Assembly: GCF_019880405.1 (NCBI RefSeq)
Contig: NZ_CP082269.1
Span: 1,116,001 to 1,180,000, forward strand
Source: Enterobacter sp. C2
Lineage (GTDB): Bacteria; Pseudomonadota; Gammaproteobacteria; Enterobacterales; Enterobacteriaceae
Length of the DNA stretch: 64,000 nucleotides
Direction: 5' to 3'
Part shown: in pieces, positions 1-64,000 of the stretch
Layout: every line of letters begins with the position of its first letter
How positions within the stretch are numbered: position 1 is the first letter of the stretch
Program-made: the position numbers and the translations under genes
The notes under the pieces: model-generated
What the model was told of the DNA's origin: nothing
Database searches by the model: none
What the model saw: only the letters and a program-made list of their open reading frames with translations

Positions 1-50
1 TTTTAAATATGGCTATCAGCGGCTTGAAAACGGCCATCGAAGGGAAATAA
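1..50 (+). CDS. flgB: Flagellar rod protein FlgB, 3' end only
   Basis: Only the last 15 codons are inside the window; the stop is TAA at 48-50. The visible C-terminus, ISGLKTAIEGK, resembles the C-terminal helix that ends FlgB proteins, and the next gene is flgC, two bases downstream, as in all flg operons. FlgB is a proximal rod subunit of the flagellar basal body. The identification rests on position and this short C-terminal match. Confidence 0.7.
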   Translation, partial: LNMAISGLKTAIEGK

Positions 51-52
51 CC

Positions 53-484
53 ATGTCATTTTCTGACATCTATCAGATCTCCGGTTCGGCGATGACTGCC
101 CAGACGGTACGGCTCAATACCGTTGCCAGCAACCTGGCCAACGCGGACTCCCCCGCCCAGAGCGAGGCGGCAACCTATAAAGCACGCAGCCCGGTATTTG
201 CCGCGGTCTACCATAACAGCCTGACGCAGGCGGGGCATCACGGCCTGACCGGGGCCAGCGTGCGCGTGCAGGACGTCGTGGAGAGCGGCAGCGCCGTGCG
301 CCGCTATGCGCCACATCATCCTCTGGCCGATCGGGACGGTTACGTCTGGTATCCGGATGTCAACGTGGTTGAGCAGATGGCCGACATGATGTCGGCTTCG
401 CAAAACTTTGAGACCGGCGTTGACGTGCTCAACAACGTGAAGAGCATGCAGCAGAGCCTGCTGAAGCTGGGAGAAGGCGTATGA
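53..484 (+). CDS. flgC: Flagellar basal-body rod protein FlgC (Flag-2/LfgC type)
   Basis: This 143-residue protein is a proximal rod subunit, secreted through the flagellar type III apparatus to build the drive shaft across the periplasm. The N-terminal rod motif is visible around residues 22-34 (NTVASNLANADSP), and the C-terminus has the family's paired helix with an NVVEQM...FETGVDVLNNVK pattern. The start follows flgB by two bases and the 3' end overlaps flgD by four bases (ATGA), so the genes are translationally coupled. By Flag-2 nomenclature this would be lfgC; the assignment to a secondary system rests on the lafW/lafZ-like genes and the short FlgJ downstream. Confidence 0.9.
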   Translation: MSFSDIYQISGSAMTAQTVRLNTVASNLANADSPAQSEAATYKARSPVFAAVYHNSLTQAGHHGLTGASVRVQDVVESGSAVRRYAPHHPLADRDGYVWYPDVNVVEQMADMMSASQNFETGVDVLNNVKSMQQSLLKLGEGV

Positions 485-1221
485 GTTCCTCCGTATCGCT
501 GAATACGCCCTATGCGGGCACAAATACAGGCAGCAGCGTATCTACTGCCACCACTACAACCGCCACAACGACAACCGCCACAACGACAACCACAACCGCA
601 ACCTCTACCTCAATGGCAGATACTTTTCTGACGCTGCTGGTAGCGGAGATCCAGAACCAGGATCCCACCGACCCTACCGATCCCACCGAGTACGTGACCC
701 AGCTCGCCTCGATGGCGCAGGTGGCAATGGCGGAGGAGGTAGCGACAGAGATGAACACCAACGCCATCCTGATGAGCAATCTTCAGGTCATGGCGCTGGG
801 CAAGATGGTGGGCGATCCGATCATGGTTCAGACCACCACTCTTGAGGTTAGCGATGGCGCGATTCAGGGCCGCATCGACCTGGACGACGCCTGTACCCAG
901 GTTGATATCCATTTCACCGACGCGGTCGGCAATGACTACGACATTCCGCTAACAGGGAGCGCGTTTGGACCGGGGGCGGTGAGCTTTAGCATCGATCCTG
1001 CGGACTACGGCATCCCGCCTGGGGACTACTCGGTGTCGGTGGTCACTGATACCGGCGAAGAGGAGGTGCCGGTCGAGGTGGCGGGCGTCGTCACCGACGT
1101 GCGTATTCCGCTGGATGGCGGTACGCCGTTGCTCAACGTCAGCGGCGTTGGGGAAGTCCCCTTCACCATGATTAGCCAGTTTGGCGTACCGGACGATACG
1201 CCGGCGCAGGACGTTGTTTGA
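481..1221 (+). CDS. flgD: Flagellar hook capping/scaffold protein FlgD
   Basis: FlgD is the cap that assembles hook subunits and is later discarded. The 246-residue product has the conserved FlgD N-terminal core (TFLTLLVAEIQNQDPT, near residues 48-63) and a beta-rich C-terminal half with the FlgD Ig/tudor-like character. Two oddities stand out. Residues about 20-44 are almost pure Thr/Ala/Ser, encoded by a tandem 15-bp repeat, and the usual NQDP is followed by a triple DPT repeat. The ATG overlaps the flgC stop. No other function is plausible in this position. Confidence 0.92.
   Translation: MSSSVSLNTPYAGTNTGSSVSTATTTTATTTTATTTTTTATSTSMADTFLTLLVAEIQNQDPTDPTDPTEYVTQLASMAQVAMAEEVATEMNTNAILMSNLQVMALGKMVGDPIMVQTTTLEVSDGAIQGRIDLDDACTQVDIHFTDAVGNDYDIPLTGSAFGPGAVSFSIDPADYGIPPGDYSVSVVTDTGEEEVPVEVAGVVTDVRIPLDGGTPLLNVSGVGEVPFTMISQFGVPDDTPAQDVV
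546..600 (+). repeat. Tandem 15-bp repeat coding a Thr/Ala tract in FlgD
   Basis: The unit CGCCACAACGACAAC occurs twice in perfect tandem at 561-575 and 576-590, flanked by degenerate copies at 546-560 and 591-600. It encodes TTTTA units. Since the unit is a multiple of three, gain or loss of copies would change the length of the FlgD N-terminal linker without a frameshift. A second, 9-bp imperfect repeat encoding DPT lies at 661-687. Confidence 0.85.
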
Positions 1222-1244
1222 TTATTTTAAAGGAGCAGTAAGTT

Positions 1245-2438
1245 ATGAGTTACAGCATTGCAGCCAGCGGCCTGAACGCGGTTAATCAACAGTTGGATGG
1301 CATCAGTAATAACATCGCCAACGCCGGAACGGTGGGCTACAAGTCCATGACTACCGACTTCTCCGCCATGTATGCGGGCACCCAAGCGATGGGGGTAAGC
1401 GTGGACGGAACGGCCCAGAGCATCTCACGCGGCGGCTCCATGGTCTCAACCGGGAACGCGCTGGATATGGCAATTAACGACGATGGCTTCTTCGTGCTTC
1501 GCGACAGCGCGGGCAACGTTACCTATACCCGGGCCGGGTCGTTTAATACGGATAAGAACGGCTACATCGTTAATGCTTCCGGTGATTATTTGCAGGGGTA
1601 TCCGGTGGATGCAAACGGTGCGCTGCAAACCGGTACGGTGACGGATCTGCAAATCAATACCGGATCGCTGCCCGCGCAGGCCACCCGCTCGCTCACCTTT
1701 AGCGCAAACTTTAACGCCGCTGATGTGACCATCGATACCCGTGCGGTTCCGTTCGATCCTGCTAACGCCGCCTCGTATAACAGCACCTATACCACCACGG
1801 TGTATGACTCGCTGGGCAATGAGCATGCCGTCAGCCAGTACTTTACCAAAACGGCGGATAACAGCTGGGAGGTGCACTATACCTTCGACGGCGCAGTGCA
1901 GCCTGGCTCTACGGCAATGACTTTTGATGAGCAGGGCAAGCTGGTGAGTCCTGCCGCGGCGGTGCCGATGACCTTTAGCGCGCCGGGCGCAGCCCCCATC
2001 GAGATGACGTTTGACTACGCCGTCTGTACCCAGTATGGCTCTGCCTTTTCGGTCACCACCAACGCCGCTGACGGCTACGCCTCTGCCGAGCAAAACGGCG
2101 TCCAGGTCGACGGCGACGGCAAAGTGTACGCAACCTACAGCAACGGCGAGCGCATGCTGCAGGGCCAGGTTGTGCTGGCTACCTTTCCCGATGAGAACGG
2201 CCTGCTGGCCGTCAGCGGTACGGCATGGATGGAGACCGGTGAGTCCGGCACGCCGCTTGTCGGTGCACCCGGTAGCGGTACCTTCGGTGCGCTCTCTACG
2301 GGGATGCTGGAAAGCTCCAACGTCGATATCACCAGCGAGCTGGTGGATCTGATGACCGCGCAGCGTAACTACCAGGCCAATACCAAAGTGATCTCGGCCA
2401 GCAGCGAGCTGGATCAGGCCCTGTTCCAGGCGATGTAA
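1245..2438 (+). CDS. flgE: Flagellar hook protein FlgE
   Basis: FlgE forms the curved hook that joins rod and filament. The 397-residue product has the FlgE/F/G N-terminal signature (ISNNIANAGTVGYK, near residues 20-33), a long variable middle part and the C-terminal domain (SSNVDITSELVDLMTAQRNY) that packs with the N-terminal helix in the hook core. Its length is near that of primary enterobacterial FlgE (about 400). An AAGGAG ribosome-binding site lies just before the ATG. It follows flgD by 23 bases in the same operon. Confidence 0.94.
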   Translation: MSYSIAASGLNAVNQQLDGISNNIANAGTVGYKSMTTDFSAMYAGTQAMGVSVDGTAQSISRGGSMVSTGNALDMAINDDGFFVLRDSAGNVTYTRAGSFNTDKNGYIVNASGDYLQGYPVDANGALQTGTVTDLQINTGSLPAQATRSLTFSANFNAADVTIDTRAVPFDPANAASYNSTYTTTVYDSLGNEHAVSQYFTKTADNSWEVHYTFDGAVQPGSTAMTFDEQGKLVSPAAAVPMTFSAPGAAPIEMTFDYAVCTQYGSAFSVTTNAADGYASAEQNGVQVDGDGKVYATYSNGERMLQGQVVLATFPDENGLLAVSGTAWMETGESGTPLVGAPGSGTFGALSTGMLESSNVDITSELVDLMTAQRNYQANTKVISASSELDQALFQAM

Positions 2439-2455
2439 CGGAGAAGGATACCACA

Positions 2456-3193
2456 GTGGATCGTCTACTTTTTACCGCCCTCAGCGGGGCCAGCCATGCC
2501 CAGATGGCGCAGCAGATCGCCGCCAACAACCTGGCGAACGTCAACACCATCGGCTTTCGTGCCGACATGGCGTTATCCCAGGACGATCCGCTTCAGGGCG
2601 AGGGTTTTGCCACCCGCTTCATGGCGCAGCAGCGCGCTAGCGGCGTTGACGCCAGCACCGCAGCTGCCGAAAAAACCGATCGGCCGCTGGATGTGGCCAT
2701 TCAGGGAGAGGGCTATATCGCGGTGCAGGGTCGCGACGGCAGCGAGGTCTACACCCGCAACGGCAATATGGTGCAGAACGAGGCGGGCCAGCTGACCATC
2801 AACGGCTATCCGGTGCTGGGGGATAACGGACCTATCGTGCTGCCCCCCAACGCCATCGCCTCCTTTGGCCGCGACGGCACGCTGTCGATTACGCCGGACG
2901 ATGGCGACGTTACCGCCACCATGGATATCGATCGCCTGAGGTTGGTGACCATCCCAGCGGAAAATCTGGCAAAAAATGCCCAAGGGATGATCGTCACGGC
3001 GGACGGCAGCCGCGCTCAGCCGGATGAGAACGTCAACGTCAGCGGTGGTTATCTTGAGGGCAGCAACGTCACGGCGGTCTCTGAGATGCTGGCCTCCATT
3101 TCGCTGAATCGCCAGTTCGAGGCCCAAATCAAAATGATGAAGGCGGCACAGACGCTGAGCGAGGCGGGCAACCGCCTGCTGCGTGGTGCTTAA
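2456..3193 (+). CDS. flgF: Flagellar proximal rod protein FlgF (GTG start)
   Basis: FlgF is a rod subunit of the FlgE/F/G family. The 245-residue product starts at GTG (2456), preceded by GGAGAAGG. It carries the rod motif NNLANVNTIGFRAD near residues 22-35 and ends with the paired helix (MLASISLNRQFEAQIKMMKAA). The first residues (MDRLLFTALSGASHAQ) fit FlgF rather than FlgG, and the order E-F-G confirms it. Confidence 0.93.
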   Translation: MDRLLFTALSGASHAQMAQQIAANNLANVNTIGFRADMALSQDDPLQGEGFATRFMAQQRASGVDASTAAAEKTDRPLDVAIQGEGYIAVQGRDGSEVYTRNGNMVQNEAGQLTINGYPVLGDNGPIVLPPNAIASFGRDGTLSITPDDGDVTATMDIDRLRLVTIPAENLAKNAQGMIVTADGSRAQPDENVNVSGGYLEGSNVTAVSEMLASISLNRQFEAQIKMMKAAQTLSEAGNRLLRGA

Positions 3194-3216
3194 TCGCTTT
3201 TCCAGGGATAATTTTT

Positions 3217-4002
3217 ATGAACGCAGCACTATGGATCAGTAAGACCGGCCTCTCGGCAGAAGATGCTGAGATGAGCGCCATTGCCAACAACATCGCCAAC
3301 GTCAACACCAACGGCTTCAAGCGTGATCGGGTGATGTTCCAAGATCTCTTCTACCAAAACCAGCGTGCGCCCGGCGCAATGCTGGATCAAAACAACATCG
3401 CGCCCACGGGCATTCAGTATGGCAGCGGCGTTCGTATCGTGGGAACGCAGAAAATCTTTACCGAGGGCAATATCGAAACCACCGATAACCCGCTCAACGT
3501 CGCCATCATGGGGCAGGGGTTCTTTCAGGTGCAAAAGGCCAACGGCGATATTGCCTATACCCGCGACGGCAATTTGCAGGTTAACGCCGACGGCGTGTTG
3601 ACCAACGCCCAGGGGCTGCCGCTGCAGCCCGAGATCGACGTTCCCGCTAACGCCACCAATATTAGCGTCGGCGAGGACGGAACGGTGATGGCAACGATGC
3701 CGGGCGATAGCGATCCCACCGAGCTGGGGCAGATCACGTTGGTTAACTTTACCAATCCGGCGGGCCTGCTGGCCGAAGGCGATAACCTCTATCTCGAAAC
3801 GGCGGCCAGCGGCCAGCCCACGGAGGGGACGCCGGGCGAGGATGCGTTAGGCACGCTGAAAGGCGGTGCGCTGGAAGGCTCCAACGTCGACATTGTCAAC
3901 GAGATGGTGGCGATGATCACCGTCCAGCGCGCCTATGAGATGAACGCCAAAATGGTCTCCGCCGCCGATGAGATGCTGCAATACATCAACCAGAATCTGT
4001 AA
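3217..4002 (+). CDS. flgG: Flagellar distal rod protein FlgG
   Basis: FlgG forms the distal rod beneath the hook. At 261 residues it matches the usual length (260). The N-terminal signature NNIANVNTNGFKR lies near residues 24-36, and the C-terminus has the typical EGSNVDIVNEMVAMITVQRAYEM-like helix. It follows flgF by 23 bases. The stop codon overlaps the flgH start by one base (TAATG). Confidence 0.94.
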   Translation: MNAALWISKTGLSAEDAEMSAIANNIANVNTNGFKRDRVMFQDLFYQNQRAPGAMLDQNNIAPTGIQYGSGVRIVGTQKIFTEGNIETTDNPLNVAIMGQGFFQVQKANGDIAYTRDGNLQVNADGVLTNAQGLPLQPEIDVPANATNISVGEDGTVMATMPGDSDPTELGQITLVNFTNPAGLLAEGDNLYLETAASGQPTEGTPGEDALGTLKGGALEGSNVDIVNEMVAMITVQRAYEMNAKMVSAADEMLQYINQNL

Positions 4003-4679
4003 TGAGAACGCGTGTGAAACAATATCTGTGGTTAATGGCGCTGGTGCCCTGGCTGGCGGGGTGTGAATCCCCGGCGCTGCTGGTGAAAAAGGACGATCGG
4101 GCCTATGCCCCGCCGAAGATGGAGGCTCAGCCAACGCCGGAGGGGCGGGCCGGGGGCGTCTTTGAAACCGGCTACAGCTGGTCATTGACCGCCGATCGAC
4201 GTGCTTACCGGGTGGGAGACATTTTGACGGTGATCCTCGAAGAGTCGACCCAGTCCAGCAAGCAGGCCAAAACCAACTTTGGCAAAGAGAGCAGCCTCGA
4301 CGTGGGCGTTCCCACGCTGTTTGGTAAAACCAAAGACAAGCTGGCCAGCTCCGCCGAGGCGTCGCGGGACTTTGACGGCAACGCCAGCTCCCAGCAGCAG
4401 AACAGCCTGCACGGATCGATTACCGTCTCTGTACATCAGGTGCTGCCTAACGGCGTGATGGAGATCCGCGGCGAGAAGTGGCTCACCCTTAATCAGGGGG
4501 ATGAGTATCTGCGCCTCAGCGGGCTGGTGCGGGCCGATGACATCAGCAATGACAACTCGGTCTCCTCCCAGCGTATCGGCAACGCCCGTATCTCCTATGC
4601 CGGGCGCGGCGCACTTAGCGATGCCAATGCGGCGGGCTGGCTGACCCGGCTCTTTAACCATCCGCTGTTCCCGCTTTAA
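4002..4679 (+). CDS. flgH: Flagellar L-ring lipoprotein FlgH
   Basis: FlgH forms the outer-membrane L ring through which the rod turns. The 225-residue precursor begins with a lipoprotein signal peptide (residues about 1-20) ending in the lipobox LAGC, so Cys21 should be lipidated. Family features follow: the [19 protein letters not shown] segment and a C-terminal [18 protein letters not shown] motif. Its start overlaps the flgG stop by one base. It is slightly shorter than the Salmonella protein (232). Confidence 0.94.
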
Positions 4680-4692
4680 CTCTGGAGTTGTT

Positions 4693-5802
4693 ATGCGCTT
4701 TTTTTCAGGACGCACCCGTATCGTCACGCTCTTGCTGCTGCTCTGCGTGCGGCCAGGGTTGGCCCAGCCGCTGTCATCGCTGGTAGATATTCAGGGGGTG
4801 CGGGGTAACCAGCTGATTGGCTATAGCCTGGTGGTAGGCCTCGACGGCACCGGCGATAAAAATCAGGTGAAATTTACTAACCAGACCATCACCAACATGC
4901 TGCGGCAGTTTGGCGTACAGCTGCCGAGTAAGATCGATCCCAAGGTGAAAAACGTTGCCGCCGTGGCGGTGAGCGCCACGCTGCCGCCAATGTATGCGCG
5001 CGGGCAGACCATCGACGTCACGGTCTCCTCAATCGGGGATGCAAAAAGCCTGCGCGGTGGCACGCTGTTGCTAACTCAGCTGCACGGCGCGGACGGTGAG
5101 ATCTATGCTCTGGCGCAGGGCAGCGTGGTGGTTGGCGGCATGAGCGCCAGCGGGGCCAGCGGCTCCAGCGTAACGGTCAATACACCCACTGCCGGGCTGA
5201 TCCCCAACGGTGCCTCGGTTGAACGGGAGATCCCCAGTGATTTTGACATGGGCAACACGGTGATGCTCAACCTCAAACGCCCCGGCTTCAAGGATGCCAA
5301 CAGCATTGCCAATGCCATCAACGGCACCTTTGGCGGCGGGCTGGCGACGGCCAAGAGCGCCACCAGCGTAGAGGTGACAGCCCCCACCAGCCCCGGCGCG
5401 CGGGTGGCCTTTATGTCTCAGCTACAGGACGTGCAGATTACCCCGGAGCGCGTGCGTGCCCGCGTGGTGTTCAACGCCCGCACCGGCACGGTGGTGATGG
5501 GCGAGGGGGTAAAAGTGCACCCCGCAGCGGTATCCCACGGCAGTTTGACAGTTTCGATTACTGAGAGCAGCAGCGTCAGCCAGCCTAATGCTCTGGCCGG
5601 GGGCCGCACGGCGGTAACGCCGCAAAGCAGTATTGATGTCAAAACCCCACGTGCGCAGATGGTAACGCTGCCGGAATCCACCAGTCTGAAGACGCTGGTG
5701 AACGTATTGAACAACCTTGGTGCCTCTCCGGATGACGTGATGTCTATCCTGCAGGCGCTGCACGAAGCAGGGGCGCTGGACGCCGACCTGGAGGTGATCT
5801 AA
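4693..5802 (+). CDS. flgI: Flagellar P-ring protein FlgI
   Basis: FlgI assembles the periplasmic P ring around the rod, in the peptidoglycan layer. The 369-residue precursor has a Sec signal peptide of about 24 residues (hydrophobic VTLLLLLC, cleavage after GLA) followed by the family block [20 protein letters not shown] and a GTGDK motif. The C-terminus ([21 protein letters not shown]) is highly typical. A TGGAG ribosome-binding site precedes the ATG. Its stop overlaps flgJ by one base. Confidence 0.95.
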
Positions 5803-6110
5803 TGGATATGCTTAATGCCTTAACGTCCGTTCAGTCCGGAACCGACGAAAGCAGCGTGCCTGCCGCAGTGCGGGAAAATCATCTCCGGCAGGCCGCCCAG
5901 CAGTTTGAGGCGATCTTTATGCGCCAGATGCTCAAGGAGATGCGCAAGGTCGATGCGCTCCTCGATTCCAAAGATAACCCCCTTAACAGCGATGCCGGAA
6001 AGATGATGCAGGGCCTGTACGATGACATGCTCTGCGACACCCTGGCGAGGCAGCAGAGCATGGGGATTGCGGAGCTGATCGTTAAACAGCTTTCCCCGCA
6101 GCATGATTAG
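5802..6110 (+). CDS. flgJ: Short FlgJ: rod-scaffold domain without the muramidase domain
   Basis: This 102-residue protein matches only the N-terminal rod-binding domain of FlgJ (AAQQFEAIFMRQMLKEMRK near residues 31-49, then the D-KMMQGLYDDML segment). Primary FlgJ of Salmonella is about 316 residues, with a C-terminal glucosaminidase domain that opens the peptidoglycan for the rod. That domain is absent and no frameshifted remainder follows before flgK. The protein should act as rod cap only, so a separate peptidoglycan hydrolase would be needed. Such short FlgJ forms are known in other flagellar systems, so this is not a truncation artefact. Confidence 0.88.
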   Translation: MDMLNALTSVQSGTDESSVPAAVRENHLRQAAQQFEAIFMRQMLKEMRKVDALLDSKDNPLNSDAGKMMQGLYDDMLCDTLARQQSMGIAELIVKQLSPQHD

Positions 6111-6125
6111 CCTCGGCAGCTTAAG

Positions 6126-6148
6126 AAAGCGGCATGCTGCGCCGCTTT
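6126..6148 (+). terminator. GC-rich hairpin between flgJ and flgK
   Basis: AAAGCGGC (6126-6133) pairs perfectly with GCCGCTTT (6141-6148) around a seven-base loop, 15 bases after the flgJ stop. Only three T follow the GC core, so it may attenuate rather than terminate, separating the rod/hook genes from flgKL. Confidence 0.5.
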
Positions 6149-6184
6149 ATGCATGTATAGAATCCGGCAGAGAGTAGTAAAGAT

Positions 6185-7558
6185 ATGGATATGATCACTA
6201 TTGGCTACAGCGGCGCGTCGGCGGCCCAGGTGCAGCTCAACGTTACCGCGCAGAATACGGCCAATGCCATGACGCCAGGCTATACGCGGCAGGTCGCCCA
6301 GACCAGCACCATGGGGGCCAGTCCCGGCGCGATGAACAGCGCGGGTAATGGCGTGCAGGTGGATAGCATCTGCCGGGTATCGAATCAGTATCTGGTCAAC
6401 CAGGTATGGTTTGCCGCCAGCGACTATGGCTACTACACCACCCAACAGCAGTATCTGACTCAGCTGGAAACGGTGCTGAGCGATGACAGCAGCAGCCTGA
6501 GCGCCGGGTTTGATAACTTTTTCGCCGCGCTGAATGCGGCTTCGACCATGCCTGACGATCCAGCCCTACGCGAGCAGGTTCTGAGCGAAGCCAACGCCCT
6601 GGCGCTGCGCTTCAATAATACCAGCAGCTATATCGATTCCCAGAGCAGCGAGATAGCCAGCCAGGAGCAGGCGGCTATTTCACAGATCAACACCCTCACC
6701 GCTGGCATTGCGGACTATAACCAGAAGATCGCCGAGGCCGAAGCCAACGGTGATAACGCCTCGGCGCTGTATGACGCCCGTGACCAGATGGTTGAGCAGC
6801 TCAGCGGCATGATGGCTATTCAGGTCAATATCGACGACAGAGGCAACTACAACATCACGCTGCAAAACGGCCAGCCGTTGGTCAACGGTCAGGAGAGCGC
6901 CACCATTCAGCTGGAGAGCGGTGACGACGACAGCCAAAGCCTGACGCTAACCTTTGCCGGAACAACCTATGGCATGACGACGGAGACCGGCGGATCGCTG
7001 GGGGCGCTGTTTGACTATCAACACAACGTGCTCGATCCGCTCACCGATACCATCAACAGCATTGCCCAGCAATTTGCCATGGCGGTTAACGACCAGTTGG
7101 CGGCGGGATACGATATCAACGGCAACCCCGGCGCACCGCTCTTTATCTACGATGCCAATAGTCCAGATGGCCCGCTGGCGGTTAATCCGGATATCACCGC
7201 AGACCAGCTGGCTTTCTCCAGCGATCCGGACGCGTCCGGCAACGGCGACAATTTACAGGCGCTGATTAATATCGCCAACGAGCCGCTGACGATCGCGAAC
7301 CTGGGCACGGTAACCGTTGGCAGCGCCTGCACCAGTATCATCAGCAACATAGGTATCTACAGCCGACAGAACCAGACCGAGGCGGAGTCGGCCAGCAACG
7401 TCTACAGCGAAGCGCAGAACCAGTGGAGCAGCGTTAGCGGCGTCAGCATGGACGAGGAGGCGGTCAACCTGATCACCTATACCCAAATCTACCAGGCCAA
7501 CCTAAAAGTCATCTCAACCGGCGCGGAGATTTTCGACTCCGTGCTGGAGATGTTTTAA
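6185..7558 (+). CDS. flgK: Flagellar hook-associated protein 1 (FlgK/HAP1)
   Basis: FlgK is the first hook-filament junction protein. The 457-residue product has the N-terminal rod/HAP motif (NVTAQNTANAMTPGYTR) and a C-terminal domain ending SVSGVSMDEEAVNLITYTQIYQ..., the HAP1 signature. It is about 100 residues shorter than the primary Salmonella FlgK (553), because the variable outer domain is reduced. It lies 74 bases after flgJ, beyond a hairpin, so it may have its own promoter as in primary systems. Start chosen at ATG 6185; an alternative ATG lies two codons on. Confidence 0.93.
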   Translation: MDMITIGYSGASAAQVQLNVTAQNTANAMTPGYTRQVAQTSTMGASPGAMNSAGNGVQVDSICRVSNQYLVNQVWFAASDYGYYTTQQQYLTQLETVLSDDSSSLSAGFDNFFAALNAASTMPDDPALREQVLSEANALALRFNNTSSYIDSQSSEIASQEQAAISQINTLTAGIADYNQKIAEAEANGDNASALYDARDQMVEQLSGMMAIQVNIDDRGNYNITLQNGQPLVNGQESATIQLESGDDDSQSLTLTFAGTTYGMTTETGGSLGALFDYQHNVLDPLTDTINSIAQQFAMAVNDQLAAGYDINGNPGAPLFIYDANSPDGPLAVNPDITADQLAFSSDPDASGNGDNLQALINIANEPLTIANLGTVTVGSACTSIISNIGIYSRQNQTEAESASNVYSEAQNQWSSVSGVSMDEEAVNLITYTQIYQANLKVISTGAEIFDSVLEMF

Positions 7559-7579
7559 TCCAGCGGAAAACCATCTTCT

Positions 7580-8509
7580 ATGCGCGTAAGCACTCAACAA
7601 TCTTATACATCGATGACCAGCAGCTTTACCGAGCTTTCCGGCAGGCTGGAGCACGTTATTACCCAGATGGCCACCGGTCAGCGGGTGATCCTGCCGTCGG
7701 ACGATCCCATTGCTGCCACCCGGATTAATCAGCTCAATAGTCAACAGTCTGCTATTGCCCAGTACCAGAGCAATATCAACGCGGTGTCGGGTACCCTGAG
7801 CCAGCAGGAGAGCCTGCTTGACGGCATCAATAACAGCATGCTGGCCATTCGCGACGATCTGCTCCAGGCGGCGAACGGCACCACCACGCCGGAGTCGCTG
7901 GCTAATCTTGGTCAGGAGATCGCTTCCCTGACGCAGTCGATGATGGCCTCCCTGAACTATCAGGATGGGCAGGGTCACTATCTCTTTGGCGGCACGAAAA
8001 ATGACACCCCGCCCGTGAGCTATGACGATACCGACGGTGACGGCGAGCCAGATCAATATGTCTATCATGGCAACGGCGAGCACCGTACGGCCACCGTGGC
8101 CAGCGGCGTTGAGATGGAGACCAACGTGACCGTAAGCGATATGTTTGGTGCAGATCTGACGGTGTTTAACACGCTGGACGATCTGGCGGCAGAACTACAG
8201 GATCCCACTCTCGACCCGGCCGATCCGCAGGTGCAGAGCGATATCACGCAGGCTATCGATACCCTCGACGCGGCATCGGAATCGCTTAACAGCGCCATCG
8301 CCAGCCTTGGCGAACGGCAGAACACCCTGACGATGTTAAGCGATGCGCAGACCAGCGTGGCGGATACCAACAGAGAACTGATCGGTCAGCTTGGCGACCT
8401 CGACTATGGTCCGGCAACGGTGACCTTTACCGGCCTACAGATGGCGATGGAGGCGACGATGAAAACCTACGCTAAGGTCAGCGAACTCTCGCTGTTTAAC
8501 GCACTTTAA
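7580..8509 (+). CDS. flgL: Flagellar hook-associated protein 3 (FlgL/HAP3)
   Basis: FlgL joins FlgK to the filament. The 309-residue protein has the flagellin-like N-terminus (MRVSTQQSYTSM, then LSSGxxV-equivalent QMATGQRVILPSDDP) and the heptad-rich helices of this family. The C-terminus YAKVSELSLFNAL matches the usual FlgL ending. It is spaced 21 bases from flgK, and its stop overlaps the next gene by one base, so the two are coupled. Confidence 0.93.
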   Translation: MRVSTQQSYTSMTSSFTELSGRLEHVITQMATGQRVILPSDDPIAATRINQLNSQQSAIAQYQSNINAVSGTLSQQESLLDGINNSMLAIRDDLLQAANGTTTPESLANLGQEIASLTQSMMASLNYQDGQGHYLFGGTKNDTPPVSYDDTDGDGEPDQYVYHGNGEHRTATVASGVEMETNVTVSDMFGADLTVFNTLDDLAAELQDPTLDPADPQVQSDITQAIDTLDAASESLNSAIASLGERQNTLTMLSDAQTSVADTNRELIGQLGDLDYGPATVTFTGLQMAMEATMKTYAKVSELSLFNAL

Positions 8510-9519
8510 TGCTGCTCAGTGGAATGACCATGCAGGTTGGTTTACAGACAACAACGCGAGGCACAGATAACGCGCGCTTATCGGCGCAGATCGGTGACCC
8601 TGCTCGGGTAACGTCGCGTCCAAAACGCGCCGAGCGGGAAGAGTATCCCGCCTCGCCGCTGATTGCCCTCCGGCCGCAGCGGTACAGCGTTCAGCTTAAC
8701 GATCAGCTTACTGTCCTCCAGCAGGCCGACAGCTATCTCTTACGGCTAGAGAAGTCGCTTTTGGATCAGCGGCATGCTAATGCTTCCGGTGGGCCGCGTG
8801 GCACAAACAGCACAGCGCTTGTCGATCTGCTGGCTAACCGGACTCCGCTCTCGGCTGGCCGGGTGGACAGGCTGCTGTTACCTGTGCTGCAAGGCGAGGC
8901 GAAGGTGACGTTTCATTCCCCCGAGCTGGCGGAGCTGCTTAGCAGCGATGGCGAGCCAATATCGCTTATGTTCAGCGTGGATGCAGGGCACGCTCGGCGT
9001 CTGGCCGCCGTGTCGCTGGACAATCCGACCGATGCGCTTAATCCCCTCATGCAGATCAAAAATGCCCTGCAGCGTACGGGGGTTACGCCGCACTACGGTG
9101 AGGGAAAATGGACATTTACCGTGGATGAAGCGCGTTGGCCGCAGCTGCAGCGATCTTTTTCCATTGCGAATGCAAAAGGGGAGCATGTCAGGCGGCCTGT
9201 GCTACACGCCAGTCCGTCGCTCAGCGATACGTTACGCGCTGCGCTGGAAAACGGGCAGCGTGACGGGGTGCAGAGCAGGGTGCAGAGCGTACTCAATCAT
9301 GTAGCTGAACAGCGCCAGCACCTCGCATCGGCGCAGGAGAAGGCGCGCCAGCGCATGGATGTGATGGCGCGTTTTCCACAAGCGCAGAGTGCAGAGCAGG
9401 CCGCAGCCACGCTGGGGCAGACCCTTGCCTGGGGCTGCCACCACTACGAGACGCTGGTTCAGGCCGTGAACGGCCAGGCTAACCTTCCGGCATTGACGGT
9501 GCATAACCTACTTGCCTAG
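8509..9519 (+). CDS. lafW: LafW-like hook-associated protein of the Flag-2 system
   Basis: This 336-residue protein is translationally coupled to flgL (TAATG overlap), the position of lafW in described Flag-2 loci. It has no signal peptide or membrane segment. The N-terminal 60 residues are polar and low in structure, followed by helices around residues 60-90. The C-terminal stretch QANLPALTVHNLLA resembles the terminal D0 helix of flagellins (QANQxPQxVLxLL), which fits a protein secreted by the flagellar export apparatus and packed at the filament base. That role is inferred from position and this C-terminal resemblance. An alternative start is ATG 8524. The 3' end overlaps the convergent gene by four bases. 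Confidence 0.6.
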   Translation: MLLSGMTMQVGLQTTTRGTDNARLSAQIGDPARVTSRPKRAEREEYPASPLIALRPQRYSVQLNDQLTVLQQADSYLLRLEKSLLDQRHANASGGPRGTNSTALVDLLANRTPLSAGRVDRLLLPVLQGEAKVTFHSPELAELLSSDGEPISLMFSVDAGHARRLAAVSLDNPTDALNPLMQIKNALQRTGVTPHYGEGKWTFTVDEARWPQLQRSFSIANAKGEHVRRPVLHASPSLSDTLRAALENGQRDGVQSRVQSVLNHVAEQRQHLASAQEKARQRMDVMARFPQAQSAEQAAATLGQTLAWGCHHYETLVQAVNGQANLPALTVHNLLA

Positions 9520-9989
9520 TGCTGACAGCCCGCCGTGCCCAGGGTCATGATCGTGGGATCGACGACCAGCACGGTGAGGCTGTCTCTATCTAACAGCGCC
9601 GATTGCGCATTTGCCAGAGGAGCCATTGAAACGCGCAGCCGATTATTCTTAGTAAAGTTGAGAATGGGGACGAGGGCCGGATCGGTATATTGGGTGGTTT
9701 GCTCTTTTAGCCACAGATACCCCTGTGGGTGACTGGGCGTTTGCCTGCTAAAGCAGGTGGCGACCTCAGTGGATAAAGAGAATGCTTTGTCATTGCGATG
9801 CAGTATCACCTGTGCGCCATTTGCCGTAGGAAGCATGTGAAGTGAATAGCTCCGCTGGTTCGCCGTCATTAAGTCATAAATAACAATGTCCGTTCGTACG
9901 ATGGCGGCGGAAGCCGATAGAGAAACGCAAAACATTGATAGCGTGAATATCAAATAATAAAAAAGTTTACTGACATGCTGGTATTTCAT
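9516..9989 (-). CDS. Small exported protein paired with the ToxR-like regulator (FidL-like)
   Basis: This 157-residue protein has an N-terminal hydrophobic signal (residues about 9-29, YYLIFTLSMFCVSLSASAA) with no lipobox, so it should be periplasmic or membrane-anchored. It starts inside the last 23 bases of the lafZ-like gene and ends four bases into lafW on the other strand. ToxR-type regulators are often followed by a small periplasmic partner (ToxS; FidL in the GrvA/FidL pair), so a partner or stability factor for LafZ is the best inference. No family motif is strong enough to prove this. Base composition is more AT-rich than the flg genes. Confidence 0.6.
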   Translation of the reverse strand: MKYQHVSKLFYYLIFTLSMFCVSLSASAAIVRTDIVIYDLMTANQRSYSLHMLPTANGAQVILHRNDKAFSLSTEVATCFSRQTPSHPQGYLWLKEQTTQYTDPALVPILNFTKNNRLRVSMAPLANAQSALLDRDSLTVLVVDPTIMTLGTAGCQH

Positions 9990-10851
9990 TGATGGTATTC
10001 TCAGCTGCTTGATAAAAAACTGAATTCAAATCGTGTGTGCCAGTCTGCCAGTTTTCAATGCCTAGCATTAATTGATATTGGTGATGACAATTATCCTGCA
10101 CAAGTAAGCTTATCGACAATTTAGCCACTGATTCACTGTAATAAACGGTGGCTTTCATTCGCTGAGCCTGTAACTTCTCGTTAAGAGCACGCAACGCATC
10201 TGGCATATGCTTCGTCAGCTGTGCCGTGTGGGCCGGATCGCTGCCCGCATGCAGGTGATAGATGCTGATATAGGGATAGCTCTTACTCGTTTCACGCTTT
10301 AATGTGAGTTCGCTTTGCCCAGATAAAGCAGGAGGGGGCTGTTTGCCCTGAGCAAGCTGTGGATGATATTTTATTAATAAATATATCAAAGTGATAAAAA
10401 CAGCAGAGACAATGATGGCTCTCTTTGTTCGCATAGGCGAAAGCCGGCGCCTCAAGGGCGGGCCATGAGGCAAGCCTGGAGGTGGAACCTGATTATCTTT
10501 TTCATCTACCGTCTCGGTTATCAACGGCTCATCAGGATAAGTAATAAATTCCTTATTAAAAACATAGCCTTTTTTCGGCACCGTTTTGATGATCTCCTGC
10601 AGTCGACCATCGTCGCCCAGGGCTGCTCGTAAGGCATAGATAGCCGTTGGCAAGCTGTTATTACCGACGACCCTGTTTTTCCAAACCGCATTGATAAGAA
10701 AATTACGTGATAATACCTCCCCAGCATGGTTGACCAGCGTCTCCAGCAAAATGTAATGGAATTCACCCAGGCGCTGAATTTCCCCTGTATCAGTATGAAC
10801 AAGCGCGTTCAGCGAGGGATCGAGCCGCCACTTATTAATGAGCATATGCAT
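9967..10851 (-). CDS. lafZ: ToxR-like transmembrane transcriptional regulator (LafZ-like)
   Basis: The 294-residue protein is a one-component membrane regulator. Residues about 10-100 form an OmpR/ToxR winged-helix domain, ending in the characteristic wing VPKKGYVF. Then come a Pro-rich linker, an RRR-containing positive patch and a single membrane helix (about residues 145-161, IIVSAVFITLIYLLI). A periplasmic domain of about 130 residues follows. Described Flag-2 loci carry a membrane regulator, LafZ, next to lafW, hence the name. It is transcribed against the flg operon and coupled to the small exported gene downstream. Its target promoter is unknown; flagellar or surface-structure genes are likely. 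Confidence 0.65.
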   Translation of the reverse strand: MHMLINKWRLDPSLNALVHTDTGEIQRLGEFHYILLETLVNHAGEVLSRNFLINAVWKNRVVGNNSLPTAIYALRAALGDDGRLQEIIKTVPKKGYVFNKEFITYPDEPLITETVDEKDNQVPPPGLPHGPPLRRRLSPMRTKRAIIVSAVFITLIYLLIKYHPQLAQGKQPPPALSGQSELTLKRETSKSYPYISIYHLHAGSDPAHTAQLTKHMPDALRALNEKLQAQRMKATVYYSESVAKLSISLLVQDNCHHQYQLMLGIENWQTGTHDLNSVFYQAAENTINEIPACQ

Positions 10852-11196
10852 AATATAAATGTTAATAATAAGAAGGAAAAAGATTAGCGGCGCTTAATGC
10901 TCGCTGCGTTGATTTTTTTTAGCATTTCCATAACAAATTTTAACAAGGTGCTCCCTGTTTAATTTATGCTAATAATACCAGTGTTTTATGATTCATTATT
11001 TTTTTAATAATCAAAACGTGATCCAACTAAATACAACGATCGAGGGCAATGTAGCGAAAGTAGAATAGTGGAGCAATCTAAGAATTTTCTTAAATTGTAA
11101 ATTATCGTTTCTTCTGTTCGCCGGTGGGATATTAGAAAAGGGTAAGTGCGTGTACCTCCTGGTAAGAGGAGGTACACAATGCTGTATTGCTAGCGA
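10852..11196. other. AT-rich spacer between lafZ and fepA
   Basis: This 345-base stretch has no credible gene. It is markedly AT-rich in its lafZ-proximal 250 bases and should hold the lafZ promoter on the minus strand. The fepA-proximal end carries the fepA hairpin at 11150-11177. In E. coli, fepA has entD as its neighbour here; no trace of entD is visible. I saw no direct repeat or tRNA fragment marking an insertion boundary. Confidence 0.6.
11150..11177 (-). terminator. Hairpin terminator downstream of fepA
   Basis: GTGTACCTCCT (11150-11160) and AGGAGGTACAC (11167-11177) form a perfect 11-bp stem with a six-base loop, 20 bases after the fepA stop on the minus strand. The downstream minus-strand sequence has a short T run (CCCTTTTCT) about nine bases later, so termination may be imperfect. 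Confidence 0.65.
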
Positions 11197-13419
11197 TCAG
11201 AAGCGCGTATTGACACTCATATACCAGGTGCGGCCTGGCTCGTTATAGGTCGCTGCGCCTGCGCCGTACATATAGGATTTCGTCGTGTCGTTGCCCGTGG
11301 TCTGGGCATTGCCCTCACGCCATTGACGTTTGTCGAAGACGTTATCCACCCCAGCCGTCAGGCTGACGTTTTTAGTCGCATCCCATGTGCCGCTCAGGCC
11401 AACAATGCTGTACGGACTCACCTCATCGGTTTCGCTGCCCGTGGCGCGGTTGCCTTTGTAGTTGTAGATCTTCGGCTGCTGCTTGCCATACCAGGTGAAG
11501 GTAGACTGCACGGAGATGTCCTGACGGATCTGCCAGCTCAGCGTTGAGTTCAGCGTGTATTCCGGAATGATAGAGAGACGGTCACCGGTGGTTTTGTTCT
11601 TGCTTTGCAGCATGTAGGTGAGGTTGTTGGTCCAGTTTACGGTGTCGGTCACCGGTACGTTCAGCGTCCCCTCCAGGCCTTCTACTACCGCTTTAGGCAC
11701 GTTTTCCCACTGATAAACGTCCGTAGTGGCTTTCGATGCTCTGCCAATCGGCGAGTAGCCCGCTTCAATCTTATCCCGGTAGTCGTTGCGGAACCAGGTC
11801 ACACCCGCCAGCCAGCCGTCGCGCTTGAACTCCAGGCCGACCTCTTTATTGATGCTGGTCTCTGCTTTCAGATCGTCATTGCCCATCAGGTAACAGGCAC
11901 CGGCGCTGGCGTAGCAGCCCTGGCCGCGGCTGTAGAGGATGTAGTTTGGGTTGGTCTGATACAGGCTTGGGGCTTTATACGCGCGGGCGATGCCCATTTT
12001 CAGCGTAATGTCGTCCGTCAGCCCCTGGGAGAGGTTCAGGGACGGGCTCCAGTTATCACCCACGATGGTGTGATGGTCAAAGCGCAGGCCCGGCGTCAGC
12101 ATGGTGCTGTCGGTCAGCTCCATATTGTTTTCCGCAAACAGAGAGAAGATCTCGGCCTGGGAGTAGGGGCTGCGGTTGGTTGGGTTAACCCCGGCGATGG
12201 TGCCGCCTTCGGTCAGCGACTGGGTATTGGATGCCAGATCCTTCATGCGCTGCTGATTCCACTCGCTGCCCAGCGTCAGGGTCTGGTTGACCAGCAGATC
12301 CAGCGGCAGGTTGACTTCACTATGCAGCAGCACGTCGGCAAGGTCGATATTGGAGACGTTCTCGTCGGAGAAGATCCCTTCGGTGCCACCGGCCAGACCT
12401 TCGTTATTCCGCGTATTACGGGTGTGTTCGTACTGCGCGTAGGTGGTGGTGGTGACGCCGTTATCCCAGCCGCCGTTCCAGGTCAGAGCGTAGTTTTGGC
12501 GATAGAGACGATTGGTCTCTTTACCGTAATTCTTTTTCACCAGCGCGTTGGTGTTGGTATTTTGAGTATCGCCCGCGTAGAGGTTGCCCTGACGGCTGTA
12601 GCCCGCCTCCAGCTCCAGCGAGTTCATGGGGGCAAAATCCCAGCGCAGCTGACCGTTCACATCTTTGTTTTTCACTCCTTCGCGCCCGGCGGGCATGGTC
12701 CCGGCGTAGCTGCCGGTGCGTAAGGATTCATGGCCTTTATTGATATCCCAGGCGTCGGCCTGCGTTTTTTCCAGGTTGCCATAGAGGCGGAAGCTGAAAT
12801 CTCCCCCCAGCGGACCGGTCAGGTTAAAGTTGGTGCGCTTGGTTGAACCTTCGGATTTGTGCTCTGGCGCGTTGAGGTAGGTATCCCACGCCCCGTGCCA
12901 CTCGTTTTTCGACTGCTTGGTGATGATATTGACTACGCCACCCGCCGCGCCGTTACCGTAGCGTGCCGCCGCCGGGCCACGGATCACTTCGATACGCTCG
13001 ATCATCTCCGGCGGTACCCAGCCGGTATCGCCGCGGGTATCACGCTCGCCGCGCCAGCCCAGACGTACCGAGTTGCGGCTGGTGACCGGTTTACCATCAA
13101 TCAGGATCAACGTGTTTTCCGGACCCATGCCGCGAATATCGATCTGACGGCTGTTGCCGCGCTGGCCGCTGGTGGAGTTACCGGTGAGGTTTACCCCTGG
13201 CATGGTACGTATAATTTCAGCGACGTCACGGGCAGGCGGATTTTTGCGGATCTCATCGGCGGTGATGGTAGAGACGCCGGGAGCCTGAAGATTCTGCTCG
13301 GCAGCGGTGACAACGATAGTGTCGTCCCCAGCAGGCAGCTCCTCTGCATGAAGCGGTAGTGCTACCCCGTAAATGCCCAGATTGACCAATAAGGTCAGGG
13401 ATTTAATCTTGTTATTCAT
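11197..13419 (-). CDS. fepA: TonB-dependent ferric enterobactin outer-membrane receptor FepA
   Basis: FepA imports ferric enterobactin through the outer membrane using TonB energy. The 740-residue precursor has a signal peptide of about 25 residues (ending LHA), a TonB box (DDTIVVTA) near the mature N-terminus and a plug domain with the RGMGPENTLILIDGKPV motif. A 22-strand barrel follows and ends in the aromatic VNTRF required for barrel insertion. Length and sequence agree with enterobacterial FepA. It is divergent from fes across a Fur-box region, as in E. coli. Only the gene on its downstream side is unusual: a flagellar regulator instead of entD. Confidence 0.97.
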   Translation of the reverse strand: MNNKIKSLTLLVNLGIYGVALPLHAEELPAGDDTIVVTAAEQNLQAPGVSTITADEIRKNPPARDVAEIIRTMPGVNLTGNSTSGQRGNSRQIDIRGMGPENTLILIDGKPVTSRNSVRLGWRGERDTRGDTGWVPPEMIERIEVIRGPAAARYGNGAAGGVVNIITKQSKNEWHGAWDTYLNAPEHKSEGSTKRTNFNLTGPLGGDFSFRLYGNLEKTQADAWDINKGHESLRTGSYAGTMPAGREGVKNKDVNGQLRWDFAPMNSLELEAGYSRQGNLYAGDTQNTNTNALVKKNYGKETNRLYRQNYALTWNGGWDNGVTTTTYAQYEHTRNTRNNEGLAGGTEGIFSDENVSNIDLADVLLHSEVNLPLDLLVNQTLTLGSEWNQQRMKDLASNTQSLTEGGTIAGVNPTNRSPYSQAEIFSLFAENNMELTDSTMLTPGLRFDHHTIVGDNWSPSLNLSQGLTDDITLKMGIARAYKAPSLYQTNPNYILYSRGQGCYASAGACYLMGNDDLKAETSINKEVGLEFKRDGWLAGVTWFRNDYRDKIEAGYSPIGRASKATTDVYQWENVPKAVVEGLEGTLNVPVTDTVNWTNNLTYMLQSKNKTTGDRLSIIPEYTLNSTLSWQIRQDISVQSTFTWYGKQQPKIYNYKGNRATGSETDEVSPYSIVGLSGTWDATKNVSLTAGVDNVFDKRQWREGNAQTTGNDTTKSYMYGAGAATYNEPGRTWYMSVNTRF

Positions 13420-13535
13420 TGTGTTATCCGTTTTGTCGCCAGACGACCGCTAACGCGTCCTGGTTCCCTGCACGCACGCGGTTAATGGCATGATTATGTG
13501 AAAGACGCGCTTCCCACAGCGCGCCAATACGCTAT

Positions 13536-13574
13536 TGCAAATGCAAATAGTTATCAATAATATTATCAATAAAT
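13536..13574. promoter_or_regulatory. Overlapping Fur boxes in the fepA/fes divergent promoter
   Basis: The 202-base gap between fepA and fes contains an AT-rich tract with two NATNAT-type arrays, including GTTATC (13550-13555) and ATTATC (13562-13567). It closely resembles the E. coli fepA-fes operator. The best 19-mer I aligned, 13549-13567, matches the Fur consensus at 11 of 19 positions. Iron-loaded Fur would repress both directions. Confidence 0.65.
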
Positions 13575-13621
13575 TTTCTTACATTTGAAAAAATGCCGCA
13601 ATAACGACGGGGTTAATTAGG

Positions 13622-14842
13622 GTGACGATGCGAGCGACGGGCAGCGATGCCTGGTGGGAGTCAAAACACGGGCCTGAGTGGTTCCGCGAGGGTGATGACC
13701 GATGTCAGGTCACCTTCTGGTGGCGCGATCCGGCGGGGTCGGAAGCCACGTCTTCTATCCAGCATGTGTGGATCTACATCACCGGCGTTACCGATCATCA
13801 CCAAAACGCCAGACCGCAGTCCCTGAGCCGTATTCCCGGGACCGACGTCTGGTTCTGGCAAACCACGCTTAACGCTCAGTGGCGCGGCAGCTACTGTTTC
13901 ATCCCCTCCAAAAATGCACAGGACTTTGCCGAGTCGGCGTTCAACACCGAGGTGCCGGATCGCATCGCCCTGCGCGAAGGCTGGCGCAGATTGCTGGCCC
14001 ACGCCGTTGCCGATCCGCTCAATCCGCTGTCGTGGCGGGGCGGGCGCGGTCATCCGGTGTCGGCCCTGGAGATGCCCGATGCGCCAGAGCAGCCGGGCTG
14101 GCATGCGCCGCAGGATACCCCTTATACGCCCCCAGCCTGCATTTCCTGGCGAAGCCGCCGGCTAGGCAACAAACGCCGGGTCTGGATCTACACCACCGGC
14201 GATGAGAACGTCACCGAGCGTCCGCTGGCGGTGCTGCTGGACGGTCAATTCTGGGCCGAGAGCATGCCCGTTTGGCCCGCTCTTGCTGCGCTAACGCAGG
14301 ATGGCAAGCTGCCAGCCGCCGTGTACGTGCTGGTTGATGCGATCGATACCACCCAGCGCGGCCGCGAGCTGCCCTGCAACCCAGACTTCTGGCAGGCGTT
14401 ACAGGAGGAGCTGCTCCCGCAGGTTAAGGCCCTGGCCCCGTTCAGCGATGAGGCGTCGCGCACGGTAGTGGCCGGGCAGAGCTTTGGCGGTCTGGCCTCG
14501 CTCTATGCCGGTTTGAACTGGCCAAAGCGCTTCGGCTGCGTGCTCAGCCAGTCCGGCTCCTACTGGTGGCCGCATCGCGGTGCGCAGCAGGATGGCGTGA
14601 TGATCGAGCAGCTAAAAACCGGCGCGCTTCAGCCGCAGGATCTGCGTATCGTGCTGGAGGCAGGAACCCGTGAACCGCTCATTTTCCGCGTTAACCAGAC
14701 GCTCTATTCCCTTTTACAGCCGACGGCGGCGGCGCTCTTCTGGCGGCCCACCGACGGCGGACACGACGCACTGTGCTGGCGCGGCGGGCTAACCGCAGGG
14801 CTCATGACGCTCTGGCAGCCGCTGCTTCAGGCTGCGCCGTAA
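13622..14842 (+). CDS. fes: Enterobactin esterase Fes
   Basis: Fes hydrolyses the trilactone of imported ferric enterobactin in the cytoplasm to free iron. The product is about 406 residues: an N-terminal beta domain (ESKHGPEW, FWWRDP) followed by an alpha/beta-hydrolase domain. The nucleophile elbow is GQSFGG and the catalytic-histidine segment is DGGHDALCWRGG. The start may be GTG 13622 or ATG 13628; the AGGGTG at 13618-13624 favours the ATG slightly. The ybdZ-entF genes follow in the same direction, as in E. coli. Confidence 0.95.
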   Translation: MTMRATGSDAWWESKHGPEWFREGDDRCQVTFWWRDPAGSEATSSIQHVWIYITGVTDHHQNARPQSLSRIPGTDVWFWQTTLNAQWRGSYCFIPSKNAQDFAESAFNTEVPDRIALREGWRRLLAHAVADPLNPLSWRGGRGHPVSALEMPDAPEQPGWHAPQDTPYTPPACISWRSRRLGNKRRVWIYTTGDENVTERPLAVLLDGQFWAESMPVWPALAALTQDGKLPAAVYVLVDAIDTTQRGRELPCNPDFWQALQEELLPQVKALAPFSDEASRTVVAGQSFGGLASLYAGLNWPKRFGCVLSQSGSYWWPHRGAQQDGVMIEQLKTGALQPQDLRIVLEAGTREPLIFRVNQTLYSLLQPTAAALFWRPTDGGHDALCWRGGLTAGLMTLWQPLLQAAP

Positions 14843-14869
14843 AGCATTTTTCCACGACAGGAGTGTGGT

Positions 14870-15073
14870 ATGGAGTTCAGTAATCCCTTCGACGATCCAG
14901 AGGGTCAGTTTTACATTCTGCAAAACGCGCAGCAGTGCTATAGCCTGTGGCCGCAGCAGTGCGCCCTGCCGCAGGGCTGGCGCGTGGTTGCCGACCCGCA
15001 GCCGCCGTCAGTGTGTCACGCCTGGCTGGCGGAGCAGTGGCAAAACCTCACCCCTGCGTATCATGCGCGTTAA
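14870..15073 (+). CDS. ybdZ: MbtH-like protein YbdZ
   Basis: This 67-residue protein belongs to the MbtH family, small partners that bind NRPS adenylation domains and aid their folding or activity; the partner here is EntF. The family signature is visible: NPFDDPEGQFYILQN near the N-terminus and the invariant Trp residues (YSLWP, GWRVV, CHAWLAEQW). It sits between fes and entF, 27 bases after fes, and is followed by the entF ribosome-binding site. Confidence 0.94.
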   Translation: MEFSNPFDDPEGQFYILQNAQQCYSLWPQQCALPQGWRVVADPQPPSVCHAWLAEQWQNLTPAYHAR

Positions 15074-15083
15074 GGAGCACCCT

Positions 15084-18000
15084 ATGTCGAAACGTCTGCC
15101 GCTGGTCGCAGCCCAGACCGGGATCTGGATGGCGGAAACGCTCTCAACATTACCTAACGCCTGGAGCGTGGCCCACTACGTGGCTATTGATGACGGCGAA
15201 CTGGAGGAGGCCCTGTTCGCTGAGGCCATCGTCACCGGCATGAGCCACGCCGACACCCTGCGTAGCCGCTTTGTCGAGGATGGCGGAGAGGTATTCCAGT
15301 GGATCGATGCGTCCATGCCGCTGATGCCGCCTGCTGTCTACGATCTGCGTGACAGCATCGATCCCCACGCGGCGGCGCTGGCCGTTATGCAGGGCGATCT
15401 GGCCCAAAACCTGCGTGTCGACGGCGGGCAGCCGCTGGTTCATCATGCGCTGCTGCGCCTCGGGGAGCAGCGCTGGTACTGGTATCAGCGCTATCATCAC
15501 TTGCTGGTGGATGGCTTCAGCTTCCCGGCCATTACCCGCCATATCGCCGCCATCTATACCGCGTGGCGTCACGGCGAGCCTACACCAGCATCACCCTTTA
15601 CCCCCTTTGCCGAGGTTGTCGAGGAGTATCAGCGCTACCGCGACAGCGAGACCTGGCACCGGGACGCCGCTTACTGGCGCGAGGTAAGCCAGAGCCTGCC
15701 GCCGCCGGTATCGCTCTCTGCCAGCCCGCTGCCGGGGCGCGCCGCAACCGCCGACATTGTTCGCCTGAAGCTGACTCTCGACACCAAGGCGTTTTCCCGC
15801 CTTGCGGCACAGAACGGCAGCTGCCAGCCAGCGGATCTGGCTCTTGCGCTGGTCTCCCTTTGGCTGGCTCGCCTGTGCGGACGCATGGATTATGCCGCCG
15901 GGTTTATCTTTATGCGCCGGATGGGCTCTGCTGCGCTCTGCGCTACCGGTCCGGTGCTCAACGTCCTGCCGCTGGCGGTGAACGTCGATCCGGCGGAGAC
16001 CCTCGCCGCGCTGGCGCAGAAGCTTGCTGCCCGGCTAAAAAAGATGCGCCGCCACCAGCGCTATGACGCCGAGCAGATCGTGCGCGACAGCGGGCAGGTG
16101 ACCGGTGACCGCGCCCTGTTTGGCCCGGTATTCAACGTGAAGATGTTTGATTACCAGCTGGACATTGACGGAACGGCGGGGACCACCCATACCCTGGCCA
16201 CCGGGCCGGTTAACGACCTGGAGATCGCGCTCATTCCGGACGAGACGGGCGGTCTTGCCGTGGAGATCCTCGCTAATCGCCAGCGCTACGACGTGGCTGA
16301 GTTAAGCACCCATGCCGCCAGGCTGGACGCACTGCTGCGCCAGTTTGCCGATAATCCCACCCTGCGCTGCGGCGAGGCGGCGCTGATCCTGCCAGCGGAG
16401 CAGGAGAAGATTGACCGCATCAATGACACCGCAGTAAACCTGCCAGCCACCACCCTCAGCGCCCTCGTGGCAGCCCAGAGTGAAAAAACGCCGGACGCCC
16501 CGGCGCTGGCGGATGCCCGCTGGCAGTTCAGCTACCGAGAGATGCGCGAGCAGGTTATCGCCCTGGCCCAAGAGCTTCGTCAGCGCGGCGTGCGCCCTGG
16601 GGACAGCGTCGCCGTGGCGCTGCCGCGTTCGGTCTTCTTGACGCTGGCCCTGCACGCCATTGTCGAGGCCGGTGCCGCCTGGCTGCCGCTGGATACCGGC
16701 TACCCGGACGACCGCCTGCATATGATGCTGGAGGATGCCCAGCCGCGGCTATTAATCACCGCCGACGATCAGCTGGCGCGGTTTAGCGCGATCCCGCAGC
16801 TTGCTTATCTCTGCTACAGCGCGCCGCTGCCGGTAACAAACGCGCCCGCGCTGGCGCTCTCAATGCCTGAACACACCGCCTATATCATCTTTACCTCCGG
16901 CTCGACGGGCCGCCCGAAAGGCGTGATGGTGGGGCAAACGGCCATCGTCAACCGCCTGCTGTGGATGCAGGCGACCTATCCGCTGAGCGCGCAGGACGTG
17001 GTGGCGCAAAAGACACCGTGCAGCTTTGACGTTTCGGTGTGGGAATTTTTCTGGCCCTTCATTGCCGGGGCGAAGCTGGTGATGGCCGAGCCGGATGCGC
17101 ACCGCGATCCGCTGGCGTTGCAGGCCTTTTTTGCCCGCTACGGCGTAACCACTACCCACTTTGTCCCCTCGATGCTGTCCGCCTTCGTCGCCTCTCTGAC
17201 GTCGGACAGGGCGCAGGAGAGCGGTGGTACGCTGCGCAACGTCTTTTGCAGCGGTGAAGCGCTGCCAACGGATCTCTGCCGCGAGTGGGAAAGCCTAACC
17301 GGCGCGCCGCTGCATAATCTCTACGGCCCAACGGAAGCGGCGGTCGACGTCAGCGGGTATCCTGCTTATGGCGAGGCGTTGGCCGAGGTCAATGGCCCCA
17401 GCGTGCCGATTGGCTATCCGGTGTGGAACACCGGTTTGCGCATTCTGGACAGTATGATGCAACCTCTGCCGCCGGGTGTGGCGGGGGATCTCTACCTGAC
17501 CGGCATTCAGCTGGCGCAGGGCTACCTGGGGCGATCCGACCTGACCGCCAGCCGCTTTATTGCCGATCCCTTTGCGCCAGGTGAGCGGATGTACCGCACC
17601 GGCGATGTGGCGCGCTGGCTGGCGAACGGCGCAGTAGAGTACCTGGGTCGCAGTGACGATCAGCTTAAAATTCGCGGCCAGCGTATTGAGCTGGGAGAGA
17701 TCGACGCTGTTATGCAGGCGCTGCCGGACGTGGCCCAGGCGGTCACTCATGCCTGCGTGCTAAACCAGGCGGCTGCGGTCGGTGGCGACGCACGTCAGCT
17801 GGTGGGCTACCTGGTGTCGGCCTCGGGCCAGCCGCTGGAGAGTGCCGCGTTGATTGAACAGCTGAGGGCGCAGCTGCCGCCGCACATGGTGCCTACCGCG
17901 CTGGTGCAGCTTGATGCGCTGCCGCTCAGCGCCAACGGCAAGCTGGATCGCAAGGCGTTACCGCTGCCGACGCCCGCCGCGGCATCAGGCGGGCGAGCAC

Positions 18001-18971
18001 CGGAAACCGACGCCGAGCTAACCATCGCCGCGCTGTTTGCCGAGCTGTTGGCCTGTGAGGTCGAGGACGTCAGCGCTGACTTCTTCGCCCTTGGCGGCCA
18101 CTCGCTGCTGGCGATGCGGCTGGCGGCGCGGCTTAGCCAGGCGTTCAATCGTCAGGTGACGCCGGGGCAGGTGATGGTGGCCTCCAGCGTGGCGAAGCTG
18201 GCCGCGCTGTTGGCGGCCGATGCCGGGGATGGGCGACTGCAAAACGTAGGCTACGAGACGATCCTGCCTCTGCGGGAAAGCCACGGGCCGACGCTGTTCT
18301 GCTTCCACCCGGCCTCCGGCTTTGCCTGGCAGTTCAGCGTCCTGGCGCGCTATCTCAGCCCACGCTGGTCGATCGTTGGCATTCAGTCGCCGCGCCCGGC
18401 CGGGCCAATGGCCACCGCCGCCACGCTGGATGAGGTATGTGACGCCCATCTGCAAACCCTGCTTGACCAGCAGCCGCACGGTCCGTACTACCTATTGGGT
18501 TACTCCCTTGGCGGCACGCTGGCGCACGGGATCGCTGCCCGGCTACAACAGCGTGGCGAAGCGGTAGCTTTCCTTGGGCTGCTGGATACCTGGCCGCCGG
18601 AGACGCAGAACTGGGCAGAGAAAGAGGCCAACGGACTCGATCCTGAGGTACTGGCGGAGATCAATCGCGAGCGGGAGGCATTCCTTGCCGCCCAGCAGGG
18701 GCAGGCGTCAGGGGAGCTATTTAACGCTATCGAGGGCAACTATGGCGATGCGGTCCGCCTGCTGACCAGCGCCCGTAGCCTGCCGTTTGAGGGTAAAGCG
18801 ACGCTGTTTGTTGCTGAACGCACGCTGCCCGCTGGGATGGATCCTCAGCAGGTCTGGTCACCCTGGGTGACGGCGTTGGATATCTATCGGCAGGACTGCG
18901 CCCACGTGGATATTATTTCACCGACGACCTTTATCGCTATTGGCCCACTATTAGCAGAATTGCTTAATTAA
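15084..18971 (+). CDS. entF: Enterobactin synthase NRPS component EntF
   Basis: EntF activates serine, condenses it with 2,3-dihydroxybenzoyl-EntB and cyclises three units to enterobactin. The 1295-residue protein (E. coli 1293) reads condensation (HHLLVDG at 138-144), adenylation (FTSGSTGRPKGV core, then LYGPTEAAVD and YRTGDVARW), peptidyl carrier (LGGHSLL, phosphopantetheine Ser1007) and thioesterase (GYSLGG, Ser1141). The start at ATG 15084 is preceded by AAGGAG at 15072-15077. The reading frame is open further upstream, through ybdZ, but that extension is not coding. Ser1007 must be modified by EntD, which is not in the window. Confidence 0.97.
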   Translation: MSKRLPLVAAQTGIWMAETLSTLPNAWSVAHYVAIDDGELEEALFAEAIVTGMSHADTLRSRFVEDGGEVFQWIDASMPLMPPAVYDLRDSIDPHAAALAVMQGDLAQNLRVDGGQPLVHHALLRLGEQRWYWYQRYHHLLVDGFSFPAITRHIAAIYTAWRHGEPTPASPFTPFAEVVEEYQRYRDSETWHRDAAYWREVSQSLPPPVSLSASPLPGRAATADIVRLKLTLDTKAFSRLAAQNGSCQPADLALALVSLWLARLCGRMDYAAGFIFMRRMGSAALCATGPVLNVLPLAVNVDPAETLAALAQKLAARLKKMRRHQRYDAEQIVRDSGQVTGDRALFGPVFNVKMFDYQLDIDGTAGTTHTLATGPVNDLEIALIPDETGGLAVEILANRQRYDVAELSTHAARLDALLRQFADNPTLRCGEAALILPAEQEKIDRINDTAVNLPATTLSALVAAQSEKTPDAPALADARWQFSYREMREQVIALAQELRQRGVRPGDSVAVALPRSVFLTLALHAIVEAGAAWLPLDTGYPDDRLHMMLEDAQPRLLITADDQLARFSAIPQLAYLCYSAPLPVTNAPALALSMPEHTAYIIFTSGSTGRPKGVMVGQTAIVNRLLWMQATYPLSAQDVVAQKTPCSFDVSVWEFFWPFIAGAKLVMAEPDAHRDPLALQAFFARYGVTTTHFVPSMLSAFVASLTSDRAQESGGTLRNVFCSGEALPTDLCREWESLTGAPLHNLYGPTEAAVDVSGYPAYGEALAEVNGPSVPIGYPVWNTGLRILDSMMQPLPPGVAGDLYLTGIQLAQGYLGRSDLTASRFIADPFAPGERMYRTGDVARWLANGAVEYLGRSDDQLKIRGQRIELGEIDAVMQALPDVAQAVTHACVLNQAAAVGGDARQLVGYLVSASGQPLESAALIEQLRAQLPPHMVPTALVQLDALPLSANGKLDRKALPLPTPAAASGGRAPETDAELTIAALFAELLACEVEDVSADFFALGGHSLLAMRLAARLSQAFNRQVTPGQVMVASSVAKLAALLAADAGDGRLQNVGYETILPLRESHGPTLFCFHPASGFAWQFSVLARYLSPRWSIVGIQSPRPAGPMATAATLDEVCDAHLQTLLDQQPHGPYYLLGYSLGGTLAHGIAARLQQRGEAVAFLGLLDTWPPETQNWAEKEANGLDPEVLAEINREREAFLAAQQGQASGELFNAIEGNYGDAVRLLTSARSLPFEGKATLFVAERTLPAGMDPQQVWSPWVTALDIYRQDCAHVDIISPTTFIAIGPLLAELLN

Positions 18972-18978
18972 TAGACCG

Positions 18979-19006
18979 TCACGCCTACCAGATATGGTGG
19001 GCGTGA
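18979..19006 (+). terminator. Hairpin after entF
   Basis: TCACGCCTACCA (18979-18990) pairs with TGGTGGGCGTGA (18995-19006) with one wobble and a GATA loop, eight bases after the entF stop. There is no T run, so it may be an mRNA 3' stabiliser or a Rho-dependent site rather than an intrinsic terminator. Confidence 0.45.
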
Positions 19007-19109
19007 TAACCAAAGTCAAATCTTGGTTCAGATTAATCCTATTAGGAGCTATTATAGGCGCATCGGATGTCAATAATGCTTTCGTAGCAAATCAGGATAG
19101 AGTCTACAG

Positions 19110-20249
19110 ATGTCAATGTCAGATATTAAGCAGGATACTGAAGTGCAGTTACGCACATATCCTGTTGAACCTCATCATACCCATGAAATTGATTTCCTCA
19201 CGCTCCTTGATCTTCTGTGGTGTGCAAAAAAGCAGATCTTCACTTTTGCTTTGGCCTTTGCCTTTGTCGGGCTGCTGCTCTCGTTTGTGCTGCCACAAAA
19301 GTGGACTAGCGTGGCCATCATCACTCCGGCTGAGCAGGCGCAGTGGCGGCCTTTGCAAAGTCTTCTGATGGAGCTAAAGGTGCTTGAAGTTGAAGTGCCC
19401 GTTACCAAAGCCGACGTTTTTAACCAGTTCATTAAATCATTCAGCTCCCAGTCGCTGCTGGAAGAGTATTTCCGCAACTCAGACTATCTGAAGGCCCGCC
19501 TGCCGGATGAGAAACTTGATCCCGTCGAGTTTCAGCGGGAAGTGGTCCGCCTGACGGAAAAAATGAAGATCATCGATAACGCTTCGCCAAAAAGCGCTGT
19601 GGAGGTGCCCTTTACCTCCTGGACATTGAGCTTTACCGCGCCCACGGCGGATGATGCCCAGGAAGTGCTGACGGGCTATATCGATTATGTAGCAACAAAA
19701 GTGGTAAAAGAGACGACGGACAACCTGCGTAATACGCTGGCGTTAAAAACACGCTTTGAGCAGGAGAAGCTGAACCTCGATCGTGTTCGCCTGACTAACC
19801 AGCGTGATATTAAGATTCAGCGTCTGAATTACTCGCTTGAAGTGGCTAACGCTGCGGGCATTAAAAAGCCGGTATATAGCAACGGCCAGGTTGTGAATGA
19901 CGATCCGGACTTCTCTATTACGCTAGGAGCGGATGGTATTCAGGAAAAGCTGCGGATTGAAAAATCGCTGAAGGATATTGCCGATCTTAATGCCGATCTG
20001 CGTAATCGTGAATATTATGTTGAGCAATTGCAAAAATTAAATGTAAAAGATATTGCATTCTCTCCGTACAAATACCAGCTGTCACCATCGTTACCTATTA
20101 AGCAGGATGGCCAAGGCAAAGCACTGATTATTATTTTTGCCATGCTGTTAGGCATCATTATTGGTAGCGGTGTCGTTCTGCTACGCAATGCGATGCTGGC
20201 ACGTAGCTTGCCGCCGGTTCCGCCTGAAATGGTATTAGAGTCGGCATAA
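19110..20249 (+). CDS. fepE: Wzz-family LPS O-antigen chain-length regulator FepE
   Basis: FepE is a polysaccharide co-polymerase of the Wzz family, which in Salmonella sets very long O-antigen chains. Despite the name it is not needed for iron uptake. The 379-residue protein has a first membrane helix at about residues 41-60 (FALAFAFVGLLLSFVLP), a long coiled periplasmic domain with the Wzz hallmark SWTLSFTAPT, and a second helix near 332-352 after SPSLPIKQDGQGKA. It lies 138 bases after entF in the same direction. The start is ATG 19110; ATG 19116 is also possible. Confidence 0.93.
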   Translation: MSMSDIKQDTEVQLRTYPVEPHHTHEIDFLTLLDLLWCAKKQIFTFALAFAFVGLLLSFVLPQKWTSVAIITPAEQAQWRPLQSLLMELKVLEVEVPVTKADVFNQFIKSFSSQSLLEEYFRNSDYLKARLPDEKLDPVEFQREVVRLTEKMKIIDNASPKSAVEVPFTSWTLSFTAPTADDAQEVLTGYIDYVATKVVKETTDNLRNTLALKTRFEQEKLNLDRVRLTNQRDIKIQRLNYSLEVANAAGIKKPVYSNGQVVNDDPDFSITLGADGIQEKLRIEKSLKDIADLNADLRNREYYVEQLQKLNVKDIAFSPYKYQLSPSLPIKQDGQGKALIIIFAMLLGIIIGSGVVLLRNAMLARSLPPVPPEMVLESA

Positions 20250-20251
20250 AT

Positions 20252-20320
20252 GCCCGGCGGCGCTGCGCTTGCACGGGCCTACAAATTAAGTAGGCCAGGT
20301 CAGGGTCAGCGCCACCCGGC
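20252..20320. repeat. BIME: two inverted REP elements between fepE and fepC
   Basis: A REP unit at 20252-20281 (GCCCGGCGGCGCTGCGCTTG, then CACGGGCCTA) is followed by a second in inverse orientation at 20290-20320 (GTAGGCCAG...CCACCCGGC). Together they form a palindromic BIME in the gap between the convergent fepE and fepC genes. A near-identical REP lies at 46350. Confidence 0.8.
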
Positions 20321-20335
20321 GTTAAAATCCGTGGG

Positions 20336-21130
20336 TCACGTTCTGCCCAGCGGCACCACCAGCGGTGTATGCGCCACCGGATCCTCGATAATCATACAGC
20401 GTAACCCGTAGACGGCCTCAATCAGCTCTGCCGTCACAATCTCTTTCGGCGCCCCCTGGGCCACCATTTTTCCATCCCGCAGGGCAATCAGATGGGTAGC
20501 ATAGCGGCAGGCCTGGTTCAGGTCGTGCAGCACCGCCGCCAGGGTGTAGCCCTTCTCGCGGTTCAGCTCGCTAAGCAGCTCCAGCACGTCAATCTGATAG
20601 CTGATATCTAACCAGGTTGTGGGCTCATCCAGCAGCATAATCGCCGTCTCTTGGGCCAGCACCATCGCTATCCACGCCCGCTGGCGCTGGCCGCCAGAGA
20701 GCGTATCCACGCTTTGTAAAGCCAGATCCGCCACGCCGGTGGCCTGCATTGCCCGCTGCACGGCACGATCGTCCTCCTGTCGCCAGCGGGTAAACAGCGG
20801 TTGGTGCGGATAGCGGCCGCGGGAGACCAGCTCCTGCACCGTAATATCGCCCGGCGTGGTGGCGTTCTGCGCCAGCAGGCCGATGCGTCGCGCGACCTCT
20901 TTACTGTTGAAGCGCTGGATCTGCTCGCCATCAAGGTAGACATGCCCCTCGGTGGGCGTCATCAGGCGGCTCAAGGTACGCAGCAGGGTCGATTTGCCGC
21001 AGCCGTTGGGGCCAATGATGGCAGTAAAGTGGCCATCGGGAATGGCTACGGAGAGATTATCCGCCACCACTTTTTTACCGTAGCCAAGCGTTAAGCTGTC
21101 GCCGCGCAGACGGGCTGTTAAATCGGTCAT
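20336..21130 (-). CDS. fepC: Ferric enterobactin ABC transporter ATPase FepC
   Basis: FepC powers inner-membrane uptake of ferric enterobactin with FepD, FepG and FepB. The 264-residue protein shows Walker A GPNGCGKST, the ABC signature LSGGQRQRAWIAM, Walker B IMLLDEPTTWLD and a switch histidine in VLHDLNQA. Length matches E. coli FepC (271) closely. It is the last gene of fepDGC; its start overlaps the fepG stop by four bases. Confidence 0.96.
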   Translation of the reverse strand: MTDLTARLRGDSLTLGYGKKVVADNLSVAIPDGHFTAIIGPNGCGKSTLLRTLSRLMTPTEGHVYLDGEQIQRFNSKEVARRIGLLAQNATTPGDITVQELVSRGRYPHQPLFTRWRQEDDRAVQRAMQATGVADLALQSVDTLSGGQRQRAWIAMVLAQETAIMLLDEPTTWLDISYQIDVLELLSELNREKGYTLAAVLHDLNQACRYATHLIALRDGKMVAQGAPKEIVTAELIEAVYGLRCMIIEDPVAHTPLVVPLGRT

Positions 21131-22119
21131 CTTTTGCGGGACTCCTTGATTAACAAGACGATAAGGTAGATACCGCCCAGGCTTACGGTGATCACGCCGA
21201 CCGGAAGCTGATAGGGAATAAACAGCCGCTGGGCGCAGAGATCGGCAGTCAGCAGCAGCAGCGCGCCGCAGAGCGCCGCCTGGGTCAGGCCCCAGCGCGC
21301 CGTGCCGCTGATGCGCCGGGCAATGTGCGGCGCAACCAGCGCCACGAAGGAGATCGGGCCAGCGAGAGCGGTCGCCGCCGCCGTCAGCACCACGGCGACC
21401 AGCATCAGCATCAGCCGGGAACGCTCGACGCTGACGCCCAGCGCGCAGGCGGTGTCATCGCCCATCTCCAGCAGCCGCATCCGCCGCACCAGCAGCGCGG
21501 CGCAGACCAACATCAGCAGCAGGATCGGCGCGGAAGGCCAGGTTTTAGCCCAGGTCAGGCCGTTGAGCGAGCCGGCGTTCCATAGCCCGGCGGTGAGGGC
21601 GGTCTCCAGCGAGGCTTTAATCAGCAGCCAGGTATTGAAGGCGATCAGCATCGCGCGAACGCCAATGCCGATAATGATCAGGCGAAAGGTCTCAATGCCG
21701 TTGCGCCAGGCGAGGGCCCACACTACCAGCGAAGTGAGGATACCCCCGGCCATCGCCGCAAAGGCAATAGCCGTGAGATCCTGGCCATACAGCACCATCG
21801 CTACCAGCACGCCGCTCCAGGCACCGGTGTTGAAACCCATGACGTCGGGGCTGCCCAGCGGGTTACGCATCAGCGACTGGAAAATCGCCCCGCTGACGCC
21901 CAGCGCGCCGCCGATGAGGAGTGCCATCAGCACCCGGGGCAGACGCCACTCGTTTACCACCAGCGCAATGCCGCGCGGCGCATCGCCGGTAAAGGCGGCC
22001 AGCACCTGGCCGGGAGAGAGCGGCACCGTGCCGCTGCACAGGCTCCACAGGGCGATCATCACGCTGACGAAGGCCAGCAGGAGAACGCTAACAATGAGAC
22101 GGCGGGAGGGGGCGATCAC
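21127..22119 (-). CDS. fepG: Ferric enterobactin permease FepG
   Basis: FepG is one of the two FecCD-family permeases forming the ferric enterobactin channel. The 330-residue protein is highly hydrophobic, with about ten membrane helices. It carries the family motifs NPLGSPDVMGFNTGA and GPISFVALVAPHIAR, which contacts the ATPase. It overlaps fepD upstream and fepC downstream by four bases each. Confidence 0.96.
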   Translation of the reverse strand: MIAPSRRLIVSVLLLAFVSVMIALWSLCSGTVPLSPGQVLAAFTGDAPRGIALVVNEWRLPRVLMALLIGGALGVSGAIFQSLMRNPLGSPDVMGFNTGAWSGVLVAMVLYGQDLTAIAFAAMAGGILTSLVVWALAWRNGIETFRLIIIGIGVRAMLIAFNTWLLIKASLETALTAGLWNAGSLNGLTWAKTWPSAPILLLMLVCAALLVRRMRLLEMGDDTACALGVSVERSRLMLMLVAVVLTAAATALAGPISFVALVAPHIARRISGTARWGLTQAALCGALLLLTADLCAQRLFIPYQLPVGVITVSLGGIYLIVLLIKESRKR

Positions 22120-23123
22120 ATCGCACCTCCGCGACGGTGGCGACGCACCAGAAAGATTAACACCGGCGCGCCGATAAAGGCGCTGACCACCGACACCCGC
22201 AGCTCGCCCGGCACGAGTAGTCTGCCAATAATATCGGCAAACAGCAGCAGGGCAGGGGTAGCCAGCAGCGTCACCGGCAGGGACCAGCGGTGGTCGGCCC
22301 CCACCAGCCAGCGCGCCATATGCGGCATCATCAGGCCAATAAAAGCGATCGGGCCCGAGACGGCGGTCGCGCTGGCGCAGAGGACGGTGATAGCCAGCAG
22401 GCCCAGCAGCTGGGTACGGGCCACTCTGCTGCCGAGGGCGGTGGCGGTGTCGCTGCCAAGGCTCAGGCTATTTAGCGCCCGGCTCAGCAGAAGGGCAATC
22501 GCCCCCGCGATCAGCACCGGAACCAGCACGATACGCAGCGTCTGTAAGGTACGCACGTCGAGGGAGCCAGCCTGCCAGAAGCGCAGCTGGTCGTAGACGT
22601 CTGGGTTAAGCAGCGAGATCCCACTGGAGAGCCCCTCCAGCACTGCGGCCAGCGCAACACCCGCCAGCGTCAGGCGCACCGGGCTTAGCTGCCCGCCGCC
22701 CGCGCTGCCGGTAAAAGCCACCACCAGCGAGGCCGCCAGTGCGCCGCAGAAGGCCAGCGCCAGCTGCTCGGTGGGGGAGGAGAGGCCCAGCAGCGCCGCG
22801 CCGAGCACGATAGCAAAACTTGCTCCGGCGTTAACGCCGAGCAGGCCGGGATCGGCGAGGGGATTACGAGTCAGGGTCTGCATCAGCGCCCCGGCGAGGC
22901 CCAGCGCGCCGCCGACCAGCAGCCCGGCCAAGGTGCGCGGCAGGCGGGCATCAAGCACAATCGTGCAGTCGGCGCTTTGACAGGTGCCGGAGAGGGCATC
23001 CATTACAACGGAGAGGGGCAGCGGTTTGGCCCCGATCAGCAGGCTGAGCACGCCTGCTATCAGCAGCAGTAGCAATAATCCGCCCACGGCCCATGGGCGC
23101 GCCGGATTAACGGAAAGCGACAT
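22116..23123 (-). CDS. fepD: Ferric enterobactin permease FepD
   Basis: FepD is the partner permease of FepG. From ATG 23123 the product is 335 residues (E. coli 334), with about ten membrane helices and the motifs NPLADPGLLGVNAGASF and GPIAFIGLMMPHMAR. An upstream in-frame ATG (23213) would add 30 residues, but it reads through the Fur box and the start region of entS. ATG 23123 has an AGGGAC ribosome-binding site and aligns with the known N-terminus. The gene is divergent from entS and heads the fepDGC operon. Confidence 0.95.
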   Translation of the reverse strand: MSLSVNPARPWAVGGLLLLLLIAGVLSLLIGAKPLPLSVVMDALSGTCQSADCTIVLDARLPRTLAGLLVGGALGLAGALMQTLTRNPLADPGLLGVNAGASFAIVLGAALLGLSSPTEQLALAFCGALAASLVVAFTGSAGGGQLSPVRLTLAGVALAAVLEGLSSGISLLNPDVYDQLRFWQAGSLDVRTLQTLRIVLVPVLIAGAIALLLSRALNSLSLGSDTATALGSRVARTQLLGLLAITVLCASATAVSGPIAFIGLMMPHMARWLVGADHRWSLPVTLLATPALLLFADIIGRLLVPGELRVSVVSAFIGAPVLIFLVRRHRRGGAM

Positions 23124-23140
23124 AACAACGTCCCTGATGT

Positions 23141-23159
23141 GATAATGATAGTAATTATC
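23141..23159. promoter_or_regulatory. Fur box in the fepD/entS divergent promoter
   Basis: GATAATGATAGTAATTATC matches the 19-base Fur consensus at 17 of 19 positions. It lies 18 bases upstream of the fepD start and 77 upstream of the entS start. It should repress fepDGC and entS when iron is plentiful, as known for this divergent region in E. coli. Confidence 0.88.
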
Positions 23160-23235
23160 GTTATCGATCTTATTACGGTATGTTAGCATGTGCGGCTTAA
23201 AAACTGGTATCAAAAGTTCGCATTAAGGCTTTGTT

Positions 23236-24474
23236 ATGACCCGACAATCCTGGCTGATCAACGTCAGCCTGTTGAGAACCCATCCCGCGTTTCGCGCTGT
23301 TTTTATTGCCCGTTTTATCTCGATTGTGTCGCTGGGGCTGCTCGGCGTCGCCGTGCCGGTGCAGATCCAGGCCATGACCCACTCCAGCTGGCGGGTGGGG
23401 CTGGCGGTGACCCTGACCGGCGGAGCGATGTTTGTTGGCCTGATGCTCGGCGGCGTGCTGGCGGACCGCTACGAGCGCAAGCGCCTGATCCTGCTGGCGC
23501 GCGGCACCTGCGGTGTTGGCTTTATTGGCCTCTGCCTCAACGCCGCGCTGCCGGAGCCTTCGCTGCTGGCGATCTATCTGCTCGGCCTGTGGGACGGCTT
23601 TTTCGGTGCGCTGGGCGTCACGGCGCTGCTGGCCGCCACCCCGGCGCTGGTGGGGCGGGAGAACCTGATGCAGGCCGGGGCGATCACCATGCTCACCGTG
23701 CGGCTGGGATCGGTTATCTCACCGATGCTTGGCGGCCTGCTGCTCGCCTCCGGGGGCGTGGTGTGGAACTATGCCCTGGCGGCGGCAGGAACCTTTATCA
23801 CTACTCTGACCCTGCTGCGTCTGCCTCAGCTACCCCCGCCGCCTCAGCCGCGTGAGCATCCCCTGAAGTCGCTGCTGGCGGCGTTTCGCTTCCTGCTGCG
23901 CAGCCCGCTGATCGGCGGTATCGCCCTGCTGGGCGGCCTGCTGACAATGGCCAGCGCGGTACGCGTGCTCTATCCGGCGCTGGCGATCCACTGGCAGATG
24001 TCAGCCGCCGAGATCGGCATCCTCTACGCGGCCCTGCCGCTCGGGGCCGCCGTGGGGGCGCTCACCAGCGGCAATCTGGTCCAGCGTCCGCGCCCTGGGG
24101 CGATTATCCTCTTCTCTACTCTCGGTGCTTTTATCGCCATCGCCCTGTTTAGCCTGATGCCGGTCTGGCCGCTGGGGGTGCTGTTTCTTGCCCTGGCGGG
24201 CTGGCTGAGCGCCATCAGCTCGCTGCTTCAGTACACGCTACTGCAAACCCAGACGCCGGAGGCGATGCTGGGCCGGATCAACGGCCTGTGGACGGCGCAG
24301 AACGTTACCGGGGATGCAGTTGGTGCGGCATTGCTGGGGGGGATGAGCGTGGCGATGACGCCCGCCGCCTCGGCCAGCGTCGGCGGGGCGGTGCTGGCGG
24401 TGACGGGCGCGATACTGATCCTGCTTCTCGGTGAACTGCGGCGTTTCCACCACAGCCCACCCGTTGACGCTTAA
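23236..24474 (+). CDS. entS: Enterobactin exporter EntS
   Basis: EntS is a major-facilitator transporter that moves enterobactin across the inner membrane to the periplasm. The 412-residue protein (E. coli 416) has about 12 membrane helices and the MFS loop motif [13 protein letters not shown] near residues 73-85. The central stretch [19 protein letters not shown] is nearly identical to E. coli. The gene is divergent from fepD and ends tail to tail with fepB, overlapping four bases. Confidence 0.96.
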
Positions 24475-25439
24475 CTAAACAGCGTGGAGAAGCGCTTGAG
24501 CAGCAGAGTGGCGCTGTAGTAGTCGAGGCGGAACGTCTCGGTGCCGAGGGCATAGACGCGTTTGTTCTGAACCGCACTCAAATGGCTCAGCAGCGGGTTG
24601 GCGTAAATAGCCTCGGCGTCTTTCTCGTTACCTGCGAAGAGGAACAGCGCTTCGCCATTCAGTCCGGCGGCAAGGTTCTCCCCGCCCAGCTGGATGATAT
24701 CGTGCCGCTTGCCCTGACTCTGGCTGGCGTGTAGTCCTTCAGGCAGCGTCGCCAGGGTAAAGCCCAGCTGCGAGAGCAGCTGCCCCTGGGCTGAGTCCGC
24801 GGTCCACAGGTTGGCACTGTGCGCCGCCGGGTTATAGACCAGGGCGCTGACCGGCTGCGGCGTTAGCATCATCTGCTGCTTCACCTTCGCCAGCTGCTGA
24901 TTAAAATCGCTAATGCGGGCTTTGGCCTGCTGCTCCTGACCGGTGATCTCCCCGAGCTGGGTGAGCAGCGTCTGCCAGCTCTTATCGTCGTAATTGATGA
25001 TCAGCGTCGGGGCAATAGCGGAGAGCTGATCGTAAAGTGCCAGCGCCGAGTCGCCTCCGGTGGCACTGATGAGGATCAGATCCGGCATCTGGGCGGCGAC
25101 CGCCTCCGCATTCGGCTCACCAATATAGAGCCGGGCAAGCTTGCGCTGCTTAGCGATCTCGCCCCATTGGCGCAGGAAGCCGTTCTCGTCGGCAACGCGG
25201 TTGTTTGGCGCGGTTGCGCCGCTGGCCACCACCGGGGCGTCAATCGCCAGCAGCGAGCCGGTGAGGGTGACGCTGGTTGAGACAATGCGCAGAGGTTTAT
25301 GATCGAGGGTATGAACGCCCCGGCTGTCAGCGATCTGGCGCGGCCAGTCGGCTGCGTGGGCTACAGAAAATCCTAAAACAAAAAGACCCAGCATGAGCAG
25401 GGACTTAAGCGAAAGCGGGGGGAGTCTCACGGCGTGCAT
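24471..25439 (-). CDS. fepB: Periplasmic ferric enterobactin-binding protein FepB
   Basis: FepB captures ferric enterobactin in the periplasm and passes it to FepDGC. The 322-residue precursor has a signal peptide of about 29 residues ([16 protein letters not shown]) and a type III binding-protein fold, with [19 protein letters not shown] and [13 protein letters not shown] segments as in E. coli (318). It is divergent from entC and controlled by the Fur-box region between them. Confidence 0.96.
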
Positions 25440-25456
25440 CCTGTTATTGTGCGGCT

Positions 25457-25587
25457 AATGCTTCTCATTTTCATCATTGCGCCGCCGGATGCAAGTTTTT
25501 AGCCGCACAAAACTGCGCTCTCTGAGGTTGACATCGCCCGGGATAACTCTTAGCTTACCGACCAAAATATAAATGATAATAATTCTT
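25457..25587. promoter_or_regulatory. fepB/entC divergent promoter with Fur-box-like sites
   Basis: The 175-base gap has two candidate sites. One, 25569-25587, contains ATGATAAT and matches the Fur consensus at 13 of 19 positions, just upstream of entC. The other, about 25457-25479, is an AT-rich ATTTTCATCATT-type stretch close to fepB. Known control of this region by Fur in E. coli supports the call. Confidence 0.65.
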
Positions 25588-25614
25588 ACTACCTTTATCG
25601 TTTCGGAGAGGGAT

Positions 25615-26790
25615 ATGGATTTGTCAATGGCAGAGGAGACTCAGCTTACCGTGAACACGCTGGCATCAGACCAATTTTTCTTTATGTCGCCGTATCGCAG
25701 CTTCAGCACCTCGGGCTGTTTTATGCGCATCAGCGAACCGGCTAACGGCGGGGACGATCTCAACGGCGCCTTCCAGCAGCGGCTGGCTCAGGCGTTCAGC
25801 GAGGCCAAAAAGCAGGGAATTGCCAGGCCGATTGTGGTGGGCGCCATTCCGTTTGATACCACTCAGCCCTCGGCGCTGTTTATTCCCCGCGCCTGGGAGC
25901 GTTTCTCCCGTCCCGAGAAGCAGCACTCCGCACGCTACGTCCAGGGGGGGAATGCCCTCAGCGTGGTCACCCGCAAGGCGATCCCCGAGCATCCGGTCTT
26001 TACCGATATGGTGGCCCGCGCCGCCGCGCTCACCGCCACTCCGCAGGTCGATAAGGTTGTGCTTTCCCGCCTGATCGATATCACCACCGACAAACGCGTA
26101 GACAGCGGGGCGCTGCTGGAGCGGCTGATTGCCCAGAACCCGGCCAGCTTTAACTTCCACGTGCCGCTGCCCGACGGCGGCGTGCTGCTGGGGGCCAGCC
26201 CGGAGCTGCTGCTGCGTAAAGAGGCGGCGCATTTTAGTTCCCTGCCGCTGGCCGGCTCTGCCCGTCGTCAGCCGGATGACATGCTGGATCGCGAGGCGGG
26301 CAACAAGCTGCTGGCCTCTGAGAAAGATCGCCACGAGCATGAGCTGGTGACCCAGGCGATGAAAACCGTGCTCGCCCCTCGCAGCCGTGAGCTGACCCTG
26401 CCGGATTCACCCCAGCTGGTGAATACGCCAACCCTCTGGCATCTGGCTACCCCTATCGAAGGGGTGGCGCAGGCGCAGGAGAATGCCCTGTCGCTGGCCT
26501 GTCTGCTGCATCCAACCCCGGCGCTGAGCGGCTTCCCGCATCAGGCAGCAAAAGATCTCATTGCCGAGCTGGAGCCGTTTAACCGCGAGCTGTTCGGCGG
26601 CATCGTCGGCTGGTGCGACGCCGACGGCAACGGCGAGTGGGTCGTCACTATCCGCTGCGCGCGCCTGCACGACAACCAGGTCCGCCTGTTTGCCGGGGCG
26701 GGGATTGTCCCGGCCTCGTCGCCGGAGGCCGAATGGCGCGAGACCGGCGTAAAACTCACCACCATGCTCAACGTTTTTGGTTTGCATTAA
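25615..26790 (+). CDS. entC: Isochorismate synthase EntC
   Basis: EntC converts chorismate to isochorismate, the first step to 2,3-dihydroxybenzoate. From ATG 25615 it is 391 residues, exactly the E. coli length, and begins [16 protein letters not shown] lies just upstream. An upstream in-frame ATG at 25573 lies inside the Fur box and is rejected. Chorismate-binding motifs are visible: [20 protein letters not shown] and the C-terminal [12 protein letters not shown]. It heads entCEBAH. Confidence 0.96.
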
Positions 26791-26799
26791 GGAGCAATC

Positions 26800-28410
26800 A
26801 TGACAATTCCTTTTACCCGCTGGCCCGATGAATTTGCCCGGCGCTACCGCGAGAAAGGCTACTGGCAGGATCTGCCCCTGAGCGATATTTTGACCCGCCA
26901 TGCCCAGAGCGATGCGCTGGCGGTGATCGACGGTGAACGCGAGCTGAACTATCGCCAGCTGAACCAGGCGGCGGATAACCTGGCCGCCTCGTTGCAGGCA
27001 AAGGGGCTGCGGGCGGGGGAAACCGCGCTGGTGCAGCTCGGCAACGTGGCGGAGTTCTACATCACCTTCTTTGCCCTGTTGAAAATCGGCGTCGCGCCGG
27101 TGAATGCGCTCTTCAGCCATCAACGCAGCGAGCTAAACGCCTACGCGCTGCAGATCAAACCGGCCCTGCTGGTGGCCGACCGCGACCATAGCCTGTTTAG
27201 CGACGATGGTTTTCTTAACGGCTTCGTCGAGGAGCATAGCTCGCTGCGGGTGGTGCTGCTGCGTAACGAACCTGGCGAGCATGCCCTGGAGGCGGCCATT
27301 GCCCGTCCGGGTGAGCGCGTCGTAAGCGCGCCGACGCCTGCCGATGAGGTGGCATTCTTCCAGCTCTCCGGCGGCAGTACCGGCACGCCGAAGCTGATCC
27401 CGCGCACCCATAACGACTACTACTACAGCATTCGTCGCAGCAATGAGATCTGCCATTTCGATAACAGAACGCGCTACCTCTGCGCCCTGCCGGCGGCGCA
27501 CAACTACCCGCTGAGCTCCCCGGGCGCGCTCGGCGTCTTCCTGGCCGAAGGCTGCGTGGTGCTGGCCGCCGATCCCAGCGCCACGCTCTGCTTCCCGCTG
27601 ATTGAGAAGCACCAAATCAACGTCACCGCGCTGGTGCCGCCCGCCGTTAGCCTCTGGCTGCAGGCGATCCACGAGTGGGGCAGCAACGCCCAGCTGGCCT
27701 CGCTCACATTGCTGCAAGTCGGTGGGGCGCGGCTCTCCGCCACCCTCGCCGCGCGTATTCCGGCAGAGATAGGCTGCCAGCTTCAGCAGGTATTCGGCAT
27801 GGCCGAGGGGCTGGTGAACTATACCCGCCTCGATGACAGCATGGAGCGCATCAACCATACCCAGGGCTGTCCGATGAGCCCGGATGACGAAGTGTGGGTA
27901 GCGGACGCCGACGGCAATCCGCTCCCGTGCGGCGAGGTAGGTCGCCTGATGACGCGCGGGCCCTACACCTTCCGGGGCTACTTCAATAGCCCGCAGCATA
28001 ACGCCAGCGCCTTTGACGAGAACGGTTTTTACTGCTCCGGCGATTTGATTGCTATTGACGAGGCGGGCTACATCACCGTTCAGGGGCGCGAGAAGGATCA
28101 GATCAACCGTGGGGGCGAGAAGATCGCCGCCGAAGAGGTCGAGAACCTGCTCCTGCGCCACCCGGCCATTATTCATGCCGCGCTGGTGAGCATGGAAGAC
28201 AGCCTGCTCGGCGAGAAGAGCTGTGCGTATCTGGTGGTATCCCAGCCGGTGCGCGCCGTAGAGATCCGCCGTTTCCTGCGCGAGCAGGGCGTTGCCGAAT
28301 TTAAACTGCCCGATCGCGTGGAGTGCGTGGACGCGCTGCCGCTGACACCGGTTGGCAAGGTCGATAAGAAAGAGCTGCGCCTGCGGCTGGCCGAACGGTC
28401 CCAGGCGTAA
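26800..28410 (+). CDS. entE: 2,3-dihydroxybenzoate-AMP ligase EntE
   Basis: EntE adenylates 2,3-dihydroxybenzoate and loads it on the carrier domain of EntB. The 536-residue protein (the same length as E. coli) carries the ANL-family motifs [13 protein letters not shown], the aryl-acid pocket region [21 protein letters not shown] and the hinge [20 protein letters not shown], with the catalytic lysine in [12 protein letters not shown]. It starts nine bases after entC. Confidence 0.97.
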
Positions 28411-28424
28411 CATAGGAGAGAAGT

Positions 28425-29276
28425 ATGGCAATCCCAAAATTAACTGGCTACGCGCTGCCTGCGGCCACCGAGATCCCGCAGAACAAAGTTAGCTGGGCCT
28501 TCGAACCCGAGCGCGCCGCGCTGTTAATTCATGATATGCAGGACTATTTTATCAACTTCTGGGGCGAAAACTGCCCGATGATGGCTCAGGTCGTGGCGAA
28601 CATCGCCGCCCTGCGTGAATTCTGCAAGCAGCACAACATCCCGGTCTACTACACCGCCCAGCCGAAAGAGCAGAGCGATGAAGATCGCGCCCTGCTGAAC
28701 GATATGTGGGGACCAGGCCTGACCCGTAAACCGGAGGAGCAGCAGGTCGTTGCCGCCCTGGCCCCGGACGAGGAGGACACCGTGCTGGTGAAGTGGCGCT
28801 ACAGCGCCTTCCACCGCTCGCCGCTGGAGCAGATGCTGAAAGAGAGCGGGCGCAACCAGCTTCTGATCACCGGCGTCTATGCCCATATTGGCTGCATGAC
28901 CACCGCCACCGACGCCTTTATGCGCGACATCAAGCCCTTTATGGTGGCCGACGCGCTGGCGGACTTTAGCCGCGACGAGCACCTGATGGCGCTTAACTAC
29001 GTGGCCGGACGTTCCGGACGGGTAGTGATGACCGAGGATCTGCTCCCGGTGCCGGTCAGCAAGGCGGCGCTGCGTGCCGTGGTGCTGCCCCTGCTCGATG
29101 AGTCCGACGAGCCGATGGATGATGAGAACCTGATTGACTACGGCCTCGATTCGGTGCGGATGATGGCCCTGGCCGCGCGCTGGCGCAAGGTCTATGGTGA
29201 TATCGATTTTGTCATGCTGGCGAAAAATCCCACCCTCGACGCCTGGTGGGCGCTGCTCTCCCGTGAGGTGAAATAG
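28425..29276 (+). CDS. entB: Isochorismatase and aryl carrier protein EntB
   Basis: EntB is bifunctional. Residues about 1-205 are an isochorismatase that makes 2,3-dihydro-2,3-dihydroxybenzoate (LLIHDMQDYF with the catalytic Asp, and KWRYSAF). Residues about 210-283 are the aryl carrier domain, with the phosphopantetheine site Ser243 in YGLDSVRMM. The total is 283 residues (E. coli 285). The carrier Ser needs EntD, which lies outside the window. The stop overlaps the entA start by one base. Confidence 0.96.
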   Translation: MAIPKLTGYALPAATEIPQNKVSWAFEPERAALLIHDMQDYFINFWGENCPMMAQVVANIAALREFCKQHNIPVYYTAQPKEQSDEDRALLNDMWGPGLTRKPEEQQVVAALAPDEEDTVLVKWRYSAFHRSPLEQMLKESGRNQLLITGVYAHIGCMTTATDAFMRDIKPFMVADALADFSRDEHLMALNYVAGRSGRVVMTEDLLPVPVSKAALRAVVLPLLDESDEPMDDENLIDYGLDSVRMMALAARWRKVYGDIDFVMLAKNPTLDAWWALLSREVK

Positions 29277-30031
29277 TGGCCGGGCTGGATTTTAGCGGCA
29301 AGACGGTGTGGGTTACCGGGGCAGGGAAGGGCATCGGCTACGCGACGGCGCTGGCCTTTGCCGAGGCGGGGGCACAGGTCACGGGCTTCGATCGTGACTT
29401 TAGCCACGCCACCTATCCCTTCGCCTGTGAAACGCTGGATATCGCCAACGCCGACCAGGTGGCGGCGGTGTGCCAGCGCCTGCTGGTAACCACGGCCCGT
29501 CTCGACGTACTGGTGAATGCGGCGGGGATCCTCCGCATGGGAGCAACCGACCAGCTGTCGCTTGACGACTGGCAGCAGACGCTGGCGGTCAACGTCGGCG
29601 GTGCGTTTAACCTCTTCCAGCAGACCATGGCCCAGTTCCGCACCCAGCGGGGCGGGGCGATCGTCACCGTTGCCTCTGACGCCGCCCATACGCCGCGTAT
29701 CGGCATGAGCGCCTACGGAGCCTCGAAGGCGGCGCTGAAGAGCCTGGCCCTGACCGTAGGGCTGGAGCTGTCCGCCAGCGGCGTGCGGTGTAACATTGTT
29801 TCGCCGGGCTCTACCGACACCGATATGCAGCGCACGCTGTGGACCCGCCCGGATGCCGAGCAGCAGCGCATTCGCGGCTTTGGCGAGCAGTTCAAGCTGG
29901 GGATCCCGTTGGGCAAAATTGCTCGCCCGCAGGAGATCGCCAATACCATTCTGTTTCTCGCCTCCGATCTCGCCAGCCATATTACGCTACAGGACATCGT
30001 GGTGGACGGTGGCTCGACGCTGGGGGCCTGA
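29276..30031 (+). CDS. entA: 2,3-dihydro-2,3-dihydroxybenzoate dehydrogenase EntA
   Basis: EntA is an NAD-dependent short-chain dehydrogenase that forms 2,3-dihydroxybenzoate. The 251-residue protein has the cofactor motif [10 protein letters not shown] near residues 14-23, the NAAG strand and the catalytic YGASK pair. The start is GTG 29276, overlapping the entB stop by one base (TAGTG). The ent genes are tightly coupled. Confidence 0.95.
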
Positions 30032-30033
30032 TC

Positions 30034-30447
30034 GTGATCTGGAAACGTCATCTCACCCTTGCTGAACTCAATGCCACCAGCAGCAACACCCTGGTCGCCC
30101 ATTTGGGGATTGTCTATACCCGGCTGGACGACGACCTGCTGGAGGCGGAGATGCCCGTCGACGCCCGCACTCATCAGCCGTTTGGCCTGCTGCACGGTGG
30201 CGCCTCGGCGGCGCTGGCCGAAACGCTTGGCTCAATGGCGGGTTACCTGATGACCCGCGACGGTCAGTGCGTGGTCGGCACCGAGCTGAACGCCACCCAC
30301 CACCGCCCGGTATCGCAGGGGAAAGTGCGCGGCGTCTGCCAGCCGCTGCACCTCAGCCGCCAGAGCCAGAGCTGGGAGATTGCGGTTTTTGACGAGCAGG
30401 GCAGACGGTGCTGCACCTGTCGTCTGAGCACCGCGGTCTTAGGCTAA
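30034..30447 (+). CDS. entH: Enterobactin proofreading thioesterase EntH
   Basis: EntH (YbdB) is a hotdog thioesterase that clears wrongly loaded aryl groups from EntB. From GTG 30034 it is 137 residues, equal to E. coli, and begins [14 protein letters not shown]. The hotdog signature [17 protein letters not shown] is present. The frame is open back into entA, but earlier starts would overlap entA by about 190 bases and lack homology. It starts two bases after the entA stop. Confidence 0.95.
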
Positions 30448-30454
30448 GGTATTG

Positions 30455-30484
30455 CCGGGCGGCACCGCGTTTGCCCGGCCTACA
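30455..30484. repeat. REP-like element between entH and cstA
   Basis: A GCCGGGCGGCACCGCGTTTG...CCCGGCCTACA pattern matches the enterobacterial REP consensus. It lies just after entH and may protect the entCEBAH mRNA 3' end. Confidence 0.65.
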
Positions 30485-30510
30485 ACTTCCCTCACGTTTC
30501 ATCCCGCATA

Positions 30511-30526
30511 AGTGATCTCCATTACA
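30511..30526 (+). promoter_or_regulatory. cstA: Candidate CRP site upstream of cstA
   Basis: AGTGATCTCCATTACA matches the CRP consensus TGTGA-N6-TCACA at four of five positions in each half-site. It lies 120 bases before the cstA ATG. E. coli cstA needs cAMP-CRP, so carbon-starvation induction is probably conserved. The promoter itself was not pinned down. Confidence 0.55.
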
Positions 30527-30645
30527 GAGTGTTGTAAATAACCGGTTGTCCCTCTGCTTTCTGACGTAACAACATTGTTAAAACCCGCCGCCTGATCTAG
30601 AAACAAAATGTAACATCTTCCTGCCTCAGCCAACGGAAAACGACT

Positions 30646-32751
30646 ATGCAAAACTCAGGGAAATACCTTATTTGGGCATTGCTCGCGGTAATAGGAGCTT
30701 TTGCCCTCGGCTATATCGCACTTAATCGAGGTGAACAGATTAACGCCTTATGGATTGTGGTGGCAGCCGTCTGTATCTATCTGATCGCCTATCGCTTTTA
30801 TGGGCAGTACATCGCCCGCAACGTGCTGGCGGTGGATCCGACCCGCATGACACCCGCCGTACGCCATAACGACGGGCTGGATTACGTTCCCACGGATAAG
30901 AAGGTGCTGTTTGGTCACCACTTTGCGGCGATTGCCGGAGCGGGGCCGCTGGTGGGACCGGTGCTGGCGGCGCAGATGGGCTACCTGCCGGGGATGATCT
31001 GGATCCTCGCCGGGGTGGTGCTCGCTGGGGCAGTGCAGGATTTTATGGTGCTCTTCGTCTCCACCCGCCGCGACGGCCGTTCGCTGGGGGAGCTGGTGAA
31101 AGAGGAGATGGGACCGACGGCGGGCGTGATCGCCCTGGTGGCCTGCTTTATAATCATGGTGATCATCCTGGCCGTGCTGGCGATGATCGTGGTCAAGGCC
31201 CTGACCCACAGCCCGTGGGGTACTTATACCGTGGCCTTCACCATTCCGCTGGCGATCTTTATGGGGATCTACATTCGCTATCTGCGTCCCGGACGCATTG
31301 GTGAAGTCTCGGTGATCGGCCTCGTGCTGCTGATTTTCGCTATCATCTCCGGCGGCTGGGTGGCGGAAAGCCCAACCTGGGCACCGATGTTCGACTTTAC
31401 CGGCGTGCAGCTGACCTGGATGCTGGTGGGCTACGGCTTTATCGCGGCGGTGCTGCCGGTGTGGCTGCTGCTGGCCCCGCGTGACTATCTCTCTACCTTC
31501 CTGAAAATCGGCACCATTATTGGCCTGGCGATCGGTATCCTGATCATGCGTCCAACGTTGACCATGCCCGCGCTGACCAAATTTGTCGACGGCACCGGCC
31601 CGGTGTGGACCGGTAACCTCTTCCCGTTCCTGTTTATCACCATCGCCTGCGGGGCGGTGTCGGGCTTCCATGCCCTGATCTCCTCCGGCACCACGCCGAA
31701 GATGCTGGCCAACGAGGGCCAGGCCTGCCTGATTGGCTACGGCGGGATGCTGATGGAGTCCTTCGTGGCGATCATGGCCCTGGTCTCCGCCTGCATTATC
31801 GATCCGGGCGTCTACTTCGCGATGAACAGCCCGATGGCGGTGTTGGCCCCTGCCGGTACGGCGGACGTGGTCGCCTCGGCGGCGCAGGTGGTGAGCGGCT
31901 GGGGCTTTAGCATTACGCCGGACACCCTCAACCAGATTGCTAACGAGGTGGGCGAGCAGACCATTATCTCCCGTGCAGGCGGGGCACCGACCCTGGCGGT
32001 TGGGATGGCCTATATTCTCCACGGCGCGCTGGGTGGGCTGATGGACGTCTCGTTCTGGTACCACTTTGCCATCTTGTTTGAGGCGCTGTTTATCCTCACG
32101 GCGGTGGATGCGGGCACCCGTGCGGCGCGCTTTATGCTGCAGGATCTGCTGGGGGTGGTAAGCCCGGGGCTGAAGCGTACCGACTCGCTGCCCGCGAACC
32201 TGCTGGCGACGGCGCTCTGCGTGCTGGCATGGGGCTACTTCCTCCATCAGGGAGTGGTGGATCCGCTCGGTGGCATCAACACTCTCTGGCCGTTGTTTGG
32301 TATCGCTAACCAGATGCTGGCCGGGATGGCGCTGATGCTCTGCGCGGTGGTGCTGTTCAAGATGAAACGCCAGCGCTTTGCATGGGTAGCCCTCGTGCCT
32401 ACCGCATGGCTGCTGATCTGTACCCTGACCGCAGGCTGGCAGAAAGCCTTTAGCCCGGACGTAAAAGTGGGCTTCCTGGCGATCGCTAACCGCTTCCAGG
32501 GCATGATCGACAGCGGGAGTATTCCGGCCCAGTACACCGAGTCGCAGCTGCGCCAGCTGGTGTTTAACAACCGTCTCGACGCCGGGCTGACCATCTTCTT
32601 TATGGTGGTTGTGGTAGTGCTGGCGGTCTACTCGCTGAAAACCGCGCTGGCGGCGTTAAAAGCGCCTCAGCCGACGGCGAAAGAGACCCCGTACGAGCCG
32701 ATGCCGGCCAGTGCTGATCAGGTAGTGGCCCAGGCGAAACGGGCACACTGA
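30646..32751 (+). CDS. cstA: Carbon-starvation protein CstA, pyruvate/peptide transporter
   Basis: CstA is a large inner-membrane transporter induced by carbon starvation. It was first linked to peptide uptake and later to pyruvate uptake. The 701-residue protein has the same length as E. coli CstA, with about 16-18 membrane helices. Its family segments include [20 protein letters not shown] and [15 protein letters not shown]. The next gene, ybdD, is its usual small partner. Antisense long reading frames in this gene are compositional. Confidence 0.95.
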
Positions 32752-32761
32752 GTTTAATCAT

Positions 32762-32786
32762 GCCCCTCTCCAGTGTGGGGAGGGGC
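32762..32786 (+). terminator. Hairpin abutting the ybdD ribosome-binding site
   Basis: GCCCCTCTCC (32762-32771) pairs with GGGGAGGGGC (32777-32786) through one G-U wobble and a five-base loop. The ybdD Shine-Dalgarno AAGGAG starts at the very next base (32787). It has no T run, so it may act as an attenuator, a cstA mRNA end or a translational control element. Confidence 0.5.
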
Positions 32787-32798
32787 AAGGAGCCTACG

Positions 32799-32996
32799 AT
32801 GTTTGATACCCTTGCTAAGGCCGGAAAGTATTTAGGCCAGGCCGCAAAAATGATGGTTGGCGTGCCGGACTACGATAATTACGTTGCCCATATGCAGCTT
32901 AACCATCCGGACCAGACCCCGATGACCTATGAGGACTTTTTCCGCGACCGGCAGGACGCGCGCTACGGCGGCAAGGGCGGAGCGCGCTGCTGCTAA
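32799..32996 (+). CDS. ybdD: Small conserved protein YbdD, CstA partner
   Basis: The 65-residue protein matches E. coli YbdD end to end ([33 protein letters not shown]). Members of this family are encoded next to CstA or BtsT transporters and are thought to assist transport. Start chosen at ATG 32799 with AAGGAG at 32787-32792; an upstream ATG at 32760 lies in the hairpin. The C-terminal CC pair is conserved. No enzymatic motif is visible. Confidence 0.92.
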
Positions 32997-32997
32997 T

Positions 32998-34086
32998 TCA
33001 GTGGTTAAACGTCTCTACCTTCTCAAACGCCGCACGCAGCGTCTCGGGCGTTAACGTCACCGGCAGATAGTGAATCGACTCCACCGGGCGCAGGGTATGG
33101 GCGATGACCCGATCCAGCTCGTCACGGTTATGGATATCGACCTCCAGCGCCGCCAGGGTGGTCGGCAGATTGAAGCGTTGGAAGGCATTGACCAGCTGGG
33201 CTAACACCTCATCCTGGCCGAGCAGGGCGCTCTGCACCAGAATGCCGTAGGCCACCTTGGTGCCGTGCAGGAACTTATCGGTCTGCGGCAGCACCGTCAG
33301 ACCGTTGTGCACCGCATGGGCGGCGGCAACGCGGGTGTAGCGCTCGCCGAGTCCGCCCACCATTCCACCTCCGGCAATAATCGCATCTACCACGTCACGG
33401 AATGCCTGGGTAAGCTCCCCGCGCTGCTGGTCCGCCAGCGCGGTTTCGCTGCTCTCCAGCAGCACGTCGCGGATCGCCAGCGCGCCGTTAATCCCCAGCC
33501 GCACGGTCAGCGGCAGGCTGGCCGGATCCGGGGCCAGCACCACCGCCTCATACCACTTCGCCAGCGTATCGCCGATGCCCGCCAGCAGATACTCCACCGG
33601 CGCGTCGAGAATAATCTGCGGCTCCACCAGCACCAGGAAGTTGGCGTCGTCGAAAATTTCAAAGTGCAGCGCCTGACCCGTGTCGTTATACCAGACCGAG
33701 AGCGGCGTCCAGGCCGCGCAGGTGGCGGCGATGGTCGGGATCGCCACGACCGGCAACCCTAAGCGGCGCGCCACCGCCTTCGCGGTATCCAGCAGTGCGC
33801 CGCCCCCAATACCAATCACCACGCTGCGGTCGCTGCCCGCATCGTTCACCAGCGCGGTTACGTCATGCTCGCTGCAGTGGCCCCTAAACAGCAGGTGCTT
33901 CACGCCCGGGGCGTTAACGCTCTCCGGCAGGTAGGGGCGGGCGGCCGCAATGGCGCGTTCGCCATAGATTAAAACCGCGCGGGAGAGCTGCTCTGGCGTA
34001 TAGAAATCGTTCAGACGCGCCAGGCTACCGCTGTGGGAGTAGTAGTTGGCCGGGCCGGGTACAACGCGGATATCGGTGTTGCTCAT
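32998..34086 (-). CDS. hcxA: Hydroxycarboxylate dehydrogenase A (YbdH)
   Basis: HcxA is an iron-containing/GldA-type dehydrogenase; E. coli YbdH reduces 2-oxo acids such as 2-oxobutyrate and 2-oxoglutarate with NAD(P)H. From ATG 34086 the protein is 362 residues, as in E. coli. It has the nucleotide loop IGIGGGALLDTAKAVA and metal-ligand histidines in AAHAVHNGL and FLHGTKVAYG. An upstream ATG (34134) would add a poorly conserved 16-residue extension. It is divergent from the ABC importer genes. The link of 2-oxo acids to the methionine-salvage genes next door is intriguing but unproven. Confidence 0.93.
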   Translation of the reverse strand: MSNTDIRVVPGPANYYSHSGSLARLNDFYTPEQLSRAVLIYGERAIAAARPYLPESVNAPGVKHLLFRGHCSEHDVTALVNDAGSDRSVVIGIGGGALLDTAKAVARRLGLPVVAIPTIAATCAAWTPLSVWYNDTGQALHFEIFDDANFLVLVEPQIILDAPVEYLLAGIGDTLAKWYEAVVLAPDPASLPLTVRLGINGALAIRDVLLESSETALADQQRGELTQAFRDVVDAIIAGGGMVGGLGERYTRVAAAHAVHNGLTVLPQTDKFLHGTKVAYGILVQSALLGQDEVLAQLVNAFQRFNLPTTLAALEVDIHNRDELDRVIAHTLRPVESIHYLPVTLTPETLRAAFEKVETFNH

Positions 34087-34120
34087 GACTGTGTCCTTGT
34101 GCGGAATCGCTAACCCGATG

Positions 34121-34144
34121 TTATGTCTGGACATCCGGATGGCT
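34121..34144. promoter_or_regulatory. Candidate weak MetJ operator (three tandem met boxes)
   Basis: Three adjacent 8-mers, TTATGTCT, GGACATCC and GGATGGCT, each match the met box AGACGTCT at five of eight positions, in the tandem register MetJ requires. They lie between hcxA and the importer. Each box is weak alone, so this is a hypothesis supported by the strong met boxes elsewhere in the same island. Confidence 0.35.
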
Positions 34145-34247
34145 AATAATATTTCGCTTTATCTTATGCCTTTTCTGCTGTTGCCAGTCAAGCGCGGCTA
34201 TGAAAAATTCGCTAAATCAATCTATTAATCCCAGGAAAGCCTCACAG

Positions 34248-35750
34248 ATGAGCGTTAACCATCTCGAGATGCGTGCGATCAGCCTCGCCTTTGCCGGTGT
34301 TAATGCCCTGACGCAGGTGAGTTTCAGCCTGCGCGGCGGATCGGTCCATGCCCTTACCGGGGCCAACGGCGCGGGAAAGTCCACGCTGATGGCGGTGCTG
34401 TGCGGCACCTGGGCAGGCTATGAGGGTGAGATCGTCATTGATGACCAGCCGGTCGCCATTCGCTCTCCGCTGGATGCCAAACGCCTCGGCATCCATCTGG
34501 TGCAGCAGGAGGTCGATGTGGCGCTGGTTCCCGGTCTTAGCATCGCGGAAAACATCATGCTCGATAAGCTCGCCGAGCCGGGCTACGCCTGGCGCTGGTC
34601 TACGGTACGCCAGCATGCGCGGGATGCGCTGGCCCAGCTTGACGTCTCGCTCGATGTCAGACGCGCTATCGACAGCTGCACACTTGCGGAGAAACAGCAG
34701 ATCCTGCTGGCCCGCGCGCTCTCTCATCGCTGCCGCTTTTTGATCCTCGATGAGCCTACCGCGCCGCTGGATCAGCACGAGAGCGAGCGGCTGTTTACCG
34801 TGGTACGAGGCCTGCAGCAGCAGGGAATTGGCGTGGTCTTTATCTCCCACCGCATTCACGAGCTGAAAGCCATCTGCGACACCCTGACGGTGCTGCGCGA
34901 CGGCAGGCTGGTGGAGTCCGGCCCGATGGCCGCCCTCAGTGGGGAGGAGATCGTGGAGAAGATGCTCGGCCATCAGCTGAACGATATCTATCCCCCGCGC
35001 CGTCCGCCGCACGGGGAAGAGACCCTGCTGCGCGTGGAGGGGCTGCATGACGAGAAGCTACTGAAGGATATCTCCCTGCACCTGCGCAGGGGCGAAATCC
35101 TCGGTATCGCCGGCCTGGCGGGCGCGGGCAAAACCGAGCTCTGCAAGGCGCTGTTTGGCGCGGAGAAGAGCCGCGTCGCCCAGGGCGAGCTGAACGGCCA
35201 GCCGTGGCGGCCTCGGGATCCGGCGGATTCCGTTATACGCGGTATTGCGCTGATCCCCGAGGAGCGGCGCAAAGAGGGCATCTTTATTGATGAGCCGATT
35301 GTCATGAACCTGGCGGTCAGCGCGGACAACAGCTTCTCTCGCTGGAGCCTGTTCGGCCATCGCAAAGCCTGGCGCTGGGCGCAGACGGTGATTGAGCGCG
35401 TGGGCGTACGCACCACCGGCCCGGGGCAGATCCTGCGCCGCCTCTCCGGCGGTAACCAGCAGAAGGTGGCGATAGGCAAATGGCTGCGCGGCAACGCCAG
35501 CGTGGTGATTTTCGACGAGCCTACCAAGGGCGTCGATGTGAAAGCCAAAACCGATCTCTTCCGCCTGATTGACGGCCTCGCCCGGGAGGGCAAGGGGATC
35601 GTCTACGCCTCCGGCGAGTTTGCCGAGCTGGTGGGCCTCTGCGATCGCATCTGCGTGCTGTGGGATGGCCGCATCGTGGCGGAGATAGCCGGAGCAGAGG
35701 CCCGGGAAGAGACACTACTTTACTATTCGACCGGAGGAGCGGCGGCGTGA
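34248..35750 (+). CDS. Sugar ABC importer ATPase, RbsA/CUT2 type (candidate methylthioribose uptake)
   Basis: The 500-residue protein carries two fused ABC domains as in RbsA/XylG. The first has Walker A GANGAGKST, a degenerate signature CTLAEKQQILLARAL and Walker B FLILDEPTAPLD. The second has GLAGAGKTE, LSGGNQQKVAIGKWL and VVIFDEPTKGVD. CUT2 importers carry monosaccharides, mainly pentoses and related compounds. It starts at ATG 34248, with AGGAA about ten bases upstream; ATG 34200 would add 16 residues. It overlaps the permease start by four bases. The substrate is unknown from sequence. The neighbouring mtnK, whose substrate is the pentose thioether methylthioribose, suggests that compound. 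Confidence 0.88.
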   Translation: MSVNHLEMRAISLAFAGVNALTQVSFSLRGGSVHALTGANGAGKSTLMAVLCGTWAGYEGEIVIDDQPVAIRSPLDAKRLGIHLVQQEVDVALVPGLSIAENIMLDKLAEPGYAWRWSTVRQHARDALAQLDVSLDVRRAIDSCTLAEKQQILLARALSHRCRFLILDEPTAPLDQHESERLFTVVRGLQQQGIGVVFISHRIHELKAICDTLTVLRDGRLVESGPMAALSGEEIVEKMLGHQLNDIYPPRRPPHGEETLLRVEGLHDEKLLKDISLHLRRGEILGIAGLAGAGKTELCKALFGAEKSRVAQGELNGQPWRPRDPADSVIRGIALIPEERRKEGIFIDEPIVMNLAVSADNSFSRWSLFGHRKAWRWAQTVIERVGVRTTGPGQILRRLSGGNQQKVAIGKWLRGNASVVIFDEPTKGVDVKAKTDLFRLIDGLAREGKGIVYASGEFAELVGLCDRICVLWDGRIVAEIAGAEAREETLLYYSTGGAAA

Positions 35751-36742
35751 GCAAAGCCCTGTCAGTAAAAGCGGCGGCGTCGGGCCGTCAGCAATTTTTC
35801 GATTTTCTCTATAAGTGGGGCATGCTGCTGACCGTGGTGCTGCTGGTGGCTATCTTTGGCATCGCCTCGGATAACTTCCTCGACCCCTTTAACATCATCA
35901 ACATTCTGCGTTCGATTGCTATCGTGACGGTGATTGCCGTCGGCGTCTCCATTTCACTGACCATCGGCGGGTTCGATCTCTCCGTGGGGTCGACGGCGTC
36001 GCTGGCGAACGCGCTGGTGATCTCGCTCTTTGTCTGGCACGGCTTTGGCACTACGGAAGCGATCCTCGTGACTCTGGCACTCTGTACGCTTGTCGGCCTG
36101 TTTAACGCCTTCCTGATCGTTGTGCTGCGCATTCCTGACATGCTCGCCACCCTTGGCAGCCTGTTTGTGATCCAGGGCGTGGCGATGACCTACAGCTACG
36201 GCGGGTCGATCACCGAAAATATGCTGCTGCCGAGCGGCGAGATGGCGGAGGGGCTGATCCCGCCGGGCTTCAGCCTGCTCGGCCAGGTGCCGATCATTGT
36301 CATTGTAATGCTGGTGGTCACGGTGGTAGCCCAGCTTGGCCTGTCGCTGACCACCCACGGACGGCGGATGTACGCCATCGGCGGTAACCCGGAGGCGGCA
36401 CGCCTCTCCGGGATCCGCACCACCCGCTACAAGGTGGCGGCCTACGTCATCGCCTCGCTGCTGGCGGGACTCGGCGGCATTCTGCTGGCCTCGCGCATCG
36501 GCTCCTCGCAGGTCAACGCCGGGAGCGGCTACCTGATGGACGCGGTGGCGGCGGCGTGGATCGGCTTCTCGCTGGCCGGGTCCGGCAAGCCTAACGCGCT
36601 CGGCACGCTGGTGGGGGCGGTGATCCTCGGGGTGCTGTCAAACGGGCTGGTGATGCTCTCCGTGCCCTACTACGCAATGGACATTATTAAGGGACTGGTG
36701 CTGGCCGGTGCTCTGGCGTTGACCTATTTCCAGCGTCGTTAA
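35747..36742 (+). CDS. Sugar ABC importer permease, RbsC/CUT2 type
   Basis: This 331-residue membrane protein belongs to the BPD_transp_2 family (RbsC-like), with about 8-10 helices. Family motifs include GGFDLSVGSTASL near the N-terminal third, the EAA-like YAIGGNPEAARLSGI and GSGYLMDAVAAAWIG. It starts at GTG 35747, overlapping the ATPase stop (GTGA), with GGAGG upstream. A second permease gene is absent, so a homodimer is likely, as with RbsC. Confidence 0.88.
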   Translation: MSKALSVKAAASGRQQFFDFLYKWGMLLTVVLLVAIFGIASDNFLDPFNIINILRSIAIVTVIAVGVSISLTIGGFDLSVGSTASLANALVISLFVWHGFGTTEAILVTLALCTLVGLFNAFLIVVLRIPDMLATLGSLFVIQGVAMTYSYGGSITENMLLPSGEMAEGLIPPGFSLLGQVPIIVIVMLVVTVVAQLGLSLTTHGRRMYAIGGNPEAARLSGIRTTRYKVAAYVIASLLAGLGGILLASRIGSSQVNAGSGYLMDAVAAAWIGFSLAGSGKPNALGTLVGAVILGVLSNGLVMLSVPYYAMDIIKGLVLAGALALTYFQRR

Positions 36743-36767
36743 TTTACTTTTATCAGAGGAAACAGAG

Positions 36768-37832
36768 ATGAAAAAATTTGCACTCTCACTGCTGGTGCTG
36801 GGCCTGCTGAGTTCTGTTCCGGGCTACGCGGCGACGCCTGCACCGGTTCCGGCCGCGCTGGCTAACCACAGCGGACCGGTACGCATCGCGCTGATCCGTA
36901 ACCTGGGCTCGGACGATAACACCACCCAGTTCGTCTCCGGCGCGCTGACGGAGGGCAAAAAGCTTGGCTTTAAAGTCAGCACCTTCCTCAGCAACGGCGA
37001 CGACGCTAAGTTTCAGGACTTTGTTAATCAGGCCATCAGCCAGAAGTACGACGGCATTATTCTCTCCCAGGGCCGCGATCCTTACTCAACCGAGCTGGTG
37101 AAAAAAGCGGTAGATGCAGGCATTGCCGTCTCGGTATTTGATACCGCTATCAACGGTACCATCCCCGGCGTGACCGTAACCCAGCAGGATGACGCCTCGC
37201 TAACCAATCTCTCCTTCGGCGAGCTGGTGAAGGACTTCAACGGCAAGGCCAATATCATCAAGCTGTGGGTGGCTGGCTTCCCGCCGATGGAGCGCCGCCA
37301 GGCGGCCTACCAGGCGCTGCTGAAGCAGAACCCAGGAATTAAAGAGCTGGAGTCCATCGGGGCGGTCTCTTCCGACGTGCAGGGTGATACGGCGAATAAA
37401 GTCGGCGCGGTGCTGGCGAAGTACCCGAAAGGGCAGATCGATGCTATCTGGGGTACCTGGGACGCCTTCAGTCAGGGCGCGTACAAGGCGCTGAAAGAGA
37501 ATGGTCGCACCGAGATCAAACTCTACAGCATTGACGTCTCCAACCAGGATCTGCAGCTGATGCGCGAGTCCAACAGTCCGTGGAAGGTAAGCGTGGCGGT
37601 GGATCCGAAGCTGATTGGCGCGACCAACGTGCGTCTGATCGCCAACAAGCTCGCAGGGGAGCAGACGCCAGCCACCTATGACTTCAAAGCCGCGGCAATT
37701 CCGCAGGCGCTGCTGGCGGCCCAGCCGGGTGCGGTGAACGTCGCCACCCTGGGGAAAATCATTCCGGGCTGGGGCCAGACCGAAGATTTTATCGCCCCGT
37801 GGTTCGCCACTCTGCAAGCGAAAAACAAATGA
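36768..37832 (+). CDS. Periplasmic sugar-binding protein of the CUT2 importer
   Basis: The 354-residue precursor has a clear Sec signal peptide (FALSLLVLGLLSSVPGYA, cleavage near residue 22) and a periplasmic-binding-protein type 1 fold (Peripla_BP_4, as in RbsB). The YDGIILSQGRDP segment and an NxxD-type sugar pocket region (LYSIDVSNQDL) fit the fold. It follows the permease by 25 bases. Its stop overlaps the next gene by four bases, which ties the LVIVD protein to this transporter. Ligand specificity cannot be read from the sequence. Confidence 0.88.
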   Translation: MKKFALSLLVLGLLSSVPGYAATPAPVPAALANHSGPVRIALIRNLGSDDNTTQFVSGALTEGKKLGFKVSTFLSNGDDAKFQDFVNQAISQKYDGIILSQGRDPYSTELVKKAVDAGIAVSVFDTAINGTIPGVTVTQQDDASLTNLSFGELVKDFNGKANIIKLWVAGFPPMERRQAAYQALLKQNPGIKELESIGAVSSDVQGDTANKVGAVLAKYPKGQIDAIWGTWDAFSQGAYKALKENGRTEIKLYSIDVSNQDLQLMRESNSPWKVSVAVDPKLIGATNVRLIANKLAGEQTPATYDFKAAAIPQALLAAQPGAVNVATLGKIIPGWGQTEDFIAPWFATLQAKNK

Positions 37833-39070
37833 GTGCGCTGCCTGTGCCTGACTACAGCCACAATATGCGGCTGATTGGTCACTCGGATCAGGGCGGACGG
37901 CCCGACGGCGTGCAGCTAATGGTGCACCGTGGCTTTGCTTACATCGGTCATATGGTTTCCCAGGGTTTCTCGATTGTTGACGTGCGCGACCCGAAAAATC
38001 CACGTCCCGCAGGCTACGTGCCCGCGCCGCCGGGGACCTGGAACGTTCACCTGCAGGCCCATGACGATCTGCTGCTGGTGATCAACGCCCGGGATCTCTT
38101 TGCCGATGCCCGTTTCGCTGACGAGAAGGTCTACTACACCCGCTCGGTAGGGGAGACGGTGAGCGACGTGCAGGACAAGGGCTGGAGCGCCGGGCTGCGC
38201 GTGTTTGATATCTCCACGCCGGACCAGCCAAAAGAGATTGGTTTTCTGGGGCTGGACGGCATCGGCATTCACCGCATCTGGTACGTGGGCGGCCGCTGGG
38301 CCTATGTCTCTGCCCTGATCGATGGCTTTAGCGACTACATCTTCCTGACTATCGATCTTGCCAATCCACGTAAGCCCGAAGTGGCGGGACGCTGGTGGCT
38401 GCCAGGGATGAACCAGGCGGCGGGCGAGACGCCGACGTGGCCGGAGGGCAAGCGTTACGCCCTGCATCACGCCATTATTGCTGGAGATACCGCCTACGGC
38501 AGCTGGCGCGACGGCGGCCTGACGCTGCTGGATGTGAAAGATCGCAGTGCGCCGAAGCTCATCAGCCATCGTAACTGGAGCCCGCCGTTTGGCGGCGGAA
38601 CCCATACGGCGCTGCCGCTGCCGGACCGGGATCTGCTGGTGGTGCTGGACGAGGCGGTGCTGGATAACCAGCAGGATGGCGAGAAGCTGATCTGGCTGTT
38701 TGATATTCGCGAGCTGGCTAATCCGGTAAGCATCTCTACCTTCCCGCAGCCGGAGGAGATCGACTATGTCGCGAAAGGCGCGCACTTCGGGCCGCACAAC
38801 CTGCATGAGAACCGGCCGGGGAGTTTTGTCAGCTCGACGCTGATCTTTGCCACTTACCAGAACGCCGGAGTACGGGCCTACGATATCTCTAACCCGTATC
38901 GCCCGGTAGAGACCGGGGCACTGGTGCCCGCCGCGCCAGCGAAGATGATGGATACCCGTCCTGGCCGTCCGCAGGTGATCCAGTCCTGCGACGTGTTTGT
39001 CGACGCGCAGGGGATCATCTACAGCACCGACTACAACGGCGGATTGTCGGTAATAGAGTATTTGGGCTAA
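37829..39070 (+). CDS. Seven-repeat LVIVD beta-propeller protein
   Basis: From ATG 37829 the product is 413 residues with no signal peptide, so it should be cytoplasmic. Seven LVIVD-type blades are visible, near residues 46-58, 122-134, 170-183, 230-243, 288-299, 347-359 and 405-411 (for example [17 protein letters not shown] and [17 protein letters not shown]), predicting a seven-bladed propeller. Histidines fall at similar points of successive blades (H78, H148, H213/H214, H259, and H319/H323/H326 in [11 protein letters not shown]). This looks like a metal site and is reminiscent of SBP56-type methanethiol oxidases. It is coupled to the binding-protein gene and convergent with mtnK. The function is unknown; an enzymatic step on the imported compound is my inference. 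Confidence 0.8.
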
Positions 39071-40266
39071 CTGTACTGCCGAACCCGGGCAATCAGTTCA
39101 TCAACGTTATGGATGCGGTCGGCAATGACGATCAGCGCCTTGCCTAAATGGATGGCGTGGCGCAGGCATTCGTGGCGCATCTCGTCGTCAGCGATGGTGT
39201 CGATATCCGCCACGTGAGAGAGGCCCACGCTGCGGCGAATCAGCTCCGTGCCGCAGAAGCCTATGGCATCGTGCCACACCTTCTGCAGGAACTGAGCGGC
39301 ATAGCCTGGATGGGCCAGCGCCACGTCCCGGGTCTTCTCTGCGGCCAGGGCAAGGAATGTCTCTGCGAAGGTGTTCCATAGCTCCTGAATATCGTTCAGG
39401 CGCTGCTCGCGGGCGGCGGCGGCATCGCGAATACCCAGATGCCCCGGCAGGCCGCAGTAGTTAAGCAGCAGGTTGCCAATAGCCGTACCAAGGTCAAAGC
39501 CCATGGGACCCACGTAGCCAAACTCGGCGTCAATCGCCTTCAGGCTGCCTTCGGCAACAAATATCGAGCCGCTGTGGATATCGCCGTGCAAGAGCGCTTC
39601 GGCATGGGAGAGAAAACGCTGTTTAAGCCCGGCCACCGCTAGCAGCAGGGCGTTATCGTCACGCAGAGCGACCACGTCAGCGTCAATCGCCGCCGGGTAG
39701 CTGTTGCGCTCGTGAGCGCGGTACGGGTCTTCAAAGAAGAGATCTTCGGTAATGCCGCACATCTCTGGATTGATAAACTGCGCCACCTGCGCCTTTTTCT
39801 GCGCCGGGGTGAGATAAAAATCGCTGGTGTGGAACAGGGTCTGGGCCAGGTACGCCGCCAGCTGGCGGGCGGCCTGCGGATAGTATGCGCCTTTGATCAG
39901 CTCCCCGCGCCAGATGCGGTGATCGGAGAGATCCTCCATCACCATCACCGACAGGTCAGGATCAAAGTGGTGGATCTTTACCGTATGCGCCGGGCAGTGC
40001 CGATAGTGCTCTACCAGCGTCTGCGCCTCCAGCCGGGCGCGGTCCAGGGTCAGCGGCCAGGATTCGCCCACGCAGCGCACGTAGGGCAGGGCCTGCTTGA
40101 CGACGATCCGGCTTACGCCCTCGGCGTCGAAAATTTTAAACACCAGATTCAGGTTGCCGTCACCGACTTCATGCGCGCTAACCAGTTCGGATGACTGCTC
40201 CAGACCAGCATATTGCCGGGCGTAGGCCACCGCGTCGGCGGCGTTGAAAGTTCGGTATTGCGACAT
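39067..40266 (-). CDS. mtnK: S-methyl-5-thioribose kinase MtnK
   Basis: MtnK phosphorylates methylthioribose to methylthioribose-1-phosphate, the entry to methionine salvage. From ATG 40266 it is 399 residues, the length of the Klebsiella enzyme. The kinase motifs are HGDIHSGS (catalytic Asp) and DAEFGYVGP (metal-binding Asp). Upstream in-frame ATGs (for example 40338) lie within the met boxes and are rejected. The gene is divergent from mtnA under a MetJ operator, and its 3' end overlaps the LVIVD gene by four bases. E. coli K-12 lacks it. Confidence 0.95.
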
Positions 40267-40303
40267 TGCCGGTATCCTCAATTTTCTGTTTATAAAGCCA
40301 TTC

Positions 40304-40319
40304 AGACGTCTATACATCT
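40304..40319. promoter_or_regulatory. MetJ operator between mtnK and mtnA
   Basis: AGACGTCT (8 of 8 to the met box) is followed directly by ATACATCT (6 of 8), two boxes in perfect 8-bp tandem. They lie 38 bases before the mtnK start and 53 before mtnA. S-adenosylmethionine-bound MetJ should repress both genes when methionine is plentiful. Confidence 0.85.
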
Positions 40320-40371
40320 GTAATTCATCCTGACACAATACGATACATCAACGCAACAGGGATTTAACGCT

Positions 40372-41388
40372 ATGCAGCCACTCCAGACCACCAGCCTGCG
40401 CGTCACCGATAATCAGCTTTTTATTCTCGATCAGCAGGCGCTTCCGCAGGAGAAGCGCTGGCTGCCCGCCGACAAGGTAGAGACGCTGGTGGGCCATATT
40501 CACGCCCTGCGGGTGCGCGGTGCGCCGTTGATTGGCCTCTCCGCCAGCCTGCTGCTGGCGCTGCTGGCCGAGCGGGGCGCAAGCCAGACCGCTCTGGCCC
40601 AGGCGCTGGAGACGCTCCGGGCGGCGCGCCCAACGGCGGTGAACCTGATGAACAACCTTGACCGCATGAAGCTGGCCCTGACGGAGGTGGATTTTGTCCC
40701 GGCGCTGGTGGCCGAAGCCGAGCGGCTGGTTGCCGAGGATAAGCAGCTTTGCGCTCGAATTGCCGCGGCGGGCAGTGCGCTGGTGACGCCCGGCAGCCGC
40801 CTGCTGACGCACTGCAATACCGGCGGGCTGGCGACCGCGGGTGTGGGTACGGCGCTGGGGGTCATCTCCCAGGCCTTTACCGACGGCAAGGTCGTCAACG
40901 TCTGGGTAGGGGAGACACGCCCGCTGTTGCAGGGAGGCCGTCTGACGGCATGGGAGCTGGCGGAGCTGGGCATTCCCTGCCAGCTGATCACCGACTCAAT
41001 GGCGGCCAGCCTGATGGCGCAGGGCCAGGTGGATGCGGTGTGGGTCGGCGCGGACCGTATTGCGGCCAACGGCGACGTGGCGAATAAGATCGGCACCTAC
41101 TCGCTGGCGGTGCTGGCCCGCTATCATGGGATCCCGTTTTACGTTGCTGCCCCGCAGACCACGCTGGATCCGCTCTGTCCGAACGGGGAGGCCATTCCTA
41201 TTGAGCAGCGCGCGGCCAGCGAAGTCACCGGCGTAGCGGGCAGCTTCGGGACGGTGCAGTGGGCCCCCGAATCGACGCTGGTCTATAACCCGGCGTTTGA
41301 CGTTACCCCGGCCGCGCTGATTAGCGGCTGGGTGCTGGATACCGGGGTCGTTACGCCGGACGAGGTGGCGGCGGGATTTTTCAGATGA
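40372..41388 (+). CDS. mtnA: S-methyl-5-thioribose-1-phosphate isomerase MtnA
   Basis: MtnA converts methylthioribose-1-phosphate to methylthioribulose-1-phosphate. The 338-residue protein belongs to the eIF-2B-alpha-like isomerase family. Key motifs are [20 protein letters not shown] (catalytic Cys) and [19 protein letters not shown] (catalytic Asp). It is divergent from mtnK and convergent with mtnD, separated by 20 bases holding a hairpin. Confidence 0.95.
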
Positions 41389-41395
41389 TAAATAA

Positions 41396-41420
41396 CGCCT
41401 GGCGCGGACTACGCCAGGCG
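41396..41420. terminator. Hairpin shared by mtnA and mtnD ends
   Basis: CGCCTGGCG (41396-41404) pairs perfectly with CGCCAGGCG (41412-41420). The seven-base loop contains the mtnD stop codon (41409-41411). It probably ends both convergent transcripts. The T content after the stem is better on the minus side (GTTATTTATC). Confidence 0.6.
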
Positions 41421-41951
41421 AGGATAGCCCTCGGCAATGGCGTCGCCGGTGAACTGGGCGATCCACCCCTCGGGGTTGTCGAAGATACGAATGGCGGTAA
41501 AGTTCGGCTCGGATCCCATATCAAACCAGTGCGGCGTGCCTGCCGGCACTGAGATCAGATCGTTTTTCTCGCACAGCACCTGATAGACCTCATCACCAAT
41601 GTGCAGGCAGAACAGGCCCGCGCCCTCGACAAAAAAGCGCACTTCATCTTCGCCGTGGGTGTGCTCACTGAGAAACTTTTCCCGCAGCGCCTGCTTGTTA
41701 GGGTTATCGGCGCGCAGGCTGATCACATCCCAGCTCTGATAGCCCTTCTCGGCAACCAGTCGATCGATGGCGTGCTGATAGGCGTCGATTACCGCCTCAG
41801 GCGCAGGATCGGCACCGAGATCGCGGTCGGCCTGCCAGCGCTCAAAGCGTACGCCTTTGGCGTTCAGCTGCTGCTGAATCTCACCCGCGTCGGTGCTATG
41901 CCACGTAGGCTGGCGGGGATCATTGACGGAATAGATAGTTAACGCGCTCAT
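41409..41951 (-). CDS. mtnD: Acireductone dioxygenase MtnD
   Basis: MtnD oxidises acireductone. With iron it yields the methionine precursor 4-methylthio-2-oxobutyrate; with nickel it makes an off-pathway product. The 180-residue cupin has the metal ligands His97, His99, Glu103 ([13 protein letters not shown]) and His141 (GTPHWFDMG). It is the last gene of mtnBCD, and its start overlaps the mtnC stop by four bases. Confidence 0.95.
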
Positions 41952-42637
41952 GAGGGGATCTGCTCCGGGTTAATGTCGTTAAAACTGTGCACCTGGTGAT
42001 GTTGGCTGGCGGCATCATCATCGCCACGAATCAGCTGCACGGTGCGCAAACCGGCCTCTGCGGCGGCGTCCAGCTCCTGATGAATATCTGACAGGAAAAG
42101 GATCGACACCGGCGGCAGCGCGAGCTGCTCGGCAATGCTGCTATAGGCGCGCGCTTCACGCTTGGCACCGATGCGGGTATCAAAGTAGCCGCTAAACAGA
42201 TGAGTAATATCACCTTCGTCGCTGTAGCCAAATAACAGTTTTTGTGCGGCCACCGAGCCCGAGGAATATACATAGAGATCAATCCCCTGCGACTTCCATT
42301 TTTCCAGCGCGGGCAGTACGTCGGGGTAGAGATGGCCGGTAAAGTCGCCGTTGACGTAGCCGTCGTGCCAGATAATTCCCTGTAACGCCTTCAGCGCCGT
42401 CGACTTACGATCTTCATCCATAAAGCGGAACAGCGTCTCAATGAGATCGGCAGTGGAGGCATCCGCTTGGACGATCTCATCCCGCAGATTATCGAGAATG
42501 GATTTCACCGGCTCGGCATACTGCTGGGCAGTGACAAACGCCTCCAGCCGCTCGCGGGCGTAGGGAAACAGCACGTTATGCACGAAGCGGATATCGCTGG
42601 TCGTGCCCTCAATATCAGTAACGATGGCGCGGATCAT
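41948..42637 (-). CDS. mtnC: Enolase-phosphatase E1, MtnC
   Basis: MtnC is a HAD-family enzyme that enolises and dephosphorylates 2,3-diketo-5-methylthiopentyl-1-phosphate to acireductone. The 229-residue protein begins with the HAD motif [12 protein letters not shown] (Asp8), has motif II in [12 protein letters not shown] and a motif III/IV ending [12 protein letters not shown]. Four-base overlaps with mtnB and mtnD show tight coupling. Confidence 0.95.
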
Positions 42638-43248
42638 GATCTCTCCAGCAGGCGACGCTGCATTTCACACTCAAATAAAAACTCCAGCCCCTCAAGGTGG
42701 CGACGGGCTTCCGCCACGCTGCGTCCCCAGCAGGTGAGACCGTGTCCGCGCAGCAGGAAGCCGTAGCTTAGCGGCGTCTGGCGGGCATATATCTCAATAC
42801 GCCGGGCAAGGGCGGGGATATCCTGGTCATTATCAAACAGGGGAATAGAGACCGTGTCGAGGTGGCTGGTCTGTCCGCTAAGGGATTTCTGCATCTCGTA
42901 ACCCGCAAGCTTGAGCGTCGCCAGTTTCTCAACGCGTGACAGCACCGTGGCGTTGACCGTATGCACATGCAGCACGGCGTTCGCCTCCGGGTAGAGGCGA
43001 TAGATCAGCGTATGCAGGCCGGTCTCGGCGGAGGGCTTCCGTCCTGACGGGGCGCGATCGGTGGCGATCTCAACCTGCAAAAAGTCGTCCACCGTCAGGC
43101 TGCCCTTGTCTTTACCGGACTCGCTGAGCCAGCACCAGTCGGCATTTTCCCGTACCGACATGTTGCCGCCGGTGGCCGGTGCCCAGCCTTTAGCACCCAG
43201 CCAATGGCAGGCTTCTACCAGCGCCGGAAGTTGCAGAGGGTATGTCAT
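42634..43248 (-). CDS. mtnB: Methylthioribulose-1-phosphate dehydratase MtnB
   Basis: MtnB dehydrates methylthioribulose-1-phosphate and belongs to the zinc class II aldolase/adducin family. From ATG 43248 it is 204 residues, as in Klebsiella. Zinc ligands appear in HVHTVNAT and in HGLTCWG, and the GNMSVR motif binds the phosphate. The frame is open to ATG 43317, but that would run through the met boxes. It heads mtnBCD, divergent from ybdL. Confidence 0.95.
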
Positions 43249-43291
43249 AACGCTCCTGAATAGTGTGAGCAGAGTAATAACATTATGGTTT

Positions 43292-43307
43292 AGACGTCTA
43301 AGCGTCT
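43292..43307. promoter_or_regulatory. MetJ operator between mtnB and ybdL
   Basis: AGACGTCT (8 of 8) is followed directly by AAGCGTCT (6 of 8) in 8-bp tandem, 44 bases before mtnB and 68 before ybdL. This is the same design as at mtnK/mtnA, so mtnBCD and the aminotransferase should join the MetJ regulon. Confidence 0.83.
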
Positions 43308-43374
43308 TGATTGCCAAATACTAACATCGTGATATAGTGGCAGCAACATCAGTATTACACGCAGGCACCCATCC

Positions 43375-44535
43375 ATGAGCAATAACACACTGATCCCGCA
43401 GAGTAAACTGCCCAATCTTGGCACGACGATTTTTACCCAGATGAGTGCGCTGGCCCAGGCGCACCAGGCGATTAACCTCTCGCAGGGGTTTCCTGATTAT
43501 GATGGTCCGCGCTATCTGCAGGAGCGGCTGGCGTATCATGTAGCTCAGGGTGCGAACCAGTATGCGCCCATGACCGGGGTGCAGGCGCTGCGGGAGGCCA
43601 TCGCCGAGAAAACCGCCGCCCTGTATGGCTACCAGCCGGATGCTAACAGCGAGATCACAGTGACCGCCGGTGCCACCGAGGCGCTTTATGCTGCCATTAC
43701 TGCGCTGGTACGCAGCGGCGATGAGGTGATCTGCTTCGATCCAAGCTACGACAGCTACGCTCCGGCAGTTGAGCTGGCGGGTGGGGTCGTGAAACGCATT
43801 GCGCTGCAGCCGCCGCACTTTGACGTGGACTGGCAGGCCTTTACCGCGCTGCTGAGTGATAAGACCCGGCTGGTTATTCTTAATACGCCGCATAACCCGT
43901 CGGCCACAGTGTGGCAGCGAGCGGATTTTACCGCGCTGTGGCAGGCAATTGCAGAACGTGAAATCTACGTCCTGAGCGATGAGGTCTACGAGCACATCTG
44001 CTTCGCTCCCGAGGGGCATGCCAGCGTACTCGCTCATCCCGAGCTGCGTCAGCGGGCGGTGGCCGTCTCATCCTTTGGTAAAACCTATCATATGACGGGC
44101 TGGAAGGTAGGTTACTGCGTTGCGCCAGCGGCTATCAGTGCCGAGTTGCGCAAGGTGCATCAGTATCTGACTTTTGCGGTCAACACCCCGGCCCAGCTGG
44201 CGCTGGCGGATATGCTGCGGGCGGAGCCTGAGCACTATCGTGAGCTACCCGCTTTTTATCAGGCCAAACGCGATCTGCTGATTGATGCCCTGAGCCAGAG
44301 CCGACTGAAGATCCTGCCCTGTGAAGGGACCTATTTCCTGTTGGCAGACTATAGCGCCATCTCCGATCTGGATGACGTCAGCTTCTGCCAGTGGCTAACC
44401 AAAGAGGTCGGTGTGGCGGCTATTCCGCTGTCGGTCTTCTGTGCCGATGCCTTCCCGCACAGGCTTATTCGCCTCTGCTTTGCCAAGCAGGAAGCGACGC
44501 TGCGCGCTGCCGCAGAGCGTCTCTGCACGCTCTGA
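43375..44535 (+). CDS. ybdL: Methionine aminotransferase YbdL (MtnE role)
   Basis: This PLP enzyme of fold type I has 386 residues, the length of E. coli YbdL, which prefers methionine, histidine and phenylalanine. Visible are PNPSATVW-like TPHNPSATVW, the SDEVYEH cofactor motif and SFGKTYHMTGWKVG with the PLP lysine. Placed divergently from mtnBCD under a shared MetJ operator, it most likely performs the last salvage step, 4-methylthio-2-oxobutyrate to methionine. Confidence 0.95.
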   Translation: MSNNTLIPQSKLPNLGTTIFTQMSALAQAHQAINLSQGFPDYDGPRYLQERLAYHVAQGANQYAPMTGVQALREAIAEKTAALYGYQPDANSEITVTAGATEALYAAITALVRSGDEVICFDPSYDSYAPAVELAGGVVKRIALQPPHFDVDWQAFTALLSDKTRLVILNTPHNPSATVWQRADFTALWQAIAEREIYVLSDEVYEHICFAPEGHASVLAHPELRQRAVAVSSFGKTYHMTGWKVGYCVAPAAISAELRKVHQYLTFAVNTPAQLALADMLRAEPEHYRELPAFYQAKRDLLIDALSQSRLKILPCEGTYFLLADYSAISDLDDVSFCQWLTKEVGVAAIPLSVFCADAFPHRLIRLCFAKQEATLRAAAERLCTL

Positions 44536-44549
44536 CAGTCGAGCCAATA

Positions 44550-45455
44550 TTAGCGATCCGCCAGCTTTATTGTCTCAATTAAGCTGGCGAAGGCGCTGCC
44601 GTTTAGCGAGGCCCGGTTATAAAGCATAAATATATCAAAGGTGGGCAGGGTGATATCGATGTCCACTATTTTTAAATTCATTATCTTTTTATAGTGATTA
44701 AAGGTAGACAGCGGCATCAGCCCAATAAGCTCAGACTGGCTAATCATATTAATGATAGAAATATATGAATCGCTGCTGAACACAATATTGCGCTGTGGCA
44801 AAACGGTTTCAATCTCATCCTGTAATGCCAGCGCCCCTTTTTCCGGCGTGCTATAGAAGGTAAACCCCTCAGCCAACACATCACTAAGGGTTATTTTACC
44901 ATTAAGGCGCGGATGGTGTTCGCTACAAACCAGCGCCAACGGCTCGCATGACAGCTTTTCGCAGACCACCGCAGGGTTAACGATGGGAAAAAGCGAGAGG
45001 ATGAGATCGGCTTTGCGGTAGTTCAGCAGCTCTTCGGCCGACTGCGGGGTAATAAAAATATCATGGTGCTCAATCGCGTAGCTGGCCTGCTGGCGTAGCG
45101 CCTTGACCAGCGCCGTGCTTCCTTCGCTCATCAGCAACTGTGGCGTATAGAGAACAAACTTTTTACTCAGCTCGTTTCTGTTCATCATATTAATTGTCTG
45201 TTCGAGCTGGCTAAGATTCACCTCCAGATGCATATGCAGGTTAATCGCCATCGTCGTGGGCGTCACGCCTTTTCCGCTGCGAATGAATAGCGGATCGTCA
45301 AGATGTGCACGCAGCCGTTGTAGAGACTGGCTTACCGCAGAGGGAGTAATAAATAGCGCTTTAGCCGCTTTACTGATGCTTTGATGCAGATAAATACACT
45401 CAAAAATAAGCAGCAGATTAAGATCGAATTTTTTTAAATCGTATAGATTAGTCAT
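44550..45455 (-). CDS. ybdO: LysR-family regulator YbdO
   Basis: The 301-residue protein has an N-terminal LysR winged helix (residues about 8-66, ISKAAKALFITPSAVSQSLQRLR) and a LysR effector-binding domain. Length and sequence match E. coli YbdO, a LeuO-like regulator. It is convergent with ybdL, with only 14 bases between stops. Its targets are not evident from context. dsbG, its usual E. coli neighbour, is absent. It is more AT-rich than flanking genes, as often seen with LeuO-like regulators. Confidence 0.9.
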   Translation of the reverse strand: MTNLYDLKKFDLNLLLIFECIYLHQSISKAAKALFITPSAVSQSLQRLRAHLDDPLFIRSGKGVTPTTMAINLHMHLEVNLSQLEQTINMMNRNELSKKFVLYTPQLLMSEGSTALVKALRQQASYAIEHHDIFITPQSAEELLNYRKADLILSLFPIVNPAVVCEKLSCEPLALVCSEHHPRLNGKITLSDVLAEGFTFYSTPEKGALALQDEIETVLPQRNIVFSSDSYISIINMISQSELIGLMPLSTFNHYKKIMNLKIVDIDITLPTFDIFMLYNRASLNGSAFASLIETIKLADR

Positions 45456-45768
45456 TTTTTATCTCAATATATTGCTGCATATTAATGTACATAACCAAGC
45501 TTTCAGGCTTGCTGAAATATATCATAAACTGCCCGGCATTAAACGACGCGACACACAGAATGCTTAAAACGGTCGAACCTATCACAGTCATAGGCCACAC
45601 CTTACAGCGTTGCATTGCCCTTTGATTGGGGGAGTGATGTAATCCCCGACGCCATTACGGCTTTTAGGTTGTTAGATATCGCTGATTGATTTGATAAAGC
45701 AAACGCATTAGCCGTTGCCATCAAAATTCGGTACCTTACATCTCATCGAAAAAACGGAGGAAGTATAG
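45456..45768. promoter_or_regulatory. ybdO/ahpC divergent promoter region
   Basis: This 313-base gap holds no gene; E. coli has dsbG here. The ahpC-proximal 110 bases are AT-rich. TTGCCA at 45715-45720 is a possible -35, and a strong GGAGG precedes the ahpC ATG. ahpC is an OxyR target in E. coli, and the OxyR site would lie about 45660-45715, but I could not align a convincing motif. Confidence 0.45.
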
Positions 45769-46332
45769 ATGTCCTTAATCAATACCAAGATCAAACCTTT
45801 CAAAAACCAGGCGTTCAAAAACGGTGAATTCATCGAAGTGACCGAGAAAGATACCGAAGGCCGCTGGAGCGTCTTCTTCTTCTATCCGGCTGACTTCACC
45901 TTCGTTTGCCCGACCGAACTGGGCGACGTAGCCGATCACTACGATGAGTTGCAGAAACTGGGCGTGGACGTGTACTCCGTCTCCACCGACACCCACTTCA
46001 CCCACAAAGCGTGGCACAGCAGCTCTGAGACCATCGCTAAAATCAAATATGCGATGATCGGCGACCCGACTGGCGCACTGACCCGTAACTTCGAAAACAT
46101 GCGTGAAGACGAAGGTCTGGCTGACCGCGGTACCTTCATCGTTGACCCGCAGGGCATCATCCAGGCGATCGAAGTGACTGCAGAAGGCATTGGCCGTGAC
46201 GCATCTGACCTGCTGCGTAAAATCAAAGCGGCTCAGTACGTTGCTTCTCACCCAGGTGAAGTGTGCCCGGCTAAATGGAAAGAGGGTGAAGCGACCCTGG
46301 CTCCGTCTCTGGACCTGGTTGGTAAGATCTAA
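45769..46332 (+). CDS. ahpC: Alkyl hydroperoxide reductase peroxiredoxin AhpC
   Basis: AhpC is the main scavenger of low hydrogen peroxide and organic peroxides. The 187-residue 2-Cys peroxiredoxin has the peroxidatic Cys47 in FTFVCPTE and the resolving Cys in [10 protein letters not shown] near the C-terminus. AhpF, encoded next, re-reduces it. Codon use is strongly biased, as expected for an abundant protein. Confidence 0.97.
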
Positions 46333-46349
46333 GTCTCAAAATTTGAAAA

Positions 46350-46379
46350 GCCCGGCGGCGCTGCGCTTGTACGGGCCTA
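46350..46379. repeat. REP element between ahpC and ahpF
   Basis: GCCCGGCGGCGCTGCGCTTG, then TACGGGCCTA, differs at only two positions from the REP at 20252-20281. It sits in the 163-base gap inside the ahpCF operon and may stabilise the upstream ahpC message, allowing more AhpC than AhpF. Confidence 0.75.
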
Positions 46380-46495
46380 TCTATCACGGGTGCGCTATGC
46401 ACCCGTTTTTCCCTAACAACATGATTCAAGTTGCATCCAGGCAGCCCTATTGAGGCAGCTTGCATGATGATGTTTTTAACTCAGAGGTGACCCTA

Positions 46496-48058
46496 ATGCT
46501 TGATACTACAATGAAAACCCAGCTTAAGGCTTATCTTGAGCGTTTGACCAAACCCGTTGAGCTGATTGCCACGCTGGACGACAGCGCTAAATCGGCAGAG
46601 ATCAAAGAACTGCTGGCTGAAATTGCCGAGCTGTCTGACAAAGTCTCCTTTAAAGAAGACAATCAGCTGCCGGTACGTAAACCTTCGTTCCTGATCACCA
46701 ACCCAGGCTCTCACCAGGGCCCGCGCTTTGCTGGCTCTCCGCTGGGACACGAATTTACCTCCCTGGTGCTGGCGCTGCTGTGGACCGGCGGTCACCCTTC
46801 TAAAGAAGCGAAAGAGATGCTTGAGCAGATCGCCGCGCTGGAAGGGGATTTTGAGTTTGAAACCTACTACTCGCTCTCCTGCCACAACTGCCCGGACGTG
46901 GTCCAGGCGCTGAACCTGATGTCCGTGCTTAACCCACGCATCAAGCATACGGCGATTGACGGTGGTGTGTTCCAGAACGAAGTCACCGATCGCAACGTCA
47001 TGGGCGTGCCGGCGGTGTTTCTGAACGGCGTTGAGTTTGGTTCAGGCCGTATGACCCTGACCGAAATCGTCTCTAAAGTGGATACCGGCGCTGAAAAACG
47101 TGCGGCGGAAGAGCTGAACAAACGTGACGCTTACGACGTGCTGATCGTCGGTTCCGGCCCTGCCGGCGCGGCAGCGGCAGTCTACTCGGCGCGTAAAGGT
47201 ATCCGTACTGGCCTGATGGGCGAGCGTTTTGGCGGTCAGGTGCTCGACACCGTGGACATCGAAAACTACATCTCCGTGCCGAAAACCGAAGGTCAGAAGC
47301 TGGCCGGTGCGCTGAAAGCCCACGTTGATGATTACGATGTGGACGTTATCGACACCCAGAGCGCAACCAAACTGACCCCGGCGGCAGAAGAGGGCGGCCT
47401 GCATCAGATTGAAACCGCCTCTGGCGCGGTGCTGAAAGCACGCAGCGTGATCATTGCTACCGGTGCCAAGTGGCGCAACATGGGCGTGCCGGGTGAAGAG
47501 CAGTACCGTACCCGCGGCGTAACCTACTGCCCGCACTGCGATGGCCCGCTGTTTAAAGGTAAGCGCGTAGCGGTCATCGGCGGCGGTAACTCCGGCGTTG
47601 AAGCGGCTATCGACCTGGCCGGTATCGTTGAACACGTGACGCTGCTTGAGTTTGCGCCAGAGATGAAAGCTGACAAGGTTCTGCAGGATAAAGTGCGCAG
47701 CCTGAAAAACGTCGACATCATTCTGAACGCTCAGACCACTGAGGTGAAAGGCGACGGCACCAAACTGACCGGCCTTGAGTACCGTGCCCGCGTGAGCGGC
47801 GATGTGCACCAAATTGAGCTGGAAGGTATCTTCGTACAGATCGGCCTGCTGCCGAACACTAACTGGCTCGAAGGCGCGGTTGAGCGTAACCGTATGGGTG
47901 AGATCATCATTGATGCCAAGTGTGAAACCAGCGTGAAAGGCGTATTTGCGGCGGGCGACTGCACCACCGTACCGTACAAACAGATCATCATCGCCACTGG
48001 CGAAGGTGCGAAAGCCTCTCTGAGCGCGTTCGACCACCTGATCCGTACTACCGTATAA
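46496..48058 (+). CDS. ahpF: Alkyl hydroperoxide reductase flavoprotein AhpF
   Basis: AhpF passes electrons from NADH to AhpC. From ATG 46496 it is 520 residues (E. coli 521). The N-terminal domain of two thioredoxin folds has the CHNC centre. The rest is a thioredoxin-reductase-like FAD/NADH module with [10 protein letters not shown], the YCPHCDG redox pair, [10 protein letters not shown] and the C-terminal [16 protein letters not shown] precedes the chosen start. The frame extends to ATG 46460, but the 12 extra residues are not conserved. Confidence 0.96.
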
Positions 48059-48090
48059 TAAGCAAGTAAGACACCTGCACTGTAAGCAGC

Positions 48091-48119
48091 GAGGCTACCT
48101 TCGGGTAGCCTCTTTTTTT
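48091..48119 (+). terminator. Rho-independent terminator of ahpCF
   Basis: GAGGCTACC (48091-48099) pairs with GGTAGCCTC (48104-48112) around a TTCG tetraloop, followed by seven T. It lies 33 bases after ahpF. Confidence 0.92.
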
Positions 48120-48263
48120 ATCACCTCTTTTTTCCGCTAAGATTACTCTCAAAACCGCTGTCGATTCGCCTGGCCGCCCAGATCGGCGTCTGAACTGACT
48201 AACCTTGATCCGTGCAAGCCCAATTTTCACTCTCCCGATCTCAGGGGAGTAGCGGAGGTCTGA

Positions 48264-49505
48264 ATGAAAGCATTGACGTATCATGGTCCCCATAGCGTTC
48301 GCGTCGAGAGCGTGCCGGATCCGATTATTGAACAGCAGGATGATATTATTCTGCGTATCACCGCGACCGCCATTTGCGGTTCCGACCTGCACCTCTATCA
48401 CGGTAAGATCCCTAAAACTGAACACGGGGATATTTTCGGTCATGAATTTATGGGCGAAGTGGTCGAAGTCGGCCGTGACGTAAAAAATATTCAGAAAGGC
48501 GAGCGGGTGGTGATCCCCTTCGTGATTGCCTGCGGCAGCTGTTTCTTCTGCCAGCAGCACCAGTATGCCGCCTGCGAGACCACTAACGGTGGACATGGCG
48601 CAGCCCTGAACAAAAAGCAGATCCCACCGCCGGCCGCGCTGTTTGGCTATAGCCACCTCTACGGCGGCGTGCCGGGTGGCCAGGCAGAGTATGTCCGCGT
48701 ACCTAAGGGTGACGTTAACCCCTTCAAGGTGCCGCAGCTGCTCTCCGACGATAAGGCGCTGTTCCTCTCTGATATTCTGCCCACCGCCTGGCAGGCAGCA
48801 AAAAACGCCGAGGTGAAGAAAGGGTCGCGGATCGCCATCTACGGGGCCGGTCCGGTAGGCCTGCTTACCGCCGCCTGCGCCCGACTGCTGGGTGCTGAGC
48901 AGATCTTTATGGTCGACCATAACGACTATCGTCTGCGCTTTGCTGAAGAGCGTTACGGGGTGATCCCAATTAACTTTGATAAGCATGACGATCCGGCCGA
49001 GGTCATCATTGAAAACACCCCGGGTAATCGCGGCGTAGATGCCGTGATTGATGCCGTTGGCTTCGAGGCTAAAGGCAGTACCACCGAAACGGTGCTGACT
49101 AACCTTAAGCTAGAGGGCAGTAGCGGTAAGGTACTGCGCCAGTCCATCGCCGCCGTGCGTCGGGGCGGGATTGTCAGCGTGCCGGGGGTCTATGCGGGCT
49201 TTATCCACGGCTTCCTGTTCGGCGACGCCTTCGATAAAGGTATCTCGTTCCGCATGGGCCAGACCCACGTTCACGCCTGGCTGCCAGAGCTGCTGCCGCT
49301 GATCGAGCAGGGTCTGCTGAAGCCAGAAGAGATCGTGACCCACTATCTGCCGCTTGAAGACGCGGCCCGTGGCTACGAGATGTTTGATAAGCGTCAGGAT
49401 GACTGCCGCAAAATCATTTTGGTGCCCGGCGCGCAAAGCCCGGAAGCGGCGAGAGCCAGCGTAACGGCACTGAGCAACGGTAATATCAACCTTCCGCCAG
49501 CGTAA
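48264..49505 (+). CDS. ybdR: Zinc-dependent alcohol dehydrogenase family protein YbdR
   Basis: The 413-residue medium-chain dehydrogenase resembles glutathione-independent formaldehyde dehydrogenases. It has the catalytic zinc region [10 protein letters not shown] and GHEFMGEV, the structural zinc cysteines ([15 protein letters not shown]) and the NAD loop GAGPVGLL. It matches E. coli YbdR (412) throughout. The natural substrate is not known. It follows ahpF by 205 bases after a terminator; the uspG gene found between them in E. coli is missing. Confidence 0.92.
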
Positions 49506-49561
49506 CGCGTCCTCTACTCAGCCTGCCCTTTGAACGCATCCAGAGGGTAGGCTGTTTCTCG

Positions 49562-50371
49562 TTAATATCCTACTTCATCCAGAACAAACTCTTTACCACA
49601 GTTGCCAGGGTGCGGCTGGGCAATAAACGAGGCGGGAGAGAGCGGCTGATTTATTGCGCTCGCCTTCAGAGTGAGCTGCACTTCCGTTAGATACGCCGGG
49701 TTGCCGTTGCAGGTCAGCTTCATAGCTTTGACACTATCGCTGCCGTAGGTCCGGGCAAAGGCGGCGTCAAAATCGCTGCGGCTGACGCGCTCGCCGTAGT
49801 TGGCTGCAATGAACTTACCGAGGGCGCTCTGCTTGATCTCGCTGGCCATGCGCACCATGACGCCAAAGTAGGCATCTGGATCGAAGCCGAAGCAGACTCC
49901 GTGCTTGGCATACTCGTAGCGTTCGAGGCAGGAGTTTGCGCCCGCGCCCGGCATCACGCTATTAAGCTTTGCTGCGCTCTCCAGCGACAGGCCGGTCTCG
50001 GCACTGGCGCACTTCTGCCCGACGCGAGCCTCCGGCATGTTAGGGATGGGGCGGGTAGCACAGCCGTAACGCATCCAGCGGCGATCGTCGACTCCGCGAG
50101 CGGCAATTGATTTCGGCAGGCCGGGCCACAGGCCGTGAACGGTCAGAAAATCGTCTTTGTTGTCGCTCTCTTTTTGCAGGCGACACTCGTCCGGCTCGCG
50201 CTGGCGGCGATCGTGCTGGCTCTGGCAGAACCCGGTTTGCCACGAGAGCGCCAGCACATAGCGATCGAAATCACCGTACTGGGTAGCGCTTAGCGGGGCG
50301 GCAGGCGCGGCAGCGGTCCAGAGCATGGCCGCTGCGGCGGCGAGCAGGGGTACGAACTCCTTTCTGAACAT
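49562..50371 (-). CDS. rna: Periplasmic ribonuclease I (Rna)
   Basis: RNase I is a T2-family endonuclease with broad specificity. The 269-residue precursor (E. coli 268) has an Ala-rich signal peptide (cleavage near residue 24). It carries both T2 active-site boxes: TVHGLWPGLP (CAS1 His) and YEYAKHGVC (CAS2 His and Lys). Several cysteines fit the disulphides of this family. It ends 56 bases from convergent ybdR, where E. coli would also carry rnk. Confidence 0.95.
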   Translation of the reverse strand: MFRKEFVPLLAAAAAMLWTAAAPAAPLSATQYGDFDRYVLALSWQTGFCQSQHDRRQREPDECRLQKESDNKDDFLTVHGLWPGLPKSIAARGVDDRRWMRYGCATRPIPNMPEARVGQKCASAETGLSLESAAKLNSVMPGAGANSCLERYEYAKHGVCFGFDPDAYFGVMVRMASEIKQSALGKFIAANYGERVSRSDFDAAFARTYGSDSVKAMKLTCNGNPAYLTEVQLTLKASAINQPLSPASFIAQPHPGNCGKEFVLDEVGY

Positions 50372-50424
50372 TTCAATTCCTGATGAATATATTTAAATAG
50401 TTCCAGAAAGTTATTAAAGCATAA

Positions 50425-50449
50425 AAAAAGCGCCGAACAGGCGCTTTTT
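50425..50449 (-). terminator. Terminator downstream of dcuC
   Basis: AAAAAGCGCC (50425-50434) pairs with GGCGCTTTTT (50440-50449) around a five-base loop. On the minus strand the stem is followed by a T-rich CTTTTTTTAT, ten bases after the dcuC stop. It lies upstream of rna in the same direction. Confidence 0.9.
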
Positions 50450-50459
50450 CGTGTGGTGC

Positions 50460-51833
50460 TTAACGGAGGGCTGTACCAGGGACCAGGATTTCCGTGGCCA
50501 CAATCACCACAATCAAGCCTACCAGAACCGGCACCGAGGTGCGTTTTACCACCTCGAAGGGGGAGATTTTTGCCATCCCCGCCACGGCAACCACCACACC
50601 GGAGACCGGGGATATGGTGCGGCCGAGGTTAGAGGCCTGCAGCATGGGAATCGACAGGTAGGCCGGATTGATGCCCGCCTCGCTGGCAAGCTTAGGGATC
50701 ATCTCCACAAAGGCGTAGAAGGGCGCATTGCCCGAGCCGGTGGTCATTGCCGCCAGCATGGTCAGCGTCACCAGCACCAGCATCAGGATAATGCTGGCCG
50801 AACCGAAGGAGGTGGCGATGGAGATCAGGCTTTCAATAAAGCCGATGGTGCTCAACCCCTGGGCAAAGACCCCGGCGGCAACCAGCAGGATCACCACTCC
50901 CGCAAAGGCGTCCGCCATCCCGCGATACGCCACCTCCAGCCCGGAGAAGACCCGCTGGGTATTGAAGCCGCGCAGAAATTCCAGTACCGCCGACAGCAGC
51001 ATGCAGATCACCAGGATGGTAATGATGTGCAGCTCTGGCCCCCATTTGCCATCAAAGATCAGCACGCCAACGATGGGCGTAAAGGGCAGGATGGCGTAAA
51101 ACGACGGCGCGCTGGTGGTGATATCGTTCACATCCAGCTTCTCCTGGGAGATATTCTCTTTTTTGTCCAGCCAGCGCTGCCAGAAGAAGTGGGCGATCGC
51201 CATCGCGACAATCGCGGCGATAGAGATCGGCAGCGTGGTTTTAAAGGCGAAGTCGATCAGCGGCATCTCTGCGGCCTTGGCCGCCAGCACCACGTCCCCG
51301 GAGGTAGGAGAGAGGATAATTGCCGCCGGTGAGGCACAGATAGCCGCCGCCGCGCCACGGCTGATGCCGACGTTGACCATGACCGGGAACAGGGTCGCCA
51401 TCAGCAGCACCCCCAGACCCGTTGCCGAAGAGACCGCCAGCGACATCAGGCAGGCCACGAAGTAGGCCGCGATCATCAGGATATAGGGCGAGTTGATATA
51501 GCGCAGCGGTCTGGAGGCCAGCTTGACCACCATATCGTTTGCACCGATATGGGTCATATAGGCGGCAAACCCGCACAGCATCATGATCATCATGCCGAGA
51601 TCGCCGCCGCGGCTCATCAGCAGGATCTTGATATACTCAACAATATCGGTAGCGCTGTAGCCGGTGCTGGTGGCACTCGACGGCAGAATTTTATGCCCCA
51701 TCAGCGCACTGGCAATCAGCAGCACCAGACCGCCCACAAAGAGCACGCCGGTCGCCGAGTAGCCTTTGATGATATAGCGCGCAACGCCAATAATCACTAC
51801 CACGCCCAGCAGGAGTTCAATAAACGTTAACAT
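50460..51833 (-). CDS. dcuC: Anaerobic C4-dicarboxylate transporter DcuC
   Basis: DcuC is an inner-membrane carrier mainly for succinate efflux during fermentation. The 457-residue protein (E. coli 461) has about 12-14 helices, with family segments such as SSATGLGVLLMATLFPVMV, SPTSGDVVLAAKAAEMP and MTTGSGNAPFYAFVEM. In E. coli its neighbours are the citrate genes and pagP; both are missing here, so rna and cspE flank it. Confidence 0.94.
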   Translation of the reverse strand: MLTFIELLLGVVVIIGVARYIIKGYSATGVLFVGGLVLLIASALMGHKILPSSATSTGYSATDIVEYIKILLMSRGGDLGMMIMMLCGFAAYMTHIGANDMVVKLASRPLRYINSPYILMIAAYFVACLMSLAVSSATGLGVLLMATLFPVMVNVGISRGAAAAICASPAAIILSPTSGDVVLAAKAAEMPLIDFAFKTTLPISIAAIVAMAIAHFFWQRWLDKKENISQEKLDVNDITTSAPSFYAILPFTPIVGVLIFDGKWGPELHIITILVICMLLSAVLEFLRGFNTQRVFSGLEVAYRGMADAFAGVVILLVAAGVFAQGLSTIGFIESLISIATSFGSASIILMLVLVTLTMLAAMTTGSGNAPFYAFVEMIPKLASEAGINPAYLSIPMLQASNLGRTISPVSGVVVAVAGMAKISPFEVVKRTSVPVLVGLIVVIVATEILVPGTALR

Positions 51834-52148
51834 GGTTCCCTCTCATCATTAAGGCATGCAATGTGCCCAACAGAAGCGAACCGGTAGCTGACTAAAATCA
51901 ATAAATAGCGAAGTAGCGCGGATTATCTGGCGAATTAGTTAACAGGTAGACATTTTGTCGTCCCGGCGCTCTACTTTCTAATCCATCGCACTTCCGCGTT
52001 GAAAAAACAGCAAATATTGCAGCTGGATAAAAAAAGATAGCGACATTTATCACTTTTTAACGAATATCGACTGGACAAAAGTCATGACAATTGTTGTACT
52101 GATACCCGACACAGCATTTGTGTCGTTTTTCATGTAAAGGTAATTTTG
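51834..52148. promoter_or_regulatory. dcuC/cspE intergenic region, pagP absent
   Basis: The 315 bases between dcuC and cspE contain no reading frame resembling pagP, which occupies this place in E. coli. The sequence is AT-rich and should hold the dcuC promoter (minus) and the cspE promoter and leader (plus). No terminator-like hairpin or repeat was seen. Confidence 0.55.
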
Positions 52149-52358
52149 ATGTCTAAGATTAAAGGTAACGTTAAGTGGTTTAATGAGTCCAAAGGATTCG
52201 GTTTCATTACTCCGGAAGATGGCAGCAAAGACGTGTTCGTACACTTCTCTGCAATCCAGAGCAATGGTTTCAAAACTCTGGCTGAAGGTCAGCGCGTAGA
52301 GTTTGAAATCACTAACGGTGCCAAAGGCCCTTCTGCTGCTAACGTAATGCCTATCTAA
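52149..52358 (+). CDS. cspE: Cold-shock-family RNA chaperone CspE
   Basis: CspE is a 69-residue single-domain OB-fold protein that melts RNA secondary structure and antiterminates transcription. It has RNP1 KGFGFITP and RNP2 VFVHFSAI. The start is ATG 52149; an ATG one codon earlier adds an extra Met not found in CspE. Strongly biased codons mark high expression. It is followed by a strong terminator. Confidence 0.95.
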
Positions 52359-52380
52359 GTTAGCGATAAGACAGAACTCT

Positions 52381-52408
52381 AAAACCCGCTGAAAAGCGGG
52401 TTTTTTTT
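52381..52408 (+). terminator. Rho-independent terminator of cspE
   Basis: AAAACCCGCT (52381-52390) pairs perfectly with AGCGGGTTTT (52395-52404) around a GAAA tetraloop, with a run of eight T at 52401-52408. Confidence 0.95.
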
Positions 52409-52423
52409 CGTTTGAACTCCTGC

Positions 52424-52452
52424 ATAACGCCTGATGGCGCTACGCTTATCAG
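52424..52452. repeat. REP-like element between cspE and crcB
   Basis: GCATAACGCCTGATGGCGCTACGCTTATCAG-type sequence fits the REP family (GCCTGATGGCGCTACGCTT core). It sits between two convergent genes, the usual location. Confidence 0.6.
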
Positions 52453-52480
52453 CTCTACCACGACGGTCCTGTAACATTTG

Positions 52481-52870
52481 CTACTGTGCGTGCGTGGCAG
52501 AGACCAGCCAAAAGGCCAGCGCCGTCATGGCGAACGAGCCCAGCAGGTTCACCGCGACATTCAGCAACGCCCAGCCCGCGCGTCCGTCCTGCAACAGGAA
52601 CACCACCTCAGCGGAAAAGGTTGAGAAGGTGGTCAGGCCGCCGCAAAAGCCGGTAGTGACCAGCAGCTTCCATAGCGGATCGATATGCGTCATTCGGTTA
52701 AACCACGCCAGCCCCATCCCGATAATAAATGCCCCGGCCAGATTAGCCGTCAGCGTGCCGATAGGGATCGCATGATGTAAGGGATTAAGCTTCATACCGA
52801 GAAACCAGCGCAGCACGCTGCCGGTCCCGCCACCGATAAAAATCGCAAAAAACAGTTGTATCACCGCCAA
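52481..52870 (-). CDS. crcB: Fluoride exporter CrcB (Fluc)
   Basis: CrcB is a dual-topology fluoride channel that protects enolase and other targets. The 129-residue protein has four membrane helices and the family motifs [10 protein letters not shown] (residues about 12-21), [14 protein letters not shown] and [15 protein letters not shown], which lines the pore. E. coli CrcB is 127 residues. It is convergent with cspE and divergent from ybeM. I saw no fluoride riboswitch in the 60-base gap upstream. Confidence 0.94.
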
Positions 52871-52930
52871 TTCCTGCTATTTGATGTGTCAGGTCGCTAA
52901 GTTTAACGCAACGGACAGAGGGGCGAGAAG

Positions 52931-53719
52931 ATGATTGTTGCAGCGGGACAGTTTGTAGTGACGCCGGAGTGGGAGAGTAATGCCCGTACCTGCGTCACGC
53001 TGATGGCGCAGGCGGCAAAGCAGGGGGCCGCGCTGCTGGTGCTGCCTGAGGCGCTGCTGGCCCGCAGCGACAGCGATCCGGGCCTCTCGGTGGCATCGGC
53101 CCAGCCGCTGGACGGGGGCTTTTTGACGCTGCTGCGGGCAGAAAGCCGGAAGAACGCGATGACCACGGTGCTGACTATCCATGTGCCGTCTACCGAAGGC
53201 AGGGCGATAAATACCCTGGTCGTACTGCGGGCAGGGCATATCATTGCCCGCTACGCCAAGCTGCATCTCTACGACGCCTTCAGCATCCTTGAGTCGAGCC
53301 GGGTGGATGCGGGCAGCGCTATCCCCTCGTTGATTGAGGTGGCGGGCATGAAGATTGGGCTGATGACCTGTTACGATCTGCGCTTTCCTGAGCTGGCGCT
53401 AAGTCTGGCCTTGCAGGGTGCCGATCTGCTGGTGCTGCCTGCGGCATGGGTGCGTGGGCCGTTGAAGGAGCATCACTGGGCAACGCTGCTGGCGGCACGG
53501 GCGCTGGACACCACCTGCTATCTGGTGGCCGCTGGCGAGTGCGGTAATAAAAACATTGGACAGAGCCGCATTGTCGATCCACTGGGGGTCACCGTCGCGG
53601 CTGCGGCCCAGGAGGCGCAGCTGATTTTCGCCGAAGTGAGCGCCGCACGTGTGCAGGAGACGCGGGAGACATTGCCGGTGCTGCGCAATCGCCGCTTTGT
53701 CTCCCCACAGTTATTGTGA
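52931..53719 (+). CDS. ybeM: Deaminated glutathione amidase (YbeM, Nit1-like)
   Basis: This 262-residue nitrilase-superfamily protein has the full triad: Glu40 (VLPEALL), Lys110 (YAKLHLYD) and Cys147 ([10 protein letters not shown]). Its family hydrolyses deaminated glutathione, a metabolite-repair reaction shown for mammalian Nit1 and E. coli YbeM. The gene is intact here. It starts 60 bases from divergent crcB and precedes tatE. Confidence 0.9.
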
Positions 53720-53847
53720 TGTTTTTTTAAACAACACTTGATTCACCTTGTTACAGATTGCTATTGTGTGCGCGCGCCGAATGTCCGTTAATAGCGTCAG
53801 GTTTCCACGGCGCATTTCGCAGCCTGTTTTCAGTAAAGAAGGTATTT

Positions 53848-54051
53848 ATGGGTGAGATTAGTATTACTAAGCTGCTGGTAGTGGCCGCACTGGTTGTTTT
53901 GCTGTTTGGGACGAAGAAGTTGCGTACCCTCGGCGGTGACCTTGGCGCAGCCATTAAAGGCTTTAAGAAAGCGATGAATGACGATGACACCAGCGCGAAA
54001 AAGAGCGCCGACGGTGACATCGCGGCAGAGAAGCTCTCTCACAAAGAGTAA
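53848..54051 (+). CDS. tatE: Sec-independent translocase subunit TatE
   Basis: TatE is a TatA paralogue of the twin-arginine translocon. The 67-residue protein (as in E. coli) begins [20 protein letters not shown], a single membrane helix followed by the [24 protein letters not shown] amphipathic segment, with a charged tail ending KLSHKE. Start taken at ATG 53848; an open frame extends 30 codons upstream but is not conserved. Confidence 0.95.
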
Positions 54052-54077
54052 TGGCAATGCCGGATGGCTTGCGATAA

Positions 54078-54104
54078 AAAAACCGGCGCACAGGCCGGTT
54101 TTTT
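54078..54104. terminator. Bidirectional terminator between tatE and lipA
   Basis: AAAACCGGC (54079-54087) pairs with GCCGGTTTT (54094-54102) around a six-base loop, with A and T runs on either side. It suits both tatE (plus) and lipA (minus). Confidence 0.9.
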
Positions 54105-54134
54105 ATTGCGATAGTGTAAGCAGTTATTGCTGAA

Positions 54135-55100
54135 CTATTTTACTTCGATGCCTTTTGCCTGCAAATCAGCATGGTAAGAGGAGCGCACAAACGGGCCGCA
54201 GGCCGCGTGGGTGAAGCCCATCGCCAGCGCTTCGGCTTTCATCTCATCAAACTCTTCTGGGCTGACATAACGCTGTACCGGCAGGTGGTGACGGCTTGGC
54301 TGCAGATACTGGCCGAGGGTCAGCATGGTCACACCGTGGCGGCGCAGGTCGCGCATGACATCAACGATCTCTTCATTGGTCTCGCCCAGGCCAACCATCA
54401 GGCCGGATTTGGTCGGGATATCCGGATGCGCCTCTTTAAAGCGCTCCAGCAGCTTCAGGGACCAGTTATAGTCCGCGCCTGGACGTACCTTGCGGTAGAT
54501 ACGCGGCACGTTCTCCAGGTTGTGGTTAAAGACGTCTGGTGGCGTGGCGGAGAGGATATCCAGCGCACGATCCATACGGCCACGGAAGTCAGGAACCAGG
54601 GTCTCAATGCGGATGCTCGGACTTTTCTCGCGAATAGCGCTGATGCAGTCGGCAAAGTGCTGAGCGCCGCCGTCGCGCAGATCGTCGCGGTCAACGGAGG
54701 TGATCACCACATAGCGCAGCGCCATGTCGGCAATAGTTTGCGCTAGCTTCACCGGCTCATTGGCATCAGGCGCGACCGGGCGACCGTGGGCAACGTCACA
54801 GAATGGGCAGCGGCGGGTACAAATAGCCCCCAGGATCATGAAGGTCGCCGTACCGTGATTGAAACACTCCGCCAGGTTCGGGCAGGACGCCTCTTCACAG
54901 ACAGAATGCAGGCCGTTTTTACGCATGGCCGCTTTAATACCCTGGATGCGGGAGGAGTCTGCCGGCAGTTTGATCTTCATCCACTCCGGTTTTCTTAACA
55001 GGGCTTCACGCTCTGTTACCACGTTTTTAACCGGGATAAGGGCCATTTTATCGGCATCGCGGTATTTAACACCGCGTTCCATCACAATGGGTTTACTCAT
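54135..55100 (-). CDS. lipA: Lipoyl synthase LipA
   Basis: LipA is a radical-SAM enzyme that inserts two sulphurs into protein-bound octanoate. The 321-residue protein matches E. coli in length. It binds two [4Fe-4S] clusters: the auxiliary one by [12 protein letters not shown] and the radical-SAM one by CTRRCPFC, with the C-terminal RSSYHAD supplying the auxiliary Ser ligand. LipB, which provides octanoate, is encoded 1.5 kb upstream with ybeF between. Confidence 0.97.
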
Positions 55101-55301
55101 AGCGTGCGTGTTCCAGTTGCGAATAACGAAGGGAGTGTTTCAATTCAAGGGAATGTTGTACTTCTCAACTATTTTTGAATCAGCTGGGCGGCAGTATATC
55201 ATCTCTGGAGGCGATAAAGCAGCCTGCCGGCCCGGCAAATTGTAAAATAGTTGTTGTTTTGTGCCCTATGTCCAGCCATCGTCGGACATTAGCCCTGCTG
55301 G

Positions 55302-56270
55302 CTACTCCTTATCAAAGGCATTTCGAATCACGCTGATGACGTTCTCCAGCACCGGATCGCGGAGGCTTAACTTGTTGTAATAGAGGGAAACCTCTACCGT
55401 AGCGGTGTGCAACGGAGGGAAATCGATTTCCGTCAAAGGCCAACAGGAGTTAAAGAAGCTGAACAGGCGTGACGGCATCAGGCCCAGCATGTCGCTGTGG
55501 CTAATGAGTGCTGCGATTGTAAACATATTGTAACTGCTAAAGCTCACAGGCTGCTCCGGGAAGAGCTCTCGCACCTTCTGTCGCATGGTGCTCATGCTTT
55601 GCCCCTCCAGCATAAGCAGCGTATGTTCATACTGGCTCAGCGTCTCTTCGGTCAGCGGCTGCTGTAGGCAGGGATGGTCTTTCCGACAGATCAGGATCAG
55701 CCGGTCGTGATATAAAACGTGGTGGTTAAGCGTCCGGGTGCCCGTAACGTGCGTATCGAGGATCAGATCCGTCTGGAACTGGCCGAGCTGATTCTCCGCG
55801 TCCAGAATGGGAATATTACGGATCAACAGGTGCGGATGCGCTGCCTTGATCGCCTTGTAGATAGGCGGGATCAGCAGGGTGCCTAGTGATGGAGGCGTGC
55901 CGATAGTGATGGTACGCTGTTTATCATAGCTGCCGGTAAGGTCCAGTGCGCCGAGAATCGATTCCAGTCCAAGGCTGACGTATTCATGCAAATGCGTAGC
56001 ATACGCCGTAGGCGTGACGCCCTGACCTTTACGGATAAACAGCGGATCGGGAAAGATGGCGCGTAGTTTCTGGATAGACTGGCTAATCGCTGATGGGGTC
56101 AGGTTAAGCACCTTCGCCGCGTTGACAATACCTTTATGAACATATACGGCTTCAAAGATCGTCAATAAATTGAGATCGATATTGCGCAGCGTACGGAAGA
56201 TTTGGGGTTTATCCTCTTCGCGACGCTCGGCTATTCGTTTATTCGACAGATCGTTATCATCCACGCTCAA
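55302..56270 (-). CDS. ybeF: LysR-family regulator YbeF
   Basis: The 322-residue LysR protein has its winged helix at about residues 28-90 (AAKVLNLTPSAISQSIQKLR) after a polar extension, and a LysR substrate domain. It matches E. coli YbeF (317) and is related to LeuO. It sits between lipA and lipB as in E. coli. The gene is AT-richer than lipA. No target is known from context. Confidence 0.9.
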   Translation of the reverse strand: MSVDDNDLSNKRIAERREEDKPQIFRTLRNIDLNLLTIFEAVYVHKGIVNAAKVLNLTPSAISQSIQKLRAIFPDPLFIRKGQGVTPTAYATHLHEYVSLGLESILGALDLTGSYDKQRTITIGTPPSLGTLLIPPIYKAIKAAHPHLLIRNIPILDAENQLGQFQTDLILDTHVTGTRTLNHHVLYHDRLILICRKDHPCLQQPLTEETLSQYEHTLLMLEGQSMSTMRQKVRELFPEQPVSFSSYNMFTIAALISHSDMLGLMPSRLFSFFNSCWPLTEIDFPPLHTATVEVSLYYNKLSLRDPVLENVISVIRNAFDKE

Positions 56271-56524
56271 ACTCCATATCCATTCACATTATGAATGATA
56301 GTTGAAATTATATTCTTGTGTCATTAATGTACCCACATACCGCGTGGATACGCGCATTCCATTGTATTTCAACAATTTAATAATAAGGCAGGCTATTTTG
56401 TCGCCTGCCAAAAGGGCACCTGGTGCAGTAGCATGTCCGATGTCACCTAAATTACCCTTTAGTAACAGGGGTATGAAATGACAGGATCGGTGTTTTTATT
56501 GGGAGGGTCAATGAGATTTTGAGA

Positions 56525-56549
56525 CCGCCGATAAAAAAGTTACCGGCGG
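56525..56549 (-). terminator. Possible terminator downstream of lipB
   Basis: CCGCCG (56525-56530) and CGGCGG (56544-56549) could form a six-bp stem with a 13-base loop, 13 bases past the lipB stop. The loop is large and there is no strong T run, so support is weak. The rest of 56271-56561 is AT-rich and should hold the ybeF promoter. Confidence 0.3.
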
Positions 56550-56561
56550 ATATAGGATATA

Positions 56562-57203
56562 TTATGAGCTAATATATTGATGTGGGGGATTATTTAGCAG
56601 CGTGAGTAAGTTTGCAATAAGTCGCGGGGCAAGCGTGGCGGGCGTTGCCGCGCTAATCCATTCGCTGACCTGAGCCATCTCCATGCCCGCATAGCCGCAG
56701 GGGTTAATCCGCCGAAACGGCGCAAGATCCATGGCAATGTTGAGCGCCAGACCATGAAACGAACAGCCTTTGCGGATCCGCAGGCCCAGCGAGCAGATCT
56801 TCTTCTCACCAACGTACACCCCAGGCGCATCTGCACGCGGATGGGCATCAATATCCAGCTCAGCCAGCGTGTTTACCACGGTCTGCTCAAGCACGGTCAC
56901 CAGCTCACGCACGCCCAGCTTGCGGCGTTTAAGATCCAGCAGCACATACATAACCTGCTGGCCGGGACCGTGATAGGTCACCTGACCACCGCGGTCACTC
57001 TGAATAACGGGAATATCACCGGGCATCAGCAGATGCTCCGCTTTACCGGCCTGCCCCTGGGTGAACACCGGCTCGTGCTCGACCAGCCACACCTCATCGG
57101 GGGTATTGGTATCACGGTTATCGGTAAAGGTGTGCATCGCCTCGGAAACAGGCGCGTAAGGTTGCAAGCCCAGATGGCGGATAAGGATCGTATCCTGAAG
57201 CAA
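56562..57203 (-). CDS. lipB: Octanoyl-ACP:protein octanoyltransferase LipB (TTG start)
   Basis: LipB transfers octanoate from acyl carrier protein to lipoyl domains. From TTG 57203 it is 213 residues, exactly the E. coli length, with GGAGA eight bases upstream. Key motifs are [14 protein letters not shown], the catalytic lysine in GEKKICSLG and the catalytic cysteine in [10 protein letters not shown]. An ATG at 57248 is in frame but would add 15 unmatched residues. It is downstream of ybeD. Confidence 0.93.
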
Positions 57204-57306
57204 AACAGCATCTCCGGAGGAGAACAAAAGGTAGGGGGAGTATATCACAGGGAGGGTGTTCCCCGGCCAGCGCCGGGCAACACGTCAGCAGGTTGGCGCG
57301 GGACGG

Positions 57307-57570
57307 TTACAGCACCATACGAACGATTTCGATATTACCGAGCTCTTCGTACAGCGTTTCGACCTGCTCAATGTGCGTAGCGGTGATGGTGATAGAGACC
57401 GAGTGGTAGTTGCCTTTGCTGCTCGGTTTTACCTGCGGAGAGTAATCACCTGGCGCATGGCGCTGTACCACTTCCACCACCTGATCAACCAGCTCAGGTT
57501 TCGCCAGACCCATCACTTTGTAGGTAAAGGAGGTCGGGAATTCAAGCAGTTCGTTAAGTTTGGTTTTCAT
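57307..57570 (-). CDS. ybeD: DUF493 family protein YbeD
   Basis: The 87-residue protein matches E. coli YbeD end to end ([46 protein letters not shown]). It has an ACT-like alpha/beta fold and is conserved between dacA and lipB. Its function is unknown; links to lipoate metabolism or envelope have been suggested from context only. ATG 57570 is chosen over ATG 57597. Confidence 0.93.
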
Positions 57571-57670
57571 GTCAGCTCCGGCGTTAAAAAAGAACAACTC
57601 CCGCCAGAGCGGGAGTGTTTAAGATGCATAGTATATGGGGATGGAAATCACACTTTCAAGTGTGTATTTT

Positions 57671-58882
57671 TTAACCAAACCAGTGGTGGAACATCAGCTT
57701 GATGTAATCAATGATTTTGCCGAAGAAATTCCCCTCTGGGATCTCCTGCAGAACCACCAGCGGACGCTGCTCAATGGTTTTGCCATCAAGCTGGAAGTTG
57801 ATGGTGCCCACAACCTGATTTTTTGCCAGCGGCGCGTGCAGCTCGCTGTTGCTCAGCACGTAGCTGGCCTTCAGATCCTTCATCCGACCGCGCGGAATGG
57901 TCAGATAGACGTCTTTATCCACGCCCAGCGAGGCACGGTCGCTATCGCCAAACCATGCTGGCTCAGAGGCAAACTCTTTGCCTGCTTTGATCGGGTTAAC
58001 GGTTTCAAAGAAACGGAAGCCCCAGGTCAGCAGCTTTTTACTTTCAGCTTCACGGCCTTTAAAGGTGCGACCACCCATCACGGCGGAGATCAGGCGCATC
58101 TGGCCTTCGGTTGCGGACGCTACCAGGTTGTAGCCCGCCTTGTCCGTGTGACCGGTTTTGATTCCGTCAACGTTCAGGCTGTTATCCCACAGCAGGCCGT
58201 TGCGGTTGGTCTGGCGAATACCGTTGAAGGTGAACTCTTTCTCTTTGTAGATGGTGTACTCGTTCGGTACATCGCGGATCAGCGCCTGGCCAATCAGCGC
58301 CATATCGCGCGCGGAGCTGAACTGACCATCAGCATCAAGACCGTGCACCGTCTGGAAGTGGGAGTTTTTCAGCCCCAGCGCGTTCACGTAGCTGTTCATC
58401 AGGCCAACAAAGGCGTCCTGGCTACCGGCGACATAGTCAGCCATTGCTACGCAGGCGTCGTTGCCGGACTGCAGGTTGATACCACGGATCAGCTGGGAAA
58501 CCGGCACCTGCATGCCAGGCTTCAGGAACATCAGCGATGAGCCTTTAAAGACCGGGTTGCCGGTAGCCCAGGCATCGTTGCCGATGGTGACCAGGTCCGT
58601 CTCTTTGAATTTACCCGCTTTCATGGCCTGGCCGATGACGTAGCTGGTCATCATTTTGGTCAGGCTGGCCGGATCGCGGCGCGCGTCGGCGTTCTGTTCC
58701 GCCAGCACTTTGCCAGAGTTGTAGTCGATCAGGATATACGACTCTGCGTCAATTTGCGGAACGCCCGGGATCATGGTCTTGATGTTCAGATCATCAGCAT
58801 GGGCAGCGGAGAGCGTGGCGGCGGCCAGCGCGGTGGTGAGCGCCAGGCGCTTCACGAAACGAACGGAAAAAGTGGTCTTCAT
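57671..58882 (-). CDS. dacA: D-alanyl-D-alanine carboxypeptidase DacA (PBP5)
   Basis: PBP5 trims the terminal D-Ala from peptidoglycan stem peptides and helps keep cell shape. The 403-residue precursor equals E. coli in length. It has a 29-residue signal peptide (ending AHA), Ser73-x-x-Lys76 (SLTK), SGN at 139-141 and KTG at 242-244, a beta-rich C-terminal domain, and a C-terminal amphipathic anchor ([15 protein letters not shown]). It lies downstream of rlpA in the shape-gene cluster. Confidence 0.97.
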
Positions 58883-59024
58883 GGTCAGAACAACGACATC
58901 CGTGATGAAATTAAAAAAAGTGCCTTACTATAGCAAAAGCTATACAGGCAGGCATCTGACTTTCCGCATGACTTTGTGACTGAAACTGACACAAGTTGAC
59001 AAAGTCAGACGCCCGATGAAGCGC

Positions 59025-60197
59025 TTACTGCGCGCTAGTGATAAATGATTGCAGCTGCGCTTCGCTCTGCAAACGCTGCTGGAGCGCGCTGGCATCGGCT
59101 TTGCTGCTGAACGGGCCGAGCTGGATACGCCAGACTGCACCATTCTGCGTTACGCGACCCGGCACGTCGAACTGCTGGACCAGACGCTGCTGATACTGTT
59201 CGGCGCGCGCTTTATCGCTTACGGCACCCACCTGCACAACGTAACCACCGGCGGTGGCCGCAGGCGCTGCTGGGGCAGGGGTAGCCGCTGCCGGCGCGCT
59301 ACCCTGAACGGAGCCAGGGGCGGTCACCGGTGCCGCTGCCGCAGGGGCAGCAACGACGGGGGCGGTCACGGGGGCCGGGGCAGTGACGGTCGGCTGCGGC
59401 TGTACTGGCGCAGCGGGTTCGTTGCTCTCCAGTACGCCAGACGCCAGCGTGGTCGGTGCGCCGAGGAAGCCGCTGCCGCCAACCGGTGCGCCAGCCGCAC
59501 CATCGCTTTGCAGCGTGTCGTTACTGATAGGGCGAACCTCTGCCGCAGGCTGGGCGGGCTGCGGCGCGGAAGAGGCGCTGCCCATGCCGCCGCTCAGATC
59601 GGGACGATCGGGCAGGGCATAAGTCTGCTGGGCAATGGTGGTACACACCGTGCCCGGACCTGAGAACGACCCGTCCTGAGAGACAATAATTGGATCGATC
59701 CGCACTTTAGTGTTGTTGGAGTTGTTCAGCCTGTCGGCTGCGGCGCGGGAGAGCGAGATCACCCGGTCGTTGCCGTAGGGGCCGCGATCGTTGATGCGCA
59801 CTACCACCATCCGGCCGTTAGACAGGTTGGTAATACGCGCGTAGCTGGGGATCGGCAGCGTCGGATGGGCTGCCGTCAGCTGCATCGGATCGAAAGCTTC
59901 GCCGGAAGCGGTCAGGTTGCTGCCTGGCTCCGCATCGTAGATAGCGGCGAGACCGGCCTGGGTAAAGCGCGAGGTATCCTGCACAATCTTGTAGGATTTT
60001 CCATCGCGCTCGTAGTCCTGATTCGCCGAGGGGTTCAGCGGCTCGTAGCGTGGTTCGGCCCCGCCGATCTCCACCGTCGGGCCGTTACAGACCGCAGGCT
60101 GCGGCGCAGCGGCAGTAGGCTGCTGGCTCTCGTCGTTACTTGTACACGCTGTCAGTAATCCTGCTGCTACGCAAACTGCAAGGCAAAGCTTCCGCAT
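59025..60197 (-). CDS. rlpA: Septal-ring lipoprotein RlpA
   Basis: RlpA is an outer-membrane lipoprotein that binds denuded glycans at the septum; some homologues are lytic transglycosylases. From ATG 60197 it is 390 residues (E. coli 362). The signal peptide ends in the lipobox LLTAC. A double-psi beta-barrel domain follows (GLAAIYDAEPGSNLTASGEAFD, VRINDRGPYGNDRVISLS), then an Ala/Pro-rich linker of about 100 residues, longer than in E. coli, and a C-terminal SPOR domain (VQVGAVSDKARAEQY). Confidence 0.95.
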   Translation of the reverse strand: MRKLCLAVCVAAGLLTACTSNDESQQPTAAAPQPAVCNGPTVEIGGAEPRYEPLNPSANQDYERDGKSYKIVQDTSRFTQAGLAAIYDAEPGSNLTASGEAFDPMQLTAAHPTLPIPSYARITNLSNGRMVVVRINDRGPYGNDRVISLSRAAADRLNNSNNTKVRIDPIIVSQDGSFSGPGTVCTTIAQQTYALPDRPDLSGGMGSASSAPQPAQPAAEVRPISNDTLQSDGAAGAPVGGSGFLGAPTTLASGVLESNEPAAPVQPQPTVTAPAPVTAPVVAAPAAAAPVTAPGSVQGSAPAAATPAPAAPAATAGGYVVQVGAVSDKARAEQYQQRLVQQFDVPGRVTQNGAVWRIQLGPFSSKADASALQQRLQSEAQLQSFITSAQ

Positions 60198-60207
60198 TGC
60201 GAACCTC

Positions 60208-61320
60208 TTATACGCTTTTCGACAACATTTTTCTGTGAGTATGGATCGACATCGCGATACCAAACCCGGCCATAAGCACAATCAGGGCTGAGCCCCCGTA
60301 GCTTACCAACGGTAAGGGCACCCCTACTACCGGTAAAATACCGCTCACCATACCAATATTAACAAACACATAAACGAATAAAATCAGCATTAAGCCCCCG
60401 GCCATCACGCGACCAAAGGTGGTCTGCGCATGGGCGGCGATCCACAGGCCGCGCATAATCAGCAGCAGGTAGAGCGTCAGCAGGATCAGGATCCCGACCA
60501 GACCCAGCTCCTCGCCCAATACGGCGAAGATAAAGTCGGTATGACGCTCGGGCAGAAACTCAAGCTGCGATTGAGTGCCGTGCAGCCAGCCTTTGCCGCG
60601 CAGGCCGCCGGAGCCAATAGCAATTTTAGACTGAATAATATGATAGCCTGCCCCCAGCGGATCGGTTTCTGGATCGAGCAGCATCATGACGCGCTGGCGC
60701 TGGTAGTCGTGCATCAGGAAGAACCAGAGGATCGGAATAAACGCCGCCAGCAGCAGGGCGGCAATGCCAATCAGCCGCCAGCTCAGGCCCGACAGGAAGA
60801 GCACAAACAGGCCCGACAGCGCGATCAGAATCGAGGTCCCGAGGTCTGGCTGCGCGGCAACCAGCAGGGTAGGCATGAAGATCAGCACCAGCGCAATACC
60901 GGTGTTTTTCAGCGAGGGCGGGCAGACGTCACGGTTGATAAAGCGCGCCACCATCAGCGGAACGGCGATTTTCGCAATCTCCGAGGGCTGGAAGCGCACG
61001 ATGCCTAAATCAAGCCAGCGCTGCGCCCCTTTCGAGATGGCACCAAAGGCGTCAACCGCCACCAGCAGGATCACGCAAAAAATATAGAGATAGGGGGCCC
61101 ATCCCTCATAGACGCGGGGCGGGATCTGCGCCATTACCACCATCACCACCAGGCCCATGGCAATCTGGCCGATTTTGCGCTCGGTCATACCGACATCCTG
61201 GCCGCTGGCGCTCCAGATCACGATGGCGCTGTAGAACAGCAGCGCAAGGATGATCAGCAGTAGCGCCGGATCGATGTGGATTTTATCCCAGAACGATTTT
61301 TTGTTCGGATTATCCGTCAT
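60208..61320 (-). CDS. mrdB: Peptidoglycan glycosyltransferase RodA (MrdB)
   Basis: RodA is the SEDS glycan polymerase of the elongasome, working with PBP2. The 370-residue protein (E. coli 370) has ten membrane helices and SEDS motifs such as [30 protein letters not shown] and the C-terminal [12 protein letters not shown]. It begins two bases after the mrdA stop, so the pair is coupled. Confidence 0.97.
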
Positions 61321-61322
61321 GG

Positions 61323-63224
61323 TTATTGGTCCTCAGCCGCCGTTGCCGCTGGATTCTCGGCAGGCAGGTCGGTGTTGTTATCGCCCAGCATAATGTGGTC
61401 GAGGATCTGGCGCATGATGGTCCCGACCGCTGGGCCTGCACCGCCGTTTTCCAGAATGATCGCCACCGCTACCTGGGGATGGTCATAGGGGGCAAACGCT
61501 GTCATCAACTTATGGTCGCGCAGGCGTTCAGCAATTTTATGCGCGTTATAGGTTTCGTTGGCCTTCAGGCCAAACACCTGTGCCGTACCGGATTTCGCCG
61601 CCACTTTATAAGGCGCGTTAGCAAAATATTTGTGCGCCGTGCCGTTAGCCCGGTTGGCCACGCCGTACATACCGTCTTTGGCAATCTCCCAGTAACCGGA
61701 GTGGATATCGCCCACCGGCGGCTGCTCGGGCTGCTTCCAGGGCACCTGCTGGCCGTTCTGCGCGGTGCTCATCAACAGATGCGGTACTTTGACGATGCCA
61801 TCGTTAATCAGGATCATCATCGCCTTGCTCATCTGGATCGGCGTTGCCGTCCAGTAGCCCTGGCCGATGCCCACCGGGATGGTGTCACCCTGGTACCATG
61901 GCTTCTTAAAGCGTTTTAGCTTCCACTCGCGGGTTGGCATATTCCCGGAGCGCTCCTCGGAGAGGTCGATGCCGGTATAGTGGCCGTAGCCAAATTTACT
62001 CATCCACTCCCCGAGACGATCGATACCCATGTCGTAGGCGACCTGGTAGAAGAAGGTGTCGGCGGACTCTTCCAGCGATTTGGTCACGTTCAGGTGGCCG
62101 TGGCCCCACTTTTTCCAGTCGCGATAGCGCTTCTCAGAGCCGGGAAGCTGCCACCAGCCGGGGTCAAACAGGCTCGTATTGCGGTTGATCACGCCCGCGC
62201 TCAGCGCCGACACCGCGACATAAGGCTTAACGGTTGATGCCGGGGGATAGACGCCCTGGGTAGCACGGTTAATCAGCGGCGTGTTGGGATCGTGCAGCAG
62301 GCCGTTGTAATCCTTGCTGGAGATACCGTCAACAAACAGGTTTGGGTTATAGCTTGGCATGGAGACCAGCGCCAGAATACCGCCAGTGCGCGGATCGGTT
62401 ACCACCACCGCCGCACGGCTCCCTTCGAGCAGGGTTTCAATATAGGTTTGCAGCTTGAGATCCAGCGTCAGGTAGATGTCATGCCCGGCCTGGGGCGGCA
62501 CCTCTTTCAGCTGGCGGATCACCCGGCCACGGTTGTTAACCTCAACCTCTTCATAGCCGGTCTGGCCGTGAAGGACGTTTTCGTAGTAGCGCTCAATGCC
62601 CAGCTTGCCGATATCGTGCGTGGCCGCGTAGTTGGCGAGGATCCCCTCTTTATCGAGGCGTTCTACGTCTTTATCGTTGATTTTCGATACGTAGCCGATA
62701 ACGTGGGTCAGGGCAGAGCCATAGGGGTAGAAGCGGCGCTTGTAGCCTTTGACTTCTACGCCGGGGAAGCGGTACTGGTTAACAGCAAAGCGCGCCACCT
62801 GGACTTCCGTCAGGTTAGACTTCACCGGAATAGAGGTAAAACGGTGCGAGCGGGCGCGCTCTTTTTTGAAATTGGCGATGTCATCATCGTTGAGATCGAC
62901 CACGTCACGCAGCGCATCCAGCGTCTGCTGCACGTTATCCACCTTCTCAGGCATCATCTCAACCTGATAGATAGTCCGGTTGAGCGCCAGCGGCGTACCG
63001 TTGCGGTCATAGATAATGCCGCGGCTCGGGGCAATCGGCACCAGCTTGATACGGTTTTCGTTGGAGCGCGTCTGGTAGTCGGTGTGACGGACAATCTGCA
63101 AATTATAGAGGTTGGCGACGAGCACGCCGCTGAGCAGCAGGATCCCTGTAAAGGCGACAATCGCCCTGCGCACAAACAGCGCGGACTCAGCCGTATAGTC
63201 GCGAAAAGAGTTCTGTAATTTCAT
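61323..63224 (-). CDS. mrdA: Penicillin-binding protein 2, transpeptidase MrdA
   Basis: PBP2 crosslinks glycan made by RodA during rod elongation. The 633-residue protein (E. coli 633) has a short cytoplasmic tail, one membrane helix (about residues 20-42), a dimerisation/head domain, and a transpeptidase domain with PPASTVKP (catalytic Ser-x-x-Lys), SADTFFY (SxD) and AAKSGTAQ (KSG). The residue before the catalytic Ser is Ala, where the E. coli protein has Gly (PPGSTVKP), a mild change. Confidence 0.97.
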
Positions 63225-63253
63225 CCGCTGCTTAATCTACCTAAGGCTCTTCG

Positions 63254-63721
63254 TTACTCACGGTGATAGGGATGGTTGGTCGTAATGCTCCATGCGCGGT
63301 AGAGGCTTTCAGCCACCAAAACCCGGACCAGCGGGTGGGGGAGCGTTAACGCAGAGAGCGACCAACTTTGTTCTGCTGCCGCTTTGCAGGCGGGGGATAA
63401 CCCTTCCGGACCGCCGATCAGCAGGCTGACGTCGCGTCCGTCCTGCTTCCAGCGCTCCAGCTCAATGGCCAGCTGCGGCGTATCCCAGGGCTTACCTGGA
63501 ATATCGAGGGTGACGATGCGGTTTTTCCCGGCCGCTGCGAGCATAAGCTCACCCTCTTTATCAAGGATACGTTTGATATCGGCATTTTTGCCGCGCTTGC
63601 CGGCAGGGATCTCTACCAGCTCAAACGGCATATCTTTCGGAAATCGACGCAGATATTCAGTAAAGCCGGTTTGTACCCAGTCGGGCATTTTCGTGCCGAC
63701 GGCGACCAGTTGCAGCTTCAC
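63254..63721 (-). CDS. rlmH: 23S rRNA pseudouridine-1915 N3-methyltransferase RlmH
   Basis: RlmH methylates pseudouridine 1915 of 23S rRNA on the 70S ribosome. The 155-residue SPOUT enzyme equals E. coli in length and shows the trefoil-knot SAM loop [10 protein letters not shown] and the C-terminal [20 protein letters not shown]. It lies between rsfS (four bases upstream) and mrdA. Confidence 0.97.
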
Positions 63722-63724
63722 TCA

Positions 63725-64000
63725 TTAGCCCCAGAGTTTTTCCAGCTCGTAGAGACGGCGGCTCTCTTCCTGCATAACGTGGACAATCACATCGCCCAGA
63801 TCGACCACGACCCAGTCGGCAACGTTTTCGCCTTCTACGCCAAACGGGATCAGGCCGGCAGCGCGGGATTCCTGAACCACATGGTTAGCAATAGAGACAA
63901 CGTGACGCGTTGAGGTACCGGTGCAGATGATCATGCAGTCGGTGATGCTTGATTTACCTTTAACGTCTAAGGTGACGATGTCCTGACCTTTCAGGTCATC
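63725..64000 (-). CDS. rsfS: Ribosomal silencing factor RsfS, 5' end cut by the window
   Basis: RsfS binds L14 and blocks subunit joining in stationary phase. The 91 visible residues cover all but about the first 14 of the 105-residue E. coli protein, beginning DDLKGQDIV. Family motifs are [41 protein letters not shown] and [14 protein letters not shown]-like [14 protein letters not shown]. The frame is open to the window edge on the minus strand, so the start lies outside. An internal ATG at 63934 is not the start. Confidence 0.95.

Follow-up and report, generated by a model that had tools for sequence, protein, structure and literature searches.

What does a propeller protein do when its gene lies between a sugar importer and the genes of methionine recycling? 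This question is posed by mtrY of Enterobacter sp. C2, recognized from the list of open reading frames, its translation, Pfam and a structure model as a 413-residue LVIVD seven-bladed propeller protein (37829–39070, forward strand; positions are those of the 64-kb window, the whole stretch of DNA analyzed). The gene is described in a 2011 study by Augustus and Spicer. In the accessible text of that study, mtrY is a MetJ regulon gene assigned to COG5276 of which it is said that "its role is a mystery", and a further ybdH2-mtrB2-mtrY2 set is mentioned (PMC3228920). A methylthio link of mtrY has been in print since 2011 (PMC3228920). Among the matches listed in our literature searches on mtrY, COG5276, methylthioribose and LVIVD, no functional study of the family was found, and only PMC3228920 used mtrY as a gene name, the other "mtry" matches being a statistical term. 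The Klebsiella gene appears only in a table of a deleted region in the accessible part of PMC5566837.

Neighboring genes were assigned from the open reading frame list and a family scan. On the reverse strand lies ybdH (32998–34134, likely start near 34086), encoding a dehydrogenase of the glycerol dehydrogenase type (NF007880). The forward strand then carries the sugar ABC genes mtrA (ATPase, 34200–35750), mtrC (permease, 35660–36742, for which a start near 35747 is likelier than that of the listed reading frame) and mtrB (sugar-type substrate-binding protein, 36768–37832), whose stop overlaps the start of mtrY by 4 bases. mtrY follows mtrB within a ybdH-mtrACB-mtrY-mtnKA order. Next come mtnK, the S-methyl-5-thioribose kinase gene (39067–40338, reverse strand, likely start near 40266; TIGR01767, 495 bits), a forward reading frame at 40372–41388, and the remaining methionine salvage genes mtnD, mtnC and mtnB (41409–43317, reverse strand; reading frames 41409–41951, 41948–42637 and 42634–43317), whose names rest on a gene order shared with annotated plasmid CP103578. 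A scan with the MetJ box consensus returned two strong MetJ-box-like pairs in the window, compared with 0.11 expected. One (40304–40319, 2 mismatches) lies between mtnA and the likely mtnK start, inside the listed mtnK reading frame, and the other (43292–43307) is upstream of the likely mtnB start near 43248, again inside the listed frame. Only a weak three-box site precedes mtrA, between it and the likely ybdH start (34121–34144, 15/24); among the distinct three-box sites of the window it ranks third, and it is unremarkable when read as two boxes (10/16).

The gene is tightly linked to that of the binding protein. We kept the best 80 of 135 relatives, which their titles place in Enterobacterales. 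In these, mtrB is directly upstream of mtrY at 78 loci (gap –4 to 256 bases) and YbdH is encoded at 71, a count in which the missing neighbors of one 3-kb contig (L053) mean nothing. Among 99 related genomes, all 11 mtrY carriers also have mtrB and the methylthioribose kinase, and mtrY is absent from 4 of the 15 genomes with mtrB, which argues that it is not needed for import. A position directly behind the gene of a sugar-binding protein would suit a sugar mutarotase or isomerase that gives the kinase-acceptable ring form of the imported sugar, and an RbsD/FucU gene is found close to one of the relatives. However, some reduced sets combine mtrY with YbdH and have the kinase elsewhere in the genome rather than in the locus, and the set of candidate metal ligands described below would be unusual for such chemistry. 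Known mutarotases also have other folds, and we consider this explanation distinctly improbable.

A phylum-wide sample gave a match in 14 of 299 genomes, the source genome included and several of the matches weak or partial. A DNA search of complete E. coli genomes gave no match, and the 45 pattern matches from an alignment scan of viral contigs included no relative. Alphaproteobacterial homologues are 62–73% identical to MtrY, whereas their directly upstream transporters are only 31–42% identical. These homologues sit with other transporters, and the methylthioribose kinase was missing from 8 of the 9 replicons with close homologues that were searched (L120, L121, L123 and L129 were left out). 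A role on a methylthio compound, judged conceivable in the first-pass annotation, is supported by the gene context in Enterobacterales; that of the alphaproteobacterial homologues is mostly different. At 8 of 10 hand-picked annotated near-clade loci outside the enterics, the gene that follows, or the first full-size one, encodes an oxidoreductase, which favors the hydrolase explanation considered below. The point is weakened by the hand-picking and because oxidoreductases are common neighbors anywhere.

MtrY as a whole scores 28 bits against PF08309 (LVIVD), above the Pfam gathering cut-off of 20.2, with no single stretch exceeding the cut-off alone; a PF08309 search of the source genome returned nothing, missed mtrY itself and is uninformative. 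By eye, LVIVD-like units fall near residues 48, 123, 171, 230, 287, 347 and 405 at a spacing of 48–75 residues, as had been read at first pass, and no signal peptide is visible. An AlphaFold model of moderate confidence (pLDDT 71.7, pTM 0.79), built on a shallow alignment of 65 enteric sequences (64 of the 80 loci plus the window protein), likewise yields seven blades when its DSSP strands are grouped by eye, with the N-terminal strand (residues 13–20) completing blade 7.

We then asked which polar residues are retained across the family, using 33 aligned sequences: 22 near rows (the window protein included) and 11 far rows, 5 of which (L107–L111) come from one genus. The 32 loci were hand-picked from 123 blastp rows, leaving out L112–L115, and a redundancy-weighted count agreed with the residue counts. 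Five histidines and one glutamate emerge as candidate metal ligands. H41 closes strand B of blade 1 (codon 37949–37951, this and the following all on the forward strand; 22/22 near, 10/11 far). H148 (38270–38272; 21/22, 11/11), H213 (38465–38467; 22/22, 11/11) and H259 (38603–38605; 22/22, 11/11) begin strand A of blades 3, 4 and 5, respectively. E275 lies just past strand B of blade 5 (38651–38653; 22/22, 11/11) and H323 just past strand A of blade 6 (38795–38797; 22/22, 11/11). All six are among the 13 columns with at least 90% weighted conservation that are not glycine, proline, aspartate or asparagine. The histidines that had first been picked out as a repeating set were only partly the right ones: H148, H213, H259 and H323 are near-invariant, but H214 is partial (22/22 near, 4/11 far) and the others are clade-specific, and H41 and E275 had been overlooked. 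We rejected H78 (18/22 near, 0/11 far), H319 (21/22, 0/11) and H326 (21/22, 0/11) as ligands. By eye, the LVIVD group L112–L114, of which L112 belongs to Pfam LVIVD, has no histidine at the matching motifs; their presence is therefore no mere requirement of the repeat fold.

Conservation of this kind bears on whether MtrY is an enzyme at all. It could instead be a non-enzymatic scaffold or transporter regulator that binds a partner via its propeller, as might be expected from its tight linkage to the binding protein and its dispensability in the mtrB genomes that lack it. However, invariant polar residues predicted to line the channel are more readily explained by a conserved active site than by a surface for partner binding, as is the higher identity of the alphaproteobacterial homologues relative to their transporters. 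We therefore regard a scaffold or regulator as unlikely. MtrY is probably a conserved bacterial metal-dependent propeller enzyme that works with a sugar importer and methionine recycling genes.

Structural comparison pointed to a specific relative. With the MtrY model as query, the top Foldseek match was the propeller phosphotriesterase of Sphingobium TCM1 (Sb-PTE; 5hrm, E 2.6e-17), with the next match beyond this entry at E 2.2e-10. VIA-align placed 5hrm/5ioj at rank 6 (Z 30.1, 350 residues, 22% identity), where its Z equals that of generic propellers, although no other of the 50 rows is as long or as identical. Although the single MtrY sequence had no significant match in the PDB (E 0.17), a sequence profile found 5hrm/5ioj with hmmsearch (E 2.9e-11), and phmmer searches started from the relatives L107, L126 and L124 reached 5hrm too (E 2e-7 to 5e-5). 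We take the metal ligands of Sb-PTE to be E201, H258, H389, E407 and H475, residue types that agree with the 5ioj chain. In all three MAFFT modes, H148 fell on H258, H259 fell on H389, E275 fell two residues off E407, and H213 aligned to no histidine of 5ioj. H475 was paired with H323 in two modes and H326 in one, H41 had no partner in the 5ioj fragment, and E201 had no clear partner in MtrY. The mismatches at H41, H213, E275 and E201, together with the moderate model and shallow alignment, count against the hydrolase reading. According to the title of its structure paper, the Sphingobium enzyme has a binuclear metal centre. Conservation and this match together support the earlier proposal of a metal centre in the propeller channel, which we judge likely; from the topology of the predicted strands, we infer that the candidate ligands cluster.

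The same residues permit a different chemistry. Carotenoid cleavage oxygenases hold their metal in a propeller with four histidines, and near-invariant H148, H213, H259 and H323 are contributed by the A strands of the consecutive blades 3 to 6. MtrY might accordingly be a metal-dependent oxygenase or oxidase in which these histidines hold one iron or copper and the substrate is oxidized rather than hydrolyzed. Yet a hydrolase is the nearest solved relative, whether judged by sequence or with Foldseek, and Pfam at E values up to 1 shows no carotenoid oxygenase family, leaving an oxygenase quite unlikely.

A second oxidative possibility derives from the comparison with the SBP56 methanethiol oxidases drawn at first pass. 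MtrY would then be a copper thiol oxidase of the SBP56/SELENBP1 type, with methanethiol or a methylthio compound as its substrate. Both proteins are propellers with histidines and glutamates thought to line the channel, and both are associated with sulphur metabolism. In the available text of PMC10362175, the copper residues of SELENBP1 include H137 and H140 (an HxxH motif), D189 and E252, and an HH at 73/74 is needed for activity; the near clade of MtrY has the same motif forms, HH at 213/214 and HxxH at 323/326. Nevertheless, profile comparison aligns neither motif with those of SBP56: the hhalign match (probability 60, E 8.8e-5) spans only 26 columns of the generic repeat, located elsewhere in the chain. 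MtrY scores 14.6 bits against PF05694 and its far relative L124 scores 28.4, both below the cut-off of 34. The HH and HxxH motifs are 110 residues apart in MtrY but about 68 in SBP56, far homologues keep H214 in 4 of 11 cases and H326 in none, and homologues also occur outside sulphur contexts. Membership of SBP56 was rejected on the family score, and we view an SBP56-like oxidase as very unlikely. The SBP56 chain 2ece was absent from the best 50 rows of both Foldseek and VIA-align, which we do not take as proof of a different fold.

Our tentative best explanation, possible but held with less than even confidence, is that MtrY is a metal-dependent hydrolase with a seven-bladed propeller fold that works in the cytoplasm alongside a sugar transporter and dehydrogenases, perhaps as a sugar lactonase. 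The reading frame, the conservation, the profile and fold matches and the gene context are observations, from which metal binding, ligand clustering, a cytoplasmic location, catalysis and hydrolysis are deduced. At the mouth of the central channel, histidines of blades 1, 3, 4, 5 and 6 would bind the metal ions, with a glutamate of blade 5 added to the ligand set, in an arrangement that appears related to that of Sb-PTE. By analogy, the metal may activate water, which makes a hydrolase the first choice. Because the genes sit with sugar importers and dehydrogenases, the likeliest reaction would be to open a sugar lactone or a comparable ester, although a lactone is a guess. In Enterobacter sp. 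C2, the substrate may be derived from methylthioribose and its use may be accessory to salvage.

Extended to the whole family, the proposal becomes rather doubtful. MtrY and its alphaproteobacterial relatives would form an unrecognized family of propeller hydrolases, metal-dependent and cytoplasmic, that pair with a sugar importer and a dehydrogenase and are probably lactonases of sugars. The enteric YbdH-MtrY pair would be a methylthioribose side branch separate from MtnK, and the family would be related to the flame-retardant phosphotriesterase while serving a natural function. For that enzyme, the analysis points to natural relatives in the cytoplasm that may form a family linked to sugar import, and the "mystery" gene of 2011 gains a concrete, testable candidate active site. 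Finding a reaction would extend methylthioribose metabolism in Klebsiella, Enterobacter and their relatives by one step, and it might explain the equally obscure partner YbdH. MtrY makes a reasonable lead toward an unsolved enzyme and does not amount to a new type of system.

How MtrY stands relative to known systems can be put as follows. It shares LVIVD-type repeats with the choice-of-anchor B family TIGR04312 but is far under the curated cut-off (23.9 bits compared with 100, a weak match at residues 230–358). With the SBP56/SELENBP1 methanethiol oxidases (PF05694, PDB 2ece), it has in common the propeller, the near-clade motif forms and the sulphur context, but it differs in family score, in the lack of an extended profile alignment and in the loss of the second histidine of HH or HxxH in most or all far homologues. 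It resembles Sb-PTE, a haloalkylphosphorus hydrolase, in its seven-bladed fold, LVIVD-like repeats and histidines at H258, H389 and, in two of three alignments, H475. In contrast, Sb-PTE is longer, with PDB sequences of 504 and 591 residues, and has E201 without a clear counterpart, MtrY has conserved H41 and H213 without an aligned histidine, and the substrates are probably different. The fold has come to be used on flame retardants only recently, so phosphotriesterase activity toward them says little about the natural reaction. Finally, the gene studied here and the mtrY of 2011 both follow mtrB, part of a putative transporter of methylthioribose, and both have ybdH and mtn genes as neighbors; they are equated by synteny and description. 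The accessible text of the earlier work gives neither function, fold nor active-site residues for mtrY (PMC3228920); a function, a fold and candidate residues are proposed in the present analysis.

The mtrY reading frame (37829-39070, +) is open over 413 residues, and its start overlaps the end of mtrB (36768-37832) by four bases. By synteny and description, the gene is the mtrY of PMC3228920, as far as the available portion of that paper describes it; the name is already in print, and the argument for a metal site is new here. No functional study of the family was found in the literature searched. Against Pfam, the whole protein scored 28 bits for LVIVD (cut-off 20.2) and 14.6 bits for SBP56, the methanethiol oxidase family PF05694 (cut-off 34), while no NCBIfam family exceeded its cut-off. 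An AlphaFold model built from a shallow input of 65 enteric sequences (86-97% identical to the window protein) was of moderate confidence (mean pLDDT 71.7, pTM 0.79), with several stretches below pLDDT 50. Read by eye, its strands form seven blades of four strands each, with an N-terminal strand closing blade 7. MtrY is a real, conserved protein, and the seven-bladed LVIVD propeller proposed in the first-pass annotation agrees with both the domain score and this moderate model.

In the window, mtrY has as neighbors ybdH, the genes of a sugar-type ABC transporter, mtnK, and mtnA; next come mtnD, mtnC, and mtnB, whose names follow from synteny with an annotated plasmid of Enterobacter. Strong MetJ-box pairs were located at 40304 and 43292 (2 matches versus 0.11 expected), scored against the MetJ box consensus. 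A weak MetJ-like site at 34121, between ybdH and mtrA, was the window's third-best distinct site as three boxes (15/24) and unremarkable in the window as two (10/16). Among the best 80 of 135 relatives, all Enterobacterales, MtrB was upstream of MtrY in 78 loci (gaps of -4 to 256 bases); 71 loci contained YbdH and 60 the transporter ATPase. These 80 loci included reduced sets of YbdH-MtrB-MtrY alone (n = 10), MtrB-MtrY alone (n = 7, one being a 3 kb contig), and YbdH-MtrY alone (n = 2). All 18 reduced-set genomes examined (locus L053 was left out) carried elsewhere both a close permease (75-83% identity) and a methylthioribose kinase over cut-off. Stop codons (one to three) interrupted 11 of the 18 permease matches; the ~29 residues that the query carries upstream of its likely start may explain this. 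Two Erwinia/Rahnella plasmids carry a compact arrangement of ybdH, a binding-protein gene, and mtrY with no adjoining ATPase or permease (L097, 3681-7289; L098, 5608-9236), and a 517 kb Enterobacter hormaechei plasmid (L102, CP103578.1 412497-429735) has the entire region from cstA to methionine salvage, including mtrY. A separate ybdH2-mtrB2-mtrY2 set in Pantoea and Serratia is described in the available text of PMC3228920.

MtrY was present in 11 of 99 relatives, with the copy in genome G030 broken by stops and a weak fragment in G059 left out of the count. Methylthioribose kinase was over cut-off in 24 of the 99 and MtrB present at E 1e-60 in 15; both accompanied MtrY in 11/11 carriers, as broken copies in G030 (Fisher p = 2e-8 for kinase and 1e-11 for MtrB, uncorrected for relatedness). 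MtrB occurred without MtrY in four genomes (G022, G027, G034, and G043). This pattern implies that MtrY is accessory to the pathway. The tight linkage to MtrB and the absence of MtrY from these four genomes would suit a non-enzymatic partner of the transporter, a rival reading that we consider unlikely. In G043, which has no MtrY match anywhere in its genome, the mtrB and mtnK matches are 74 bases apart (G043:C2 3257485-3259796), a natural absence of mtrY between them.

Outside enterics, MtrY has homologues with 54-73% identity in rhizobia and their relatives, in Rhodobacterales, and in Caballeronia. A sugar ABC set was directly upstream in 7 of 13 fetched loci (L099, L116, L117, L118, L123, L128, and L129), where MtrY was 62-73% identical to the window protein and transporter parts 31-42% identical where tblastn detected them. 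In 8 of 10 annotated loci (exceptions L119 and L122), the gene after the homologue, or the first full-size one, encodes an oxidoreductase; Pfam identified FAD, zinc, or FMN enzymes in all five loci that were checked (L100, L120, L121, L128, and L129). Methylthioribose kinase was found on only one of nine searched replicons with homologues, representing 8 strains and mostly plasmids rather than whole genomes. Given the different transporters and the rarity of the kinase, the family is probably wider than methylthioribose. The earlier suggestion of a role around a methylthio compound fits the gene context in the enteric carriers but probably does not cover the whole family. Individual loci held other neighbors: an annotated autoinducer-2 kinase following a close homologue, with an RbsD/FucU gene nearby, in Roseicitreum antarcticum (L122, 7007-9852); SfnB-type sulphur acquisition genes, a second sulphur link, next to or near the homologue in Rhizobium NXC24 (L101, 7986-10597) and Agrobacterium leguminum (L118, 6986-11981); and, in Rhizobium tropici (L117, 9641-11929, -), a molybdopterin-binding oxidoreductase (Pfam MoCoBD) at a distance of ~1.4 kb.

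Conservation was scored over hand-picked rows, 22 near (including the window protein) and 11 far, five of the latter from one genus. H213, H259, H323, and E275 were invariant in all rows, H148 was kept in 21/22 near and 11/11 far rows, and H41 in 22/22 and 10/11. The remaining histidines of the proposed set were confined largely to the near rows: H78 (18/22 near, 0/11 far), H319 and H326 (each 21/22, 0/11), and H214 (22/22, 4/11). With redundancy weighting (effective number 14.5), 13 columns other than Gly, Pro, Asp, or Asn reached at least 90%, including H41, H148, H213, H259, E275, and H323. In the model, H148, H213, H259, and H323 sit at or beside the point where the inner strand begins in blades 3, 4, 5, and 6, respectively; H41 and E275 are where the second strand ends in blades 1 and 5. 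In propellers, inner-strand starts and second-strand ends share one face around the channel mouth, and for this reason the set is predicted to cluster there. Members of another LVIVD group (~580-600 residues; L112, 1324-3072, -; L113, 481-2238, +; and L114) had no His at matching motifs by eye, suggesting that the set is more than a fold requirement; this group is possibly a non-metal branch of the same fold.

The best single reading, still tentative, is that MtrY is a cytoplasmic metal hydrolase. Its metal site would be at the channel mouth, and hydrolysis would occur in the cytoplasm, with a sugar lactone as the favored type of substrate, given the sugar importers and dehydrogenases encoded around mtrY. 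A mutarotase would share that sugar context but appears very unlikely. An oxygenase using four His, which the four near-invariant histidines would suit, is quite unlikely. Least probable is an SBP56-like oxidase. Comparison with a profile of six aligned SBP56 proteins aligned only 26 generic-repeat columns, elsewhere in the chain (probability 60), and together with the low family score does not support membership, although L124, a far relative, reached 28.4 bits for SBP56 (cut-off 34). In the available part of PMC10362175, SELENBP1, of the same family, has H137, H140, D189, and E252 as copper residues and requires H73 and H74 for activity. MtrY and its near clade share SBP56-type motif forms (HH at 213/214 and HxxH at 323/326), but their spacing is unlike that of SBP56, and the second His is mostly or wholly gone in far homologues (HH kept in 4/11, HxxH in 0/11). 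Some of the SBP56 likeness raised initially remains, and the two may be remotely related as propellers.

The nearest relative of solved structure is the Sphingobium TCM1 phosphotriesterase (Sb-PTE), a seven-bladed propeller with a binuclear metal center according to the title of its structure paper, as cited in PMC11656708. A single-sequence PDB search recovered 5hrm at only E 0.17, whereas a 21-sequence profile matched just two entries, both this enzyme (5hrm, E 2.9e-11; 5ioj, E 6.3e-11). 5hrm was also the top Foldseek match of the model (E 2.6e-17; generic propellers followed at 2.2e-10). VIA-align ranked 5hrm_B sixth (Z 30.1, rmsd 3.0, 350 residues, 22% identity), with Ski8 chains equal or slightly above in Z at 9-10% identity. 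We take the Sb-PTE ligands to be E201, H258, H389, E407, and H475, and the printed PDB chain has matching residue types at those positions. MAFFT alignment to 5ioj in three modes placed H148 on H258 and H259 on H389 in all three, and H475 opposite H323 in two and H326 in the other; E275 was two residues off E407 in every mode. Clade-specific H74 fell on H204, not among these ligands, in 3/3 modes. Conserved H41 had no partner and H213 faced a 5ioj His in 0/3 modes, although H317 is in a strand judged by eye equivalent to that of H213. By the model and these alignments, MtrY and Sb-PTE have in common the seven-bladed fold and histidines at the H258, H389, and (in two modes) H475 positions. Together with conservation, these matches make the metal center originally proposed for the propeller channel likely, probably with a ligand set somewhat different from that of Sb-PTE.
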